Assembly (NCBI RefSeq): GCF_017301635.1
Contig: NZ_CP071091.1
Span: forward strand, 1,145,001 to 1,209,000
DNA length: 64,000 bases
Reading direction: 5' to 3'
Origin: Myxococcus landrumus
Lineage (GTDB): Bacteria > Myxococcota > Myxococcia > Myxococcales > Myxococcaceae
Below are positions 1 through 64,000 of the stretch, in pieces. How positions within the stretch are numbered: the stretch's first letter is position 1; each line of letters begins with the position of its first letter. Under the pieces are notes generated by a model. The model made no database searches. It worked only from the letters and a program-made list of their open reading frames with translations, and was not told where the DNA came from. The translations under genes and the position numbers were made by a program.

Positions 1-1
1 G

Positions 2-340
2 CTGTCGGCGGACCCCTTCCTGGGCGGGGGCCCGGCGGTCGGGGCGGTGGTGCTCAAGCCCATGGTGCTTGGGGGATTGCTCCCGGGGCTCGTGGTGGCG
101 ATGCGCGCCGCGCGCCTGGGCATGCAGGCGTATGTGACGAGCTCGTTGGACGGCGTGGTGGCCCGGGCGGGGGCGGCGCATCTGGCCGCGGCGTTGCCAT
201 CGGGGGCGCTCGCGTCGGGGCTCGCCGTGGGGCACCTCTTCGCGCGTGAGCCTCCCATGCATCCGTACCAGCCCGTGCATGGGCGCATCCGGCTTCCGGA
301 GACGCCGGGCCTTGGGTTGGATGCGGGAGTGGTGATGTGA
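2..340 (+). CDS. menC: o-Succinylbenzoate synthase, C-terminal part (5' end outside window)
   Basis: Only the last 112 codons are present; the frame is open to the window edge. The enzyme dehydrates SHCHC to o-succinylbenzoate in menaquinone synthesis and belongs to the enolase superfamily. The visible motif LKPMVLGG matches the late barrel strand carrying the second catalytic lysine of OSBS enzymes, and it is followed by a conserved-looking segment AYVTSSLDGVVARAGAAHLA. The stop overlaps the GTG start of the next gene (menE) by four bases (337-340), which indicates translational coupling and supports the assignment. The family call rests on this motif and on the menE neighbour; other muconate-lactonising-type enzymes share the fold. 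Confidence 0.8.
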   Translation: MSADPFLGGGPAVGAVVLKPMVLGGLLPGLVVAMRAARLGMQAYVTSSLDGVVARAGAAHLAAALPSGALASGLAVGHLFAREPPMHPYQPVHGRIRLPETPGLGLDAGVVM

Positions 341-1779
341 CGAAGTACGGCTGTCCCATCCGCGAAGGTGCCGCGCGCTTCCCGAACGAGGAGGCGCTCA
401 CCTTCGCGGGGCGCTCGTGGACCTACGGCGCGCTGGATGCCGAGGTGAATCACTGGGTGGCCGCGCTCGAGGCCCGTGGATTGGGCGCGGGTCACCGTGT
501 CGCGCTGCTGGCGACGAACCATGCGGCGTGTGTCTTCCTCTTCTGGGCACTGGGGCGACTGGGCGCGGTGCTGGCCCCGCTCAATGCGAGGCTCACTCGC
601 GCCGAGCTCGCGCCGTTGGTCGAGGATGTGTCACCGAGCCTCACGTTGGCCCTGGGCGCGCTGCGCGAGCGGCTCCCCGGCGCCGAGCCCTTGGAGACCT
701 TTCGATCCTCCGCGCCATCGTCGACGGCCAGTGCTCTCGATGAGAACACCGCCCGAGTCATCCTGCTGACGAGTGGGACGACGGGAAGGCCCAAGGGGGC
801 CTTGCTGACCGAGGGGAACTTCCGAGCCTCCTCGCGTGCATCGGCGGCGAATCTGGGGGCGCACCCCGCGCCGCGCTGGCTGGGGACGTTGCCGCTCTTC
901 CACGTGGGCGGCCTGGCGATGTTGACGCGCACGGCCTACGAGGGCGGCTGTCTGGTGCTCCATGAGCGCTTCGATGCCGAGTCCACCAGTCGGGCCATTG
1001 ACGAAGAGTCGGTGTCGCACGCGAGTCTCGTCGCGACGACGCTAGAGCGAGTGCTCGACGTCCGAGCGGGACGGCGGGTTCCCGAGACCTTCAAGCTGGC
1101 GTTGATTGGCGGTGGGCCCGTGCCGGTTCCGCTGCTGGAGCGAGCGCGGGCCGTGGGGCTGCTGGCGCTCCAGACCTATGGCCTCACGGAGGCGTGCTCT
1201 CAGGTGGCGACGGAGCGGCCCGGTGACGCGGATGGCCGCACGGCGGGACCCGCGGTGCCTGGGACCGAGCTGCGCATCGTCGGAGGCGGCGGCGAGGTGT
1301 GCGGCCCGGGCGAGGAAGGGGACATCGAAGTGCGTGGCCCCACGGTGATGGCGGGCTACTGGCAGCGTCCCGAGGCGACCAGCGAGGCGCTTCGAGACGG
1401 CTGGCTGCGGACGCGAGACCTGGGAGTCCTGGACTCGCGCGGGCGCCTCACGGTGTTGTCTCGCCGCACGGACCTCATCGTCCGGGGAGGGGAGAACATC
1501 TACCCGGCCGAGGTGGAGGCGGTGCTCGCGAATCATCCCTCCGTGCAGGAGTCCGCGGTGGTGGGCATTCGGGAGTCGCGCTGGGGTGAAGTCCCCGTGG
1601 CCTTCCTGGCGCTGCGTGCGGGACAAGAGCGCCCGAGCGATGAGGCGCTGGAGTCGTGGTGCCGCCAATCCCTCGCGGGCTTCAAGCTCCCGACGCGCTT
1701 CTTCTGGGTGGATGTCCTCCCACGCAATGCGATGGGAAAGCTCGAACGCACGGTCCTGCGCAAGAGCGCTGAGTCGTAG
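337..1779 (+). CDS. menE: o-Succinylbenzoate--CoA ligase (MenE)
   Basis: A 480-residue adenylate-forming enzyme (ANL superfamily) that activates o-succinylbenzoate to its CoA thioester for menaquinone synthesis. The phosphate-binding loop TSGTTGRPKG is at residues 145-154, the A5 motif YGLTEA at 281-286, a hinge-type segment with RTRDLG near 365, and the catalytic C-terminal lysine in GKLER near 468. Length is usual for MenE. It starts at GTG 337 inside the stop of the upstream menC-like gene, so the two are coupled. Sequence alone cannot exclude another acyl-CoA ligase specificity, but the menC neighbour makes MenE the best reading. It ends 28 bases before a convergent membrane-protein gene. 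Confidence 0.88.
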   Translation: MTKYGCPIREGAARFPNEEALTFAGRSWTYGALDAEVNHWVAALEARGLGAGHRVALLATNHAACVFLFWALGRLGAVLAPLNARLTRAELAPLVEDVSPSLTLALGALRERLPGAEPLETFRSSAPSSTASALDENTARVILLTSGTTGRPKGALLTEGNFRASSRASAANLGAHPAPRWLGTLPLFHVGGLAMLTRTAYEGGCLVLHERFDAESTSRAIDEESVSHASLVATTLERVLDVRAGRRVPETFKLALIGGGPVPVPLLERARAVGLLALQTYGLTEACSQVATERPGDADGRTAGPAVPGTELRIVGGGGEVCGPGEEGDIEVRGPTVMAGYWQRPEATSEALRDGWLRTRDLGVLDSRGRLTVLSRRTDLIVRGGENIYPAEVEAVLANHPSVQESAVVGIRESRWGEVPVAFLALRAGQERPSDEALESWCRQSLAGFKLPTRFFWVDVLPRNAMGKLERTVLRKSAES

Positions 1780-1806
1780 GTCTGTGACGCGCGGGAGCGC
1801 ACCCCT

Positions 1807-3564
1807 TCAAGGCGTGTTGTTCACGGCGGGAGGCGGCTGCGTCCGGGCGGACGTGTGCAGGAGCGCTTCGCGGAACTGCCCCGAGGCCGCGGCGACACAC
1901 ACGTTGAACCCATCCACCGTTCCACAGGTGACGCGTTCGCCCAGCCGTTGAAACTGCGCGAGCCTCGGCGAGTCGACCACGTAGAGGGTGTCCTCCGCGA
2001 GGCGTCCATTCGCGACGTCGTCCTTGAGCTCATTGCAGACCGTGGCGACATGCCGCTCATTGAGGCGCGTGGAGTAGGCGCTGTTGGTCGTCATGCCCTT
2101 GCGGTACGCGAGGTCCGCCCAGCGCATGTGGTCGTCGGACGCGAACGTGTTGTCGACGCAGGGCTCCAGCGAGCCATGGATGTACGGGGGGAACATGACG
2201 ACGTGCCGATAGGACGCGTCCAGGCGCTCCCATTCGGGGGCGCGGAGCCGTGGCCAGGTCGCCGTGCGGAAGCGGTCCTGGGCCCAGAGCGTCGGTGAAT
2301 CGACGGCCTGAATCACCACCGCTGCCAGCAGCACACCCGTGGCGACAGCGGGATGCTGGCGCCAGCGCCACAGGACGAGCCCGAGGATGCTGGTGAGCAC
2401 GAGGTAGTGCATGGGCCAGATGAAACGGCCGGACGCCCGGAACATGTTGAGCACCGCCATGAGCGGCTGGGTCACCTTGCGCATCGACAGCACGGTGACT
2501 CCCGCGGCGGTCATCGTCGTCGAGAACGCGAAGAGCATCATCAGGACGACGACCACCACGAGGGGCCATCGCGCCTTCAGCTGCGTCCGTGCCTGGGGCC
2601 ACCAGTCCGAGGGCCTCCCCGCCATCGCGACCAGCGCGAGCACCAGGGCCCCCGTCCCCAGGAAGCCGAGGCCCTCGTATTGCCCCGGCCGGGCTGGAAT
2701 CCAGGGCAGCACATACGACAAGCCAAAGGAGTTGATGAGCGCGAGCATGTCGGCGCTGTAGTCGCCGAAGCCACTGGCGGCGTCGCCCCTCACGTCCTGG
2801 CCCATGTAGCCGAAGAGGACGAACACCCCGAGCATGACGAGGTTCGCGCCAGCGAACGCGACAACGGCCTGGCGCCAGCTCAGCAGCCGCTCCGGATGCA
2901 CCGTGGAGACGAGCAGGGCCAGCGTGAGGGCGAAGGTCATGATCGCCAGATACGGGTGGGTCCCGGCGGCGAACACGCTGAGCAGCATGGCCCCGCCCAA
3001 CGTGCGCCATGCGTCCTTGGCACTCGCGCGGGGACGCAGGGTGAGCCACAGCAGAGCGGTGAGCATCCAGTGCGCGCTCAGATTGCTGTGCCCGAACCGG
3101 AAGACCAGGATGGGGGCCAGGATGAAGAAGGCCGCGCCGAGCAACTGCTGTGAGGCCCGGGGCGTGAAGAGGGCCATCACCTTGGCGCCCATGAAGCCCT
3201 GGAGCGCCAGGCACGACGCGAGCCACAGACCGACGAACTGGAAGTCCTGGGGCAGCCACGGTGAGAACGGCTTGAACGCCAGCGACATCCAGGGGTTCGA
3301 GTCGGAGAATCCCACCGACATCGTGAGCGGACGCATGAGGCCGGGCGTCCGGCCCAGCGGAAAGCTCCACGGCGCATCGCGGAAGAACAACCAGCCGATG
3401 ACTTGCTGGGACTGATCTCCCCACCCCAGCCAGTCGAGGTCGGTCGGGTTCAGGGCCCGCCATCCTCCCAGGGCGATGAACCAGAGGAGCCCCAGCACCG
3501 CGGCCACCCAGGGGACGAGCCGCGCCCAGCGGCCCTCCATCCCGTCCAGGTCTGTCGGCGTCAT
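1807..3564 (-). CDS. DUF6311-like polytopic membrane protein
   Basis: A polytopic membrane protein of about 585 residues. The N-terminal motif area (WGDQSQQVIGWLFFRDAPW, then LGRTPGL and SDSNPWMSL) resembles the DUF6311 family, thought to be related to GT-C/YfhO-type membrane glycosyltransferases. About ten hydrophobic segments follow, then a roughly 150-residue soluble C-terminal part with Asp/Trp/Tyr-rich strands and two cysteines. I chose the ATG at 3564 because GAGGGA lies seven bases upstream; a GTG at 3615 in the same frame would add 17 residues. It converges with menE. The substrate is unknown; a role in cell-surface glycan assembly is inference from the family. Confidence 0.7.
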   Translation of the reverse strand: MTPTDLDGMEGRWARLVPWVAAVLGLLWFIALGGWRALNPTDLDWLGWGDQSQQVIGWLFFRDAPWSFPLGRTPGLMRPLTMSVGFSDSNPWMSLAFKPFSPWLPQDFQFVGLWLASCLALQGFMGAKVMALFTPRASQQLLGAAFFILAPILVFRFGHSNLSAHWMLTALLWLTLRPRASAKDAWRTLGGAMLLSVFAAGTHPYLAIMTFALTLALLVSTVHPERLLSWRQAVVAFAGANLVMLGVFVLFGYMGQDVRGDAASGFGDYSADMLALINSFGLSYVLPWIPARPGQYEGLGFLGTGALVLALVAMAGRPSDWWPQARTQLKARWPLVVVVVLMMLFAFSTTMTAAGVTVLSMRKVTQPLMAVLNMFRASGRFIWPMHYLVLTSILGLVLWRWRQHPAVATGVLLAAVVIQAVDSPTLWAQDRFRTATWPRLRAPEWERLDASYRHVVMFPPYIHGSLEPCVDNTFASDDHMRWADLAYRKGMTTNSAYSTRLNERHVATVCNELKDDVANGRLAEDTLYVVDSPRLAQFQRLGERVTCGTVDGFNVCVAAASGQFREALLHTSARTQPPPAVNNTP

Positions 3565-3615
3565 CGCGAGTCCCTCGGCCGGTGACGCTGTTCGAAGGGG
3601 AGGCTGGACGGACAC

Positions 3616-3918
3616 GGGTTGTTCACCACCGACAGAGGCTCCTCGTCATCCTCCGACCCGGGCCGGTGGAGGGGCGGGGACCGTACCCCGTGGAGGAGTA
3701 CACGGCCAGCGTGTCAGGGCAGGGGTGAGGAGGATGGATTGATGTATCAATCAATCATGGGGCCAGCAGAAGCGGCCTTGGCCGTTCCACCGGAGGGAGC
3801 GTCATCGGGGCCCGCGAAATGGGCCGCTCAACCGCTCACCGTCGACAACCACACAAGCCATGCCTGGGAGGACCGATGCCCGAGCGCCCAGGCGCTTCAG
3901 GTCAGCCTCACACCCGGC
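3616..3918. other. Intergenic stretch, no gene supported; one operator-like repeat
   Basis: About 300 bases without a convincing gene. The only structure seen is the perfect 7+2+7 inverted repeat at 3737-3752. Open frames crossing this stretch have poor codon usage and no family resemblance. Confidence 0.5.
3737..3752. promoter_or_regulatory. Operator-like inverted repeat GATTGAT-GT-ATCAATC
   Basis: A perfect 7-base inverted repeat with a 2-base spacer in an otherwise GC-rich intergenic region, with a further partial copy (ATCAATCAAT) directly after it. Size and spacing resemble sites bound by dimeric repressors such as TetR-type proteins. It lies about 170-190 bases upstream of the DUF6311-like gene start. 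No regulator gene is adjacent. The regulatory role is inference. Confidence 0.35.
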
Positions 3919-4131
3919 TCAGCACTCAGAAGAGGGATGCCCCCAGGGGTTGGTGCGAGGATACTCGCGCAACATCGCATTGAGCCGGTAGACGGTCGCG
4001 ACGGACGCCCGGGCACGCAGACGTCGAGTGGGCGAAGTTCCACAGGCCGCCGTCGCGCCCAGCCGCGCCACCTGCTGCGCGAGCTGCCGCTCCACCTCGG
4101 GAGACCAGCGGGAGAATTCAAGCCATTCCAT
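3919..4131 (-). CDS. Small hypothetical protein (70 residues)
   Basis: A short minus-strand frame starting MEWLEFSRWSPEVERQLA. The ATG at 4131 is preceded by AAGGAG seven bases upstream, the strongest Shine-Dalgarno signal in this region, which is why I accept it. The N-terminal half is plausibly helical (PEVERQLAQQVARLGA); the rest is basic, with Arg-rich stretches and two cysteines. No known domain is recognised. It stands alone between a DUF6311-like gene on the same strand and a divergent FAD monooxygenase. It could be a real small protein or a decayed remnant; no function is proposed. Confidence 0.4.
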   Translation of the reverse strand: MEWLEFSRWSPEVERQLAQQVARLGATAACGTSPTRRLRARASVATVYRLNAMLREYPRTNPWGHPSSEC

Positions 4132-4496
4132 CGGACTACTCCTTCGCGAACCACGCGTGAGGGGGAACTCGTACCAAACCACTCATCGCGGCGTAAATCA
4201 CGACGCCGCGCGTTGGCTGCGGTGCGCCTGCCGGGTTCCAGACAGCAATGCGACCGCTCTTTCAACACTGCAGTTTCATGCGAGCGAAATCTTGAAGCTC
4301 GCGAGGAATGAGGCCCGAGCGGAGCACCCCGTTCGAATCCCCAAACAACCTCGCGTGTATGGGTATTCTCGGGAGCCCTGAAACGCAAACACGCAAGGAT
4401 GCCGCCCGCTGGCGTCCTCTTCTCTAGAGTCGGGTAGCGAGTAGACGGGGACGTGAAACAAAGGCAGCTCAACGTGTAACGAGTCCTGGAGGGCAC
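4132..4496. other. Divergent intergenic region upstream of the monooxygenase
   Basis: About 365 bases between the small minus-strand ORF and the FAD monooxygenase, noticeably more AT-rich than the flanking genes. It should hold promoters for both directions, but no consensus -35/-10 pair or clear palindrome stands out. Confidence 0.4.
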
Positions 4497-6119
4497 GTGG
4501 CTCTTGAGACCGTGGATGTCGTCATCGTCGGGTGTGGGCCGGTGGGCGCCATGGCCGCCAACTTGCTGGGGCTCCGAGGTGTGCGAACGCTCGTGGTGGA
4601 GAAGGAGCTGTCCGCGCACGGACAATCCCGCGCCATCAGCACCGATGACGAGGCGCAGCGCATCTTCCAGTCGGCCGGGCTGGAAGGCGAGCTGGCGCCC
4701 GGCTTCAACCCCTGCAGGACGCTCCGGTACATCGACGATGACCTGCGCTCGCTCGCGGAAGTGGACTTCTCGAAAGTCGACGCGCCGTTGGGGCATGACC
4801 TGGGGGCCTTCATCCAGCAGCCGCGCGTGGAGATGGCGATGCGGCGGGGCCTCGCGCGCTTCGAGCACGTGAGGCTGTGGCTGGGCCACGAGGTCGAGTC
4901 CTTCACGGAGGACACCGAGGGGCTCACGGTGCGGATGCGCGAGTGCACCAGCGGCCAGGCGGTGGAGGTGCGGGCGCGCTACCTGCTGGCGTGCGACGGC
5001 GCGCGCAGCTTCATCCGCCGCACGCTGGACCTGAAGCTGGAGGGCACCACCGCGCTGGAGCACTGCCTGGCCATCACGGTGAACGTGAAGTCGCCGGAGC
5101 CCGGCTGCGCCAACTACCTGTGTGGGCCGACCCGCCGCGGCTTCATCGCGCCGACGGCGCTGGACGAGATGCGCCTCGACATCGTCCTGGATGAAGACGC
5201 GGACCTGGAGGCGGTGCGGCGGCCCGAGCACGTGCGCTCCATCGTCGCGCACTACGTCGGGACGGAGGCGATGACCTTCGCCTCCATCAACGTGCACTCG
5301 TACCACAGCCGCATCGTGGACCGCTGGCGGGTGGGGCGCACCTTCCTCCTGGGAGACGCGGCGCACTTGATGCCGCCGTTCCTGGGGCAGGGCTTGTGCG
5401 CGGGGTTTCGCGACGCGGCGAACCTGACCTGGAAACTGGCGCGGGTGCTGGAGGGGAGCGTGGACGCGTCACTCCTGGACACGTATGAGCAGGAGCGGCG
5501 CGGACACGTCGCGAACATCATCGAGAGCTCGGACGCGATGGGCCGGGTGATGATGCGGGGAGGCCAGGTGGTGGCGCGGCTGCGCAACCTGCTCATCCAG
5601 GCGCTCTACCATCTGCCCGTCACGGGGGCGTTCATCCGCCAGTTCAAGGCGAGGCCCACCTTCGCCCTGGAGAAAGGCTTCCTCCTGGGCGGCCAGCGAG
5701 GAAGGAGCGCGCCCGAAGGCACGTACTTCCCCCAACCGCGCGTGGAGAAGGCCCCGGGCGAGCGGGTGCTGTTGGACCGGGTGTTGGGGGATGACTTCGC
5801 CGTGCTCACGCGGCCAGGGGCCACAGAAGAGACGCGGCGCCAGGCGCACGCGCTGGCCGCGGAGCTGGGAGTGCGCGCATGGTCGGTGAAGTCCCCGGCG
5901 CGCACGGGTGAGCCTCCGGCGGACGCCCTCGTGGACACCGAGGGCCGGCTGGAGGCGTGGTTCTCACGCTACAAGGCAGACGTGGTGGTGCTTCGTCCAG
6001 ACCGCTATGTGTATGGCATTGCGGCTGGGACTTCGGTGGACTCGCTCCGCCTTTCATTGAAAGGCGTCATCCGTCCTCGCGTGAGTGGCGACGGAGCGGG
6101 GATCCGTCAAGCCGGCTGA
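4497..6119 (+). CDS. FAD-dependent aromatic-ring-type monooxygenase
   Basis: A 540-residue group A flavoprotein monooxygenase of the PheA/MhpA type (FAD_binding_3). The dinucleotide-binding motif G12-x-G14-x-x-G17 (VIVGCGPVG) opens the protein. The DG motif is at residues 167-168 (ACDGAR), and the second FAD motif GDAAHLMPP begins near 286, followed by GQGLCAGFRDAANL, which is typical of the family. The last 120 residues look like the thioredoxin-like tail of phenol-hydroxylase relatives. The GTG start at 4497 has GGAGG just upstream. Such enzymes hydroxylate phenolic substrates with NAD(P)H and O2; the substrate cannot be read here. It stands alone and converges with the diiron-protein gene, 13 bases from its stop. 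Confidence 0.8.
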   Translation: MALETVDVVIVGCGPVGAMAANLLGLRGVRTLVVEKELSAHGQSRAISTDDEAQRIFQSAGLEGELAPGFNPCRTLRYIDDDLRSLAEVDFSKVDAPLGHDLGAFIQQPRVEMAMRRGLARFEHVRLWLGHEVESFTEDTEGLTVRMRECTSGQAVEVRARYLLACDGARSFIRRTLDLKLEGTTALEHCLAITVNVKSPEPGCANYLCGPTRRGFIAPTALDEMRLDIVLDEDADLEAVRRPEHVRSIVAHYVGTEAMTFASINVHSYHSRIVDRWRVGRTFLLGDAAHLMPPFLGQGLCAGFRDAANLTWKLARVLEGSVDASLLDTYEQERRGHVANIIESSDAMGRVMMRGGQVVARLRNLLIQALYHLPVTGAFIRQFKARPTFALEKGFLLGGQRGRSAPEGTYFPQPRVEKAPGERVLLDRVLGDDFAVLTRPGATEETRRQAHALAAELGVRAWSVKSPARTGEPPADALVDTEGRLEAWFSRYKADVVVLRPDRYVYGIAAGTSVDSLRLSLKGVIRPRVSGDGAGIRQAG

Positions 6120-6132
6120 AGCGCGCGACTGC

Positions 6133-6876
6133 TCAGGCCGCCGCGGGCTTCATCATCTTCTGGGCGCGCTCGACGCAGTCGCCCATGAAGCGCAGGTAGA
6201 TGTCGAGGGCCTGCGCGCCCGTCTTGCCGATGACCTCGGTCTTCTCGGGGACCTGGGTCAGCAGCTTGCCCAGCATGACCTCGTTGAGCGCGGTGTGACC
6301 CACGTCGAGCTCGGCGTGCTCCTTCACGAAGGACATCGCCTCCATGATGTCCTCGCCACAGACGCGCTTGGCCTGCTCCATCAGCCCGGGCGCGAAGACG
6401 ACGGACAGGTTCTCGATTTCGTACTCGATGGCCACCTGGGCCGCCGGCATGGGGCCGACGATGGTGTCCTCGTGAATCTGGCGGTACTCCACCATGGCCT
6501 GGGTGGGGACCTGGTTCAGCAGCGCGTCCGCGTCGAGCTTGGGCGTGCGGTGCTCGTTCCACCGGGCCACCAGGTTCTTGGTGTCCTCAATCATCATCAG
6601 GTGGTGGCCTTCCTCGTGCTTCGCGTGGGTGATGAGCTTCTCGCCCACGTCCTTCAGGCCCATCTTCACGGAGGCCTCGCCCGCGCGGCGAATCCAGCCA
6701 TCCACCGGCTGCGTCATGTAGACACCCAGCGAGTTGAGCTGGATGAGGAAGCCTTCCACCAGCGCGGGGTCGACCTGGGGGTCCAGCAAGGCCTTGAGGG
6801 CAGGAGACGTCTTGAGGCGCTCGCGCACCGCCGCCACGTGCGGAACGTAGTGCTGCTCCACGAATTGCTTGCTCAT
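6133..6876 (-). CDS. Haem-oxygenase-fold diiron protein (iron-containing redox enzyme family)
   Basis: A 247-residue all-helical protein with the ligand pattern of haem-oxygenase-like diiron oxidases: H84-x-x-H87-E88-E89-x-H91 in one helix, acidic residues E151/E153/E155 in the middle, and E186-H187 with D191 and H194 in a late helix (EHAELDVGH). Known members oxidise fatty acids, amino acids or other small molecules with O2. The ATG at 6876 is preceded by AAAGG; an in-frame start at 6921 would overlap the upstream PilZ gene and is less likely. It lies 22 bases after the PilZ gene on the same strand, so the two probably form an operon. The substrate is unknown. Confidence 0.72.
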   Translation of the reverse strand: MSKQFVEQHYVPHVAAVRERLKTSPALKALLDPQVDPALVEGFLIQLNSLGVYMTQPVDGWIRRAGEASVKMGLKDVGEKLITHAKHEEGHHLMMIEDTKNLVARWNEHRTPKLDADALLNQVPTQAMVEYRQIHEDTIVGPMPAAQVAIEYEIENLSVVFAPGLMEQAKRVCGEDIMEAMSFVKEHAELDVGHTALNEVMLGKLLTQVPEKTEVIGKTGAQALDIYLRFMGDCVERAQKMMKPAAA

Positions 6877-6898
6877 ATTGTGTCTACCTTTGGGAGTG

Positions 6899-9106
6899 TT
6901 ACCGAGGGTTGTGGGCGCCACGGCGCCCGATGGTCAGCTCACTGATATGCTCGAGGAAGTCTGGAATCAGCTTCGAGGAGATGATCCACATGTATGGATC
7001 TGGCCCCGAGTGGATGCCGGCTTCCCGAACGTAATCCCCCCCCTCGTCCTCACACAGGAAGTGGAACGAGGCGCGGCGTCGCGCGGCGTACCAACGGCGC
7101 GCGGCGTCCACCAGGGCGACATAGGTGGACGGTCCTTCTTCGGTCAGCGAGAACAAGCGGGCCATGTCGAGCAGGCAGTACAGGTTCGTACCCCGTTGAC
7201 CCAACTCCAGCACCGTCGCGGCCACGGGCACTCCGTGCTTCCGCGCGACCAGAATCTCTCGCTCACGCTCGAGACCGAATTCCTTCCAGCGCGCCTGGAC
7301 CCCGCGCATGTCGATGCGCTCGCGGGTGAAGTCCAGCGCGTCCACGTAGCAGGACGGCCGCGTCCGGGCGATGTTGTCCGCCAGCAGCGTCAGCTCGTGC
7401 GGCGTGGCGAGCCCCACCTGGATGCCCTCGTGGGACAGGCCCGTCTGCTCGTGGGTAAAGACATCCAACATGTGGACCTTGCGGGTGAAGGCCAGGCCCT
7501 GGCCCGTCTCCATCTGCCGCTCGGCGTAGCGCACGTGTGCCTTGGCAATCCAAGGGTTGAGCGCCTCCACGTAGGCCACCACCCAGCGGAAGTCCGGGTC
7601 GCTCTGGGGATGCTCGAACGTGCGCACGTACAGGTCGCGCATGATCTGCCCGGGCTCCACCACGCTGGCCGGCGGCTTGCCGGGACGCTTGGCGACCTGA
7701 TGCCCCATCCATGCATGGCGATAGGGCTTCATGAAGGACAGCGTCGCCTCGGGACCGCGCTCGGACGGCCACACCGCCTGGCAGAAGAGCTGCGGAATCT
7801 CAGCGCCGCGCTTGGCCATGCCACGGAAGGCCTGGCGAAGCTCGTCGAACTCCTCGGTGGACTTGCCCGCGAGGCTGAAGAAGCCGGACCGCGTGAATAA
7901 ATCCCACAGCCCCTCCTCCATGTCCTCGCTGGTGCGAGTGGCGGGGGAGGTCGTCTGCGACACGAAGCGCACCCAGCGCGCCTCGTCGACGGAGTAGGGC
8001 TGCACGCTCAGGCCGCACAGGACGGTGCCGTCCGCGCGGGGGCTGGTGACGTAGCGCAGCTCTCCGCGCAGCGTCAGCGTCAGGCCCTCGGCCGTCTCCA
8101 GCTCGATGTGGGGCGGCAGGAGGCCCGGGAACATCAGGTCCTCGGGCTTGCCGCGGATGCACAGGCCGGAGAAGGACAGGTCCACCACCTCGCGCTGGAG
8201 CTCACCCAGCTCGCGCCACAGCGGATGGTGGAATCGCACGCGGGCGCCCTCGGGGGCGGGGACGCGGCGGTGCCAGCGGTGACGGATGCGGGAGATGTTG
8301 GCCGGAAGCGGCGTGAAGAGCCGGTCCCCATTCGCGCCGCCCGCCTGCAATTGCATGCGGTAGGCACTGTTGTAGCCAATGACATCCACATCGTAGGGCG
8401 CGTCGCCCCAATCGGACACCGCTTCGTCGGTGCGCCACTCGAGCTGCGATGTCGCCGAGTTGAAGCGCTCCAACACCATCCGGACCGAGCGGCCCATGCG
8501 CCGCAGCACGCCCTTGTTTCCAGACGCGCAGATGGCCGTGAGGATGGAGCGGATGCGCTCGGGCTGCTCGATGATGTCTTGCACGGGCAGGGCGGACGCC
8601 GCCGGCTCCGCGACGCCGTGACGCAACGAATCCGCCAGGAGCGCGAGAATCTGACGACCTTGCTCGACCGTCACGCCCACCAGCTGAAGCCCCACGGGGG
8701 CGTTCGCCGTCTCCGCGTCGGCGCGAATGAACGCGCCCACCAGAGGACCGATGGTGTGGCCGCGCCCCTTCAGGAAGACAGGGAGCGTGGCGGACTCGGC
8801 GGGATTCACCGGGCCCCTCGGCATCACCCAGACCACCGTGGGGCTCAGGCGGGTGACCTCGCCCACGGTCGCGTCGGGCGTGCCCAACGCGCAGGTGATG
8901 ACGTTCGAACCCCGGCCGTGCAGCGAGTAGCCCGAGTCGTCGAGTGCGGCTTCCGCTGGCGGCAGCGGAATCACGTTGATGAATGCATCGCGGCTGTCGA
9001 ACTCGACCGTCCGCCGGTCGGAGAGTGGGTTTCCCCCTTCCATGTCCAGGAGCCCCCTTCTCCGGTAGTGAGGAACGCCTGATGCGGATGGCGAAGTTGC
9101 AAGCAC
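6899..9106 (-). CDS. PilZ-domain protein with acyltransferase-like C-terminal part
   Basis: A 735-residue protein. A PilZ domain lies in the middle (about residues 270-380): an Arg-rich start (RWHRR...ARVRF), then the signature D-L-S-F-S-G-L-C-I. PilZ domains usually bind cyclic di-GMP. The C-terminal 300 residues resemble GNAT-like acyltransferases (ILVARKHGVPVAATVLELG, then FLCEDEGGDYV). The N-terminal 250 residues are not recognised. I place the start at GTG 9106 because GGAGG lies seven bases upstream and a near-consensus promoter (9165-9192) would begin transcription downstream of the ATG at 9169. The diiron-protein gene follows 22 bases after its stop. A c-di-GMP-responsive modifying enzyme is inference. 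Confidence 0.65.
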   Translation of the reverse strand: MLATSPSASGVPHYRRRGLLDMEGGNPLSDRRTVEFDSRDAFINVIPLPPAEAALDDSGYSLHGRGSNVITCALGTPDATVGEVTRLSPTVVWVMPRGPVNPAESATLPVFLKGRGHTIGPLVGAFIRADAETANAPVGLQLVGVTVEQGRQILALLADSLRHGVAEPAASALPVQDIIEQPERIRSILTAICASGNKGVLRRMGRSVRMVLERFNSATSQLEWRTDEAVSDWGDAPYDVDVIGYNSAYRMQLQAGGANGDRLFTPLPANISRIRHRWHRRVPAPEGARVRFHHPLWRELGELQREVVDLSFSGLCIRGKPEDLMFPGLLPPHIELETAEGLTLTLRGELRYVTSPRADGTVLCGLSVQPYSVDEARWVRFVSQTTSPATRTSEDMEEGLWDLFTRSGFFSLAGKSTEEFDELRQAFRGMAKRGAEIPQLFCQAVWPSERGPEATLSFMKPYRHAWMGHQVAKRPGKPPASVVEPGQIMRDLYVRTFEHPQSDPDFRWVVAYVEALNPWIAKAHVRYAERQMETGQGLAFTRKVHMLDVFTHEQTGLSHEGIQVGLATPHELTLLADNIARTRPSCYVDALDFTRERIDMRGVQARWKEFGLEREREILVARKHGVPVAATVLELGQRGTNLYCLLDMARLFSLTEEGPSTYVALVDAARRWYAARRRASFHFLCEDEGGDYVREAGIHSGPDPYMWIISSKLIPDFLEHISELTIGRRGAHNPR

Positions 9107-9438
9107 AACAGGTCCTCCCTGTTCCATCGGCGCTGCGGTGGGCACGATTTCGCTGTGAGTCCGCATCATACGGAGAGAGCAGGAACAGTCAAATCGAATT
9201 TGTGCAGCCTTGCTGTTTTCGTCAAGGCGAGAATCTAGGGCACTGGGTCAACCGTGACAGGTCATTTCTTTAGGTTTCACGAAAAGCATGCCCAGGACCC
9301 AACAAGCCCATCGGGAAGATGTCGCGCAACTGTAATGTCGGCAGTCAATCACGCCCCCTGCACTTCCTCGTAGTGAAATGGAGAGTGTCGGACTCCGCCG
9401 GTAGAATCCTTCGGACACGTCAATAGGGCGAGGTGTGG
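9107..9438. other. Divergent promoter region between PilZ gene and ATPase-like gene
   Basis: About 330 bases. It holds the PilZ promoter (9165-9192, minus strand) and an isolated -10-like TAGAAT at 9402-9407 for the plus-strand gene with no good -35. No coding frame is supported inside it. Confidence 0.5.
9165..9192 (-). promoter_or_regulatory. Sigma-70-type promoter TTGACT-16-TATGAT for the PilZ operon
   Basis: Read on the minus strand: -35 TTGACT (9187-9192), 16-base spacer, -10 TATGAT (9165-9170). The -10 overlaps the ATGATG that would otherwise be taken as the start codon, so the expected transcript begins near 9158. This supports the downstream GTG start at 9106. A second weaker pair (TTGACG at 9220-9225, CAAATT at 9197-9202) lies upstream. 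Confidence 0.6.
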
Positions 9439-10002
9439 ATGAGTGCGGCGCACAACACGGTGGAATGGACTTCGGGTGAAGCGGAGCGGAGCGCGAAACG
9501 CTCCCTTCCCGTTGCATCCCTGGAGCCCGTGGAAGGGCCAGACTTTCACCAGGTGGATGTGTCGGCGCTTGTTTTTGAATCCGTGAAACTGCTGGAAGCC
9601 ACGAGAAGAATTCGTGGCAACAAAGTGAAGCTGGAGCTTCCCGGCGAGGCGGTCCTGGCGCGGACGGGTCAGCGGCGTACACGGCAGGTGTTGTTGCTGT
9701 TGTTGGCGCACGCGGCGGACTGCGCGGGGGAGGGTGAGGTGCGATTGACGTTGGCGCCCCCGGATGACTTCGGGGATGAGCCGCCGCGCTTCCAGGTGGT
9801 GACGCCGGAGGCCCGGCTGTCGGAGCGGGAGCTGCGGTCGGTGTTCCTGTCGCCCATGTTGGTGGGGGCGACGCACCGGCGCTTGGCTCGAGCCCGGGAA
9901 CTGGTGGAATCCGTGGGAGGCTCGCTGACCGTGGAGCGTGGGGCGGAGGCGGGGCTCACCGTGTCGGTGGAGCTGCCGGCGCCTGGACTGGCCTGCTGGT
10001 AG
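9439..10002 (+). CDS. Degenerate histidine-kinase-type ATPase domain protein
   Basis: A 187-residue protein that looks like an isolated HATPase_c domain. The segment VDVSALVFESVKLLEATRR resembles the entry strand of kinase ATP-binding domains, and the C-terminal part (RARELVESVGGSLTVERG, then LTVSVELP) matches the usual ending of sensor kinases. There is no dimerisation/phosphoacceptor histidine domain. The N-box position reads LLLLLAHAAD without the normal Asn, and the glycine-rich G1/G2 boxes are absent, so ATP binding is doubtful. I start at ATG 9439, five bases after GAGG. It stands alone before icd. It may be an adaptor or a decayed kinase; function unknown. Confidence 0.55.
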   Translation: MSAAHNTVEWTSGEAERSAKRSLPVASLEPVEGPDFHQVDVSALVFESVKLLEATRRIRGNKVKLELPGEAVLARTGQRRTRQVLLLLLAHAADCAGEGEVRLTLAPPDDFGDEPPRFQVVTPEARLSERELRSVFLSPMLVGATHRRLARARELVESVGGSLTVERGAEAGLTVSVELPAPGLACW

Positions 10003-10114
10003 TCGCGCCGCATTCGGCGTTGGACTTCTCCGGGAGCGTGTGGGGCGGGCACTCTGCCCGTGCCGCGCCGCTGGGTCCGATAAGTCCGGCAACCTGGAAG
10101 GCTGGCCAAACTCC

Positions 10115-10144
10115 TTGACGGGAGGGGGGCGGGTTCTCGACTAT
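10115..10144 (+). promoter_or_regulatory. Putative promoter of icd-mdh (TTGACG-18-GACTAT)
   Basis: -35 TTGACG at 10115-10120, 18-base GC-rich spacer, -10 GACTAT at 10139-10144, about 45 bases before the icd start codon. The -35 is good; the -10 is only partly consensus. Confidence 0.5.
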
Positions 10145-10188
10145 CCCGCGCCAATTCTTACACGGCCACACCTTCCAGGAGTACGTCC

Positions 10189-12466
<2,278 letters not shown>

Positions 12467-12484
12467 CTCGTTCCAGGACATGGA

Positions 12485-12508
12485 GCCCGCCAGGAGACAC
12501 GGGCGGGC
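12485..12508 (+). terminator. Hairpin after mdh
   Basis: Stem GCCCGCC (12485-12491) with GGCGGGC (12502-12508) and a 10-base loop, 19 bases after the mdh stop. Only a short T-rich stretch follows, so the termination strength is uncertain. Confidence 0.6.
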
Positions 12509-12559
12509 TTCATGCCTGATGCCGCGAATGACGTGGGCTAATCGTCCTCGATGCCGCCG

Positions 12560-12587
12560 TTGCGGCACGCTTTCACCAAGTTAACTA
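12560..12587 (+). promoter_or_regulatory. Possible promoter of sdhAB (TTGCGG-16-TAACTA)
   Basis: -35-like TTGCGG at 12560-12565 and -10-like TAACTA at 12582-12587 with a 16-base spacer, about 95 bases before sdhA in the only AT-richer part of this gap. Both boxes are imperfect. Confidence 0.35.
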
Positions 12588-12682
12588 GCCTGTAGAACTC
12601 GCACGGAGATGTCCCGAGCGCGGTACGCCGAGTCGGTAGAAGGTGGGCGCGTCTGGGACCCCGGCAGTCAAGGAGACGATAG

Positions 12683-14560
12683 ATGGCAGCAGCAGCGCGG
12701 TTCACAGTGGTGGGCGGCGGTCTCGCCGGGCTGATGACGACGATCAAGCTCGCGGAGGCGGGCCACCAGGTGGATGTGCTCTCGCTCGTCCCGGTGAAGC
12801 GTTCTCACTCGGTCTGCGCCCAGGGTGGCATCAACGGCGCGGTGAACACCAAGGGAGAGGGCGACCACCCGGAGATCCACGTCAAGGACACGCTGCGCGG
12901 CGGCGACTTCCTGGCCGAGCAGATCTCCGTGAAGGGCATGTGCTACGCGGCCCCCGGCATCATCTATCTGCTGGACCGCATGGGCGTGACGTTCAACCGC
13001 ACGCCGGAAGGCCTGCTGGATTTCCGCCGCTTCGGTGGCACGCTGCACCACCGCACCGCCTTCGCGGGCGCGACCACCGGCCAGCAGCTGCTCTACGCGC
13101 TGGACGAGCAGGTCCGCCGCTACGAGGCGGAGGGCAAGGTCACCAAGTACGAGTACTGGGAGTGGCTGGGCACGGTGAAGGATGACAGCGGCCGCTGCAT
13201 CGGCAGCGTCGCCGTGGACCTGCGGACCATGGAGATCCGCACGTTCCCCGCGGAGGCCGTGTGTCTGGCCACGGGTGGCCCGGGCATCGTCTTCGGGCGC
13301 TCCACCAACTCCATCATCAACACCGGAACCGCCGCGGGCCGCGCCTACATGGAAGGCGCCATCTACGCGAACGGCGAGTTCATCCAGGTGCATCCGACGT
13401 CCATCCCGGGCGAGGACAAGCTGCGCCTGATGAGCGAGTCGGTGCGCGGTGAGGGCGGCCGCGTCTGGGTGCCCCGCAAGAAGGGCGACACGCGGGCTCC
13501 CCGGGAGATTCCGGAGAGCGAGCGCTGGTACTTCCTCGAGGAGAAGTACCCCAAGTACAAGAACCTGGTGCCCCGCGACGTGGCCACGCGAGAGATCTTC
13601 ATGGTCTGCCGCGACCTGGGCATGGGCATCGGCGGCCGCGACGGCGTGTACCTGGACGTCACGCACATCCCGGCCAAGACGCTGGACGCCAAGATCAAGG
13701 GCGTCATGGAGATCTACGAGAAGTTCGTCGGAGACGACCCGCGCGTCACGCCGATGGTCATCTTCCCGGGCATGCACTACTCCATGGGCGGCCTCTACGT
13801 GACGTTCGAGGCGGACTCGAAGACGCTCACCCCGCTGGAGGGCAGCCCGAAGAACCAGTCCACCAACATCCCGGGCCTGTACGCGGCGGGTGAGGCGGAC
13901 TACGCGTTCCACGGCGGCAACCGCCTGGGCGCCAACTCGCTCTTGTCCTGCATCTACTCGGGCATGATTGGCGGGCCGGCCATGGCGTCCTTCGCGAAGA
14001 GCAACGCGAAGAGCGCGGCGTCCATGCCGGACAAGTTCTTCCAGGACGCGAAGCGCTACTGGGAGGACCGGTTCGGCACCATCAAGAAGATGGCGGGCCC
14101 GGAGAACCCCTACGGCCTGGCGCAGGAGCTGGGCGACGTGATGACGGAGAACTGCACCGTCGTCCGCTACAACGACCGGCTGAAGAAGACGGTGGAGAAG
14201 ATCCGCGAGCTGAAGGGCCGCTGGAAGAACGTCAACGTGCTGGACACGGGCAACTCGTCCAACCGCTCGCTGTCGTTCACCAACCAGCTCTGGAACATGC
14301 TCGAGCTGGGCGAGGTCATCGCGACGAGCGCGCTCCTGCGCGACGAGAGCCGCGGCGCCCACTACAAGCCGGAGTTCTCGCTCCCCGAGCCGAAGACGAA
14401 GGACCCCAACGACGACGCCGAGTGGATGGCGCTGTGGCAGGCACGCCACGACAAGTGGGCGAAGACGACCATCGCGAAGTACGCGGACCAGGGGCCTCAG
14501 ATTTCGTACGAGGACGTCCCGACGCCGGTGCTGAAGCCGGAGCCGCGCTGGTACGCGTGA
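12683..14560 (+). CDS. sdhA: Succinate dehydrogenase/fumarate reductase flavoprotein subunit
   Basis: A 625-residue flavoprotein subunit that oxidises succinate to fumarate and passes electrons to the iron-sulfur subunit at the membrane. The FAD motif VVGGGLAGLM is at the N-terminus; RSHSVCAQGGINGAV holds the histidine that carries covalent FAD in this family; HRTAFAGATTG and the later HPTSIPG active-site region are present, as is GEADYAFHGGNRLGANSLL for the flavin. The long form resembles type-B SQR/QFR enzymes, which use a single di-haem cytochrome b anchor. AAGGAG lies seven bases before the ATG. sdhB follows after 80 bases. No cytochrome b gene is adjacent, which is unusual. Confidence 0.93.
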   Translation: MAAAARFTVVGGGLAGLMTTIKLAEAGHQVDVLSLVPVKRSHSVCAQGGINGAVNTKGEGDHPEIHVKDTLRGGDFLAEQISVKGMCYAAPGIIYLLDRMGVTFNRTPEGLLDFRRFGGTLHHRTAFAGATTGQQLLYALDEQVRRYEAEGKVTKYEYWEWLGTVKDDSGRCIGSVAVDLRTMEIRTFPAEAVCLATGGPGIVFGRSTNSIINTGTAAGRAYMEGAIYANGEFIQVHPTSIPGEDKLRLMSESVRGEGGRVWVPRKKGDTRAPREIPESERWYFLEEKYPKYKNLVPRDVATREIFMVCRDLGMGIGGRDGVYLDVTHIPAKTLDAKIKGVMEIYEKFVGDDPRVTPMVIFPGMHYSMGGLYVTFEADSKTLTPLEGSPKNQSTNIPGLYAAGEADYAFHGGNRLGANSLLSCIYSGMIGGPAMASFAKSNAKSAASMPDKFFQDAKRYWEDRFGTIKKMAGPENPYGLAQELGDVMTENCTVVRYNDRLKKTVEKIRELKGRWKNVNVLDTGNSSNRSLSFTNQLWNMLELGEVIATSALLRDESRGAHYKPEFSLPEPKTKDPNDDAEWMALWQARHDKWAKTTIAKYADQGPQISYEDVPTPVLKPEPRWYA

Positions 14561-14580
14561 GTCGCTGGGAGCTTTCTCAG

Positions 14581-14610
14581 GTGGGCCCGCGTGAGAGCGC
14601 GGGCCTCCAC
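14581..14610 (+). other. Intercistronic hairpin between sdhA and sdhB
   Basis: GTGGGCCCGCG (14581-14591) pairs with CGCGGGCCTCCAC (14598-14610), 11 base pairs with a 2-base bulge and a 6-base loop. No T-tract follows. It could stabilise the upstream mRNA or partly terminate transcription. Confidence 0.5.
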
Positions 14611-14640
14611 AACTGACTTGGAAGTGAAGGGTCGAGCCAC

Positions 14641-15447
14641 ATGGACACCGCACAGGCAGGCGCCGTCAGCACCCAATCCATCACCTTCCGCATCTGGCGG
14701 CAGGACGATCCGAACAAGCCGGGCCACTACGACGAGTTCAAGGTTCCCTATCGCAAGGGCGCCAACGTCATCTCGTGCCTGATGGAGATCCAGCGCAACC
14801 CCGTCACCTCGGACGGTAAGCGCGTGGCGCCCGTGGTCTGGGACGCCGCGTGTCTCGAAGAGGTGTGCGGAAGCTGCGCGATGAACATCAACGGGCGCGT
14901 CCGCATGGCGTGCTCGGCGCTCATCGACAAGCTCGAGCAGCCCATCACGCTGGAGCCCATGAGCAAGTTCCCCATCGTCCGGGACCTGGCCGTGGACCGC
15001 AACCGCATGTTCGATGCGCTCAAGCGGGTGAAGGGCTGGATTCCGACGGACGGCACGCACAACCTGGGCCCGGGCCCGCGTCAGTCGCCGGTGGACCAGT
15101 CCACGATGTACGTGCTGTCCACCTGCATCACGTGCGGAAGCTGCCTGGAGGCGTGCCCGCAGGTGACGATGGACAACGACTTCGTCGGCGCGGCGGCCAT
15201 CAGCCAGGCGCGGCTGTTCAACATGAACCCGACGGGCAAGCTGAACTCCGAGGAGCGCGTGCGCTCCCTCATGGGCCCCGGCGGTGTGCAGGACTGCGGC
15301 AAGGCGCAGAACTGCGTGAAGGTCTGCCCGAAGGAGATTCCGCTCACCACCTCCATCGCGATGATGAACCGTCAGGTGACCAAGCTGGTCATCAAGGACC
15401 TCTTCTCGCACGAGGAGGAGAAGAAGGGTCACAGCGGTCCGGGGTGA
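14641..15447 (+). CDS. sdhB: Succinate dehydrogenase/fumarate reductase iron-sulfur subunit
   Basis: A 268-residue iron-sulfur subunit linking the flavoprotein to the membrane quinone site. The [2Fe-2S] ligands lie in the CGSCAMNINGRVRMAC segment; the [4Fe-4S]/[3Fe-4S] ligands are in CITCGSCLEACPQ and CGKAQNCVKVCPKE. Order and spacing match the family. It starts 80 bases after sdhA on the same strand, with a hairpin in between. The tail (FSHEEEKKGHSGPG) is short and charged. Together with SdhA it needs a cytochrome b anchor, which must be encoded elsewhere. Confidence 0.93.
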   Translation: MDTAQAGAVSTQSITFRIWRQDDPNKPGHYDEFKVPYRKGANVISCLMEIQRNPVTSDGKRVAPVVWDAACLEEVCGSCAMNINGRVRMACSALIDKLEQPITLEPMSKFPIVRDLAVDRNRMFDALKRVKGWIPTDGTHNLGPGPRQSPVDQSTMYVLSTCITCGSCLEACPQVTMDNDFVGAAAISQARLFNMNPTGKLNSEERVRSLMGPGGVQDCGKAQNCVKVCPKEIPLTTSIAMMNRQVTKLVIKDLFSHEEEKKGHSGPG

Positions 15448-15792
15448 CAGGACGTCCCTCGACGTCCTCTGGAAACGGCCTCATGCGTGCGTCCTTCGGG
15501 GCGCGGCATGGGGCCGTCGCCGTTTCGAGGCGGGGCCGAGGTCAAACCGCCCCAGGGACAGGCCCCTGAGTGCTCGACTCCCGTCACCGAGAGGGCAGGG
15601 CGCCTGGTTTCCTTCGGGCCGTGAAGGACGCCTCATTCACCCAGGCATTTCTGGTTATCAGCGCTCTTGGCCTTGGATTGCCTGACGACGTGACGGGTCA
15701 AACAGTCTTGCCATCCGTCGCTTTCTGCGCAATGAGGGCGACGCGCTGACGCCTGTAAGGGGTCGTCCCCCTCGTCTCCACATGGAGCCTCG
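15448..15792. other. Intergenic region between sdhB and sucC
   Basis: About 345 bases, no supported gene. It begins with a perfect 8-base inverted repeat (15449-15468), then GC-rich sequence, then a less GC-rich part (about 15630-15730) where the sucC promoter should lie. No clear consensus promoter is seen. Confidence 0.5.
15449..15468 (+). terminator. Compact hairpin directly after sdhB
   Basis: AGGACGTC (15449-15456), loop CCTC, GACGTCCT (15461-15468): a perfect 8-base stem two bases after the sdhB stop. No T-run follows, so it may act in mRNA 3'-end protection as much as in termination. Confidence 0.5.
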
Positions 15793-16953
15793 ATGAAGAT
15801 CCACGAGTACCAGGGCAAGGAAATCTTCCGGAAGTACGGTGTGCCCACGCCGAAGGGAATTCTCGCGCTCTCGCCGAACGACGCGGAGGCAGCAGCCAAG
15901 CAGCTCGGCACGTCCGTCGTCGTGGTGAAGGCCCAGATCCACGCCGGAGGCCGCGGCAAGGGCGGCGGCGTGAAGCTGGCCAAGAGCCCCGCCGAGGCGA
16001 AGGAGCTGGCCAAGCAGATCCTCGGCATGCAGCTCAAGACCATCCAGACCGGGCCCGAGGGCCAGAAGGTCCACAAGGTCTATATCGAAGAGGGTCTCGC
16101 CATTGGCCAGGAGCTGTACCTGGGCGTGACGCTCGACCGCGCCACCGGCCGCCTCACCTTCATGGCGTCCCGCGAGGGCGGCGTGGAGATCGAGGAAGTG
16201 GCGGAGAAGCACCCCGAGAAGATCCTCCGCGAGACGGTGGACCCGGCGGTGGGCTTCCTGGACTTCCAGGGCCGCAAGCTGGCCTTCGGCCTGGGCCTCA
16301 CCGGCCCGACGGTGAACAAGTTCGTCCAGTTCTGCTCGGCGCTCTACAAGATGTTCGTCGAGACCGACGCGTCGCTGGTGGAGATCAACCCGCTGGTCAT
16401 CCTGAAGGATGGCGGCGTGGTGGCGCTCGACGCGAAGGTGACCTTCGACGAGAACGCGCTCTACCGGCACAAGGACCTGCTCGAGTACCGGGACCTGGCC
16501 GAAGAGGACGCGCGTGAGACGCAGGCCAAGGAGTGGGACCTGGCGTACATCGCGCTCGATGGCAACATCGGCTGCATGGTGAACGGCGCGGGCCTGGCCA
16601 TGGCCACCATGGACACCATCAAGCTGGTGGGCGGTGAGCCGGCCAACTTCCTGGACGTGGGCGGCGGCGCGAGCAAGGAGAAGGTGACGGCGGCCTTCAA
16701 GCTCATCCTGGCCGACCCGGCGGTGAAGGCGGTGCTGGTCAACATCTTTGGCGGCATCATGAAGTGCGACGTCATCGCCGAGGGCATCATCGCCGCGGCG
16801 AAGGAGGTCCAGCTCAAGGTCCCGCTCGTGGTGCGGCTGGAAGGCACCAACGTCGAGCTGGGCAAGAAGCTGCTGAGCAACTCTGGCCTCGCCATCACCC
16901 CGGCGGACAACCTGCGGCAGGCGGCGGAGAAGGCCGTCTCCGCGCTGAAGTAG
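15793..16953 (+). CDS. sucC: Succinyl-CoA synthetase (ADP-forming), beta subunit
   Basis: A 386-residue ATP-grasp subunit of succinyl-CoA synthetase, which makes ATP or GTP from succinyl-CoA. The N-terminus [20 protein letters not shown] is characteristic ([10 protein letters not shown]), followed by [17 protein letters not shown] in the nucleotide site. The metal and phosphate site segment LVEINPLV and the C-terminal GG-rich loop [17 protein letters not shown] are present. GGAG lies five bases upstream of the ATG. sucD follows after 41 bases. The alpha and beta subunits form the active enzyme. Confidence 0.95.
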
Positions 16954-16994
16954 TCCGGCGCGCTTCATCGCCAACACTTTCCTGAAGGAGCGCC

Positions 16995-17891
<897 letters not shown>

Positions 17892-17922
17892 CACTCCCTC
17901 AACAGAACAAGGAGCCAGTCAC

Positions 17923-18366
17923 ATGGCCATCGAGCGTACGCTTTCCATCATCAAGCCGGACGGTCTGCAGAAGGGCGTCATCGGGAAGATCATCAGCCGC
18001 TTCGAGGAGAAGGGCCTGAAGCCGGTCGCCATCCGGCTGCAGCAGCTCTCCCAGAAGGAGGCCGAGGGCTTCTACGCGGTCCACAAGGCCCGGCCCTTCT
18101 TCAAGGACCTGGTGCAGTTCATGGTCTCCGGCCCGGTGGTCCTGATGGTGCTGGAGGGTGAGAACGCCGTCCTGGGCAACCGCGACATCATGGGCGCGAC
18201 CAACCCCGCGCAGGCGGCCGAGGGCACCATCCGCAAGGACTTCGCAACCAGCATCGACCAGAACACGGTCCATGGTTCCGACAGCCTGGAGAACGCGAAG
18301 AACGAGATCGCGTACTTCTTCCGCGAGACGGAGATCCAGCCGTACGAGTACACCGCCAAGAAGTAG
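17923..18366 (+). CDS. ndk: Nucleoside diphosphate kinase
   Basis: A 147-residue kinase that transfers the gamma-phosphate of ATP to NDPs through a phosphohistidine. [18 protein letters not shown] opens the protein and the catalytic histidine sits in NTVHGSDS. Length is normal. It begins 31 bases after sucD with AAGGAG upstream. Linkage to succinyl-CoA synthetase makes sense, because GTP or ATP made by SucCD can be exchanged among nucleotides. Confidence 0.95.
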
Positions 18367-18398
18367 GCGCCAGGCCCCTCCCGAGGGGCTCTGACCTT

Positions 18399-18448
18399 CG
18401 GCCCGGTGTCGGCACCTGTGAGGGTGGCGGCCCGGGCCGTCGGTTTTT
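18399..18448 (+). terminator. Strong terminator after ndk
   Basis: CGGCCCGG (18399-18406) pairs with CCGGGCCG (18432-18439), with an inner GGCACC/GGTGGC stem, followed by TCGGTTTTT. A smaller GCCCCT-CCCG-AGGGGC hairpin (18374-18389) lies just upstream. Together they close the sucC-sucD-ndk unit. Confidence 0.75.
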
Positions 18449-18541
18449 CCAGCGAGCGGACACGGGAGCAAGGGCCGCTTTGACTTGCCGTGCCCAGGTG
18501 TGGGAAGGGACGCCCCGGGCCCCACAGTTCATAGCGCGACG

Positions 18542-19681
18542 ATGACCGAGACGACCTCCACCACTGCCTCTCTTCCTGTCACGGAGCCTCTGCCGGCGCC
18601 CGCGCCCGCGAAGCTCGTGGACGTGGCCAGCCTGTCCATGGAGGCGCTCACCCGGTTCGTCACCGAGCAGCTCGGCGAGCGGGCGTTCCGTGCCCCGCAG
18701 ATCTACCGCTGGCTGCACCAGCGCGGCGCCGTCTCCTTCGACGAGATGACGGACCTGTCCAAGGTCCTGCGCGAGAAGCTCCGGGCGGCCGCGGAAATCA
18801 TCCCGCTGGTGAAGGACTGTGAGCTGCGCAGCACCGACGGGACCATCAAGTACCGCTGGAAGACGCGTGACGGCCGCTACATCGAGTCCGTCTACATGCC
18901 CTCCGAGGACCGCCGGACGCTCTGCGTGTCCACCCAGGTGGGCTGCGCGATGGCCTGTGGCTTCTGCATGACGGGCACCATGGGGCTCAAGCGCAACCTG
19001 ACCCCCAGCGAGATTGTCGCCCAGGTCCACGCGGTGAACCGCGAGGTCCGCGCGAACGAGGGGCATGAGACGCTGCGCCCGCTCAGCAACCTGGTGTTCA
19101 TGGGCATGGGCGAGCCGCTGCACAACTTCGAGAACCTCAAGACGGCGCTCGCCATCCTCCAGTCCGAGGACGGCCCCAACTTCAGCCACCGGCACATCAC
19201 CGTCTCCACCGTCGGCCTCGTTCCCATGATCGAGCGCTTCGGCAAGGAGACGGACGTGAAGCTCGCCATCTCGCTCAACGCGAGCACGGACGAGCAGCGC
19301 AGCAAGACGATGCCGGTCAATCGCAAGTGGAACATCGCGGCGCTGTTGGACGCGTGCCGCAAGTTCCCCCTGCGCCAGGGGCGCCGCATCACCTTCGAGT
19401 ACGTGCTCATCCAGGGCTTCAACGACGCGGATGAGGACGCGCACCGGCTGATCCAGCTCCTCAAGGGAATTCCGGCGAAGATCAACCTGATTCCCTACAA
19501 CGAGAACCCAGGGTTGGGGTTCCAGACGACGGCGGAGGAGAGGGCGGAGGAGTTCCGGGCCATCCTCTCGGAGGCGCACGTGGCCGCCTACATCCGGAAG
19601 AACCGCGGTCGGGACATCGCGGGTGCTTGCGGTCAGCTCGCCAATCGCGGCGAGGCCTCACCGGCCGAAAGCACGACATAA
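18542..19681 (+). CDS. rlmN: Dual-specificity 23S rRNA/tRNA adenine-C2 methyltransferase RlmN
   Basis: A 379-residue radical SAM enzyme methylating C2 of A2503 in 23S rRNA and A37 of some tRNAs. The radical SAM cluster C-x3-C-x2-C reads CAMACGFC, followed by MTGTMGLKRNLTPSEI. The N-terminal segment QIYRWLHQRGAVSFDEMTDL and the later VFMGMGEPLHNFENL and LNASTDEQRSK are family motifs; the C-terminal GRDIAGACGQLA holds the methyl-carrying cysteine region. I start at ATG 18542; upstream in-frame codons lack support. It precedes the rpsP operon and has its own unit. Confidence 0.92.
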   Translation: MTETTSTTASLPVTEPLPAPAPAKLVDVASLSMEALTRFVTEQLGERAFRAPQIYRWLHQRGAVSFDEMTDLSKVLREKLRAAAEIIPLVKDCELRSTDGTIKYRWKTRDGRYIESVYMPSEDRRTLCVSTQVGCAMACGFCMTGTMGLKRNLTPSEIVAQVHAVNREVRANEGHETLRPLSNLVFMGMGEPLHNFENLKTALAILQSEDGPNFSHRHITVSTVGLVPMIERFGKETDVKLAISLNASTDEQRSKTMPVNRKWNIAALLDACRKFPLRQGRRITFEYVLIQGFNDADEDAHRLIQLLKGIPAKINLIPYNENPGLGFQTTAEERAEEFRAILSEAHVAAYIRKNRGRDIAGACGQLANRGEASPAESTT

Positions 19682-19695
19682 AGTCCCGAGCTTCC

Positions 19696-19724
19696 TTGAC
19701 AATCCTGCGGGTGCGGCGTTAAGA
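19696..19724 (+). promoter_or_regulatory. Consensus promoter of the rpsP operon (TTGACA-17-TTAAGA)
   Basis: Perfect -35 TTGACA at 19696-19701, 17-base spacer, -10 TTAAGA at 19719-19724, 47 bases before the rpsP start. One of the best sigma-70-type promoters in the window. Confidence 0.75.
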
Positions 19725-19771
19725 GCGCCACCCCGTTTCCATTCGTAGTTTCCTGTTCGCTGGAGTACTCC

Positions 19772-20035
19772 ATGGCCGTCGTCCTCCGTCTTGCCCGCGC
19801 GGGCGCCAAGAAGAAGCCGTACTACCACGTGGTCGCCACCGACTCCCGCAACCCCCGGGATGGCAAGTTCATCGAGGCCGTTGGCGCGTACGACCCGAAC
19901 CTCACCCCTCCGAAGGTGGAGTTCAACGAGGACCGGCTGAACTACTGGCTGAAGACGGGCGCGACGCCGTCCGAGACGGTCGCCGACCTCATCAAGGTCG
20001 CCGCGAAGGCCCCTAAGTCCACCCCCGCGGCTTGA
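19772..20035 (+). CDS. rpsP: 30S ribosomal protein S16
   Basis: An 87-residue small-subunit protein. The N-terminus AVVLRLARAGAKKKPYYHVV and the following DSRNPRDGKFIEAVGAYDP are diagnostic of S16, which helps 30S assembly. CTGGAG precedes the ATG. It heads the run rpsP-khpA-rimM-trmD, a conserved bacterial order. Confidence 0.97.
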   Translation: MAVVLRLARAGAKKKPYYHVVATDSRNPRDGKFIEAVGAYDPNLTPPKVEFNEDRLNYWLKTGATPSETVADLIKVAAKAPKSTPAA

Positions 20036-20061
20036 TCCGCGGCCGCCTGTACTGAGCGGAC

Positions 20062-20337
20062 GTGGAGCAACTTCTCACGTATCTGGCGCGGGCCCTGGTC
20101 GATCAACCGGACCAGGTGGGCCTGCGCATCTCCGAGGCGGACGGCGCACGGCTCTTCGAGCTGAAGGTCGCCCCCGAGGATGTCGGCAAGGTCATTGGCC
20201 GTGATGGGCGTACCGTGAATGCCCTCCGGACGCTGCTCAATGCCGCTGCCCAGAAGTCAGGACAGAAGGTCCGCCTGGAAATCCTCGATGACCGGCGCAA
20301 CGGGCAGCCCGCCGGCGCACCGGATGCCCCCCGGTGA
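20062..20337 (+). CDS. khpA: KH-domain RNA-binding protein KhpA
   Basis: A 91-residue single-KH protein (YlqC family). The KH GxxG loop reads VIGRDGRT within KVIGRDGRTVNALRTLL. KhpA proteins bind RNA and, with KhpB where present, affect cell division and sRNA stability. The GTG start at 20062 follows rpsP by 26 bases and the stop overlaps rimM by four bases, so it is coupled. This position between rpsP and rimM is conserved in many bacteria. Confidence 0.9.
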   Translation: MEQLLTYLARALVDQPDQVGLRISEADGARLFELKVAPEDVGKVIGRDGRTVNALRTLLNAAAQKSGQKVRLEILDDRRNGQPAGAPDAPR

Positions 20338-20888
20338 GTCCTCAGCCCCTGCTGGAGCTGGGCTATGTCTCACGGGCCCATGGGTTGCGCGGCGAGCTGG
20401 CGGTACGCCCGTTCGACCCCGCGTCGGAGACCCTGGGCAGCGTGGATCGCGTTCGCATCCGCACCCGTGCGGGCGTGGAGCGCGACCTCCAAATTGAATC
20501 CCTGCGGCCCACCCCGAAGGAAGACATCGTCGTCTTCGAGGGGATTGAGTCGCGCACGGAGGCGGAGGGCCTCGTGGGCGCCACCGTCTTCGTCTATCGC
20601 GAGGACCTGGATCCTCCCGCGGAGGGCGAGTTCTTCCAGGGCGACCTGGTGGGGCTCGAGGCCGTGGACGAGTCGGGTGCGCCGCTGGGCCGGGTGGAGG
20701 AGATCTGGGCCACCGGCGAGGTGCCGAACCTGGTCATCCGCGCTCCGGGACGCCAGGAGCTCGTGGTGCCGTTCGCGGACGAGTTCGTTCCTTCCGTGGA
20801 CATCGCCACCCAGCGAATCGTGATCCGTCCTCCGGAGTACGTCGAGGTTGGGCGTCGCGACGGCGGGCCGGAAGAGTCCGAGCAGTGA
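20334..20888 (+). CDS. rimM: Ribosome maturation factor RimM
   Basis: A 184-residue 16S rRNA processing factor that binds S19 and helps 30S head maturation. The N-terminal barrel ([20 protein letters not shown]) and C-terminal PRC-barrel ([20 protein letters not shown], then [14 protein letters not shown]) are both visible. The GTG at 20334 overlaps the khpA stop, and its own stop overlaps trmD by four bases. Confidence 0.93.
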
Positions 20889-21628
20889 GTCCGCCGTATC
20901 CGGTGGAGCTGCTCACGCTGTTTCCGGGGATGGTGTCCGGCTACCTGGGCGCCAGCATCCTCGGCAAGGCCCAGGAGAAGGGGCTGCTCTCCGCGACGGT
21001 GACCGACATCCGCGAGTTCGCGGAGGGAAAGCACCGCGTCACGGATGACGCGCCCTACGGTGGTGGTGCGGGCATGGTGATGAAGCCAGAGCCGCTGGTC
21101 GCCGCCATCGAGGCCGCCCGGGCCCGGCTGCCAGGTGCGAAGGTGCTCCTGATGAGCCCCCGGGGGCAGACCTTCACCCAGCCCCGTGCGCGGGAGCTCG
21201 CGCTCCACGCGGCCGGGCTGATCCTGGTGTGTGGCCGCTACGAGGGCGTGGACGAGCGGGTGATGAGCTCCCTGGATGGTGAACTGTCCCTGGGGGACTT
21301 CGTGCTCACCGGCGGGGAGATCGCCGCGCTCGCGGTGGTGGACGCGGTGGCGCGGCTGGTGCCCGGGGTGCTCGGGAACGTGGCCTCGTCGGTATCCGAA
21401 AGCTTCGAAGAGGGGATGCTGGAGCATCCCCAGTACACCCGGCCGCCTGTCTTTCGAGAGGCCGAGGTGCCCGCGGTCCTCCAGTCCGGGGACCATGCGC
21501 GCATCGCTCGTTGGCGGCGTTGGAAGTCGCTGATGTTGACGCAAGAGCGCCGGCCAGACCTGTTCGCCCGGTTGGAGTTGTCCAAGGCAGACCAGAAACT
21601 GCTGGCTCGCCGGGAGGAAGACCTGTAA
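20885..21628 (+). CDS. trmD: tRNA (guanine37-N1)-methyltransferase
   Basis: A 247-residue SPOUT-class methyltransferase placing m1G at tRNA position 37 to prevent frameshifting. The trefoil-knot motifs are clear: [18 protein letters not shown], the loop [30 protein letters not shown] and [18 protein letters not shown]. The C-terminal helical domain ([16 protein letters not shown]) is present. The GTG start overlaps rimM; rplS follows after 122 bases with its own promoter. Confidence 0.95.
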
Positions 21629-21664
21629 CCCTAGGGGTTCTCAGTGGGTTGGGCCTCAGCGGGC

Positions 21665-21693
21665 TTGTCCGACACCGCTCTCTCTGCTAGTAC
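21665..21693 (+). promoter_or_regulatory. Putative rplS promoter (TTGTCC-17-TAGTAC)
   Basis: -35 TTGTCC at 21665-21670, 17-base spacer, -10 TAGTAC at 21688-21693, 57 bases before rplS. It suggests rplS can be transcribed independently of trmD. Confidence 0.5.
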
Positions 21694-21750
21694 GGCCCGC
21701 TCTTTCACGCGTCCATTGTCGCGTCAGCTTCCGTTTCACTGGAGTCAGTC

Positions 21751-22128
21751 ATGCGTAACAGCGCCATTCAGCACGTCGAGGCGAAGTACCTGCGCCAGGA
21801 CGTCACCTCGTTCCGTCCTGGTGACTCCGTGCGCGTCTTCTGGAAGGTGAAGGAGGGCGAGAAGGAGCGCGTCCAGGCGTTCGAGGGCACCGTCATCCGG
21901 AAGACCTCCGGCAGCCACCGTGCGACCTTCACGGTTCGCAAGATGTCCTTCGGCGTCGGCGTGGAGCGCATCTTCCCGCTGCACAGCCCCCGCTACGAGA
22001 AGATCGAGGTCCTCTCGCGTGGCCGCGTGAACCGCAGCCGCCTGTTCTACCTCCGCGACCTGAAGGGCAAGGCTGCCCGCGTCGACGTGCAGGAAGAGCC
22101 CGAGACCAAGGCCAGCAAGGCCTCCTGA
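21751..22128 (+). CDS. rplS: 50S ribosomal protein L19
   Basis: A 125-residue large-subunit protein at the 30S-50S interface. The sequence RPGDSVRVFWKVKEGEKERV and the following FEGTVIRKTSG and FGVGVERIFPLHSP are L19 hallmarks. CTGGAG precedes the ATG. A terminator lies 38 bases after the stop. Confidence 0.97.
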   Translation: MRNSAIQHVEAKYLRQDVTSFRPGDSVRVFWKVKEGEKERVQAFEGTVIRKTSGSHRATFTVRKMSFGVGVERIFPLHSPRYEKIEVLSRGRVNRSRLFYLRDLKGKAARVDVQEEPETKASKAS

Positions 22129-22144
22129 GTCCCCTGAGTCGTTG

Positions 22145-22160
22145 TTGGCCCATGGGCCAA
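22145..22160. repeat. 16-base perfect palindrome after rplS
   Basis: TTGGCCCATGGGCCAA at 22145-22160, between the rplS stop and the terminator hairpin. It may add to 3'-end structure or be a protein-binding site. Confidence 0.45.
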
Positions 22161-22166
22161 CGCAAG

Positions 22167-22198
22167 AAGGAGCGTCCGATACCGGGCGCTCCTTTTTT
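22167..22198 (+). terminator. Intrinsic terminator of rplS
   Basis: AAGGAGCG (22167-22174) pairs with CGCTCCTT (22187-22194), followed by a T-run to 22198. Classic rho-independent form. Confidence 0.9.
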
Positions 22199-22222
22199 CA
22201 TTCGCGCTAACATGCGTCCGCC

Positions 22223-24118
22223 ATGCAATTCGTCGAGGTCGCCGTCCAGAACGTCCGGGGCTTCAGTCCCGCGGGCCGCTCAGCGCTGAAAGCCGGGTAC
22301 CTCGTCCTCAAGCCGCCCGGTGCCGAGGTGAGTCCGTTCGCGGGGCTCCTGCTCGCGCTCCTCTACTCAGACGGGCGAGGTGGGGATGTCTCCTTCGTGG
22401 CTCCGGGCGCGAAGTCCGGCAAGGCCGCACTCACCTTCCAGGGCGTGGACGGCGTCACGTACCGCGTGCTGCGGGAGCTGGGGGGCTCCGGGACGCTGCA
22501 CCGGGTGAACAAGACAACGCAGCAGCCAGAGCTGGTGTCGTCGGATGCCTCGGAGACGAACCAGTTCCTGCGTGGCCAGGTGGGGCTGCCTCCGCGCACG
22601 GCCTTCGAGCAGCTCTACTGCCTGCAGTTGGGGCAGCTCCCGTCACGCCGGCCGCGCAAGGCCGCGGCCAAGGCGGGGGACCCGAAGACGTCGGGCAAGT
22701 TCCCGTCGCTGGCGTCCGCGTCCGCCGTGGCCCCCGCGGAGGACATCCACTCCGCGGAGGCGAAGGTCCGCGCGCTGGAGGAGGAGCTGGTCTCCGCTCG
22801 CGACGTGGACGCGCTCCAGTTCAAGGTGGATGGGCTGTCCTCGCAGCTCTTCGACGCGGATCAGCGCCTCAAGGGCACCGAGGGAATCAAGGTGGCCATC
22901 CACGAGGCGGAGAACGCGTGGCGGGCCGCTCCGACGCCCCAGACGCTGGGGCTTCCCCAGGACATCCTTCAGCGGGTGCAGCGCTATCCCAAGGCGCTGA
23001 CGAAGCGGGACGATGCGCTGGCCCGGCTCGGGGCGGATCGCGACGCGGACGCGGCGGAGGTTCCGGCCTCGGTGGAGCCGCTGACGAGCAATCAGGGGTT
23101 CTGGGCTGGAATCGCCGTGGGCGTGTTGTTCCTTGGTTTGGGGTTGGGGCTCGGGCTCGGCGTCGACAGCCTCTTCCGCTACCTGGTGCTCCTGGACATT
23201 CCGGCCTTCGGCTTCTCGGCGTTCCTCGCGCTGCGGTACGTGGACGAGCTCCAGCAGACCTCGAAGCGCGGGAGCAAGGAGGGCCGCTTCGACGCGCGCG
23301 AGAAGAAGATCCTCGAGGAGTTCGAGGCCGAGGCCGCGCCCGTGCGCATGGCGCAGAAGGCGCTGGGCGTGGAGAGCCTGGACGAGATTCCCTCGGCGCT
23401 GGAGCGCAAGGAGCTGCTGGCGGCTCGCGTGGTGGAGCTGAAGGACCAGCTCGCGTCCGTGGAGGCGGACCCCGAGTTCGTGGCGGCGTCCACGCAGCGG
23501 CAGGCGCTGAAGGACCAACTGGATGCGCTCAACGCGGAGCTGACGCGCAAGGGCTCCTACGTGCGTGACATGCGCGAGGTGGAGCGCGAGCTGGGGCGCG
23601 TGAAGGAGTCCATCGCGCTGGCGAAGGCGCCGCCTGCTCCGGCGACTGCCCCGGACGGGACGGCCGCACCCGCGGAGCCGTTGGAAGATCCCTCTCCCGC
23701 GCTCCTGTCGCAGGCGGCGGATGTGTTCACCACGGATGTGCTCAGCGTGCAGGGGCTCCTCAAGGAGCGCTGTGTCCAGTACCTGACGGCGCTGACGGAC
23801 CGCCGCTACCAGGGCGTCGAGTGGGACAAGGAGGGCAGGGCCTTCGCGCTCACGGGCGGCCGGCGAGTGCCCGTGGGAGAGCTGCCACCCAAGGACCTGG
23901 ACCTGTACTACCTGGCCCTGCGGATGACGGTGGTGGAGAAGGCGAGCGCGCGAGTGAAGCGCCCCTTCATCCTGGAGGACGTCTTCGTCGGCGTGGAAGA
24001 GGTGAAGCTGCCGCTCATCGCCCGCATGCTGAAGCACCTGGGCACGCTCACGCAGGTGCTGCACGTCACCCCGCACGCGGGCTTCGCGCAGATGTCGGAC
24101 GGCACGGTTAACGTGTAG
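22223..24118 (+). CDS. SMC/YhaN-like coiled-coil membrane protein lacking a P-loop
   Basis: A 631-residue protein with the architecture of YhaN/SMC-type ABC ATPases: an N-terminal head half, coiled coil, a hydrophobic hairpin (about residues 290-340, GVLFLGLGLGLGLG then LVLLDIPAFGFSAFLAL), more coiled coil, and a C-terminal head half. The position that should hold the Walker A reads LKPPGAEVSPFAGLLLALL, with no GK[ST]. The signature region reads GELPPKDLDLYYLALRM instead of LSxGxxxxLYLALR, and the Walker-B-like strand is PFILEDVF. ATP hydrolysis is therefore unlikely. It probably shares an operon with yraN and rsmI. A structural or regulatory membrane role is inference; homology to this class is from pattern only. 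Confidence 0.6.
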   Translation: MQFVEVAVQNVRGFSPAGRSALKAGYLVLKPPGAEVSPFAGLLLALLYSDGRGGDVSFVAPGAKSGKAALTFQGVDGVTYRVLRELGGSGTLHRVNKTTQQPELVSSDASETNQFLRGQVGLPPRTAFEQLYCLQLGQLPSRRPRKAAAKAGDPKTSGKFPSLASASAVAPAEDIHSAEAKVRALEEELVSARDVDALQFKVDGLSSQLFDADQRLKGTEGIKVAIHEAENAWRAAPTPQTLGLPQDILQRVQRYPKALTKRDDALARLGADRDADAAEVPASVEPLTSNQGFWAGIAVGVLFLGLGLGLGLGVDSLFRYLVLLDIPAFGFSAFLALRYVDELQQTSKRGSKEGRFDAREKKILEEFEAEAAPVRMAQKALGVESLDEIPSALERKELLAARVVELKDQLASVEADPEFVAASTQRQALKDQLDALNAELTRKGSYVRDMREVERELGRVKESIALAKAPPAPATAPDGTAAPAEPLEDPSPALLSQAADVFTTDVLSVQGLLKERCVQYLTALTDRRYQGVEWDKEGRAFALTGGRRVPVGELPPKDLDLYYLALRMTVVEKASARVKRPFILEDVFVGVEEVKLPLIARMLKHLGTLTQVLHVTPHAGFAQMSDGTVNV

Positions 24119-24122
24119 TCCG

Positions 24123-24539
24123 ATGATGGACGTCGTCCTCCGTGGGGAGGACGTGCGGGGGTGGGTGGTGGCGCGTGGGGAGCGGCGGGCGGTGGGAGAT
24201 GAGGCGGAGGCGTTGGCGGTCCGGTACCTGGAGGCGCAAGGGTGGCGGGTGAGGGCGAGGAACTGGCCGTGCCGCTACGGCGAGCTGGATGTGGTGGTGG
24301 AGCGGGAGGAGCTGGTGTGCTTCGTCGAGGTGCGCATGCGCTCCTCGGCGGTGTGGGGAGACCCGGCGCACACGGTGTCCTTCGCGAAGCAGCGTCGGGT
24401 GGTGAAGGCGGCGCTGCACTATCTCTTCGCCCATGAGCTGCATGGGCGGATGATTCGTTTCGATGTCGTGTCGGTGGTGGGGCGCGGTGAGCGCGCCACC
24501 GTGGAGCACATTCCCGGCGCCTTCGATGCGGGCATGTAA
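24123..24539 (+). CDS. YraN/UPF0102 family protein
   Basis: A 138-residue protein with the UPF0102 core: GDEAEALAVRYLEAQGWRV, then RYGELDVVVERE and CFVEVRMRSS. The pattern E-x-D...E-V-R resembles the restriction-endonuclease-like fold, and the family is often called a putative Holliday-junction-resolvase-like protein; its true role is not settled. The start is ATG 24123 or the adjacent ATG 24126. It follows the SMC-like gene by four bases and precedes rsmI by nine. Linkage of yraN with rsmI is common in bacteria. Confidence 0.85.
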   Translation: MMDVVLRGEDVRGWVVARGERRAVGDEAEALAVRYLEAQGWRVRARNWPCRYGELDVVVEREELVCFVEVRMRSSAVWGDPAHTVSFAKQRRVVKAALHYLFAHELHGRMIRFDVVSVVGRGERATVEHIPGAFDAGM

Positions 24540-24548
24540 GGGGAAGGC

Positions 24549-25379
24549 ATGGCTGGAACGCTGTACCTGGTGGCCACGCCCATCGGGAACCTGGGTGACA
24601 TTTCAGCGCGCGCGCTCGAGACGCTTCGAGCCGTGGGCTTCATTGCTTGCGAGGACACGCGGCATTCCCGCGTGCTGCTCGACCACTTCGGAATTGGCGG
24701 AAAGGACCTGGTGAGCCTCCCTGCCTTCGCCGAAGGGCAGCGGGCCGGACGCATCCTGGACCGGATTGCCGGCGGCGACGACTGTGCGCTCATCACGGAC
24801 GCGGGCAGTCCGGCCATCAGCGACCCGGGGGAGCGGTTGGTGGCGGAGGCGCTCGAGCGGGGCCTCACCGTGGTCCCCGTGCCTGGGGCGACGGCGCTGA
24901 TTTCAGCGCTCAGTGCCTCGGGGCTTCCCACGGGCCGCTTCCACTTCCTGGGCTTTCTTCCGCGCAAGGGCCCCGAGCGAAGGGCCATGCTCGAGGAGGT
25001 GGCCTCGCTGTCCGCGACGCTGGTGCTCTACGAGTCGCCCCGGCGCCTGGGCGAGACGCTCCAGGACCTCCTGGAGGCCTGGGGTGAGCGCAGGGGCTGT
25101 GTGGCCCGGGAGCTGACGAAGCTGCACGAGGAGTTCGTCCGAGGCTCGCTGACGGAGCTGTCGGCGCGCTACGCGACGGAAGAGGCGCGCGGCGAGGTCG
25201 TGGTGATGGTGGAGGGGCGCACCGGCGAGCGGCGCTGGTCCGAGGAGGAGCTGCGGCGCGCGCTGGAGGAGGGATTGGCTCGGGGCGAGAAGCTCAAGCC
25301 GCTGAGTACCGAGCTGGCGCGACGTGCGGGCTGGTCGGGACAGGATGTCTACCGACTCGGGCTGTCGCTGAAGCGTTGA
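24549..25379 (+). CDS. rsmI: 16S rRNA (cytidine1402-2'-O)-methyltransferase RsmI
   Basis: A 276-residue tetrapyrrole-methylase-fold enzyme. LYLVATPIGNLGDISARALE opens the protein; CEDTRHSRVLLDHFG, ALITDAGSPAISDPGERLV and VPGATALISALSASGLPT are diagnostic. It methylates the ribose of C1402 in 16S rRNA. AGGGGAAGGC precedes the ATG. It is the last gene of the unit starting with the SMC-like gene and converges with an outer-membrane-protein gene across a bidirectional terminator. Confidence 0.95.
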   Translation: MAGTLYLVATPIGNLGDISARALETLRAVGFIACEDTRHSRVLLDHFGIGGKDLVSLPAFAEGQRAGRILDRIAGGDDCALITDAGSPAISDPGERLVAEALERGLTVVPVPGATALISALSASGLPTGRFHFLGFLPRKGPERRAMLEEVASLSATLVLYESPRRLGETLQDLLEAWGERRGCVARELTKLHEEFVRGSLTELSARYATEEARGEVVVMVEGRTGERRWSEEELRRALEEGLARGEKLKPLSTELARRAGWSGQDVYRLGLSLKR

Positions 25380-25393
25380 GGCTGGGAGGCGGA

Positions 25394-25429
25394 GTCAGGA
25401 GACGTGCCGAGGTGGCCACGTCTCCTGAC
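25394..25429. terminator. Bidirectional terminator between rsmI and the outer-membrane-protein gene
   Basis: GTCAGGAGACGTG (25394-25406) and CACGTCTCCTGAC (25417-25429) form a perfect 13-base stem with a 10-base loop, between two convergent genes. Confidence 0.8.
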
Positions 25430-25445
25430 GGGGGGCTGCCTGGCG

Positions 25446-26741
25446 CTAGAAGCTGAAGGTCGCGCTCAGGTCGAAGCGGAACGTCGTGCTGCCGATAGCG
25501 CGGAAGCGGCGGGACACCAGGTCATAGCGCCAGTCGAACGAGGGGTTGAGCTCGGGCGAGCCTGGCGCGTCGTTGATCTCCCCGTCACCGTCGAGGTCCT
25601 TGCCGAGCTCCTCGTTCGTGAGCACGTGGTCCGTGTTGTAGAGGAACGTGCCGGACGCGCGAATCTGGAAGGACTCGGCCGCGCTGGCGGTGACGCCCAT
25701 CATGCCGCCGATCTGGAAGTACTCGTCGGAGGTGAGCAGCTTGCGCAGCGCCGCGCTCAGCTCGTTGTTGTACCGGCCCGAGCCCACGTAGTTGCCGATG
25801 GCGCGCAGGTCGAGGGTGAACTTCTGGTGCTTCTCCGGCCGGTTGAACGGCACCAGCTCCACGCCGGCGAGCATGCCCACCATCTCCGGCGCCTTGATGC
25901 CCGTCTCCTTGCGATTCCACGGGCCTTCGCCGCAGTTGCCAGGGGCGCCCAGGTTGGGCGGCGTGGCGTCGCGCTGGTCGCAGTTCGAGTAGATGCCCGG
26001 GCCTCGCACGGGGATGGTGTAGCTGGCCTTGAAGTACGGCTCAGCCGCGCCCATGCGCCGGGAGAACGACGTGTAGATTTGATACTTGTGGATGCGGTCG
26101 CCGATGTTGCCGCGCTCATCCGAGTTCGTGGTGTCCACGCTCGGGTCCCTCACCTTCGCGGTGGGAGCCTCGTAGTCGATGCCGACAATCCACGTGGGCT
26201 TGGTGTCGTCCTTCTCCTGGTTGAAGAAGGCGTATGCGAGGCCGAAGTGGAGGTTTCCCAGTCCGCCGCGGAAGCTCTCCTGCGGCACGCCGAAGAGCGG
26301 GGCGCTGTTGCCCGGATTGCCGAGGCAGTTCGGGATGAGGCTGCCATCCGCGTTGATGCAGTTGTTGGTGATGGTGGACGTCGCCCGCGACGACTGGGAC
26401 GTGAAGTTCCACTCCTCGTTCTGCTGGAACACGAGGGGGAGCTTGAAGGACAGCTCCAGGTCCCGGTAGAGGCCGATGGCCATCCGCAGGTTGAGCCGCG
26501 CGTCGACGCCCTTGTACCAGAGCTCCGCGACGTCACCCGTCATCCCGGGCTCGGCGTTGGTGGAGAGCTGCTCGCGGACAATCTTCGCGCGAGTCTGGGT
26601 GCGCTCGAACCCGACGTCGATGAACAGGTCGAACGGGTCATCGTCCTCGAGCGCCGAGGCGATCCGGGTGATATCCGCCGCGCTGGCGACGAACGGTACG
26701 CCCAGTGACAGGGCGGCGAGTACGGCGCGAAGCCTGTGCAT
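25446..26741 (-). CDS. Putative outer-membrane beta-barrel protein
   Basis: A 431-residue exported protein. The signal peptide MHRLRAVLAALSLGVPFVASA ends at a typical A-x-A site. The mature part is rich in alternating hydrophobic/polar strands with aromatic residues and ends in SATFSF, whose terminal Phe is typical of BAM-assembled barrels. Four cysteines lie in long, probably surface-exposed loops. No specific porin family is recognised. GGAGG is four bases before the ATG at 26741. It lies downstream of the M23 peptidase gene on the same strand, 96 bases away, and may be co-transcribed. Function unknown. Confidence 0.65.
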   Translation of the reverse strand: MHRLRAVLAALSLGVPFVASAADITRIASALEDDDPFDLFIDVGFERTQTRAKIVREQLSTNAEPGMTGDVAELWYKGVDARLNLRMAIGLYRDLELSFKLPLVFQQNEEWNFTSQSSRATSTITNNCINADGSLIPNCLGNPGNSAPLFGVPQESFRGGLGNLHFGLAYAFFNQEKDDTKPTWIVGIDYEAPTAKVRDPSVDTTNSDERGNIGDRIHKYQIYTSFSRRMGAAEPYFKASYTIPVRGPGIYSNCDQRDATPPNLGAPGNCGEGPWNRKETGIKAPEMVGMLAGVELVPFNRPEKHQKFTLDLRAIGNYVGSGRYNNELSAALRKLLTSDEYFQIGGMMGVTASAAESFQIRASGTFLYNTDHVLTNEELGKDLDGDGEINDAPGSPELNPSFDWRYDLVSRRFRAIGSTTFRFDLSATFSF

Positions 26742-26837
26742 CCGACCTCCGACGGCGAAACGCCCGGACCTTCCGGCAAGCCCGGGGGGCTTCCAGCTAG
26801 CCGCGCCGTTGGAGGAGTGTCAAGAATCGGGTTGCTT

Positions 26838-27911
26838 TTACTTCCCCGCCACGGACGTCCCGAGCAGCCCTTCCAGGCGGCGGACCTCGTCGTCGAAGGC
26901 CGTCTTGTAGCGGGCGGCCAGGGCGCGACGGTAGGTCTTGTGCTGGTCGAAGGGGTCCAGCACCCGGTCATCCTGCGTCATGAGCTGGTAGTGGAGGTGG
27001 GGCGCGAAGGAGCGGCCCGTGTTTCCACTGCGGCCGACGACCTGGCCCACGTTGAAGCGGGTGCCCGGGCGGATGTCCTTGTCCACTTCGTCCAGGTGCA
27101 AGAAGAGCGCGCGGCGGGCGCGGCCTCCCGACTCGACCAGCTCCAGGCAGTTGCCGTTGCTGCTCCAGTTCCAGTTCTTGCGTTTGACGACGCCGGAGAA
27201 GGGCGCCTTCACGGGCGTGCCCACCGGGGTGCGGAAGTCCACGCCCTTGTGGCGCCGGCCATCGCGCAGCAGGGACGTCACCTGCTCGTAGTCATCCACG
27301 GGGGACTTCTCCAGGCGCAGCTCCAGCTCGTCACCCGTGGGCAGGTAGTAGCGCGGCGTGCTCTCGCCAGCGGGCTGGAACCGGAAGGCGCTCATCGTCT
27401 TGCCCAGCTTCGCGCTGGTGAAGCGCACGGCGTGGACCAGCGGCTCCTCGTTGGGGCGGCGCTGGTAGAGCACGTCCAGGGTGTCGCCCCGCAGAATCTC
27501 ACCGGGCACTTCCACCCACCACACCAGCGTCCGGGTCACCACCTGCGCCAGGGCGGGGCCCACGTCGCCTCCGGCCGACCGGATGAGGGCCGTCTCCAGG
27601 GGCCCTTCGATGCGCATCGACGCGCGCTCCAGGCCCGCGGCCTTCACCGGGTCCACGGGCGCGGGCGCGGCGGAAGGGGCCTGGGCGGTGCCCGTCCCGG
27701 GCGCGGTGGGGGCGCCAGGGTTCGGAGCGGCGGTGCCCTCACCGTTGGCGGTGGGGGTGGCCGCGGCCTCCTGCGGAGCGGCGGCGGCCATCCGTTGCTT
27801 CCACCACCAGACACCTCCAGCGGCGCCGCCAAGGATGAGCGACACGGCGACCACGGGCCCGATGGGGCTCCGTTTCGGAGGGGCACCGAGGGTGGGAAGG
27901 TTCGGCCGCAT
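26838..27911 (-). CDS. Membrane-anchored M23-family peptidase (LytM domain)
   Basis: A 357-residue protein with an N-terminal transmembrane anchor (about residues 16-33, GPVVAVSLILGGAAGGV), an Ala/Pro/Gly/Thr-rich linker, a central domain of the kind that shields LytM active sites, and a C-terminal M23 domain. The zinc motifs are visible: HKGVDF (H-x3-D) and HLHY (H-x-H) near the end. Such enzymes cleave peptidoglycan cross-links or act as regulators of amidases. I use ATG 27911, five bases after GGGAG; a longer frame upstream overlaps the regulator gene and has no family support. It lies downstream of the NtrC-type regulator by 77 bases. Confidence 0.85.
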   Translation of the reverse strand: MRPNLPTLGAPPKRSPIGPVVAVSLILGGAAGGVWWWKQRMAAAAPQEAAATPTANGEGTAAPNPGAPTAPGTGTAQAPSAAPAPVDPVKAAGLERASMRIEGPLETALIRSAGGDVGPALAQVVTRTLVWWVEVPGEILRGDTLDVLYQRRPNEEPLVHAVRFTSAKLGKTMSAFRFQPAGESTPRYYLPTGDELELRLEKSPVDDYEQVTSLLRDGRRHKGVDFRTPVGTPVKAPFSGVVKRKNWNWSSNGNCLELVESGGRARRALFLHLDEVDKDIRPGTRFNVGQVVGRSGNTGRSFAPHLHYQLMTQDDRVLDPFDQHKTYRRALAARYKTAFDDEVRRLEGLLGTSVAGK

Positions 27912-27988
27912 GCAGGCTCCCGGAGTTGGAAAGGGTGGGGCGGGCGCGAAAACCAGCGCCCGTGACGAGGAATTCCGCCAGCCGAGGG

Positions 27989-29413
27989 TCAATCCTCGGG
28001 GCCGTCCTCTTGCTCGTCGGGCGTGGTGTCGCGCAGGCCGAATTCCTTCATCTTGGTCTGCAGCGACTTCCGGCTGATCTGCAGCAGGCGGGCGGCGCGG
28101 GTGACGTTGCCGCCCGTCTCCTCCAGCTTCTTGACGATGAGGTCGCGCTCGAGCTCCGCGGCCTTCATCCGGACGATGTCCTTCAGGCCCACCTCGCCCG
28201 TGGGGACTTCCATGGCGGGCGTCGAGGAGGACTGCGTGGCGCTCGGCTGGGTGCCCGCTCCATGGCGGACGGGCTCGGGCAGGTCCTTGGCCGTGATGAA
28301 CGGCCCGTCCGCGAACAGCAGGACTCGCTCGATGAGGTTCTCCAGCTCGCGGATGTTGCCGGGCCACGAGTAGGCCTGGAGCAGCGCGAGCGCATCGTCC
28401 GCGATGCCCTCGATCTTCTTGTTCAGCCGGCGGTTGTACTTCTCGACGAAGTGCCGCGCGAGCATGAGGATGTCGCTCCGGCGCTCCCTCAGCGGGGGCA
28501 GGGTGAGCGGCACCACCGCGAGGCGGTAGTACAAGTCCTTGCGGAAGCGTCCCGCTTCAATCTCCGCCTGCAGGTCCCGGTTGGTGGCCGCCACCAGGCG
28601 CACGTCCACGCGCGTGGTCTTGATGCCACCCACGCGCTCGAACTCGCCTTCCTGGAGTGCGCGCAGCAGCTTCACCTGCATCTCGACGGGAATCTCGCCA
28701 ATCTCGTCCAGGAAGAGGGTGCCCTCGTCGGCCAGCTCGAAGCGGCCGGGCTTGGACGTGACGGCGCCGGTGAACGCGCCGCGCTCGTAGCCGAACAGCT
28801 CGCTCTCCAGCAGCGTGGCGGGGATGGCCGCGCAATTGATCTTGATGAACGGCTTGTCGCGGCGGCTGGAGGCACCGTGCAGCGCGGTGGCGATGAGCTC
28901 CTTGCCCGTGCCGCTCTCTCCGGTGATGAGCACCGTGGAGGGCGTGTCCGCCACCTTGTCGATGACCTTGTAGACGTCCTGCATCTGCGGCGCCTCGCCG
29001 ATGATGGCGGCGCGCGCCTTGACGTCCGGACGCACGGAGCGGCGGGCGCTCTCGTTCGTCTTGGCGGCCTTGGCGACCACGGAGGACAGCTCCGCCTGGT
29101 CGAAGGGCTTGGTGATGTAGTCGAACGCGCCCGCCTTGATGGCGTCGACGGCCGAGTCCACCGTGCCGTGCGCGGTGATGATGATGACGGGGACGTCCGG
29201 GTTGGCGGCGCGGACGGTGCTGAGCACCTCCATGCCGCCCACCTTGGGCATCACCAGGTCCGTCACGACGATGTCGGCGCCGTTCTTCTGAAACTCCGCC
29301 AGTCCCTGCTCGCCATTCTCCGCGACGGTGACGTCGAACCCATCCCTGCGCAACATCGCGGCGAGAACCTTGCGAAGGTTCACCTCGTCATCAATCACCA
29401 GCACCTTGGCCAT
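27989..29413 (-). CDS. NtrC-type sigma-54-dependent response regulator
   Basis: A 474-residue regulator with three domains: receiver (D8/D9, phosphoacceptor D52 in VVTDLVMP, K102), AAA+ sigma-54 interaction domain with Walker A GESGTGKE at 165-172 and the sigma-54 contact loop GAFTGA at 212-217, and a C-terminal Fis-type helix-turn-helix ([18 protein letters not shown] region). All key residues are intact, so it should be an active enhancer-binding protein. No cognate kinase is adjacent. It follows encA by 23 bases on the same strand and is probably in the same transcript, which raises the possibility that it regulates this locus. Myxobacteria carry many such regulators, so the target is not certain. 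Confidence 0.92.
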
Positions 29414-29436
29414 GGCAGCGGGATGGGTCGGGCGGA

Positions 29437-30303
29437 CTAGCGACGGGCCGAGGTCGCGGTCGCGCCCTCGAGGGTGCAGATGGCATCCGGGTGCTTGATG
29501 CGCAGCAGCAGCGCCTCCAGCACGCGGAACGGATGGTTCATCCGCGAGGCGCCCAGGTAGGCCGCCACCATGTCCATGGCCACCGCGAGGTCCATGTTCT
29601 CCCGGCCCGTGGACACCACCACGCCGGAGTCACCGCGCAGGCGGTTGGACTGATAGACGCCGTCGGAGGCCAGCTGCTTGATGGTCTCGATCTCCAGCAC
29701 GCCCGTCTTCTCGTAGATGCGGTGCAGCTGCGAGTAGAGGCGGGGAGACAGCACCACCGCGTACGGGCCGAAGTGGCCGTGCTCGTTGAGGGTGCGCGTG
29801 GCCTCGACGATGGCCTGGAAGCCGCCGCCCGCCACCGTCCAGTCGCCGAGCGGAACCGTGAGCCGGCCGTTGGCCGTCATCAGCCCTTCGTAGCCGAGCC
29901 GGGCGTCGCCGTAGAAGATGAGCTCGTCTTCCTGCTGCGCGCACAGCGCCGCGGCGCCCGCGGCGGCGGACACGTCCAGCGGCATGTTGTGCGTGCGCGC
30001 CGCCTCGATGTCCCGCCAGTGCAGCAGGAAGTCCTTGTAGATGATGGGGATGGTCTTGAACTTGCGGGCGTCGGTGAAGACCATCGCGGTCTCCTGCTCG
30101 CCGACGATGTCCACCGCGCCGGGGGACACGCCCTGGAACTCGTCATAGGGCACCGTCTGGACGCCCGCGCCCAGCGGCCCGTAGATGTCGAGGATGCGCC
30201 GGCCCACAAGTGAGCGCCGAGCCACCTGGATGACGGTTTCGTTCAGGCGCGCCCACTCTTCTTCACGGAGCGGGTTCTCGGCATGTCCAAGGAAGTCAGG
30301 CAT
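29437..30303 (-). CDS. encA: Encapsulin shell protein EncA
   Basis: A 288-residue HK97-fold shell protein that self-assembles into a protein nanocompartment. The N-terminus [20 protein letters not shown] is characteristic of family 1 encapsulins, as are [35 protein letters not shown] and the C-terminal [17 protein letters not shown]. In Myxococcus xanthus EncA shells store iron with cargo proteins EncB, EncC and EncD. GGAG precedes the ATG at 30303. The EncB-like cargo gene lies directly upstream. The regulator gene follows 23 bases after the stop. Confidence 0.95.
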
Positions 30304-30350
30304 CGAACAGTCTCCAGAAACTCAGCAAGGAGAGGGGAGAAGAAACGGCG

Positions 30351-30827
30351 TCAACGATTGCCACCGCGCCCGCCGCCACCACGGCGCAGCGAGCCCACCG
30401 TGAGGGGGTGGGATTCCGCGGAGGGCGGGGGAGCCGGCAGGCCGTAGATGAGGCGCTGCGGGGGAAGCGAGGTGAGCGGCTCCGTCGGAGTCCGACCTGG
30501 GATGGCGGGAGGAGCCGGCACCGGGGCCGGGGGGACGTGGACCTGCGCGGGAGCGGGCGCAGCCGCGACGGCCTGCTGGAAGTGCCCTGGGGCGATGGGA
30601 CTGGCGAAGTGCGTGTCCTGGCCGGTGTCCAGCAGCCGCAGCATGTGGACCGCCTCGAAGACGTGCTCCTTCTCCTCGCTCGCCAGGTGGAGGAAGAAAG
30701 CCCTCACCTCGGGGTGGGAGGAGGCGCGAGCGAAGGACTCGTACTCGTTGATGGTCTCGAGCTCACGCGCCAACACGCGGCGGATGCGCGCCACGTCGTC
30801 CAGGTCGCTGTCCGGGGTTTCGGCCAT
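30351..30827 (-). CDS. encB: Encapsulated ferritin-like cargo protein EncB
   Basis: A 158-residue cargo protein. The N-terminal helical hairpin carries the encapsulated-ferritin signature: Y29-E30 in the first helix and E52-x-x-H55 in SEEKEH of the second. A Pro/Ala-rich flexible linker (about residues 74-125) follows, and the C-terminus carries the shell-binding peptide LTVGSLRR at 142-149, then a Gly/Arg tail. A weaker copy (PLTSL) lies near 113. It oxidises and stores iron inside the encapsulin in M. xanthus. It precedes encA by 47 bases on the same strand and is probably transcribed first. Confidence 0.92.
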   Translation of the reverse strand: MAETPDSDLDDVARIRRVLARELETINEYESFARASSHPEVRAFFLHLASEEKEHVFEAVHMLRLLDTGQDTHFASPIAPGHFQQAVAAAPAPAQVHVPPAPVPAPPAIPGRTPTEPLTSLPPQRLIYGLPAPPPSAESHPLTVGSLRRGGGGRGGNR

Positions 30828-30931
30828 TCAGGACGGACCCTCGCAATCCGCCGCAGGACCGTCAAGAGAAACAGGGCACGTCAGGTTTCCTGCTTCATGC
30901 CACTTGACGCCACGCATAGAGTCCTGCGCCC

Positions 30932-32632
30932 GTGACTGCCTCCGCGCCCGAGCCTTCTCCGCCGCCTCCCGCCGCCCCGTCTCCCCGGCCCGAGCGCGCT
31001 GGAGGGCGTGGCGCGCTGCTCGTCGCCACGGGCATCCTGGCCTCACGGCTCATGGGGCTGGTGCGCGAGCGGGTCTTCGCGCACTACCTGGGCAACGCGG
31101 ATGCGGCCGCCATCTTCAAGGCCGCGCTGCGCATCCCGAACTTCCTCCAGAACCTGTTCGGCGAGGGGGTCCTCTCCGGCTCGTTCATCCCCGTCTACGC
31201 GCAGCTCCTGGGCCGCAAGGACGCGCAGGAGGCGGACCGGGTGGCGGGCGCGGTGTTCGGCCTGCTGGCGCTGGCGACCGCGGTGCTGGTGGGCGCGGGC
31301 ATGGTGTTCACGCCATTCTTCGTGGACCTCGTCGCGCCGGGCTTCACCGGGGAGGACCACGCCCTGGCCGTCCGCGTGGTGCGCATCCTCTTTCCAGGCA
31401 CGGGCTTCCTGGTGCTGAGCGCCTGGTGTCTGGGCATCCTCAACAGCCACCGCCGCTTCCTCTTGTCCTATCTGGCGCCGGTGGTCTGGAACGGGGCCAT
31501 CATCGCCACGCTGCTGCTCGCCGGGGGGCGCTTCGTCGAGGACCAGCTCGTCGAGGTGCTGGCCTACGGCGTCGTCGCGGGCAGCTTCCTCCAGTTCGCG
31601 GTGCAGGTCCCGAGCGTGCTCCGTCTGCTGGGGCGCTTCCGGCCGTCGCTCTCCACCGCGGCGGAGCCCGTGCGCCAGGTGCTGAAGAACTTTGGCCCCG
31701 TGGTGCTGGGGCGCGGGGTGGTGCAGTTCAGCTCGTGGGTGGACACGGCCTTCGCCACGCTCATCTCCGTGCGCGCGATGTCCTCGCTCGTCTATGCGCA
31801 GACGCTCTACCTCATCCCGGTGAGCCTCTTCGGCATGGCGGTGTCGGCGGCGGAGCTGCCGGAGCTGGCCCGCGCGACGGATGGCTCGAAGGAGGAGGTC
31901 GCCGCGAAGCTGCGCCAGCGAATCGACGCGGGCGCCCGGCGCATCGCCTTCTGGGTGGTGCCCTCCGCCGCGGCCTTCCTCTTCCTCGGCGACATGGTGG
32001 CGGCGGCGCTGCTTCAGACGGGCCGCTTCGACGCGGCGGACTCGCGCTACCTCTGGTACCTGCTGATGGGCGCGTCCGTGGGGCTGGTGGCCTCCACCGT
32101 GGGCCGCCTCTACGCCTCCGCCTTCTATGCGCTGAAGGACCCGAAGACGCCCCTGCGCTTCGCCATCGTCCGCGTCGCCGTGGGGACGCTGGCCGCCTGG
32201 GGCCTGGGTCTCCACCTCCCGGAGTGGCTGGGCCTTCCCCCGCACCTGGGCGCCATGGGCCTCACCCTGTCCAGCGGGCTGGTGGCCTGGCTGGAGTCCT
32301 CGTTGTTGCGCCACAAGCTGGTGAAGCAGGTGGGGCCGGTGGGAGTGCCCCAGGGCCTGCTGCCTCGGCTGTGGTTCGCGGCTGGGGTGGGGGGGCTTGT
32401 GGCCCTGGGCGTGAAGCTGGCGCTCACCAGCACCCTGGGCCCCATGCCAGGAGTGCAAGCAGAATGGGGGGGCGGGGTCCTGTCGCCCCCGCGCCTGCAC
32501 CCCATCCTGGGGTTCCTCGCCGTGGCGATTCCCATGGGCGGCATCTATTTCGCGGTGGCCGCCGCGCTGGGGGTTCCCGAGGCGGGAGCCGTCTTCCGCA
32601 AGGTGACGAGCCGCTTGCGCAAGGCCCGCTAA
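30932..32632 (+). CDS. murJ: Lipid II flippase MurJ
   Basis: A 566-residue polytopic membrane protein of the MOP superfamily with about 14 transmembrane segments. The family motifs are seen near the N-terminus (GILASRLMGLVRERVFAHYL, DAAAIFKAALRIPNFLQNLFGEG), followed by LSGSFIPVYAQ. It exports lipid II for peptidoglycan synthesis. The N-terminal 20 residues are Pro/Ala-rich. The start is GTG 30932. It is divergent from encB, with 104 bases between starts, so the promoters lie back to back. Confidence 0.9.
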   Translation: MTASAPEPSPPPPAAPSPRPERAGGRGALLVATGILASRLMGLVRERVFAHYLGNADAAAIFKAALRIPNFLQNLFGEGVLSGSFIPVYAQLLGRKDAQEADRVAGAVFGLLALATAVLVGAGMVFTPFFVDLVAPGFTGEDHALAVRVVRILFPGTGFLVLSAWCLGILNSHRRFLLSYLAPVVWNGAIIATLLLAGGRFVEDQLVEVLAYGVVAGSFLQFAVQVPSVLRLLGRFRPSLSTAAEPVRQVLKNFGPVVLGRGVVQFSSWVDTAFATLISVRAMSSLVYAQTLYLIPVSLFGMAVSAAELPELARATDGSKEEVAAKLRQRIDAGARRIAFWVVPSAAAFLFLGDMVAAALLQTGRFDAADSRYLWYLLMGASVGLVASTVGRLYASAFYALKDPKTPLRFAIVRVAVGTLAAWGLGLHLPEWLGLPPHLGAMGLTLSSGLVAWLESSLLRHKLVKQVGPVGVPQGLLPRLWFAAGVGGLVALGVKLALTSTLGPMPGVQAEWGGGVLSPPRLHPILGFLAVAIPMGGIYFAVAAALGVPEAGAVFRKVTSRLRKAR

Positions 32633-32871
32633 GTCCGCGCCACTGCTCGGCTCCTCACGGGGCAGGCGGCGTGTGCTTGGGGGTGCAACGAGCCTCCGGA
32701 GAGGATGTCGGGGCGGGCGGGTGTCGTTATGGTCGGGGCAGTGGTGCGGACCGTGTGTTTGTCTTCGGGGCTTCCTCCGGACAGGGCACGCGTGTAGAGT
32801 GCGCCGCCTTTTTCATGAGCCTTGGCTTCACGGTAAGTCCGGGCTGACTTCGTCTCAGGAAGGTCTCCGCA

Positions 32872-34857
32872 GTGAGCGACGAGAAGAACGGTTCCAATGC
32901 TGGTGGTCCGGGCGGGATGGGCCCCAAGAAGCCGAAGGCGACTTTCGGCGACGTGATGCTCGGCATCCCCTCGGGCGGCAGCGGCCGTGGCGAGGGCGGA
33001 GGCCGTAGCGGTGGCGGCGGTCGCGGAGGCGAGCGCGGCGGTTCCGGCCAGGGCCGCGACGCGCAGCCGCGTCCCGAGGGCGGGGCTCCGCGCGAGGATC
33101 GCCGTCCCCCCCGAGGAGGCGGGGAGCGCCGGGGCGGTGGCGAGCGCCGTCCGTCCGGTCCGATGGTCGTCGTGAAGCGCGCGACGGGTGCCATCGAGAC
33201 GCGGGGGCCGGTGGGCGAGGCGCCCGCGGAGGGCACCGCGACCGCGGAGGCCACGACGGCCGCGGCGGAGGCCTCTGGCTCCGCGCCCGCGCCGCGTCTC
33301 GTGACGCCGACGCCGGCTCCGATCTCCGCGCTGTACGAGGAGGTCCAGGAGTCCGAGTCCTTCGCCGAGATGTTCGAGGCGCAGGCCAAGGAGGGTGGGA
33401 CGCCGGGCCGCCGGGGCGTGCGCCTGGGCGAGAAGGTCAAGGGCACCATCTTCCAGCTCGGCGCGGACACCGCGTTCGTGTCGCTGGAGGGCTCGTCCAA
33501 GAGCGAGGCGATGATTGAGCTTCGCGAGCTGAAGGACGACGAGGGCATCCTGCGCTTCGGCGTGGGCGACAGCCTGGAGGCGCACGTCATCGAGCTGGGC
33601 GCCAAGGGAATCGTCCTGAGCCGCGCGCTGGCCAAGGGCAGCGCGTCCATGGCGATGCTGGCCGAGGCTCGCGCGTCGGGCATGCCCGTCGAGGGCATGG
33701 TCCTGAGCGTGAACAAGGGCGGTGTCGAGGTCGCCATCGGCGACGTGCGCGCCTTCTGCCCCATCAGCCAGTTGGACCTGCGCTACGTCGAGAAGCCGGA
33801 CCAGTTCATCGGCGAGAAGCTCAAGTTCCGCGTCACCGAGGTTCGTGACCGCAACGTGGTGCTGTCGCGCCGCTCGCTGCTCGAGGACGAGCAGCGTCAG
33901 CTCGCCACCGAGACGCGCAAGAACCTGGCCGAGGGCCGCGTGGTGAAGGGCAAGGTCACCGGCGTGCGCGACTTCGGCGCGTTCGTGGACCTGGGCGGCG
34001 TCGAGGGCATGATCCCCGTCTCCGAGCTTTCGTACACGCGCGTGGGTCACCCCAGCGACGTGCTGAAGGTCGGCGATGACGTCGAGGTGGAGATTCTGCG
34101 CATGGAGGCCGCGCAGCCGAACTCGCCCGACAAGGCGAAGCAGAAGGAGCGCATCACGCTGTCCATGCGCTCGCGCCAGGAGGACCCGTTCAAGAAGGCG
34201 CTCTCCGAGATCAAGGAAGGCGACCGTCTGCAGGGCAAGGTCGTCCGGCTCCAGCAGTTCGGCGCGTTCGTGGAGCTGCGTCCGGGCGTGGATGGCCTGG
34301 TGCACATCTCCGCGCTGAGCGACCGCCGCATCGCGCACCCGCGCGACGTCGTCCAGGTGGGCGAGACCGTCTGGGTGGCCGTCGAGAAGATCGACCCGAA
34401 CGAGAAGCGCATCGGCCTGCGCCGCATCACCGAGGAAGAGGCGCAGCGTCCTCCCGAGGAGCGTCAGGCTCCCGTGGCGGCGGAGAAGGCCGCGGCTCCC
34501 TCGGCTCCGGCCGCGCCGCGTCCCAAGGTGGGCCAGGTCGTCGTGGGCAAGATCGACCGCATCGAGCCCTACGGCGTGTTCCTCGCGTTCCCGGGTGGCA
34601 AGGGCCTGCTCCCCGCGAGCGAGACGGGCACCGAGCGCGGCACCGACATGCGCAAGCACTTCGCGCTGGGCCAGGAGGTGAAGGTGGCGATTCTCGACAT
34701 CGACGCCTCCGGCAAGATTCGTCTGTCCGTCACCGCCGCGGTCCGCGCGGAGGAGCGCGCCGAGGTGGAGGCGTGGCAGAAGACGCAGCAGCCGCAGGGC
34801 GCGGGCAAGAAGGGCTTCGGCACGTTCGCCGATCTCTTCAGCAAGTCCGGCAAGTGA
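32872..34857 (+). CDS. RNA-binding protein with RG-rich N-terminus and five S1 domains
   Basis: A 661-residue protein related to ribosomal protein S1. Residues about 1-170 are low-complexity and rich in Gly, Arg and Ala ([15 protein letters not shown]), a typical disordered RNA-binding tail. Five S1 OB-fold repeats follow, beginning near 183 ([11 protein letters not shown]), 264 ([11 protein letters not shown]), 356 ([19 protein letters not shown]), 451 ([19 protein letters not shown]) and 554 ([17 protein letters not shown]). Standard S1 has six repeats and no such N-terminal tail, so this may be a paralogue rather than the main S1. The GTG start has AAGG upstream. A hairpin at 34863-34897 ends the unit. 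Confidence 0.8.
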
Positions 34858-34862
34858 TTCAC

Positions 34863-34897
34863 CGAACTCGAGCACGTGTGCTGCGTGTTCGAGTTCG
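34863..34897 (+). terminator. Hairpin after the S1-domain gene
   Basis: CGAACTCGAGCACG (34863-34876) pairs with CGTGTTCGAGTTCG (34884-34897) over 14 positions with one G-T pair and a 7-base loop, five bases after the stop. No long T-run follows. Confidence 0.65.
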
Positions 34898-34910
34898 TCG
34901 GAAATAGATG

Positions 34911-34939
34911 TTGCACTCAAGGGCGGGGGGCGGTACTAC
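34911..34939 (+). promoter_or_regulatory. Promoter of the first initiator tRNA gene (TTGCAC-17-TACTAC)
   Basis: -35 TTGCAC at 34911-34916, 17-base GC-rich spacer, -10 TACTAC at 34934-34939, with the mature tRNA end 15 bases downstream. Confidence 0.65.
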
Positions 34940-34954
34940 CTCCCTCGCCGCTGA

Positions 34955-35028
<74 letters not shown>

Positions 35029-35037
35029 TTCAGGATG

Positions 35038-35072
35038 CCAGAGGCTCGGAGAATAGACCGCCGAGCCTCTGG
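35038..35072 (+). terminator. Hairpin between the two initiator tRNA genes
   Basis: CCAGAGGCTCGG (35038-35049) and CCGAGCCTCTGG (35061-35072) form a perfect 12-base stem with an 11-base loop, followed by TGTTTAAA. It probably terminates the first tRNA transcript. Confidence 0.7.
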
Positions 35073-35094
35073 TGTTTAAAGGCAGACAACATGA

Positions 35095-35169
<75 letters not shown>

Positions 35170-35181
35170 TGTCAAATCAAG

Positions 35182-35220
35182 ACCCCGGCTTCCAGTTTGG
35201 AAGTCGGGGTTTTGGTTTTT
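35182..35220 (+). terminator. Intrinsic terminator after the second tRNA gene
   Basis: ACCCCGGCTTCCA (35182-35194) pairs with TGGAAGTCGGGGT (35198-35210) with one G-T pair, followed by TTTGGTTTTT. Strong rho-independent form. Confidence 0.88.
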
Positions 35221-35254
35221 GGATTGCCGTATCGAAGTGCGCTAGGCCCGCCCC

Positions 35255-35650
35255 ATGAACCAGGGCGGCTGCTTCTGCGGTGCGATTCGATACGAAGTGA
35301 CGGCGCCGATGACGACGGTGACGTACTGCCACTGCTCGAAGTGCCGGAAGTGGCATGGACACGTCGGGGCCTATTCGGCGGTGGACCGCGAAGGCTTCCG
35401 GCTGACGGAGTCGCGGGGCCTCAAGTGGCACCACGTCTCCTCCTCGGCGAAGCGTGGCTTCTGCGTCGAGTGCGGGTCCAGCGTGTTCTTCGACGACAGC
35501 TCCGATGCGCAGAAGACGTCCATCTGCGTCGGCACGCTCGATGCGCCCACGGGCCTGCGTGGGAAGGCCCACATCTACGTGGGCAGCAAGAGCGACTACT
35601 ACGAGATCACCGACGACTTGCTGAAGTACGACACCTTCCCCCAGCGGTGA
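35255..35650 (+). CDS. GFA/CENP-V family zinc-binding protein
   Basis: A 131-residue protein with the conserved cysteine pattern of the GFA (glutathione-dependent formaldehyde-activating-like) family: GGCFCGAIRY at the N-terminus, CHCSKCRKWHG, and CVECGSSVFF near residue 75. These cysteines bind zinc. Named members were once thought to activate formaldehyde; for most, including this one, the function is unknown. It is monocistronic, just after the tRNA terminator, with the ATG at 35255 and no good Shine-Dalgarno. Confidence 0.85.
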   Translation: MNQGGCFCGAIRYEVTAPMTTVTYCHCSKCRKWHGHVGAYSAVDREGFRLTESRGLKWHHVSSSAKRGFCVECGSSVFFDDSSDAQKTSICVGTLDAPTGLRGKAHIYVGSKSDYYEITDDLLKYDTFPQR

Positions 35651-35693
35651 CGTGTCTCCACGCTGACTCGCGCAGGGGCCTGGTTGTCTCGAC

Positions 35694-35709
35694 ACCTGAA
35701 ATTTCAGGT
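35694..35709. promoter_or_regulatory. 16-base perfect palindrome, operator candidate
   Basis: ACCTGAAATTTCAGGT is its own reverse complement. It lies 30 bases upstream of the promoter-like block of the M36 protease gene, a position suited to an activator or repressor site. Confidence 0.45.
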
Positions 35710-35739
35710 AGGTCCGCCAGGACTGGAAATGCGCCTGTA

Positions 35740-35768
35740 TTGATTTCAAGTTGCTGATTTTATTTAGG
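35740..35768 (+). promoter_or_regulatory. Promoter-like AT-rich block upstream of the M36 protease
   Basis: TTGATT (35740-35745), 17-base spacer, TTTAGG (35763-35768) in the most AT-rich stretch of the area. The -10 is weak. Confidence 0.35.
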
Positions 35769-36001
35769 GTTTTCGTGGGCCAGGTCTCTTGTGTCCACGG
35801 AATTATCGCGCGAGCCCAGAAAAATCAGGAAGGTCGCCTTTCAACCTACATCCGTGAAGGGCCTAATCTCCGAATCAGGTGAACAACTGTCACCGAGTAG
35901 TCATTCGGAGAAGCCCCGAACTTCCGGCAAGGGGTCGGAACCGACGTCTGGGGTCCTCCGGGTGCCTCCTACCCCGCGCATTCCCATGGGAGCTCCCCCA
36001 C

Positions 36002-39000
36002 GTGAGAAGGTTGGTTGCCAAGCTGTCAGGCATGGCGCTGGTGCTTTCGGGTACCGGCTCCATGGCTCGGACACTTCCGAACTACGACGCATATCTGGAG
36101 GCGATGCCCACGGCCCGTACGTCCCTGAGCCGCCTCAAGCCCCAGGACGCGGACACGCAAGTGGGCGTCACGCATCGGGACGCGCTGACGGGCGCGCCTC
36201 GCTTCGTGTGGGCGCAAGGCAAGGGCGGCGGCGACTCCCAGGCGAAGCTGCGCCCGCAGTACGCAGGCATGGCGCCCGCGACGGCCGCGCTGACGCAGCT
36301 CAATGACTACTCGGACCTGTATGGGGTCCCGTCGTTCGAGGCGGCGGGGGCTCGAGTCTCCGCGGTGCGCGAGCTGTCCCAGGGCGTCAAGGTCGTCACG
36401 GTGGCGCAGGAGGTCGCGGGCATCGAGGTGTTCCGCCACAACCTCAAGCTGCTGATGAACAAGGCCAACGAGGTGGTGACCATCTCGGGCTCCTTGTCGC
36501 CGCATGTGGCGTCGGCGACGGCCAGCGAGAAGCTCCGGTTCACGCTGCCGGCCACTTCCGCCATTGCCCTGGCCTACGAGGACCTCACCGGGAAGTCGCT
36601 CGATGGCAGCCTGCTGACGGGCGTGAAGCGCGCGAAGAAGGACGGGCGCTACTCGCACTTCGACCTGGCGATGTATGCGCGGCCGTTGGAGGAGGGGCTG
36701 GTCGCTCCCGCGCGCTCCAAGCAGATCTACTACGTGCTTCGGGACGCGTTGATCCCCGCGTACTACCTGGAGCTGGAGACGGGCCGGGAGGACAGCGTCG
36801 AGTCGGATACCTACTCGTACGTCATCTCCGCGCAGGATGGCCGGGTGCTGTCGCGCAAGAACCTGCGCGAGGACGCGGCCTTCAGCTATCGCGTCTTCGC
36901 CGACGCCACGTCCCCCTTCACGCCGCATGACGGCCCCGCGGGCACCAACGCCACGCCGCATCCCGACGGCACGCCCACGGTCTTCTTCCCCGCGTTCGTC
37001 GCGCCGTCCCTGGTCACCTTGCAGAACGCGCCGTTCAGCCAGAACGACCCCTGGTTGTCCGCGGGCGCCACGGTGACCTCCGGCAACAACGTGGACGCGT
37101 ACGCGGACCTCGCGACTCCGAACGGCTACGGCGCCGGAGACCTCCGGCCCACCGTCACCGCGCCGGGAGTGTTCGACCGGACGATGCAGTTCGACATCGC
37201 GCCGAACGCCAACGCCGAGCAGATCGCCGCGGCGACCACCAGCTTGTTCTTCGTGAACAACTGGCTGCATGACTGGTTCTACGACTCTGGCTTCGACGAG
37301 CTCGCGGGCAATGCGCAGGTCGACAACTACGGGCGGGGAGGGGAGGGGGGAGACCCGGTCATCGCGCAGGCCCAGGACTACGGCGGTGTGAACAACGCCA
37401 ACATGTCCACTCCGGCGGATGGTGCCTCGCCGCAGATGCAGATGTACCTCTTCAACGGGGTGCGCCATGCCGTGTTGACGGTGAATGCGCCTGCCACTGT
37501 CGCGGGAGACATCGCGCCGGGCGTCGCGTATCAGCTCGGTCCCCAGACGTTCGACACCACGGGAGACGTGGTCATCGCGCAGGACCCCGCGAATCCGGCG
37601 GGACCGCTCTCCACGGATGCGTGCTCTCCGCTGACCAACGCCGCGGAGGTGAACGGGAAGATTGCCTTCGTCGACGTGGGCACCTGCACCCAGCTCGTGA
37701 AGATCACCAACGCACAGGCCGCTGGCGCCGCGGGTGTCCTCTTCGCCAGTGACGTGTCCGACTATCGGGCGAACATCTCCGGGACGTCAGCCGCCATCAC
37801 CATCCCTTCGATGCGTGTCACGCGGGCCGAAGGCAATCGGATTCGCAACGCCGAGGGCCTGAACGTGCGGATGTTCCGGGAGCCGACCCTCCAGCAGGAC
37901 GGCACCATCGACAACATCATCGTCGCGCACGAGTGGGGCCACTACATGAGCAACCGCCTCATCCAGGATGCGGCGGGCCTCGTCAACAACCAGGGACGCG
38001 CCATGGGCGAGGGCTGGGCGGACTTCACCGCCTTGCTGATGGTGACTCGCCCGGAGGACATCCAGGTCCCCTCGAACGCGAACTGGAATGGCGCGTACGG
38101 CGCGGCGGAGTACGCCACGCGCGGCAACTCGCCCGCGAGCGCCTTCTTCGGCATCCGCCGGGTGACGTACTCGTCGGACATGGCGAAGAACGCGCTGACG
38201 TTCCGCCACATCGCGGACTCGTCCGCCTTGCCGACGACCGCGCCCACGATTCCCGGCAGCCCCAACTCGCAGGTCCACAACTCGGGCGAGGTGTGGGCGA
38301 CGATGCTCTGGGAGGTCTATACGTCGCTGCTGCGCGCGCATCCGTTCGAGGAGGCGCAGGCGCGCATGAAGCGCTACCTGACGCTGGGCTACATGCAGAC
38401 GCCCTACGCGCCGACCTACCTGGAAGCGCGTGACGCCATCCTCGCGGGTGCGTACGTCAACGACCCCGAGGATGCCCAACGCATCTGGGCGGCCTTCGCC
38501 AAGCGCGGCGCCGGTGTCGACGCCGTGGCGCCTCCCTCCAGCTCCCGGAACCACGAAGGCGTGGTGGAGAGCTTCCGCCTGGGTGCCTCGCTGCGGATGG
38601 TGTCCGCGATTCTCGCCGATGACCTGCCGACCGGCTCGTGTGACCGGGATGGTGTCCTCGACAATGGGGAGACGGGCCGCATCATCATCACGATGACCAA
38701 CATCGGCTCGGCGTCCGCGCGTGATGCTTCCGCGACGGTGACGTCCCGGACGCGCGGTGTCTCCATCGGCAACGGGGGCGCGGTGCGCTTCCCGGAGATT
38801 CCTCCCTTCGGAGAGGTGACGGTCGCCATTCCGGTGAGCCTGTCGGGGGCCGCGCCGTCCACGACGGCGGAGTTCATCCTGGCCTTCCGCGACGAGCACC
38901 AGGCCACGCCGGGCGACGTGATTGAGACCCTGTATGCGATGACGAACCAGGACGAGGCGCCCGGCACCACGAAGGTCGAGACCGTCCAGTCCAACATCGC

Positions 39001-42000
39001 GACGATTCCGTGGGAGTTCGAGTCGAGCGAGGACCCGCGGCTCAACGAGTGGTACTTCGGCTACGCCTACGTCGATGACGACAAGCTCAACCGGGGGTTC
39101 CATGGCCGCGACGTGGCGGTCCCCTCGGACTTCTGGCTGAAGACGCCGCCGCTGCAGGTGAGCGCGACCGAGCCGTTCGTCCTCTCCTTCGAGCACGCCT
39201 ACCAGTTCGAGACGAACCAGAGCAACCTCCGCCACTACGACGGCGCCGTCATCGAAATCACCCAGGACGAGGGCGCGACGTGGACCGACATCGGCACGCC
39301 GCTCTACGGTGGCGTGTTGTACAGCGTCCCCGAGGGCACGAATCCGCTGAAGGGGCGCAACGCCCTGGTGAACGTGTCTCCCAACTTCCCCACCCTCATG
39401 CCGGCGACGCTGGACCTGGGGACCACCTACGCGGGCCAGACGGTGCAGATCCGCTTCCGCATCGGCACCGACGATGGCACGAGCGCGGAGGGCTGGACGC
39501 TCGACAACCTGTCCTTCCGAGGCATCGACAACACGCCGTTCACGGGCTTCGTGGCGGACAACAACGTGTGTGTGAACCGTCCGCCGGTCGCCAACGCCGG
39601 GCCGGACCTGACGGTGGATGAGCGCACGCCCGTCACCGTCGCCGGCAGCGGTACGGATGCCGATGGCAACACGCTCACCTATACGTGGACGCAGACGACC
39701 GGCCCCGCCGTCGCGCTGGCCGGAACCGATACTCCGACCGTCACGTTCACGGCCCCGGATGTTCCCGCGGATCGGGACATCGTCCTGCGGCTGCGTGTCT
39801 CGGATGGAACCCTAGCGACCACCGACACCGTGACGGTGCGCGTGCGCAACGTCAACCGGGCGCCCACCGTGAACGCCGGGGTCGACGCCTCCGTCAACGA
39901 GCGAAGCGCCGTCACCTTGTCCGGCTCCGCGAGCGACGTGGACGGCGATGGCCTCACGTACCTGTGGACGCAGGTCTCGGGCACTCCCGTCGCGCTGGCC
40001 GGGTACACGGCGGCCTCCGCCACCTTCACGGCCCCCGAGGTGACCTTCGACACGACCCTCACGTTCCGCCTCGCCGTGTCCGACGGCAAGGTCAGCGTGA
40101 GTGACACCGTCGACGTGATCGTCCTGCACGTCAATCGTCCTCCGGTGGTGACGGCATCGTCGGTGTCCGTGGATGAGCGGAGCACGGCCAGCCTCCTGGC
40201 CACGGCCTCCGACGCGGACGGCGACGCGCTGACGTATTCCTGGAGCCAGGTCTCGGGTTCTCCCGTGACACTGGTGAACGCCGACACCGCGACGGCCTCC
40301 TTCGCGACGGGGGAGGTGGCCACCAACACCGTCCTCGGCTTCCGGGTGACGGTGTCCGATGGCACGGCGGAGGCGTCGCATGACGTGACGGTGGACGTGC
40401 GCCACGTCAACCGCGCGCCGACCGTCAACGCGGGTTTGGATGGCTCGGTGAACGAGCGGGCCCAGGCCACGCTGAGCGGCTCGGCGAGCGACGCGGATGG
40501 CGACAGCCTGACGTACACCTGGGTGCAGATTGCGGGCACGCCGGTGGCGATCTCCAACGCCACGTCGGCGGTGGCCACGTTTGTCGCGCCCGAGACGGTG
40601 ACGGGGGAGACGCTGACCTTCCGCCTCTCCGTGAGCGACGGCAGTGCCCTCGCGAGCGACACGGTGGATGTGCAGGTGTCCCCGGTGAATCGCGCGCCGG
40701 TGGTGACGGCTTCGTCCGCGTCGGCCAACGAGCGGAGCACCGCCTCCATCACCGCCACGGGGGCCGACCCCGATGGCGACTCGCTGACCTACTCCTGGGA
40801 GCGTATCTCCGGTCCGCAGGTGACGCTGGAGAACGCCAACACCGCGACGGTCTCGTTCGCGACGGGCGAGGTGACGGCCGACACGGTCATCACCCTGCGC
40901 GTCACGGTGACCGATGGCACGGCGACGGCGTCGCATGACGTGGCCGTGACGGTGCTCAACGTCAACCGTGCTCCGACGGTGGGCGCGGGTGCGGATGGAT
41001 CCGTGGGCGCGCGCGGGCAGTACACGCTCGCAGGCACGGCGAACGATGCGGATGGCGACAGCCTCACCTACGCTTGGGTGCAGACGTCCGGTACCCCCGT
41101 GGCCCTGGCGGGCGCGACCAGCCTGAACGCCTCGTTCACCGCGCCGGATGGCTCGGGGACGCTCACGTTCCGGCTCCTGGTGAGCGACGGAGTGCACTCG
41201 GTCAGCGACTCCGTGGACGTGGTCGTCGCCGGTGACAACCGTGTGCCCGTGGTGACCGCCTCCGCGGTGACGGCCGACGAGCGGACCACCGTGTCCCTCG
41301 TGGCCCAGGCCACCGACCCGGACGGCGATGCGCTGACGTACACGTGGATCCAAGTGCACGGTGACCCGGTCACCCTGGAGAACGCCAACACCGCGACCGC
41401 GTCGTTCAGAGCGGGTGAGGTGAGCGCCAATGCGGAGCTCACGTTCCGCGTGACGGTGTCCGACGGCACGAACAACGTGAGCAAGGAGGTGACGGTCACG
41501 TTGCGCAACGTGAACCGCGCGCCCGTCGCGAACGCGGGAGTCGCGGCCACGGTCCAGTCGGGGGCCACCGTGACGCTCAATGGCAGCGCGAGCAGCGACC
41601 CCGATGGCACCGCCGTGACGTATCAGTGGACGCAGGTCAGCGGCCCGACGGTGGCGCTGTCCAGTGCCACCGTGGCGCAGCCGACGTTCACCGCGCCGTC
41701 GGTGAGCGCGGAGCGCGACCTGGTGTTCAGCCTGGTGGTGAGCGATGGCGCGGTCAGCAGCGCGGCCTCGCTGGTGGTCCTCACCGTCACCTCCGCGCCC
41801 GTGCCGAACCGGGAGCCGGTGGCCCAGGCCCGCATCATCGTCAACGGGGACCAGACGTCGATGACACTCGACGGCTCTGCCTCCAGCGATGCCGATGGGG
41901 ATGCGCTCACGTACAAGTGGGAGCAGACGGGAGGCCCGCGCGTGACGCTCAACGAGGCGAACAAGGCGGTGATCAGCGTCGATGTTCCCGACCTCGATGG

Positions 42001-42190
42001 CGGCAGCGCCACGTTCACCTTCAAGCTGACGGTGACGGACAGCAAGAACGCCAGCCACAGCGCCACCGCGCAGGCCACGGCGTCCCCGGCGGAGGAGGGC
42101 GGCTGCTCGTCCACCGGTTCGGGTGCTCCGATGGGCATGATGGCGTTGGCGCTGCTCAGCCTGCTGCACCGTCGTCGCCGCTCGAACTGA
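36002..42190 (+). CDS. Secreted M36 (fungalysin-type) metalloprotease with PKD-like repeats and MYXO-CTERM tail
   Basis: A protein of about 2062 residues. I choose GTG 36002 because it gives a signal peptide (MRRLVAKLSGMALVLSGTG, then SMA) with GGGAG upstream. After a propeptide comes the M36 catalytic domain: zinc motif HEWGH at 643-647 and the third ligand E670 in EGWADF. A PA-type insert (CTQLVKITNAQAAGAAGV) interrupts it around residues 500-620. Residues about 1192-2029 are nine PKD/cadherin-like repeats of about 92 residues (NRAPxVxA...DADGDxLTYxW). The end is a MYXO-CTERM tail: GGCSSTGSG, hydrophobic stretch, HRRRR, with the invariant Cys at 2035. It is probably processed and surface-anchored. 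A hairpin follows at 42266-42298. Confidence 0.88.
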   Translation: MRRLVAKLSGMALVLSGTGSMARTLPNYDAYLEAMPTARTSLSRLKPQDADTQVGVTHRDALTGAPRFVWAQGKGGGDSQAKLRPQYAGMAPATAALTQLNDYSDLYGVPSFEAAGARVSAVRELSQGVKVVTVAQEVAGIEVFRHNLKLLMNKANEVVTISGSLSPHVASATASEKLRFTLPATSAIALAYEDLTGKSLDGSLLTGVKRAKKDGRYSHFDLAMYARPLEEGLVAPARSKQIYYVLRDALIPAYYLELETGREDSVESDTYSYVISAQDGRVLSRKNLREDAAFSYRVFADATSPFTPHDGPAGTNATPHPDGTPTVFFPAFVAPSLVTLQNAPFSQNDPWLSAGATVTSGNNVDAYADLATPNGYGAGDLRPTVTAPGVFDRTMQFDIAPNANAEQIAAATTSLFFVNNWLHDWFYDSGFDELAGNAQVDNYGRGGEGGDPVIAQAQDYGGVNNANMSTPADGASPQMQMYLFNGVRHAVLTVNAPATVAGDIAPGVAYQLGPQTFDTTGDVVIAQDPANPAGPLSTDACSPLTNAAEVNGKIAFVDVGTCTQLVKITNAQAAGAAGVLFASDVSDYRANISGTSAAITIPSMRVTRAEGNRIRNAEGLNVRMFREPTLQQDGTIDNIIVAHEWGHYMSNRLIQDAAGLVNNQGRAMGEGWADFTALLMVTRPEDIQVPSNANWNGAYGAAEYATRGNSPASAFFGIRRVTYSSDMAKNALTFRHIADSSALPTTAPTIPGSPNSQVHNSGEVWATMLWEVYTSLLRAHPFEEAQARMKRYLTLGYMQTPYAPTYLEARDAILAGAYVNDPEDAQRIWAAFAKRGAGVDAVAPPSSSRNHEGVVESFRLGASLRMVSAILADDLPTGSCDRDGVLDNGETGRIIITMTNIGSASARDASATVTSRTRGVSIGNGGAVRFPEIPPFGEVTVAIPVSLSGAAPSTTAEFILAFRDEHQATPGDVIETLYAMTNQDEAPGTTKVETVQSNIATIPWEFESSEDPRLNEWYFGYAYVDDDKLNRGFHGRDVAVPSDFWLKTPPLQVSATEPFVLSFEHAYQFETNQSNLRHYDGAVIEITQDEGATWTDIGTPLYGGVLYSVPEGTNPLKGRNALVNVSPNFPTLMPATLDLGTTYAGQTVQIRFRIGTDDGTSAEGWTLDNLSFRGIDNTPFTGFVADNNVCVNRPPVANAGPDLTVDERTPVTVAGSGTDADGNTLTYTWTQTTGPAVALAGTDTPTVTFTAPDVPADRDIVLRLRVSDGTLATTDTVTVRVRNVNRAPTVNAGVDASVNERSAVTLSGSASDVDGDGLTYLWTQVSGTPVALAGYTAASATFTAPEVTFDTTLTFRLAVSDGKVSVSDTVDVIVLHVNRPPVVTASSVSVDERSTASLLATASDADGDALTYSWSQVSGSPVTLVNADTATASFATGEVATNTVLGFRVTVSDGTAEASHDVTVDVRHVNRAPTVNAGLDGSVNERAQATLSGSASDADGDSLTYTWVQIAGTPVAISNATSAVATFVAPETVTGETLTFRLSVSDGSALASDTVDVQVSPVNRAPVVTASSASANERSTASITATGADPDGDSLTYSWERISGPQVTLENANTATVSFATGEVTADTVITLRVTVTDGTATASHDVAVTVLNVNRAPTVGAGADGSVGARGQYTLAGTANDADGDSLTYAWVQTSGTPVALAGATSLNASFTAPDGSGTLTFRLLVSDGVHSVSDSVDVVVAGDNRVPVVTASAVTADERTTVSLVAQATDPDGDALTYTWIQVHGDPVTLENANTATASFRAGEVSANAELTFRVTVSDGTNNVSKEVTVTLRNVNRAPVANAGVAATVQSGATVTLNGSASSDPDGTAVTYQWTQVSGPTVALSSATVAQPTFTAPSVSAERDLVFSLVVSDGAVSSAASLVVLTVTSAPVPNREPVAQARIIVNGDQTSMTLDGSASSDADGDALTYKWEQTGGPRVTLNEANKAVISVDVPDLDGGSATFTFKLTVTDSKNASHSATAQATASPAEEGGCSSTGSGAPMGMMALALLSLLHRRRRSN
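39575..42090 (+). repeat. Nine tandem PKD-like domain repeats, alternating in type
   Basis: Nine units of about 270-280 bases. Units 2, 4 and 6 start with N-R-A-P-T-V-x-A-G and carry a Gly-Ser or Val-Asn-Glu-Arg motif; units 3, 5 and 7 start with N-R-x-P-V-V-T-A-S. The alternation suggests growth by duplication of a two-domain unit. Units 1, 8 and 9 differ more. Confidence 0.75.
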
Positions 42191-42265
42191 GTCGAAGGTG
42201 AAGCTCCGCCGGAGCCGGGTGCCTCACGGGCCTGGCTCCAACGGCCCCTGAAGTCCGAAACGCTG

Positions 42266-42298
42266 ACGGCCGGTCTCCTCTTGTGAGGGGCCGGCCGT
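42266..42298 (+). terminator. Hairpin after the M36 protease gene
   Basis: ACGGCCGG (42266-42273) pairs with CCGGCCGT (42291-42298), with an inner CCTC/GAGG stem. It is followed by TGTTCG only, so termination may be partial. Confidence 0.6.
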
Positions 42299-42466
42299 TG
42301 TTCGTCGGGCGTTCGTTCTCGGGGCGACGTTCGCCCCGCGGGAGCGCACGGACTCGGGGCCGCGACGGTGACTGGTGCACGAATGGCTTCGCGCGAGGCC
42401 AGGGGCCGGACTCTGGTGGGGCAGGCTGGGCAGGCGGGGCTCGAATGGGGTCACCGCCTTCCGGCC

Positions 42467-44866
42467 ATGTACCTATTCGCGTCCGCCGCGCCTCCGTTCC
42501 TGCAAGAGATTGTCGTGTTGATTGCCGCCGGTGCCCTGGTGGCCTACGTCGGCCATCGCTTCCGGTTGGTGCCCATTGTGGGCTTCCTGCTCGCGGGGGC
42601 ATTGATTGGTCCCAACTCGCTGGGACTGGTGAAGGACCTGGAGTTGGTGAACTCGGCCGCGGAGCTGGGTGTCATCCTCCTGCTCTTCAGCATCGGCCTC
42701 GAGTTCAGCCTGGAGAAGCTGTCCCGGCTGAAGAAGCTCTTGTTTGGCGGAGGAGGGCTCCAGGTGGGGCTCGCCTCCGTGGGCATGATGGGCCTGCTCA
42801 TGTTGTTCGGTGTGGCGTGGCGCCCCGCGCTCTTCACGGGCTTCCTGGTGGCGCTGTCCTCCACGGCCATCGTCTTGAAGCTGCTGGGGGACCGGGGCGA
42901 GACGTCCTCCGAAGTGGGGCAGGTGTCCCTGGGCCTGCTCATCTTCCAGGACCTCGCCGTGGTGATGATGGTGCTGCTGGTGCCCGTGCTCTCGGGGATC
43001 GGGGACACGCCGTGGCACTTCGTCGGGGCCTTTGGCAAGGCGCTGGGCATCATCATCGCCGTGCTCGTCGTGGCGCGGCGGTTGATGCCGCGCTTGCTGG
43101 AAGTGGTGGCGCGCACCTGCTCACCAGAGCTGTTCCTGCTCACTGTCATCGCCGTGTGTTTCGGCACGGCGTACCTCACCAGCCTCGCGGGAGTGAGCGT
43201 CTCGCTGGGGGCCTTCCTCGCGGGCCTGGTGGTGAGCGAGAGCCGCTTCAGCGAGCACGCCTTCGGCGAAATCCTCCCGCTCCAGATTCTCTTCAGCGCG
43301 ACGTTCTTCGTCTCCGTGGGCATGCTGCTGGACGCGGGGTTCCTCGTGCGGCACCTGCCCGAGGTGCTGCTGGCCATTGTCGCGGTGCTCCTGGTCAAGG
43401 TGGTGACGACGGGCATCAGCGTGCTGGCGCTGGGCTATCGCGCACCGGTGGCGGTGGAGGCCTCGCTGCTGCTGGCCCAGGTAGGGGAATTCTCGTTCGT
43501 GCTGGAGCGCAGCGGCCGGAAGCTGGGGCTGTTTCCAGCGGGCATTCCCGATGGCTCCCATGCCTTCATCGCGGCCACGGTGATGTTGATGGTGTTCACG
43601 CCGCTGCTGTCCCGACTGGGCGTCTGGGCAGGAGGAAAGCTCAAGCAGCGTCGCCAGCTCGCCGTCGCCCAGGGCGGGCCGACGACGGATGAAGCCGAGG
43701 CGCTCGCCGCCGAGTCCTTCGCTCGCTTCGAGAACCACGCCATCGTCGCGGGCTACGGAGAAGGCGCGCGGAGGCTGTCCCGGGTGTTGCGAGGCTCAGG
43801 CATTCCCTTCCTCGTCACCACCCTGAGCCCACAGGGGGCGAACGAGGCCGAGGCCGAGGGCCTGTCCGTGCTGCGAGGAGACTATGCCCGCCAGCGCACG
43901 CTGCGCGTCGCGGGAGTCCAGCGCGCCAAGCTCCTGCTTGTCGTGGATGACGACGCGAGCAGGGCGCGGCACGTGGTCGCCGTGGCGCGGATGGAGAACC
44001 CGACGTTGCGGCTCGTGGCGCGGGTCCGCATGGTCTCGGAGGTGGACCCCGTGCGCTCGGCCGGAGCGGACGTCGTGGTCTGCGAGGAGATGGAGGGACT
44101 GGTGGCGGTGTTGACCTCGGTGCTCGAGGACTATCGCCAGTCGCCAAGGGACATCGAAGACAACGAGGACGCCGTGCGCCGCTCGGGCTATGCGGCGCTG
44201 AGGCAGCCGCTCTCACTCGAGAAGCCGCTGCTCATCTGCGCGCTGGAGGAGGGCTGCCTGAGCTGGCGCAAGGTGACGATTCGCCCTGGCGCACCCGTGG
44301 TCGGCGCGTCGGTGGAGACGCTGGTCCAGCGCGCGGGAGGAGCCCTCAAGCTCCTGGAGCTGCGGCGCGACGACGAGGTGCTGTCCCATGTGACGGAGCA
44401 CACGCGCATCGAAGCGGGGGACGAGCTCTCGCTCAAGGGGTCGGCAGAGGCCTTCGAGCGCGTCGCAGAGCTGTTTCGGGCGCCCTCACCGGAGGGACTC
44501 GAAGCCGAGGCCGAGCGAGCCGCGACCGTTGCGCCGCCTCGCACGGCGGCCGAGCTCATCGACACGGAGGCAACGTATGAATTCCGTCCTCGAACGGGCA
44601 CGGGGCCATGTCTCCATTTGGACCAGCTTCGCCCGGTACGTCCTCGCACCCGAGGCTGTGAGGAGTGCCTCAAGCTCCACGACACGTGGGTCCACCTCCG
44701 CCTGTGTTTGACGTGCGGGAAGGTGGGGTGCTGCGACGACTCCAAGAACAAACACGCGACGCGGCACTTCCACGAAACGGCCCATCCGCTCATCTGCTCG
44801 CTCGAGCCGGGCGAGCAGTGGGGTTGGTGCTACGTGGACAAGGTCCAGCTCGAGCGCGAGCCTTGA
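42467..44866 (+). CDS. Kef-type K+/H+ antiporter with TrkA domains and a UBP zinc finger
   Basis: A CPA2-family transporter of about 799 residues. The N-terminal half has about 12 membrane segments (GHRFRLVPIVGFLLAGALIG, IGLEFSLEKLSRLKKLLFGG, TYLTSLAGVSVSLGAFLAG-type motifs). A TrkA-N Rossmann domain (HAIVAGYGEGARRLSRVLRG) and a TrkA-C domain (LELRRDDEVLSHVTEHTRIE) follow, which usually sense NAD(H) or nucleotides. Residues about 715-795 form a UBP-type zinc finger (CLHLDQL, CEECLKL, CLTCGKVGCCDDS, HFHETAHPLICSLE). I start at ATG 42467 because upstream in-frame ATGs add a non-family tail. The stop is two bases from the convergent patatin stop. Confidence 0.85.
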   Translation: MYLFASAAPPFLQEIVVLIAAGALVAYVGHRFRLVPIVGFLLAGALIGPNSLGLVKDLELVNSAAELGVILLLFSIGLEFSLEKLSRLKKLLFGGGGLQVGLASVGMMGLLMLFGVAWRPALFTGFLVALSSTAIVLKLLGDRGETSSEVGQVSLGLLIFQDLAVVMMVLLVPVLSGIGDTPWHFVGAFGKALGIIIAVLVVARRLMPRLLEVVARTCSPELFLLTVIAVCFGTAYLTSLAGVSVSLGAFLAGLVVSESRFSEHAFGEILPLQILFSATFFVSVGMLLDAGFLVRHLPEVLLAIVAVLLVKVVTTGISVLALGYRAPVAVEASLLLAQVGEFSFVLERSGRKLGLFPAGIPDGSHAFIAATVMLMVFTPLLSRLGVWAGGKLKQRRQLAVAQGGPTTDEAEALAAESFARFENHAIVAGYGEGARRLSRVLRGSGIPFLVTTLSPQGANEAEAEGLSVLRGDYARQRTLRVAGVQRAKLLLVVDDDASRARHVVAVARMENPTLRLVARVRMVSEVDPVRSAGADVVVCEEMEGLVAVLTSVLEDYRQSPRDIEDNEDAVRRSGYAALRQPLSLEKPLLICALEEGCLSWRKVTIRPGAPVVGASVETLVQRAGGALKLLELRRDDEVLSHVTEHTRIEAGDELSLKGSAEAFERVAELFRAPSPEGLEAEAERAATVAPPRTAAELIDTEATYEFRPRTGTGPCLHLDQLRPVRPRTRGCEECLKLHDTWVHLRLCLTCGKVGCCDDSKNKHATRHFHETAHPLICSLEPGEQWGWCYVDKVQLEREP

Positions 44867-44868
44867 CG

Positions 44869-45927
44869 TCAGAGGGGGCGCACGTGCTCGGCGAATCGGC
44901 CCGTGGCGAGGAGCTCCTGAAGCTCGTCTCCCATGCGCTCGCTCTCGATGACCACCTGGTTCCAGGCGCGGATTCGCTCGTTGTCGGTCATCGTCTCGAA
45001 GTCGGTGCGGTCCGGAATCTTTCCACCCGGCAGCCTCGCCACCAGCTCAGGAGAAGGGGAGATGAGCAGGGCCCTGCGGAAGTTCTCGGGCCGCGCGCGG
45101 CGCCAGCGCAGTGGCTTGTCGAACCATCCCGGCACCACGTAGGGGTAGAAGTGGGGATAGAGAACCAGACCCTCGCCCGGGCCGAAGTTCATGTCCAGGT
45201 GGTAGTCGATGACACCGCCATCTCGGTACACGCCCGGGTGCGCGCCAGGGATGCGCACACCACTCAACACCAGCGGGATGGAGCCCGAGGCGATGAGCGC
45301 GGACTTGAGGTTCTGCGCCGTCAGGGGCAGGTGGTCCGAGGGCAAGTCACTCCATGACGAGAAGGGGCTGGTGTCGCCCGCCGTGTCGAAGATGACGCGG
45401 CGCAGGTGGAGGCTCAGGCTCTTGCGGCTCAGCACGTTCCCCATCGCGCACAGCGTCAGCCCCAGCATCTGAACGCGCGGATGCTCCGCCGCCAGCGGGC
45501 CTCGGCAGAGGGCGGTGATGATGTGCAGCCGCGCCCACGGATGGCGGATGATTTCCTCCACGCCGTCGTCACCGAGGAGCGCGTCGAGGATGCGGTCGCT
45601 CATCTCGCTCACCACCGCGGGTGAGGGCTTCGGGGGATAGCGCTGGTCGATGTACGCGGCCTCGAACCGGCGAAGCGCCGACACGGGGTCCTTCTGGGCC
45701 ACGCAGGCCAGCCTCCAGCTTCCGATGGAGCTGCCAATCAGATGCAAGGGGCGGGTGCGGTCCTTGAACAGGTCTCCGAACAAGGCGCGGTCCAACCCGG
45801 CCAGCACCAGCCACTTGGGGCCACCGGAAGCCCCGGGTACGACATCCACATCTTCGCCACGGAGTCCTCGCTCACGAAGGAGCCGCAGCGCGTCAGGTCC
45901 CGCCAGAAGGGTCAGGTTCGCAGCCAT
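44869..45927 (-). CDS. Patatin-like phospholipase
   Basis: A 352-residue patatin-fold lipid hydrolase. The oxyanion-hole motif is PGASGGPKW near residue 31, the nucleophile elbow is G-S-S67-I-G at 65-69, and the catalytic aspartate lies in YRDGGVIDYH. It lacks a signal peptide. I use ATG 45927 (MAANLTLLAGPDALRLLRER), which fits the family start; the frame is open further upstream, but that stretch would overlap the divergent amidase gene. It is divergent from the amidase by 106 bases and convergent with the antiporter gene. Substrate is unknown; membrane phospholipids are likely. Confidence 0.82.
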   Translation of the reverse strand: MAANLTLLAGPDALRLLRERGLRGEDVDVVPGASGGPKWLVLAGLDRALFGDLFKDRTRPLHLIGSSIGSWRLACVAQKDPVSALRRFEAAYIDQRYPPKPSPAVVSEMSDRILDALLGDDGVEEIIRHPWARLHIITALCRGPLAAEHPRVQMLGLTLCAMGNVLSRKSLSLHLRRVIFDTAGDTSPFSSWSDLPSDHLPLTAQNLKSALIASGSIPLVLSGVRIPGAHPGVYRDGGVIDYHLDMNFGPGEGLVLYPHFYPYVVPGWFDKPLRWRRARPENFRRALLISPSPELVARLPGGKIPDRTDFETMTDNERIRAWNQVVIESERMGDELQELLATGRFAEHVRPL

Positions 45928-46033
45928 CGTGAGGCGGCACCGTAACAGGCGGGTCGCGGAGGCGCGGCACTTCCATGCGGACCCGCCCGGCTTGCGACAG
46001 TCCATGGAGCGCTGCTGTACTGCGCATGACTCC

Positions 46034-47698
46034 ATGAAAAAGCCCACACCCCCGGGTCCCCGCTCCCTCGACTTGAGCCGCCGCTCCTTTCTAGGGGGCA
46101 CGGCCGCCGCGGCGGCACTCGCCTCGCTGGATGCCTCCGCGAGCCCTGGAGGTCAGGCCCCCCCGGTCAACACTTTCGAGCTGGAGGAGGTCACGCTCTC
46201 CGACCTCCAGACCGGAATGCGGGAGGGACGCTTCACCGCGCACGGCCTCGCGGAGCGCTATCTGGCGCGCATCGCGGCGGTGGACCGCGTCGGGCCCATG
46301 CCGCTGGCGTCGGTCATCGAACTGAATCCAGACGCGCTCGCCATCGCCCAGTCGCTGGACATGGAGCGGCGGGAGAAGGGGGCTCGCGGTCCGCTGCACG
46401 GCATCCCCGTGCTCATCAAGGACAACATCGCCACCGCCGACAAGATGCAGACCACCGCGGGCTCGCTCGCGCTGGTGGGCGCGGTGCCCTCGAAGGACGC
46501 CTTCCTCGTCGAACGTCTGCGCGCGGCGGGCGCGGTCATCCTGGGGAAGACGAACCTGAGCGAGTGGGCCAACTTCCGCTCCACGCGTTCCTCGAGTGGC
46601 TGGAGTGGTCGCGGCGGTCAGTGCCGCAATCCCTACGCGCTGGACAGGACACCCTCGGGCTCCAGCTCGGGCTCCGGCGCGGCCACCGCGGCGAACCTCT
46701 GCGCCGTGTCCGTGGGCACGGAGACGGATGGCTCCATCGTCTCTCCCTCGGCGGCGTGTTCGCTCGTGGGGCTCAAGCCCACGGTGGGGCTGGTCAGCCG
46801 CTCGGGCATCATCCCCATCTCACACAGCCAGGACACGGCGGGGCCCATGGCGCGCACGGTCGCGGATGCCGCCGCGCTGCTCACGGTGCTCGCGGGCGTG
46901 GATGCCTCCGATGCCGCGACGGCCGCGAGCCAGGGACACACGGGCCTGGACTACACGCGCTTCCTCGATGCCGATGGCCTGAAGGGCGCGCGCATCGGAG
47001 TCCCTCGCGAGCGTTTCTTCGGCTACCACGCCGCCACGGATGCGCTGGTGGAGCAGGCCCTGGAGGACATGCGGTCCAAGGGTGCCATCATCATCGACCC
47101 CGCGCCCATTCCGAACCTGCCCCGGCTGGATGAGCCCGAGTTCGAGGTGATGCTGTACGAGTTCAAGGCCGGCATCGAAGCGTGGCTCGCGAGCGTGGGG
47201 GCGAGGACGAAGCTGCGCACGCTCGCGGACCTCATCCGCTTCAACGAGGAGAACCAGGACGCGGAGATGCCGTACTTCGGCCAGGAGGTGTTCCGTCAGG
47301 CGCAGGCCCGAGGGCCGCTCTCCGACGCGAAGTACCGCAAGGCCCTGGCCGCCTGCCGGAGGCTGTCGCGCTCGCAGGGGTTGGACGCGGTGATGCGCAA
47401 GCACCAACTCGACGCGCTCGTCGCGCCCACGCAGGCGCCGCCGGGACTCATCGACCTGGTGAACGGCGACCACTGGCTGGGCAGCAGCTCCACACCCGCG
47501 GCGGTGTCGGGCTACGCCACGCTCACCGTGCCCGCGGGTTATGTGAGAGGACTTCCCGTGGGCCTGTCGTTCATCGGCGGTGCCTGGAGCGAGCCGACCT
47601 TGCTCAAGCTCGCCTACTCCTACGAGCAGGCCACCCGGCACCGGCGGCCGCCCGGTTTCATTCCCACCGCGGACCTGCGACTCGTCGCGGGTCGCTAG
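46034..47698 (+). CDS. Tat-exported amidase-signature family protein
   Basis: A 554-residue amidase with a Tat-type signal: SRRSFLGGTAAAAALASLDA following a short N-region. The amidase-signature catalytic triad is visible: Lys in VLIKDNIAT, the cis-Ser in the GSSSGSGAATAAN loop and the nucleophile Ser in ETDGSIVSPSAA. LVGLKPTVGLVSRSGIIPIS is typical of the family. It should hydrolyse an amide in the periplasm; the substrate is unknown. Start ATG 46034 has no clear Shine-Dalgarno. It converges with the DUF1330 gene, 18 bases apart. Confidence 0.88.
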   Translation: MKKPTPPGPRSLDLSRRSFLGGTAAAAALASLDASASPGGQAPPVNTFELEEVTLSDLQTGMREGRFTAHGLAERYLARIAAVDRVGPMPLASVIELNPDALAIAQSLDMERREKGARGPLHGIPVLIKDNIATADKMQTTAGSLALVGAVPSKDAFLVERLRAAGAVILGKTNLSEWANFRSTRSSSGWSGRGGQCRNPYALDRTPSGSSSGSGAATAANLCAVSVGTETDGSIVSPSAACSLVGLKPTVGLVSRSGIIPISHSQDTAGPMARTVADAAALLTVLAGVDASDAATAASQGHTGLDYTRFLDADGLKGARIGVPRERFFGYHAATDALVEQALEDMRSKGAIIIDPAPIPNLPRLDEPEFEVMLYEFKAGIEAWLASVGARTKLRTLADLIRFNEENQDAEMPYFGQEVFRQAQARGPLSDAKYRKALAACRRLSRSQGLDAVMRKHQLDALVAPTQAPPGLIDLVNGDHWLGSSSTPAAVSGYATLTVPAGYVRGLPVGLSFIGGAWSEPTLLKLAYSYEQATRHRRPPGFIPTADLRLVAGR

Positions 47699-47716
47699 GT
47701 CCGCCCGCGCTGCTGC

Positions 47717-48088
47717 TCAGGGCGAGGCGGCCCAGGGAATGGTCGCCTGCATCACCGCCTCATGCAGCGCGGCGGTGCGCAGGTGGGTGAAGCGTTGGTA
47801 CTCGGGGTCGCCCACCATCTCGAGGAACGCGGCCCGGCTGGGATAGCGCACCAGCATCACCGCGTCCCACGTCTGTCCCGGGTCCGCCACCAGCGCGGTG
47901 GAGCCATCTCCCGCGTAGAGGGGCTGTGCGCCGGCCTTGAGCATGAAGGGCATGACGGCGGTCGCGTACTCCGCGAACGAGGCGCGGCCTCCCTCCTTGA
48001 ATCGCACCAGGTTCAACATCACCAGCGGCCCCCCCGGGTCTTCCTGGATGAATTTCTGAATGTCGGTGCCCTGCGGATCAACGGCCAC
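47717..48088 (-). CDS. DUF1330 family protein
   Basis: A 123-residue dimeric ferredoxin-like-fold protein. The core GPLVMLNLVRFKEGG, then YAGDGSTALVADPGQTWDAVMLVRYPSRAAFLEMV, then DPEYQRFTHLRTAAL is diagnostic of DUF1330. I place the start at GTG 48088, four bases after AGGAGG; an in-frame ATG at 48124 lies upstream of that site. Function of the family is unknown. It follows the lipoprotein protease gene on the same strand but is separated from it by a strong terminator at 48248-48276. Confidence 0.82.
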   Translation of the reverse strand: MAVDPQGTDIQKFIQEDPGGPLVMLNLVRFKEGGRASFAEYATAVMPFMLKAGAQPLYAGDGSTALVADPGQTWDAVMLVRYPSRAAFLEMVGDPEYQRFTHLRTAALHEAVMQATIPWAASP

Positions 48089-48247
48089 GGTGCCTCCTGG
48101 AATCGAAACCCTTCCGCCCCCCATCGAGACGGTGAGTCATTGTTCCAGAGTCCCGTCACCCGGTGAACCTGGGTTGCGGACATTGCGGCTGTTGTCGCTG
48201 GGGCCCCCGCCACCCACGGCCATCGAGCCGGAGGTGACGGAGGCGGT

Positions 48248-48276
48248 GATGCCCGGGCAAGAAGGCCCCGGGCATC
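48248..48276 (-). terminator. Terminator of the zinc metalloprotease gene
   Basis: GATGCCCGGG (48248-48257) and CCCGGGCATC (48267-48276) form a perfect 10-base stem with a 9-base loop, 12 bases after the minus-strand gene end. Confidence 0.7.
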
Positions 48277-48288
48277 CGTGAAGCAGGT

Positions 48289-50592
48289 TCAGCGGTAGTA
48301 GGGCGACAGCGCCAGGTCGATGCGGGCGAGGAGGTCCTCGGCCAGCAGCTTCTGCGTGCCGCTCAGCGTGCCCGCCTGCGTCGCGACGGTGTCGCGGCCC
48401 TGGCGCAGCGCGGAGTAGGCACCCAGGCTCTGCATCGACTTCAGGATGTCCACCATGGTGCGGCGGGACTGGAAGCTGCGGATGCCGTCCACGTTGATGA
48501 GGATGCCGTGGATGTCGGCGACCGCGGCCGGGGTGATGGCGCTGGACTCAGCCGGGGTGGCGTTGAAGGCGCCACGGCTCGCCACGGGGTCCAGGTAGAG
48601 CCGCGACAGGACCCGGCGGGCCAGGTCATCCGCCGCCGCGCCGAAGCCAGGGCCCGCGTCCGGGGGCAGCGCCACGGGCGGACGCACGTAGGCCATGGCG
48701 ATGTTGTACGCGAAGCGCCGGTCCGCGGAGGTTCCCGCGCGCGCCCACTGCAGCGTGGCGTTGCCGTAGTGGTCGAAGGCCGCCGCGAGCACGGGGAAGG
48801 GGAGGACCTCGTACAGCACCAGCTCCTTCACGAGCAGGAAGGTGGGGCCGTAGTCCTCGCCGAGCGGATCCGAGTACTGGTCATACCGGTTGCAGTACGG
48901 CTCCACGCGGGTGTGCTCGTCCGTGCAGAACAGGTCCGTGGGCTGCTCGGAGGACAGGTTGTACAGGTAGCGCACCGCCTGCACGTCGTACGACTGCGGC
49001 ACGTCCACGTAGACGGCGTCGGCGTCCACGACGTACTCCATCACGGAGTTCGAGCGCGGCGTGTTGGGCGTGCCGTCATACACGAGCGAACCCGCGAAGT
49101 TGTGGCGCAGGCCGAGCGTGTGGCCGACCTCGTGCAGGATGACGTGCGTCAGGTAGCGCTCCACCTTCTCCTTCTTGGTGAGCGCCAGCGTCTGGGCGGC
49201 CGCCGCGTCGGACACCTTCTTCTTCAGCTTCTCGTGCTTCGCGGAGGCACCCTCGCGCAGCGGGGGCAGGGGCATCTCGCACAGGTGGCCGGCGTCGAAG
49301 CCGCCCCACGACATCTTCGGCGTCTTGCGGTGGTTCTTCACCTTCGCCGCGACGCGGGCCTGGGCGTCACCCTCGAAGTCGGCGTCCGCGAGCTCCAGCC
49401 ACAGCGCGTTGACGTAGACGGAGGCGCCGCGAATCTCCGCGGTGTTGGGGTTGGTGCGCCAGTCGGCGAAGGCAAAGCCCGCCGAGGCGTCCGGGTCGAA
49501 GATGATGGCGTTCTTGTCGTCATCCGCGAAGCCCTCGCTGCTGCCCACGCTGGCCTCGAACACCTTGAAGCCGAAGGCCTGGTTCCAGCCCTCCACGCCG
49601 CGCTTCACCGCACCCACCACGTCGTACTGCTGGAAGCGCGGGTCGGCCTGCACGGACAGCACGGTGTCGGTGATGATCCACTTGATGGGCTTCATGCCCG
49701 GGCGGATGTTCCACTTGGCGGCGGTCTGCTCCACCGCGCCCGTGTTGGGAATCATCCGGGGCTCGCCGCGGAAGTAGTGCTCCTGGTCCGGCAGCGCGGT
49801 CGGCGTGTAGCCCTGACCTTCCTGGTAGCGGCGCAGGGCGATGCCCAGCGTGCCGGAGCTGCGAAGCTGGTTGTTCTCCAGGTAGTCGCCCGAGTCCGGG
49901 TCCGCCACGTCGGCGTAGCCCGTGAAGATCTGCTCGAAGGTGACGCCGTCGGAGATCTTCCGGAAGCGCTGGGCGAACGCGAGCTCCGTCTCGAAGCGCG
50001 TGCCGCTGGCGCCGTACGCCTCACCCATGATGGCGAAGCGGTTCAGGCCCGCCGTCGGGTCCACCAGGATGTAGCTGTTGGAGCCCCGGAGCGCGTTGAA
50101 GGCGCCATAGTCGTTGACGATGGGCCACGCCTCGATGAGGACGTCGGGGTCGAAGATGTCGCTGGTCGTCTTGCGCTCATCCACGTCGAAGACGAACAGC
50201 TTGCCGTTCTGCTCCTTGAAGCTCACCACCCGCGTGCCCAGCGAGGTGGCGGCGCCGTACATCACCGCTCCGGGGAAGAGCTGCTTGAGGTACGCGGACA
50301 TGAACCAGCGCTGGTTCAGCTCGCTCTTGCGGATGGCCAGGTAGAAGCTCTCGCCGGAGTTCGATACCTGTCCGTCCAGCCGCTGGCGGATGACCGCCTG
50401 CTGCTCGCTGCTCACCTTGCGCGGGACGGCGACAAACGCGTCGTCCAGGTTCACCTGAAGCGATTCGGCGGGGGTTTCGGGTGTGGGTTGGGGCTCGTTC
50501 GCATCGGTCGCGGGACCGCAACCGACACCGAGGGCCACGATGGTGGTGACGGCGCCAAACCAGCCGCGCCGCAGCGGGGAATTCCACCTCAT
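48289..50592 (-). CDS. Lipoprotein zinc-dependent metalloprotease
   Basis: A 767-residue exported protein. The N-terminus ends in a lipobox (ALGVGC), so it is probably a lipoprotein, followed by a Pro/Glu/Thr-rich spacer. The extended zinc motif HEVGHTLGLRHNF (near residue 487; HExxHxxGxxH) identifies a metzincin-like zinc protease of the DUF4953/DUF5117-type bacterial family, with a Met-turn-like NSVMEYV about 30 residues later. The N-terminal 300 residues contain beta-rich repeats of the accompanying family domains. It is monocistronic, closed by the hairpin at 48248-48276. Substrate unknown; a role in predation or matrix turnover is inference. Confidence 0.82.
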   Translation of the reverse strand: MRWNSPLRRGWFGAVTTIVALGVGCGPATDANEPQPTPETPAESLQVNLDDAFVAVPRKVSSEQQAVIRQRLDGQVSNSGESFYLAIRKSELNQRWFMSAYLKQLFPGAVMYGAATSLGTRVVSFKEQNGKLFVFDVDERKTTSDIFDPDVLIEAWPIVNDYGAFNALRGSNSYILVDPTAGLNRFAIMGEAYGASGTRFETELAFAQRFRKISDGVTFEQIFTGYADVADPDSGDYLENNQLRSSGTLGIALRRYQEGQGYTPTALPDQEHYFRGEPRMIPNTGAVEQTAAKWNIRPGMKPIKWIITDTVLSVQADPRFQQYDVVGAVKRGVEGWNQAFGFKVFEASVGSSEGFADDDKNAIIFDPDASAGFAFADWRTNPNTAEIRGASVYVNALWLELADADFEGDAQARVAAKVKNHRKTPKMSWGGFDAGHLCEMPLPPLREGASAKHEKLKKKVSDAAAAQTLALTKKEKVERYLTHVILHEVGHTLGLRHNFAGSLVYDGTPNTPRSNSVMEYVVDADAVYVDVPQSYDVQAVRYLYNLSSEQPTDLFCTDEHTRVEPYCNRYDQYSDPLGEDYGPTFLLVKELVLYEVLPFPVLAAAFDHYGNATLQWARAGTSADRRFAYNIAMAYVRPPVALPPDAGPGFGAAADDLARRVLSRLYLDPVASRGAFNATPAESSAITPAAVADIHGILINVDGIRSFQSRRTMVDILKSMQSLGAYSALRQGRDTVATQAGTLSGTQKLLAEDLLARIDLALSPYYR

Positions 50593-50758
50593 TGCTGCCT
50601 CCAGTTGTCTCGAGGATTCGCATCACGGCATCCCAGACCCGAGATGCCGCATAGAGTCATCGATCCAAGATGCCTGGAAGTTGCTTCTCACACTGCTTTC
50701 TTGAATTGGTGTAATCCAGTGGCACTCGTAGTGCGGTTGAGGTTGGGTCCTCCACGGC

Positions 50759-51448
50759 CTACCCACGACGGGAGTCGAGATAGGCGGCGAACCCAGCCTT
50801 GGACTGGATGCGAAAGACGGGCAATCGCGCGAGCGCCTCTGGGGGGAACACGTACTGTTCGCAGACGAGGCTGGCGCGCTGCGCATCGTCCTCGGCGCCC
50901 AGGAACGGGAGCACTTCATGCTGGAGGTGTCCCTGGAAGTGCACCAACAAGCCCGGCCGGGGCCGCACCTCGCCGAGCAGTTGGTGGTTCTCGGAGAGGC
51001 GCAGGGTGCCGCCGCGCGCGCCTCGCGGCACCTGGAGGTAGAGGACGCTGACATGGCGAGGCGTGGCGCCCGGGACTCCGCTGGGCCCCTGGAGGGTGGC
51101 GTCGATGTGGCGCCCCACGCCCATGCCCGCGTCGAGCAGGAGCAGGTTCAAGTAGAAGGCATTGGGGAGGGGCGCCGGCCTCCCGCCGAAGAGCCGCTCC
51201 CGCCAGGGGCGCAGGCCCCGGGCGCTCTCCGGGTCCAGGACCCGGGCCAGGTAGGCGCGCAGGAACGGGAAGCGTTCCTCGAGAGGGGTCCGTCCCTCTT
51301 GTGTGAAGATGAAGGCGAACCCCCGGCTCCCCTGAAATGTCCCCATCAGGGGACTGCGGGCCACGAAGCGTGAGCCGAGCAACGCGTCACGGAGCGACTC
51401 GAGGTCGCCTGCGGGCAACGCCTGACGGTGAGTGATATACGGGGGCAC
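50759..51448 (-). CDS. 2OG-Fe(II) oxygenase superfamily protein
   Basis: A protein of about 229 residues, counted from GTG 51448. The double-stranded beta-helix motifs are visible: H114-x-D116 (RHID), the following strand HVSVLYLQVP, GGTLRLSE, distal H177 in LQHEVLPF and the 2-oxoglutarate-binding R191-x-S in QRASLV. So the iron triad and Arg are intact. The frame is open to 51613, but that would overlap the divergent O-methyltransferase start at 51556, so the GTG at 51448 is preferred although no good Shine-Dalgarno precedes it. Substrate unknown. The divergent methyltransferase could belong to the same pathway. Confidence 0.62.
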   Translation of the reverse strand: MPPYITHRQALPAGDLESLRDALLGSRFVARSPLMGTFQGSRGFAFIFTQEGRTPLEERFPFLRAYLARVLDPESARGLRPWRERLFGGRPAPLPNAFYLNLLLLDAGMGVGRHIDATLQGPSGVPGATPRHVSVLYLQVPRGARGGTLRLSENHQLLGEVRPRPGLLVHFQGHLQHEVLPFLGAEDDAQRASLVCEQYVFPPEALARLPVFRIQSKAGFAAYLDSRRG

Positions 51449-51555
51449 GGAATATGACGGGAATTCCCGAGAGAGTGGTGGAAAGTAGACTTCTAGGATG
51501 ACTGCCAAGTTCCAGAATTGATACAACTTGTTCCTACCCTCAAGGTCCCCTCGCC

Positions 51556-52611
51556 ATGAGCCATCAGCCTCGTCTTGTTGCTCCAGATACCAGTGCCCCC
51601 AGCGGTCCTCCACCCGCCCTGGTGATGAGCCAGCTGGTCTACGGGTTCTGGGTGTCGCGTGCCCTGCAGGTCATGGCAGAGCTCGGAATCGCCGACATCA
51701 TCGGCGATGTCCCGAAGTCTGTGGAAGAGCTCGCGCGGGAGAGCGGCTCCCATGCTCCGTCGCTGCGGCGCCTCTTGCGGTTGCTGTCGGGCCTGGGGGT
51801 CGTCGTCAAGGATGAGCAGACCCATCACTTCGGGCTCACGGAGCTGGGCGCCATGGTGCGCAAGGACAGCCCGGGCTCGGTGTTCGGCTCGCTGATGTCC
51901 CAGGCCCATCCGCTGTCCTGGCGGGCGTGGGGGGAGCTGACGTCCTCGGTGAAGACGGGCATGCCGTCGCTCGAGAAGATCATGGGCGACACCTTCTTCG
52001 GCTACCTGTCCAAGCATCCGGAAGAGGCGGCGCTCTTCAACGGAAGCATGGCCGCGTACCAGAACCTCAACGCGCCCGCCGTCGTGGCGGCCTACGACTT
52101 CTCCGGAGCGAAGTCGGTGATGGACCTGGGCGGTGGAACGGGCACGCTGCTGGCGCACATCCTCCAGGCCCACCCCAACACCCAGGGGGCGCTCTTCGAG
52201 CTGCCGCACGTCCAGGACGAGGCGATGGCGCGGATGGCGGAGATGGGGCTGGCCTCGCGCACCCAGGTGGTGGCGGGGGACTTCTTCGAGAAGATTCCCT
52301 CGGGCCACGACATCTACATCCTCTCGCAGATCCTCCATGACTGGGAGGATGACCGCTGCGTCCAACTGCTCTCCAACGTGCGGGCCGCGATGAACCCCGG
52401 CTCCAAGCTGCTCATCATGGAGACGGTGCTGCCGGGCGACAACGTGCCGCACTTCGGGAACCTCTACGACGTGGCCATGCTGGTGCTGGTGGGCGGCCGC
52501 GAGCGCACGGGCCCCGAATACACCGCGCTGGTGGAGAAGGCCGGTCTGCGCGTGCATCGCGTGCTGCCGACCACCATGCCTCCGAGCGTGGTGGAAGTCG
52601 TCCCGGCCTGA
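51556..52611 (+). CDS. SAM-dependent O-methyltransferase
   Basis: A 351-residue Methyltransf_2-type enzyme with an N-terminal dimerisation helical domain (LVYGFWVSRALQVMAELGIA, then LARESGSHAPSLRRLLRLL) and a C-terminal Rossmann methyltransferase domain. The SAM motif is VMDLGGGTGTLL, followed by GDFFEKIPSGHDIYILSQIL and the catalytic-type HDWEDD (His then Asp/Glu). Such enzymes methylate small phenolic or polyketide-like substrates. Start ATG 51556; AAGG lies ten bases upstream. It is divergent from the 2OG oxygenase; the terminator is at 52652-52682. Confidence 0.85.
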   Translation: MSHQPRLVAPDTSAPSGPPPALVMSQLVYGFWVSRALQVMAELGIADIIGDVPKSVEELARESGSHAPSLRRLLRLLSGLGVVVKDEQTHHFGLTELGAMVRKDSPGSVFGSLMSQAHPLSWRAWGELTSSVKTGMPSLEKIMGDTFFGYLSKHPEEAALFNGSMAAYQNLNAPAVVAAYDFSGAKSVMDLGGGTGTLLAHILQAHPNTQGALFELPHVQDEAMARMAEMGLASRTQVVAGDFFEKIPSGHDIYILSQILHDWEDDRCVQLLSNVRAAMNPGSKLLIMETVLPGDNVPHFGNLYDVAMLVLVGGRERTGPEYTALVEKAGLRVHRVLPTTMPPSVVEVVPA

Positions 52612-52651
52612 GGCTCGGGGGGACGAGGGCCCCGCCGAGGGCCTGCCCAGG

Positions 52652-52682
52652 GGCCAGCCAGGAAATCGCTGGCCTCGGTTTT
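52652..52682 (+). terminator. Terminator of the O-methyltransferase gene
   Basis: GGCCAGC (52652-52658) pairs with GCTGGCC (52668-52674), followed by TCGGTTTT. Confidence 0.7.
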
Positions 52683-52718
52683 CCAGGAAGAGATGGCTCG
52701 ATTAAGGTGCCGGGCGAG

Positions 52719-53510
52719 ATGACGCCCTTCCTTGACGCCATCCTCGCGTTTCCCACCGCCATCTTCACCACAGTCATGGGCGTGGTGCTGACGTACTGGC
52801 TCTTCGTCATCGTGGGCGCGGTGGGCATCGACCTTCTGGATGGTGGCCACGTCGACTTCGAGTCGGGTGGCAAGGCGCTCGCGGGTTCCCTGCAGGGTGG
52901 GGCGAAGGCGGCGGGGGAGGCGCTCCAGGGCGGTGGCAAGGCGATGGGCTCCCATGACCACGGAGCCGATGTCGAGGGAGGAATCCTCTCCTCGCTCGGG
53001 TTCGCGGGCATCCCGCTCACGGTGTCGGTGAGCCTGGTGTCGTTCTTCGCGTGGTTCCTGTCGCTGCTGACCACGCCCCTGGCCCACGGGGCCCTGGGCG
53101 CGGTGCTGCCGTCCTGGCTCATCAGCGGTGCGCTGGGGCTCTTGTGCTTCGTGGCGGGCCTGGTGATTTCGGGCGTCGTCGTGCGGCCGCTGAAGCCCGT
53201 CTTCGTGGCGCAGAAGGCGCCGGGGCGCGACTCGCTGATGGGCCGCGTGTGCACCATCTCCAGTGGCAGCGTGAGCGACCGCAACGGCCATGCGACGTTC
53301 GAGGATGGCGGGGCGGGCTTCATCCTGAATGTGGTGTGCGGCAAGACCAACGGGTTGAAGCGGGGAGATCCCGCGCTGGTGCTCTCGTACGACGCCCAGC
53401 GGGATGTCTACGAGGTGGAGCCGGTGGACTGGCTCCTCCCGGAAGAGATGGCGCAGCTCCGGGACCCCGAGCGGGCCGCGGCGCTGGCCCGTTCGCGAGC
53501 GCGGACATGA
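52719..53510 (+). CDS. YqiJ-like membrane protein with NfeD-type OB-fold tail
   Basis: A 263-residue membrane protein. One hydrophobic segment is near the N-terminus (FTTVMGVVLTYWLFVIVGAV) and more follow around residues 90-150 (LTVSVSLVSFFAWFLSLL; LISGALGLLCFVAGLVISGVV). A Gly/Ala-rich linker lies between. The C-terminal part (GRDSLMGRVCTISSGSVSDR, then GDPALVLSYD) looks like the OB-fold seen in NfeD/YqiJ proteins. The start is ATG 52719 (a GTG at 52707 is possible). It directly precedes a YqiK-like flotillin, the usual partner. The pair is thought to organise membrane microdomains. Confidence 0.75.
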   Translation: MTPFLDAILAFPTAIFTTVMGVVLTYWLFVIVGAVGIDLLDGGHVDFESGGKALAGSLQGGAKAAGEALQGGGKAMGSHDHGADVEGGILSSLGFAGIPLTVSVSLVSFFAWFLSLLTTPLAHGALGAVLPSWLISGALGLLCFVAGLVISGVVVRPLKPVFVAQKAPGRDSLMGRVCTISSGSVSDRNGHATFEDGGAGFILNVVCGKTNGLKRGDPALVLSYDAQRDVYEVEPVDWLLPEEMAQLRDPERAAALARSRART

Positions 53511-53637
53511 TTTGAGTCAAGGCACGGGCCCGCTCGAGGGGGGTGGGCCGTGAGTGGATTCGACGCCAGGGGGCTTTCGCGGGGGATCCCTGGCGCCTGA
53601 TACAAGGCCCGCCGTCAATACTTCACAGGAAAAGGCC

Positions 53638-55803
53638 ATGGATCCCATCACCTTGGTAGTCGCCGTGGGCGGAGGCGTCATCCTCCTCACGGGCATCATC
53701 CTCACCATCGTCCGCCTCTACCGGCAGGTGGACCAGGGCAAGGTGCTCATCGTCAACACCCTGAAGAGCGAGCCGCTGGTCACCTTCTCCGGCGCCGTGG
53801 TCTTCCCCATCATCAACCGCGCGGAGGTGATGGACATCTCGCTGAAGACGGTGGAGATCGACCGCCGCGGCAAGGAGGGCCTCATCTGCCAGGACAACAT
53901 CCGGGCGGACATCAAGGTCACCTTCTTCGTGCGCGTGAACAAGACGCGCGAGGACGTGCTCAAGGTCGCCCAGTCCATCGGCTGCGCGCGCGCCAGCGAC
54001 CAGGAGACGTTGGAGAAGCTCTTCGAGGCCAAGTTCTCCGAGGCCCTCAAGACGGTGGGCAAGAACTTCGACTTCGTGGACCTCTACACGAAGCGCGCTG
54101 AAATCAAGGACAACGTGGTGGAGGTCATCGGACGGGACCTCAACGGCTACATGCTGGAGGACTGCGCCATCGACTATCTGGAGCAGACCCCGGTGGAGAT
54201 GTTGGACAAGGACAACATCCTGGACGCCGAGGGCATCCGGAAGATCACCAAGCTCACCACCGAGCAGAACGTCATCACCAACGAGCTCAAGCAGACCGAG
54301 CGCCAGGCGGTGACCAAGCGCAACGTCGAGGCCGACCAGAGCATCTTCGAGCTGGAGCGCCAGCGCGAGGAGTCCTCCGCGAAGCAGCGCCGCGCCATCG
54401 AGACGGTGCAGGCCGAGGAGTCCGCGGAGACCGAGCGCGTCAAGCAGGAGCAGCACTCCAAGGCGGAGCTGGCCCGCATCAAGGCGGAGCAGGAGATCCT
54501 CGTCCAGGAGCAGAACAAGTCGCGCGATATCGAAGTGGCGCAGAAGCACCGCGAGCGCGAGGTGAGCGTCGAGGCGGAGAACGTGGAGCGGGCGCGGGCG
54601 CTGGCGGCCATCAGCCGGGAGCGTGAGACGGAGCTGGAGCGCATCGCCAAGGAGCGCGCGCTGGAGGAGCAGAAGAAGGACATCGCGGACGTGGTGCGCG
54701 CGCGCATCGCCGTCGAGAAGACGGTGGCGCAGGAAGAGGAGCGCATCAAGGACCTGCGCGTGGAGTCGGACGCGCTGCGCCGCAAGCAGGCGCTCATCAT
54801 CACCGCCGAGGGCCAGGCGCAGGAGAAGACCGTCAAGGACGTGAACGCCGCGAAGGCGAACAGCGAGATGGCGGTGTTCATCGCGAAGGAGAAGCTCACG
54901 CTGGCGGAGGCGGACCTGGAGGCCGCGGACAAGACGGCCAAGGCGAAGATGCGCCTGGCCGAGGGTGTCCAGGCGGAGGCCGCGGCCGAGGGCCTGGCGG
55001 GCATCCGCGTGAAGGAAGCGGACGCCGCGGCCACGGAGAAGCTGGGCATGGCGCAGGTGCGCGTGAAGGAGGCGGAGGCCGGCGCCATCGAGAAGCAGGG
55101 CCACGCCCAGGCGCAGATCGTCCGCGAGCGGCTGCTGGCCGAGGCGGCGGGTGAGCAGGAGAAGGGCCTGGCCAAGGCGCGCGTGCAGGAGGCGGAAGCG
55201 GTCGCCATCCAGAAGCGCGGCGAGGCGGAGGCGGTCGCCACGAAGGAGAAGCAGCTCGCCGAGGCCGCGGCCATCCAGGAGAAGCTGCTCGCCGAGGCCC
55301 GGGGCCTGGCGGAGAAGGCCGCGTCCATGAAGCTGATGGACGGGGTGGGGCGCGAGCACGAGGAGTTCCGCCTGCGGCTCAACAAGGAGCGCGACGTGGA
55401 GCTGGAGACCATCCGCGTGCGCAAGGACGTGGCCCATGCCCAGGCCGAGGTGCTGGCCAAGGCGTTCGCCAACGCGAAGTTCAACATCGTCGGCGGCGAC
55501 GGCCAGTTCTTCGAGCGCTTCGTCAAGGCGGTGTCCTTCGGCACCGCGGTGGACGGTGCGCTGGAGCACGGCGAGGCGCTGAAGACGGCGCTGGGCGGCT
55601 ACCTCAACGGGGAGAAGGACCTGCCCGCGGACCTCAAGGAGATCCTCTCCAAGCCGGGGCTGAGCAACGACGCGCAGAACCTGGCCGTGGCCGCGCTGCT
55701 GCACCGCATGACGCCGGGCTCCGCCACCGATGCGACGGTGGCGAACCTGAAGGCGCTCCTGGCCAAGGACGGCAAGGCTTCGTCCTCGGACAAGCAGGGC
55801 TGA
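53638..55803 (+). CDS. YqiK-like flotillin (SPFH domain protein)
   Basis: A 721-residue flotillin. The N-terminal membrane segment (ITLVVAVGGGVILLTGIILT) is followed by an SPFH domain from about residue 30 to 220 (VNTLKSEPLVTFSGAVVFPI, then DISLKTVEIDRRGKEG and GYMLEDCAIDYLEQTPVEML). Residues about 225-640 are a very long charged coiled coil with many Glu-Ala repeats. AGGAAAAGG lies directly upstream of the ATG at 53638. The upstream in-frame extension is not supported. It is between the YqiJ-like gene (127 bases before) and the giant ATPase gene. It probably forms oligomers at the cytoplasmic membrane. Confidence 0.85.
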   Translation: MDPITLVVAVGGGVILLTGIILTIVRLYRQVDQGKVLIVNTLKSEPLVTFSGAVVFPIINRAEVMDISLKTVEIDRRGKEGLICQDNIRADIKVTFFVRVNKTREDVLKVAQSIGCARASDQETLEKLFEAKFSEALKTVGKNFDFVDLYTKRAEIKDNVVEVIGRDLNGYMLEDCAIDYLEQTPVEMLDKDNILDAEGIRKITKLTTEQNVITNELKQTERQAVTKRNVEADQSIFELERQREESSAKQRRAIETVQAEESAETERVKQEQHSKAELARIKAEQEILVQEQNKSRDIEVAQKHREREVSVEAENVERARALAAISRERETELERIAKERALEEQKKDIADVVRARIAVEKTVAQEEERIKDLRVESDALRRKQALIITAEGQAQEKTVKDVNAAKANSEMAVFIAKEKLTLAEADLEAADKTAKAKMRLAEGVQAEAAAEGLAGIRVKEADAAATEKLGMAQVRVKEAEAGAIEKQGHAQAQIVRERLLAEAAGEQEKGLAKARVQEAEAVAIQKRGEAEAVATKEKQLAEAAAIQEKLLAEARGLAEKAASMKLMDGVGREHEEFRLRLNKERDVELETIRVRKDVAHAQAEVLAKAFANAKFNIVGGDGQFFERFVKAVSFGTAVDGALEHGEALKTALGGYLNGEKDLPADLKEILSKPGLSNDAQNLAVAALLHRMTPGSATDATVANLKALLAKDGKASSSDKQG

Positions 55804-55949
55804 AGCGGGCGGTAGGGGGCCGCCACCGCGCATGACGTCGCGGTGGCGGGCATGACGTCACGACGACCCCGCCCTGGACCTTCCAGGGTGGTGTCCCGCC
55901 TCGCGGGCGGGACGCGGGCGGGGTCCCTGCGAGATTCCGGTGAACACTC
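55804..55949 (+). other. Spacer with three hairpins between the flotillin and AAA genes
   Basis: Three consecutive perfect inverted repeats: 55820-55849 (CCGCCACCGCG/CGCGGTGGCGG), 55872-55888 (CCCTGGA/TCCAGGG) and 55893-55913 (GTCCCGCC/GGCGGGAC). The nonamer CATGACGTC occurs twice (55831-55839, 55851-55859), once inside the first loop. No T-run follows, so this may be an RNA-level control or processing region. Confidence 0.6.
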
Positions 55950-58900
55950 ATGGCAACTGACGGTGGCAAGGGCGCGGCGCCCGCGAATGAGGCGGCGCTC
56001 GAGGGGGGCAGCTACGAGGTCATCCGGACGCGGCTGCTCGCGCAGGCGGACGTGCTGGGCTCGAAGGCGGCGGAGCTCAATACCCGGCGCAAGGCGTTCT
56101 TCGGTGGCACGGAGCTGGCCGTCACCGGCAACGAGCGCGTGCGCACGGAGAACAACTGCGTCGCGCGCGACATCGTCAGCGTCGGCAAGTACCTGCTCTT
56201 CGGCTACAACGTCTTCATCGGGTTGAAGAAGGAGACGTCCGTCGCGGACGTCTTCTCGCTGCACCGGTTCGAGAAGACGGCCGACGGGTTCGACCTGTCG
56301 GCGGTGCCGCACACGGAGGCGGGCGGCTTCCTGGCGGACCCGCGCTTCATCAAGGACTTCAGCGAGCTGTATCGCTACTACAAGGACGCGAAGCTCCAGC
56401 AGTTGCGGCGCAAGGACTCGCGCCTGCTGGTCGTCTTCAAGACGGGCCCGTCCCCGCGCGACATCAAGGTGTTCCGCTTCAACCTGGACACCGAGGGCCG
56501 CGCCACCTACCTGGACAACCAGGGGGAGAAGGACCACGTCTTCCCCCCGTCGCACGACTTCGAGTGGACGACGGCCACGCGTGAGAACTACGTGCTGGGC
56601 CAGCACCCGCACGTCAACGTGCTGGACCAGGTGTTCGTGGAGACGGTGAAGGGGGACCTCACCGTCAAGGTCGAGAACAACACGTCGTCCGGCCTGGGCA
56701 TCTACAGCGAGCCCGTCGAGGACGTGAACCAGTCGCTGGATGACGCGCGCTTCGCGTGGGCCCAGGTGGGCGGCCTCATCCTCCTGCGCGTGTTGCCCTT
56801 CCGCGAGAAGGCGCAGCGCTACCTGGTGTTCAACTCGCGCACACAGCACGTGGTGCGCATCGACGCCATCGGCCAGGCGTGCATCCGACTCCCCGAGGAC
56901 CAGGGCATCATCTTCCCGGGCGGCTATTACCTCCAGACGGGCGACTTCAAGGTCTTCGACGGGGAGGCCACCGGCGCGGGGATGGAGTTCAAGAAGGTCA
57001 TCCGCTCTCCGAACGGCGAGGACGTGCTCTACGTCTTCCACCAGCGTGAGGAGGGGCGCTACCTGCTGTTCCCCTACAACCTGGTGCGCAAGGAGGTGCA
57101 GAACCCGCTGGTGTGCAACGGCTACAGCCTCTTCGCGGATGGCGGGCTGGTGGTCTTCCGGGAGACGTCGCAGGACCCCACGCGGGTCCATCCCATGCAG
57201 GTGTGGCAGACGCCCTTCGTGTCGGACGAGCACGCGGCGGCGACGCCTGCGGCGCCGGGCTACCTGGGCAAGGTGGGCAACGCGGAGCTGGTGCGCGGCA
57301 TCTCCGACTCGCTGACGCTCCAGCGCATCGCGAAGACGGACAAGCCCAACCGGCGCACCTACGAGGACCTGGTCGCCGCGGCCACCCGCGCGCTGGATGC
57401 GTACTACTGGCTGGGGCACGCGGAGACGTCGCTCCAGGAGCCCATCGAGCTGCTGCGCCGCACCTCCGAGCTCATCATCGACGAGTTCGAGAAGGTGCTC
57501 GCGCTCCAGAAGCGCGCCTCGGAGTCGCTGGCGGAGGCGGAGAAGGCGCAGGCGAAGCTGCTGTCGCGCGTGCGCCCGGAGCTGCTCACCACGGCCGAGG
57601 AGTTCATGCTGGTGCTGGCGGAGCTGCGCCAGCAGCGCGGCCACCTCATCACGCTCAAGGACATCCGCTACATGGACCTGGGGCGCGTGGATGCCCTGGA
57701 GAAGGCGGTCGTCGAGGCGTCCGACAGCACCAGCGCCGGCTGCGTGGAGTTCCTCCAGAAGGGCGAGGCGCTCCAGCCGCTGGCGGGGCGCCTGGATGAG
57801 CTGCTCGCGAAGCTGGAGCCGGTGCAGACCACGTCGGAGCTGGCTCCGCTGGGCGAGGACATCGAGAAGACGGCCCAGGGCCTCACCGTGCTGGGCGAAG
57901 TGGTGGGCGGGCTCCAGGTGGGCGACCCGCTGGCCCGGGCCCGCATCCTGGAGGGCATCTCCGAGCTGTTCGGCCGGCTGAACCGAGTGCGCGCGAGCCT
58001 CGCGGCCAAGCGCAAGGAGCTGTCCGGGCGCGAGAAGCGCGCGGAGTTCGGCGCCCAGTTCAAGCTGCTGGGGCAGGCCATCGAGAACGCCCTGGCCCAG
58101 GCGGACCTCCCCGAGAAGTGCGACGAGGGCCTGTCGCGCCTCACCGTGCAGCTCGAGGAGCTGGAAGGGCGCTTCGGCGAGTTCGACGAGTTCCTGGGGC
58201 AGATCACCCAGAAGCGCGAGGAGCTGCTGGAGGCGTTCGGCGCTCGCAAGCAGACGCTGGTGGACGAGCGTCAGCGGCGCGCCCAGAGCCTCTTCGGCGC
58301 CGCGGAGCGCATCCTCCAGGGGGTGCAGCGCCGCTCGAAGGCGTTCAAGTCGGATGACGAGCTCAACGCGTACTTCGCCACCGACGCGATGATTCTCAAG
58401 CTGCGGCAGCTCTCCGAGCAGCTCCTGGGACTCCAGGACAGCGTGCGCTCGGACGAGGTGCAGTCGCGGCTCAAGTCGGCCAAGCAGGACGCGCTGCGCG
58501 CCTTGCGCGACAAGCAGGACCTGTTCGCGGACGGGGACTCGCTCATCAAGCTGGGCGCGTTCCGCTTCAACGTCAACACGCAGCCGCTGGACCTGACGCT
58601 GGTGCCGCGAGACGGCGCGCTCTTCCTCCAGCTCACGGGCTCCGACTACGCGCAGAAGCTCGAGGACCCGGAGCTGCTCAAGCACCAGGCCCTCTGGGAC
58701 CAGCACCTCGTCTCCGAGACGCGCGAGGTGTACCGCGCCGAGTTCCTGGCCGCGTGCATCCTCGCGGACGCCGAGGACAACAAGAACGGGCTGACGCTGT
58801 CCACGCTGCACGCGGCGGTGATTGCCGGCACGCTGCTCGAGCGCGTGCGCGCGTACGCGGCGGACCGCTTCGACGAAGGGTACGAGCGCGGCGTGCATGA

Positions 58901-61466
58901 CGTGGACGCCACGGCCGTCCTGGAGAAGCTCCTGTCCCTGCACCAGGGCGCGGGGCTCCTGCGCTTCGCTCCCGGGCCTCGGGCCTGGGCCGCGCTCTAC
59001 TGGGCCTTCGACACGGACGAAGCGGCGCGAGGACTCCTGCACCGCCGCGCGCGCAGCTTCGCGCGGCTGCGCCAGACGTTCTCGGCGGGCGGTGGATTGA
59101 ACGAGCTGGGAATCGCGATGGGCGAGGCGGTGAGCGCCTTCCTCCAGTCGCAGCGGCTGGCGCAGTCTCCCGCGGAGGCTCGGCTCGCCGGGCGTTATCT
59201 CGTGGAGGAGCTGGCGCTGGAGCGGCCCCGCTTCACCACGAGCGGCGAGGCGGTCGCGCTGCGCGATGCGTTCCTGGCGCAACTCGAGAGGCAGGGGAGC
59301 CGGACCGCGTTCGAGGACGACCTGCGCGGGCTGGAGAAGGACCTGGCCTCGCGGCTGGAGATCGCCCGGGCCTGGGTGGAGGCGTATCTGGCCCAGCGCG
59401 AGGGCGGCGCGGGCGAGGCCGGCTACTTCGTGCTGGAGACGGCGGTGCTGCTGCTCACCGAGCGCAAGCTGGACCGCGAGCCCGCGGGCGCGCTGACTGC
59501 GGCCGAGGTGCCGGGCCTGCTGGGAAGCCACCCGCGCATCATCGACCGCAAGCTGGCGCTTCGCCTGGATGAGTTCCTGGGCCGCTTGAACGAGTTCCGC
59601 CAGCTCCGCGTGCCGCAGTTCCAGGCGTACCGCGCGCTTCAGCGGGACTTGCTGGAGCGCGAGCGCCGCAAGCTGCGCCTGGAGGAGCTGACGCCGAAGG
59701 TGCTGTCGTCCTTCGTGCGCAACCGCCTCATCGACGAGGTGTACCTGCCGCTCATCGGCGCGAACCTCGCCAAGCAGCTCGGCGCCGCGGGCGAGGGCAA
59801 GCGCACGGACCGCATGGGCATGCTGCTGCTCATGTCGCCTCCGGGTTACGGCAAGACGACGTTGATGGAGTACGTGGCCAGCCGCCTGGGCCTCACCTTC
59901 GTCAAGGTGAACGGGCCGGCGCTGGGCCACTCGGTGAAGTCGCTGGACCCGGCGGAGGCGCCCAACGCCACGTCGCGGCAGGAGGTGGAGCGCATCAACC
60001 TGTCCTTCGAGATGGGCAACAACGTGATGCTCTATCTCGACGACATCCAGCACACGGACCCGGAGCTGCTCCAGAAGTTCATCTCGCTCTGCGACGGTCA
60101 GCGCCGCATCGAGGGCGTGTGGAATGGCCGCACGCGCACCTACGACCTGCGCGGGAAGAAGTTCTGCGTGGTCATGGCCGGCAATCCCTACACGGAGACG
60201 GGCGAGCGCTTCCGCATCCCGGACATGCTCGCCAACCGCGCGGACACCTACAACCTGGGTGACATCCTCGACGGGAAGGAGCACCTGTTCGCGCTGAGCT
60301 ACCTGGAGAACGCCCTCACGTCGAACGTGGTGACGGCGCCGCTGGCCACGCGCGACGCGGCGGACACGCATCGCCTCATCCGCATGGCGCAGGGCGAGGA
60401 AGTCCCCGCGGGCGAGCTGAAGCATGGCTACGCGGCGGCAGAGCTCCAGGAGATTGTCGCCATCTTCCAGCGGATGTTCCGGGTGCAGTCGGTGCTGCTG
60501 AAGGTGAACATGCAGTACATCGCCTCGGCGGCGCAGGATGAGCGCTTCCGCACCGAGCCCGCCTTCAAGCTCCAGGGCAGCTACCGCAACATGAGCAAGC
60601 TGACCGAGAAGCTGGTGGCGGCCATGACGGACGCGGAGCTGGAGCGCCTCATCGACGACCACTACCAGGGCGAATCCCAGACGCTCACCACCGCCGCGGA
60701 GCAGAACCTGCTCAAGCTGGCGGAGATGCGCGGCCGCCTGACGCCGGAGAAGGCGAAGCGGTGGGAGGAGATCAAGCAGGGCTTCGCACGCGTCAAGCGC
60801 ATGGGCGGCAAGGAGGACGACCCGGTGGCTCGCGTCACGGGTCAGCTCAGCGGGATCGAGGAGCAGCTCGGCGCGGTGCGGGATGCGGTGGTGCAGGCTG
60901 CGACGCAAGTCCAGCAGGGGACGGAGCGCGACGCGGACCCCACGGCCGAGGCCCTGCCGTACCTGGAGGCCCTGCGCGACGCGGTGCTCGAAGTGGCGAG
61001 GGTGGGGCGCGAGGTGAAGGCCACGCCGCCGCCGCTGCCGCCTCACTCGCCTGTCGCGAGCGCCGCCGCCACGGACCTGACGCCGTACCTCAAGCACCTG
61101 GCCCAGCTCCTCAAGGCGCTGACGGAGCGGGTGAGCACGCCCGTGTCGGCGCCCGTCGCGCAGGCCCCCTCGCAGGACATGGGGCCGTACATGGAGCAGC
61201 TCTCGCGCGCCATGGCCTCGCTGGCGGACCGCCCCGTGAATGTGTCCGCGCAGGTCTCGGCGGAGTCGCTCCAGCGGACCGCCATCGCGGGGATGTCGCC
61301 CGCGGAGTTGAGCCGGCAGATTGAGCTGGTGGAAGGGGTGCTGCTGCCGCTGGAGCGTGCCTCCCGCCGCGCGGTGCAGGGCGAAGGCGAGGGCGTCAAG
61401 TCGCTCCAGGTCTGGCAGAACGTGACCGAGGCGCTGGAGCTCCTTCGCTCCATGCTGCGCCGGTAG
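55950..61466 (+). CDS. Giant DUF3686-type AAA ATPase ('DNA repair ATPase' family)
   Basis: An 1838-residue protein. The N-terminal about 480 residues match the DUF3686-type beta-rich region (NNCVARDIVSVGKYLLFGYN, LPEDQGIIFPGGYYLQTGDF). Residues about 480-950 are mostly coiled coil. The single AAA module is near 1290-1500: Walker A PPGYGKTT at 1297-1304, Walker B VMLYLDDIQ at 1359-1367 (DD rather than DE), sensor-like VVMAGNPY and RIPDMLANRADTYNLGD. The last 200 residues are Ala/Pro/Gln-rich. The family is labelled DNA-repair ATPase, but that role is not proven. It follows a YqiJ-like gene and a flotillin, an association seen in other bacteria. The start is ATG 55950. Confidence 0.82.
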   Translation: MATDGGKGAAPANEAALEGGSYEVIRTRLLAQADVLGSKAAELNTRRKAFFGGTELAVTGNERVRTENNCVARDIVSVGKYLLFGYNVFIGLKKETSVADVFSLHRFEKTADGFDLSAVPHTEAGGFLADPRFIKDFSELYRYYKDAKLQQLRRKDSRLLVVFKTGPSPRDIKVFRFNLDTEGRATYLDNQGEKDHVFPPSHDFEWTTATRENYVLGQHPHVNVLDQVFVETVKGDLTVKVENNTSSGLGIYSEPVEDVNQSLDDARFAWAQVGGLILLRVLPFREKAQRYLVFNSRTQHVVRIDAIGQACIRLPEDQGIIFPGGYYLQTGDFKVFDGEATGAGMEFKKVIRSPNGEDVLYVFHQREEGRYLLFPYNLVRKEVQNPLVCNGYSLFADGGLVVFRETSQDPTRVHPMQVWQTPFVSDEHAAATPAAPGYLGKVGNAELVRGISDSLTLQRIAKTDKPNRRTYEDLVAAATRALDAYYWLGHAETSLQEPIELLRRTSELIIDEFEKVLALQKRASESLAEAEKAQAKLLSRVRPELLTTAEEFMLVLAELRQQRGHLITLKDIRYMDLGRVDALEKAVVEASDSTSAGCVEFLQKGEALQPLAGRLDELLAKLEPVQTTSELAPLGEDIEKTAQGLTVLGEVVGGLQVGDPLARARILEGISELFGRLNRVRASLAAKRKELSGREKRAEFGAQFKLLGQAIENALAQADLPEKCDEGLSRLTVQLEELEGRFGEFDEFLGQITQKREELLEAFGARKQTLVDERQRRAQSLFGAAERILQGVQRRSKAFKSDDELNAYFATDAMILKLRQLSEQLLGLQDSVRSDEVQSRLKSAKQDALRALRDKQDLFADGDSLIKLGAFRFNVNTQPLDLTLVPRDGALFLQLTGSDYAQKLEDPELLKHQALWDQHLVSETREVYRAEFLAACILADAEDNKNGLTLSTLHAAVIAGTLLERVRAYAADRFDEGYERGVHDVDATAVLEKLLSLHQGAGLLRFAPGPRAWAALYWAFDTDEAARGLLHRRARSFARLRQTFSAGGGLNELGIAMGEAVSAFLQSQRLAQSPAEARLAGRYLVEELALERPRFTTSGEAVALRDAFLAQLERQGSRTAFEDDLRGLEKDLASRLEIARAWVEAYLAQREGGAGEAGYFVLETAVLLLTERKLDREPAGALTAAEVPGLLGSHPRIIDRKLALRLDEFLGRLNEFRQLRVPQFQAYRALQRDLLERERRKLRLEELTPKVLSSFVRNRLIDEVYLPLIGANLAKQLGAAGEGKRTDRMGMLLLMSPPGYGKTTLMEYVASRLGLTFVKVNGPALGHSVKSLDPAEAPNATSRQEVERINLSFEMGNNVMLYLDDIQHTDPELLQKFISLCDGQRRIEGVWNGRTRTYDLRGKKFCVVMAGNPYTETGERFRIPDMLANRADTYNLGDILDGKEHLFALSYLENALTSNVVTAPLATRDAADTHRLIRMAQGEEVPAGELKHGYAAAELQEIVAIFQRMFRVQSVLLKVNMQYIASAAQDERFRTEPAFKLQGSYRNMSKLTEKLVAAMTDAELERLIDDHYQGESQTLTTAAEQNLLKLAEMRGRLTPEKAKRWEEIKQGFARVKRMGGKEDDPVARVTGQLSGIEEQLGAVRDAVVQAATQVQQGTERDADPTAEALPYLEALRDAVLEVARVGREVKATPPPLPPHSPVASAAATDLTPYLKHLAQLLKALTERVSTPVSAPVAQAPSQDMGPYMEQLSRAMASLADRPVNVSAQVSAESLQRTAIAGMSPAELSRQIELVEGVLLPLERASRRAVQGEGEGVKSLQVWQNVTEALELLRSMLRR

Positions 61467-61478
61467 CGCGGGGCTTCA

Positions 61479-61505
61479 GACCGGGGCTGCTGGATGGCCC
61501 CGGTC
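61479..61505. terminator. Bidirectional terminator after the giant ATPase gene
   Basis: GACCGGGGC (61479-61487) and GCCCCGGTC (61497-61505) form a perfect 9-base stem with a 9-base loop between convergent genes. Confidence 0.75.
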
Positions 61506-61534
61506 CGTCTGTCACCAGTACGCGGCCCCAGTGC

Positions 61535-62233
61535 CTACCTGAACTGGCTGATTCCTTCGGTCGTGGCGTTGTCGAGGACGCGCGAGAGGGTGTCCTCCAC
61601 CTGCTCTCCCGTGGATGCCGTGACGCGAACGCTGAACGAGCCTTCGCCCATGCCGCTGTCGTTGACGAAGTAGTTGTAGTCCTGGCGCGGGACGTTCTTC
61701 CACGCGCCGTCTCCGCGTCGCCACTCCAGCTTGGAGATGGGCAGCCGGTGGTTTCGCACCTGGATGGCCGTCCACCACGGATTGCTGCCGTTCTTGAAGT
61801 GGTACTGGAGGCTGCCTGCCACGTCGCAGGAGACCACCTTCCACTTGATGTCCACGCGGCCCAGTCGCATCTCGGCGATCTTCGCGAAGGCCTCGCGGCT
61901 CAGGTCCAGGTGGCCCGCGGCGCACTCCGGGCACCGGTCGACGATGCGCACGCGGACGTTGCCGCTGGGGCCCTGGATGTCCACGCACTGGCCACACGCC
62001 GCGCTGTTGGCGTACTGGGGCGTGTTCATCGCCGCCACCATCATGTCGTTGGGGCTGGCGTCGTAGCTGCAATTGCCCGCGCCCGTGGCGTCGTAATAGG
62101 TCGCGATGCCTTGCTGCTCCTCACCCAGCGGCACCCCGCCACCGGACGGGTCTTCACCGCAGCCTCCACACGCGAGGAGGGTGGCGGCCATGGGAACGAG
62201 CAGCGAACGGGAGCGATGGGGGAGTGGGCGCAT
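61535..62233 (-). CDS. Expansin-like lipoprotein
   Basis: A 232-residue exported protein with a lipobox (LLAC, Cys22). The D1 double-psi beta-barrel of expansins follows: GIATYYDATGAGNCSYDA, then VDRCPECAAGHLDLS with the conserved Asp in HLDLS. The D2 carbohydrate-binding domain shows YHFKNGSNPWWTAIQVRNHR with aromatic residues suited to polysaccharide binding. Expansins loosen cellulose or peptidoglycan without hydrolysis. Start ATG 62233 gives the lipoprotein signal; an upstream frame to 62317 adds nothing family-like. It lies downstream of the VWA gene and its terminator. Confidence 0.85.
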   Translation of the reverse strand: MRPLPHRSRSLLVPMAATLLACGGCGEDPSGGGVPLGEEQQGIATYYDATGAGNCSYDASPNDMMVAAMNTPQYANSAACGQCVDIQGPSGNVRVRIVDRCPECAAGHLDLSREAFAKIAEMRLGRVDIKWKVVSCDVAGSLQYHFKNGSNPWWTAIQVRNHRLPISKLEWRRGDGAWKNVPRQDYNYFVNDSGMGEGSFSVRVTASTGEQVEDTLSRVLDNATTEGISQFR

Positions 62234-62307
62234 GCGCGGCCCAGTGTACCGCAAGGCATCCGCCATTCCTTCTACCCCAGGGAGGGGTAGGGCGATGCAA
62301 TGAATGG

Positions 62308-62351
62308 CAAGAAACAAGAGGTGGAAGGCACCCCCCGGAGCCTTCCACCTC
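62308..62351 (-). terminator. Terminator of the VWA-domain gene
   Basis: GAGGTGGAAGGC (62318-62329) pairs with GCCTTCCACCTC (62340-62351), a perfect 12-base stem, followed on the minus strand by the T-rich TTGTTTCTT. Confidence 0.85.
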
Positions 62352-62376
62352 CCTCACTTCGGTTGCGATGGCTGAA

Positions 62377-64000
62377 TCACTCTCCGCGGGCGGAGGCTCC
62401 CGACAGCGCTCGCGCCTGCGTCACCAGTTGCACGAACTCCAGCCGCTCGACGTCCTTGGCGGCGGAGCCCTCGGCGAGCTTCCGCGTGGTCGCCAGGCTC
62501 CAGTTCTGCGCCGCGGGATTGCCGCGAAGGATGTCCGCGGTGGCGGCCACGGCCAGGGCGAAGCGGAAGTCGGGCGAGGCCGCCTCCAGCGACGCGGCCA
62601 CCTTGGAGTACTCCAGGGGGAAGGCCTGCTCGGAGGCCTCGGTGCCGTTGGGGGCCTTGGCGCGCACTCGCACCGTGGCGAGCTTCTCCTTCGCCCCGGG
62701 GATGAGCTCCACCTCGTACAGCGCGGTGACGTTGTGGCCCGCGCCAATCTCTCCCGCGTCCACCTTGTCGTTGCGGAAGTCCTTGTCCGCCACGTCGCGA
62801 TTCTCATACCCGAGCAGCCGGTAGCGGCTCACCACCGCGGGGTTGAACTCCACCTGGAGCTTCACGTCCTTGGCGATGACCTCCAGCGTGCCGGTGAGCT
62901 GCGTCTCGAAGACCTTGCGGGCTTCCTTCATGCTGTCCACGTAGAAGCAGTTGCCGTTGCCCTTGTCCGCGAGCTTCTCCATCAAGTCATCGCGGTAGTT
63001 GCCCATGCCGAAGCCCACGGTGGTGAGGGTGACGCCCTCGGCCACGTACTTGCGGATGCTCTCCAGCATGGACTCCGGGCTCAGGCTGGGGCCGATGTTG
63101 GTGTCTCCATCCGTGAGCACCACGACGCGGGACACCACCTGGCCCGAGGCCTTCTTCACCGCGTGCTTGTAGGCCATCTCCATGCCGGAGCCCATGGCCG
63201 TGCCACCACCTGACTCGAGCGAGTCGAGCGCGTCGTGGATCTTCTTCACGTCCGAGGCGGGCGTGGGCGGCAGGACGTCCCGCGTGGAGCCCGCATAGGT
63301 GACGATGGCCACCGTGTCGTTCTCGTTGAGGTTCTTCACGGCGATCTTCACGGCCTCCTTCGCGAGCGGGAGCCGGTCGGAGGAGCTCATGGATCCGCTG
63401 GTGTCCATGAGGAACACCAGGTGCGCGGCCTTGCGCTGCGAGCGCGAGACAGACTTGCCCTGCACGCCCACCCGGACGAAGTGCCGCTTGGCGTCGAAGG
63501 GGGAAGGCGCCGCGTCCAGGTGCACCGAGAACGCCCCCTTCTCCGGCGGGGTGTAGCGGTACTTGAAGTAGTTGACGAACTCCTCGACGCGCACGGCCGA
63601 GCCCGGGGGCAGGGCGCCCTGCATGAGTTGCCGGCGTGCCACCGTGTACGACGCCGTGTCCACGTCCGCGCCGAAGGTGGACAACGGGTCCTTCGCCGTC
63701 TCGATGAAGGTGTTGGGCTTCCAGGCCTCGTGCGTGTTTCCCGACGCGGTGGGATCGGAGTACCGGTCATGCTCCCTCGGCTGGGAGGGCACGCTCATGA
63801 GCTTCCCCGTGGCCATTCTGGGCTTCGCGCGCTTCGCGGTGGGAAGGTACTCCGCGGGTGGCGGGGGCGAGGCCGGAGGAGGCATGGCGACGGTCGGCAT
63901 GGCGGCCGCTCCGGAGCCGGAGGCGGTGATGCGGCCCACCACTCCGCCCTGGACCCTGTTGATGGGCTCGGCGGAGTCCCCATCCTCGGCGTCGCTGGGG
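62377..64000 (-). CDS. VWA-domain protein, YfbK-like (N-terminus beyond window)
   Basis: At least 540 residues; the frame stays open to the window end, so the true start is outside. A Pro-rich region is followed by a VWA-entry segment (DVDTASYTVARRQLMQGALP, then VEEFVNYFKYRY) and a complete MIDAS domain: DTSGSM, VVVLTDGDTNIG, and TVGFGMGNYRDDLMEKLAD. The C-terminal part (FYVDSMKEARKVFETQLTGT, RYRLLGYENRDVADKDFRND) is typical of the YfbK/VWA family. Metal-dependent adhesion or protein-interaction roles are usual. It is transcribed towards the expansin gene and ended by a strong hairpin. Confidence 0.85.
   Translation of the reverse strand, partial: PSDAEDGDSAEPINRVQGGVVGRITASGSGAAAMPTVAMPPPASPPPPAEYLPTAKRAKPRMATGKLMSVPSQPREHDRYSDPTASGNTHEAWKPNTFIETAKDPLSTFGADVDTASYTVARRQLMQGALPPGSAVRVEEFVNYFKYRYTPPEKGAFSVHLDAAPSPFDAKRHFVRVGVQGKSVSRSQRKAAHLVFLMDTSGSMSSSDRLPLAKEAVKIAVKNLNENDTVAIVTYAGSTRDVLPPTPASDVKKIHDALDSLESGGGTAMGSGMEMAYKHAVKKASGQVVSRVVVLTDGDTNIGPSLSPESMLESIRKYVAEGVTLTTVGFGMGNYRDDLMEKLADKGNGNCFYVDSMKEARKVFETQLTGTLEVIAKDVKLQVEFNPAVVSRYRLLGYENRDVADKDFRNDKVDAGEIGAGHNVTALYEVELIPGAKEKLATVRVRAKAPNGTEASEQAFPLEYSKVAASLEAASPDFRFALAVAATADILRGNPAAQNWSLATTRKLAEGSAAKDVERLEFVQLVTQARALSGASARGE

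Follow-up and report, generated by a model that had tools for sequence, protein, structure and literature searches.

Gene X of Myxococcus landrumus encodes a protein in which the P-loop and the signature motif of its Rad50-like relatives have been lost, and we think it rather likely that this protein serves as a membrane-tethered scaffold independent of nucleotides, with a YhaN-like ATPase as its ancestor. The gene lies in the window, by which we mean the whole stretch of 64,000 nucleotides that was analysed, from a genome of 10.37 Mb in a single contig, and close homologues are present in Myxococcus species. A membrane-bound scaffold or sensor had already been suggested in an earlier note made from the letters of this DNA, and from the evidence laid out here we infer a role of that kind as well. 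Along the protein, the order is head, coiled coil, membrane hairpin, coiled coil and head, with the following parts (f11 stands for nine genomes of the same phylum, all nine of which were examined):

22223..24118, forward strand: gene X, an open reading frame with an ATG start for a 631-aa degenerate YhaN/Rad50-like membrane protein, member of a homologue family
22223..22657, forward strand: N-terminal head lobe (aa 1-145), a collinear weak match to the Rad50 N lobe (13.4 bits on its own), where f11 orthologues match SMC_N/AAA_23
22313..22339, forward strand: former Walker A slot PPGAEVSPF (aa 31-39), aligned to GxGKS/T of the f11 orthologues
22739..23077, forward strand: coiled coil 1 (aa 173-285), predicted helices 175-235 and 248-279
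23078..23251, forward strand: membrane hairpin region (aa 286-343), hydrophobic segments, with helices 291-310, 316-322 and the start of 325-381
23252..23632, forward strand: coiled coil 2 (aa 344-470), predicted helices
23714..24115, forward strand: C-terminal head lobe (aa 498-631), Rad50 match over aa ~507-630, and YhaN match
23882..23896, forward strand: former signature motif LPPKD (aa 554-558), aligned to LSRGT of YhaN
23966..23986, forward strand: altered Walker B FILEDVF (aa 582-588), aligned to LIVDDVL of YhaN and LLLDDPF of f11

This order of parts, as read in the earlier note, is backed by both the predicted secondary structure, with helices at residues 175-235, 248-279, 291-310, 316-322, 325-381, 386-414, 417-443 and 450-468, and the mid-protein hydrophobic stretches. 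Two such segments are detected by hydropathy in 57 of 81 distinct homologues, the X of the window included, and together with the predicted helices they place a membrane stretch inside the coiled coil, which is one criterion for a YhaN/AAA_27 protein. Three homologues, L106, L107 and L108 (families f13 and f17), are longer, with matched stretches of 752, 1029 and 851 aa. An AlphaFold model, for which the input consisted of 12 close sequences with distant homologues left out, has a mean pLDDT of 62.1, with the coiled coils mostly at 70-90 and much of both heads below 60. Searching with this whole-protein model, Foldseek returned as best matches chains of the Mre11-Rad50-Nbs1 complex (7zr1_C, E 8.1e-7; also 3.5e-6), which are presumably Rad50, the top alignment having an rmsd of 65 and a TM of about 0.15. 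As such, the modelling supports the architecture of X rather than any detail of its fold, and given the weak heads and the low TM the Rad50-like head fold is a putative one.

Taken as a single protein, X stays below the cut-off of every Pfam and NCBIfam model, which made family profiles necessary. Among the sequences of the PDB, phmmer already finds a Rad50 match for X alone (residues 511-624, E 0.0026), and a profile of 42 homologues matches Rad50 heads at E 1.5e-12, with the N and C lobes collinear. When the profile is built from 34 P-loop-less members, Rad50 is found at E 1.4e-10; this match is carried by the C lobe, the two displayed alignments giving the N lobe just 1.6 and 7.9 bits. Rad50/SMC head homology is therefore present at both ends of X, strong in the C lobe and weak but collinear in the N lobe. 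Furthermore, when the X profile is compared with one built from nine f1 YhaN proteins, the C head matches at E 6.6e-18, and the match still reaches E 4.3e-13 if just the P-loop-less X members are used. Against single sequences the X family scores 84.8 for the YhaN of the window's genome and 42.8 and 34.7 for the E. coli proteins RecN and SbcC, an uneven ranking in that only YhaN was taken from X's own genome. Judged by such scores, YhaN is the nearest kin of X among the families compared. X itself has no AAA_27 match, and the curated cut-off of that model is not reached by its relatives either, the best of the 42 homologues attaining E 0.0037 and 17.3 bits against a cut-off of 22, while all eight f11 X proteins scanned match SMC_N and AAA_23 at E <= 0.1. 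A plasmid search with the single X yielded only four records, all annotated as YhaN family protein (E 8e-4, 18% of X). The descent from a DNA/RNA-handling ATPase that the earlier note had supposed is thus upheld by these profile searches, for which it had called, and which found a relation to SMC-type ATPases where the lack of one would have spoken against it; the P-loop of the f11 orthologues points the same way.

Matches to X at E <= 0.001 were found by single-protein search in 166 of 195 genomes of the phylum, a number that is an upper bound at that sensitivity, because at least one match, that in G014, is a paralogue of YhaN type with a motif like LSxG. In a profile search of 32 selected genomes 15 matched, three of them new (G010, G142 and G170) and weak; the match in G010, a P-loop protein, looks like RecN. 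X is absent from some small genomes (f19, f20, f22 and f23) but also from larger ones, e.g. f18 and f26. The position of the gene is well conserved, with rplS preceding X in 50 of 55 loci (41/44 plus 9/11 further ones, f11 included); the exceptions are L051, L059 and L061, with none in the available stretch, and L083 and L106 of the further set. The gap between both genes, measurable in 40 of 42 loci, amounts to -4 to 230 nt. By this shared place, the X genes of f11 are orthologous to the P-loop-less ones. Between these two groups mean identity is highest in the hairpin (0.33), followed by the heads (0.28), the coiled coils (0.21-0.24) and the linkers (0.16-0.17). For nine chosen Myxococcus pairs, the dN/dS of the whole gene is 0.06-0.27, which along with the wide distribution rejects a pseudogene. 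As far as these comparisons reach, X is a vertically kept orthologous family under purifying selection.

The ATP site was compared in 57 representatives, being the 87 X loci minus 30 near-copies in f1. All nine f11 members carry GxGK[S/T], and outside f11 the Walker A lysine is found in none of the 48 representatives, the slot itself being gapped in many P-loop-less lineages. The signature is missing more widely, SxG occurring in 0/57 representatives, f11 included. The readings of PPGAEVSPF as the Walker A slot and of LPPKD as the replacement of LSxG could both be confirmed, the former by its alignment with GxGKS/T of f11 and the latter by that with LSRGT of YhaN. Walker B, given as FILEDVF, is indeed altered where it aligns with LIVDDVL, but it is still acidic. 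Asked whether the loss is shared by relatives, the alignment answers with a lysine missing in 48/48 outside f11, which rules out a sequencing error as its cause. Intact P-loops, which the earlier note would have taken as refutation if combined with such an error, do exist in orthologues, only in f11 and at the same place after rplS; they argue for an ATPase ancestor and for a real loss in X. With Walker A and signature gone outside f11, canonical ATP binding should no longer be possible for X, and the absence of the P-loop from almost every lineage examined points to a protein that functions without ATP today.

Since both acidic residues of Walker B persist in 32 of the 48 representatives outside f11 (the first in 41, the second in 36), a role for nucleotide or metal may survive. 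X could then act as a non-canonical switch that binds either ligand by means of its altered Walker B together with residues specific to the family, among which the D of LPPxDxD is kept in 39 of 48 P-loop-less representatives. We regard this as unlikely, because the very lysine of Walker A is gone in all 48 and its slot is gapped in many lineages.

As the P-loop is ancestral in the Rad50/SMC superfamily, f11 is read as having kept it and the others as having lost it, whether once or several times, from an ATPase ancestor. In a tree of X made by a quick method, f11 forms one clade (100*) beside f10. A tree of the neighbour genes, rooted on E. coli alone and with five loci of fewer than two marker genes dropped, nests f11 in such a way that at least four losses of the P-loop would be needed, some of the nesting branches being weak (83/18, 96/62). 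An arrangement with a single loss is 12.5 log units worse, but it is not rejected (AU p 0.061). It is a tentative idea, and one we doubt more than we believe, that the ATPase was dismantled stepwise beside rplS, with the signature going first (gone in 57/57) and the P-loop later, independently at least four times by the best tree of the neighbour genes, leaving an ATP-independent membrane tether.

Around X the order of genes in the window is rplS, X, yraN and rsmI, with rplS ending 94 nt before X:

21751..22128, forward strand: rplS, conserved upstream neighbour
22166..22200, forward strand: intrinsic-terminator-like hairpin with T run after rplS, fold -23.1 kcal/mol
22208..22213, forward strand: TAACAT, 9 nt before the ATG of X, candidate -10 box of a leaderless promoter
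24123..24539, forward strand: yraN (UPF0102), 4 nt after X, counted to the first yraN ATG
24549..25379, forward strand: rsmI

Neighbours were named from their translations; rplS, trmD, rimM and rsmI were checked against annotated E. coli genes, and yraN in 13 other genomes by PF02021. By our own search criterion, 12 of 16 f1 loci have a terminator-like hairpin between rplS and X, as does 1 of 31 others; in the window it is also seen by folding. Moreover, 26 of 47 loci carry TAnnnT 7-11 nt upstream of the X start codon (16/16 in f1, 5/5 in f3, 5 others, 0/8 in f11), against a background farther upstream of about 0.07 per position on average, with related loci counted separately. A consensus scan of 21600-25600 listed neither a promoter-like site nor the rplS hairpin, and the promoter reading draws on the position and conservation of TAnnnT only. 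From these we predict that the transcript of X is leaderless in f1 and f3 and that it probably runs on into yraN and rsmI; the X of Myxococcus is probably transcribed from a start of its own. Of nine loci in f2, f4, f6 and f31, eight have a gap between rplS and X of -4 to 36 nt and one, L052, a gap of 69 nt, spacing that suggests that X is co-transcribed with rplS there. The placement of X in a translation operon, as earlier proposed, therefore holds for the well-conserved adjacency to rplS, but an operon with rplS is doubtful in this genome.

YraN has a nuclease-like fold, and X might be its membrane partner, the two forming a stripped-down analogue of Rad50 with its nuclease. In favour of this, yraN comes after X in the same orientation in 31 of the 36 non-f11 loci, at 4 nt in the window. 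Among 11 further loci it was seen in 3. But it was not seen adjoining X in the f10 and f17 loci examined, and in f11 the two genes share a contig in 6 of 9 genomes and are on opposite strands in every one of these. The closeness of yraN and rsmI, furthermore, is also found in E. coli K-12, with lpoA between them. In Hyalangium versicolor (L041), the yraN frame starts about 1.9 kb after X. We give such a partnership a small chance, although it is compatible with the scaffold that we prefer.

YhaN itself is partnered by the nuclease YhaO. The genome of X also encodes a separate pair resembling these two, its motifs intact (L114:1481-5994; G000:C1:6755980-6760493), consisting of an Mre11/YhaO-like frame and a 1087-aa AAA_27 protein with P-loop, LSRGTREQ and LIVDD; we take these to be YhaO and YhaN from the AAA_27 match. 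This YhaN has one mid-protein hydrophobic segment over threshold (486-504), and it shares with X the succession of N head, coiled coil, mid-protein hydrophobic stretch, coiled coil and C head. At 631 aa, X is much shorter, and it differs in lacking Walker A, the LSRG signature and a YhaO-like neighbour, no YhaO-like frame being found at E <= 1 in the limited flanks of 87 X loci. Because its nearest kin found, with the same architecture, thus has an intact copy in the same genome, X could be the inactive half of a heterodimer with the active YhaN and regulate that nuclease complex at the membrane. We think this quite improbable. Of 97 genomes sampled from the phylum, no more than 34 match this YhaN (E <= 0.001), one or more of them (G008) through X itself, a sparseness that makes an obligate partnership unlikely; in f3, none of nine sampled genomes has a match while all nine have X, though a single-sequence search can miss a divergent YhaN, and the X loci lack a YhaO-like frame in their flanks. 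As for the notion that the likeness to Rad50 is an artefact of the coiled coil and X an unrelated membrane protein, it can appeal to the single sequence having no Pfam match above cut-off, yet it has next to no chance, as the matches sit on the C-terminal head rather than the coiled coil, and the true P-loop of the orthologues together with the Rad50 profile match refutes it unless the f11 genes are not orthologous.

With Rad50/SbcC, X shares the split ABC head at both ends of the coiled coil; it differs by having no P-loop (f11 excepted) and no YhaO/Mre11-like frame in its loci, and its membrane stretch sits where Rad50 carries its hook. RecN and SMC are distant kin by their heads, the RecN match being weaker than that to YhaN, and we know of no membrane segment in either family.

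How might the scaffold that we favour work? The ancestor of X would have been a Rad50/SMC ABC ATPase of YhaN-like type, anchored in the membrane, and X itself, having no canonical ATP binding outside f11, would have become constitutive. Its two half-heads, presumably cytoplasmic, may fold together at the tip of the coiled coil, while the hairpin would thread the coiled coil into the inner membrane. Two chains probably pair via their heads or coiled coils, and such a pair could hold a partner at the membrane, for which DNA, the ribosome or a protein such as YraN are candidates.

A literature search, judged by title or the start of the abstract, gave no paper recognisable as being on the X family, and a widespread gene that has no family model hereby gains an ancestry and a mechanism that can be put to the test. 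What usually defines SMC/Rad50 proteins is the ATP-driven engagement of their heads. If the stepwise loss were true, X would to our knowledge be the first SMC-type protein to have turned into a membrane tether that needs no ATP, and in f11 a relative with the P-loop is still alive for comparison. At the least, a conserved syntenic family that runs from P-loop-bearing to P-loop-free members allows us to ask what such a scaffold does without ATP.
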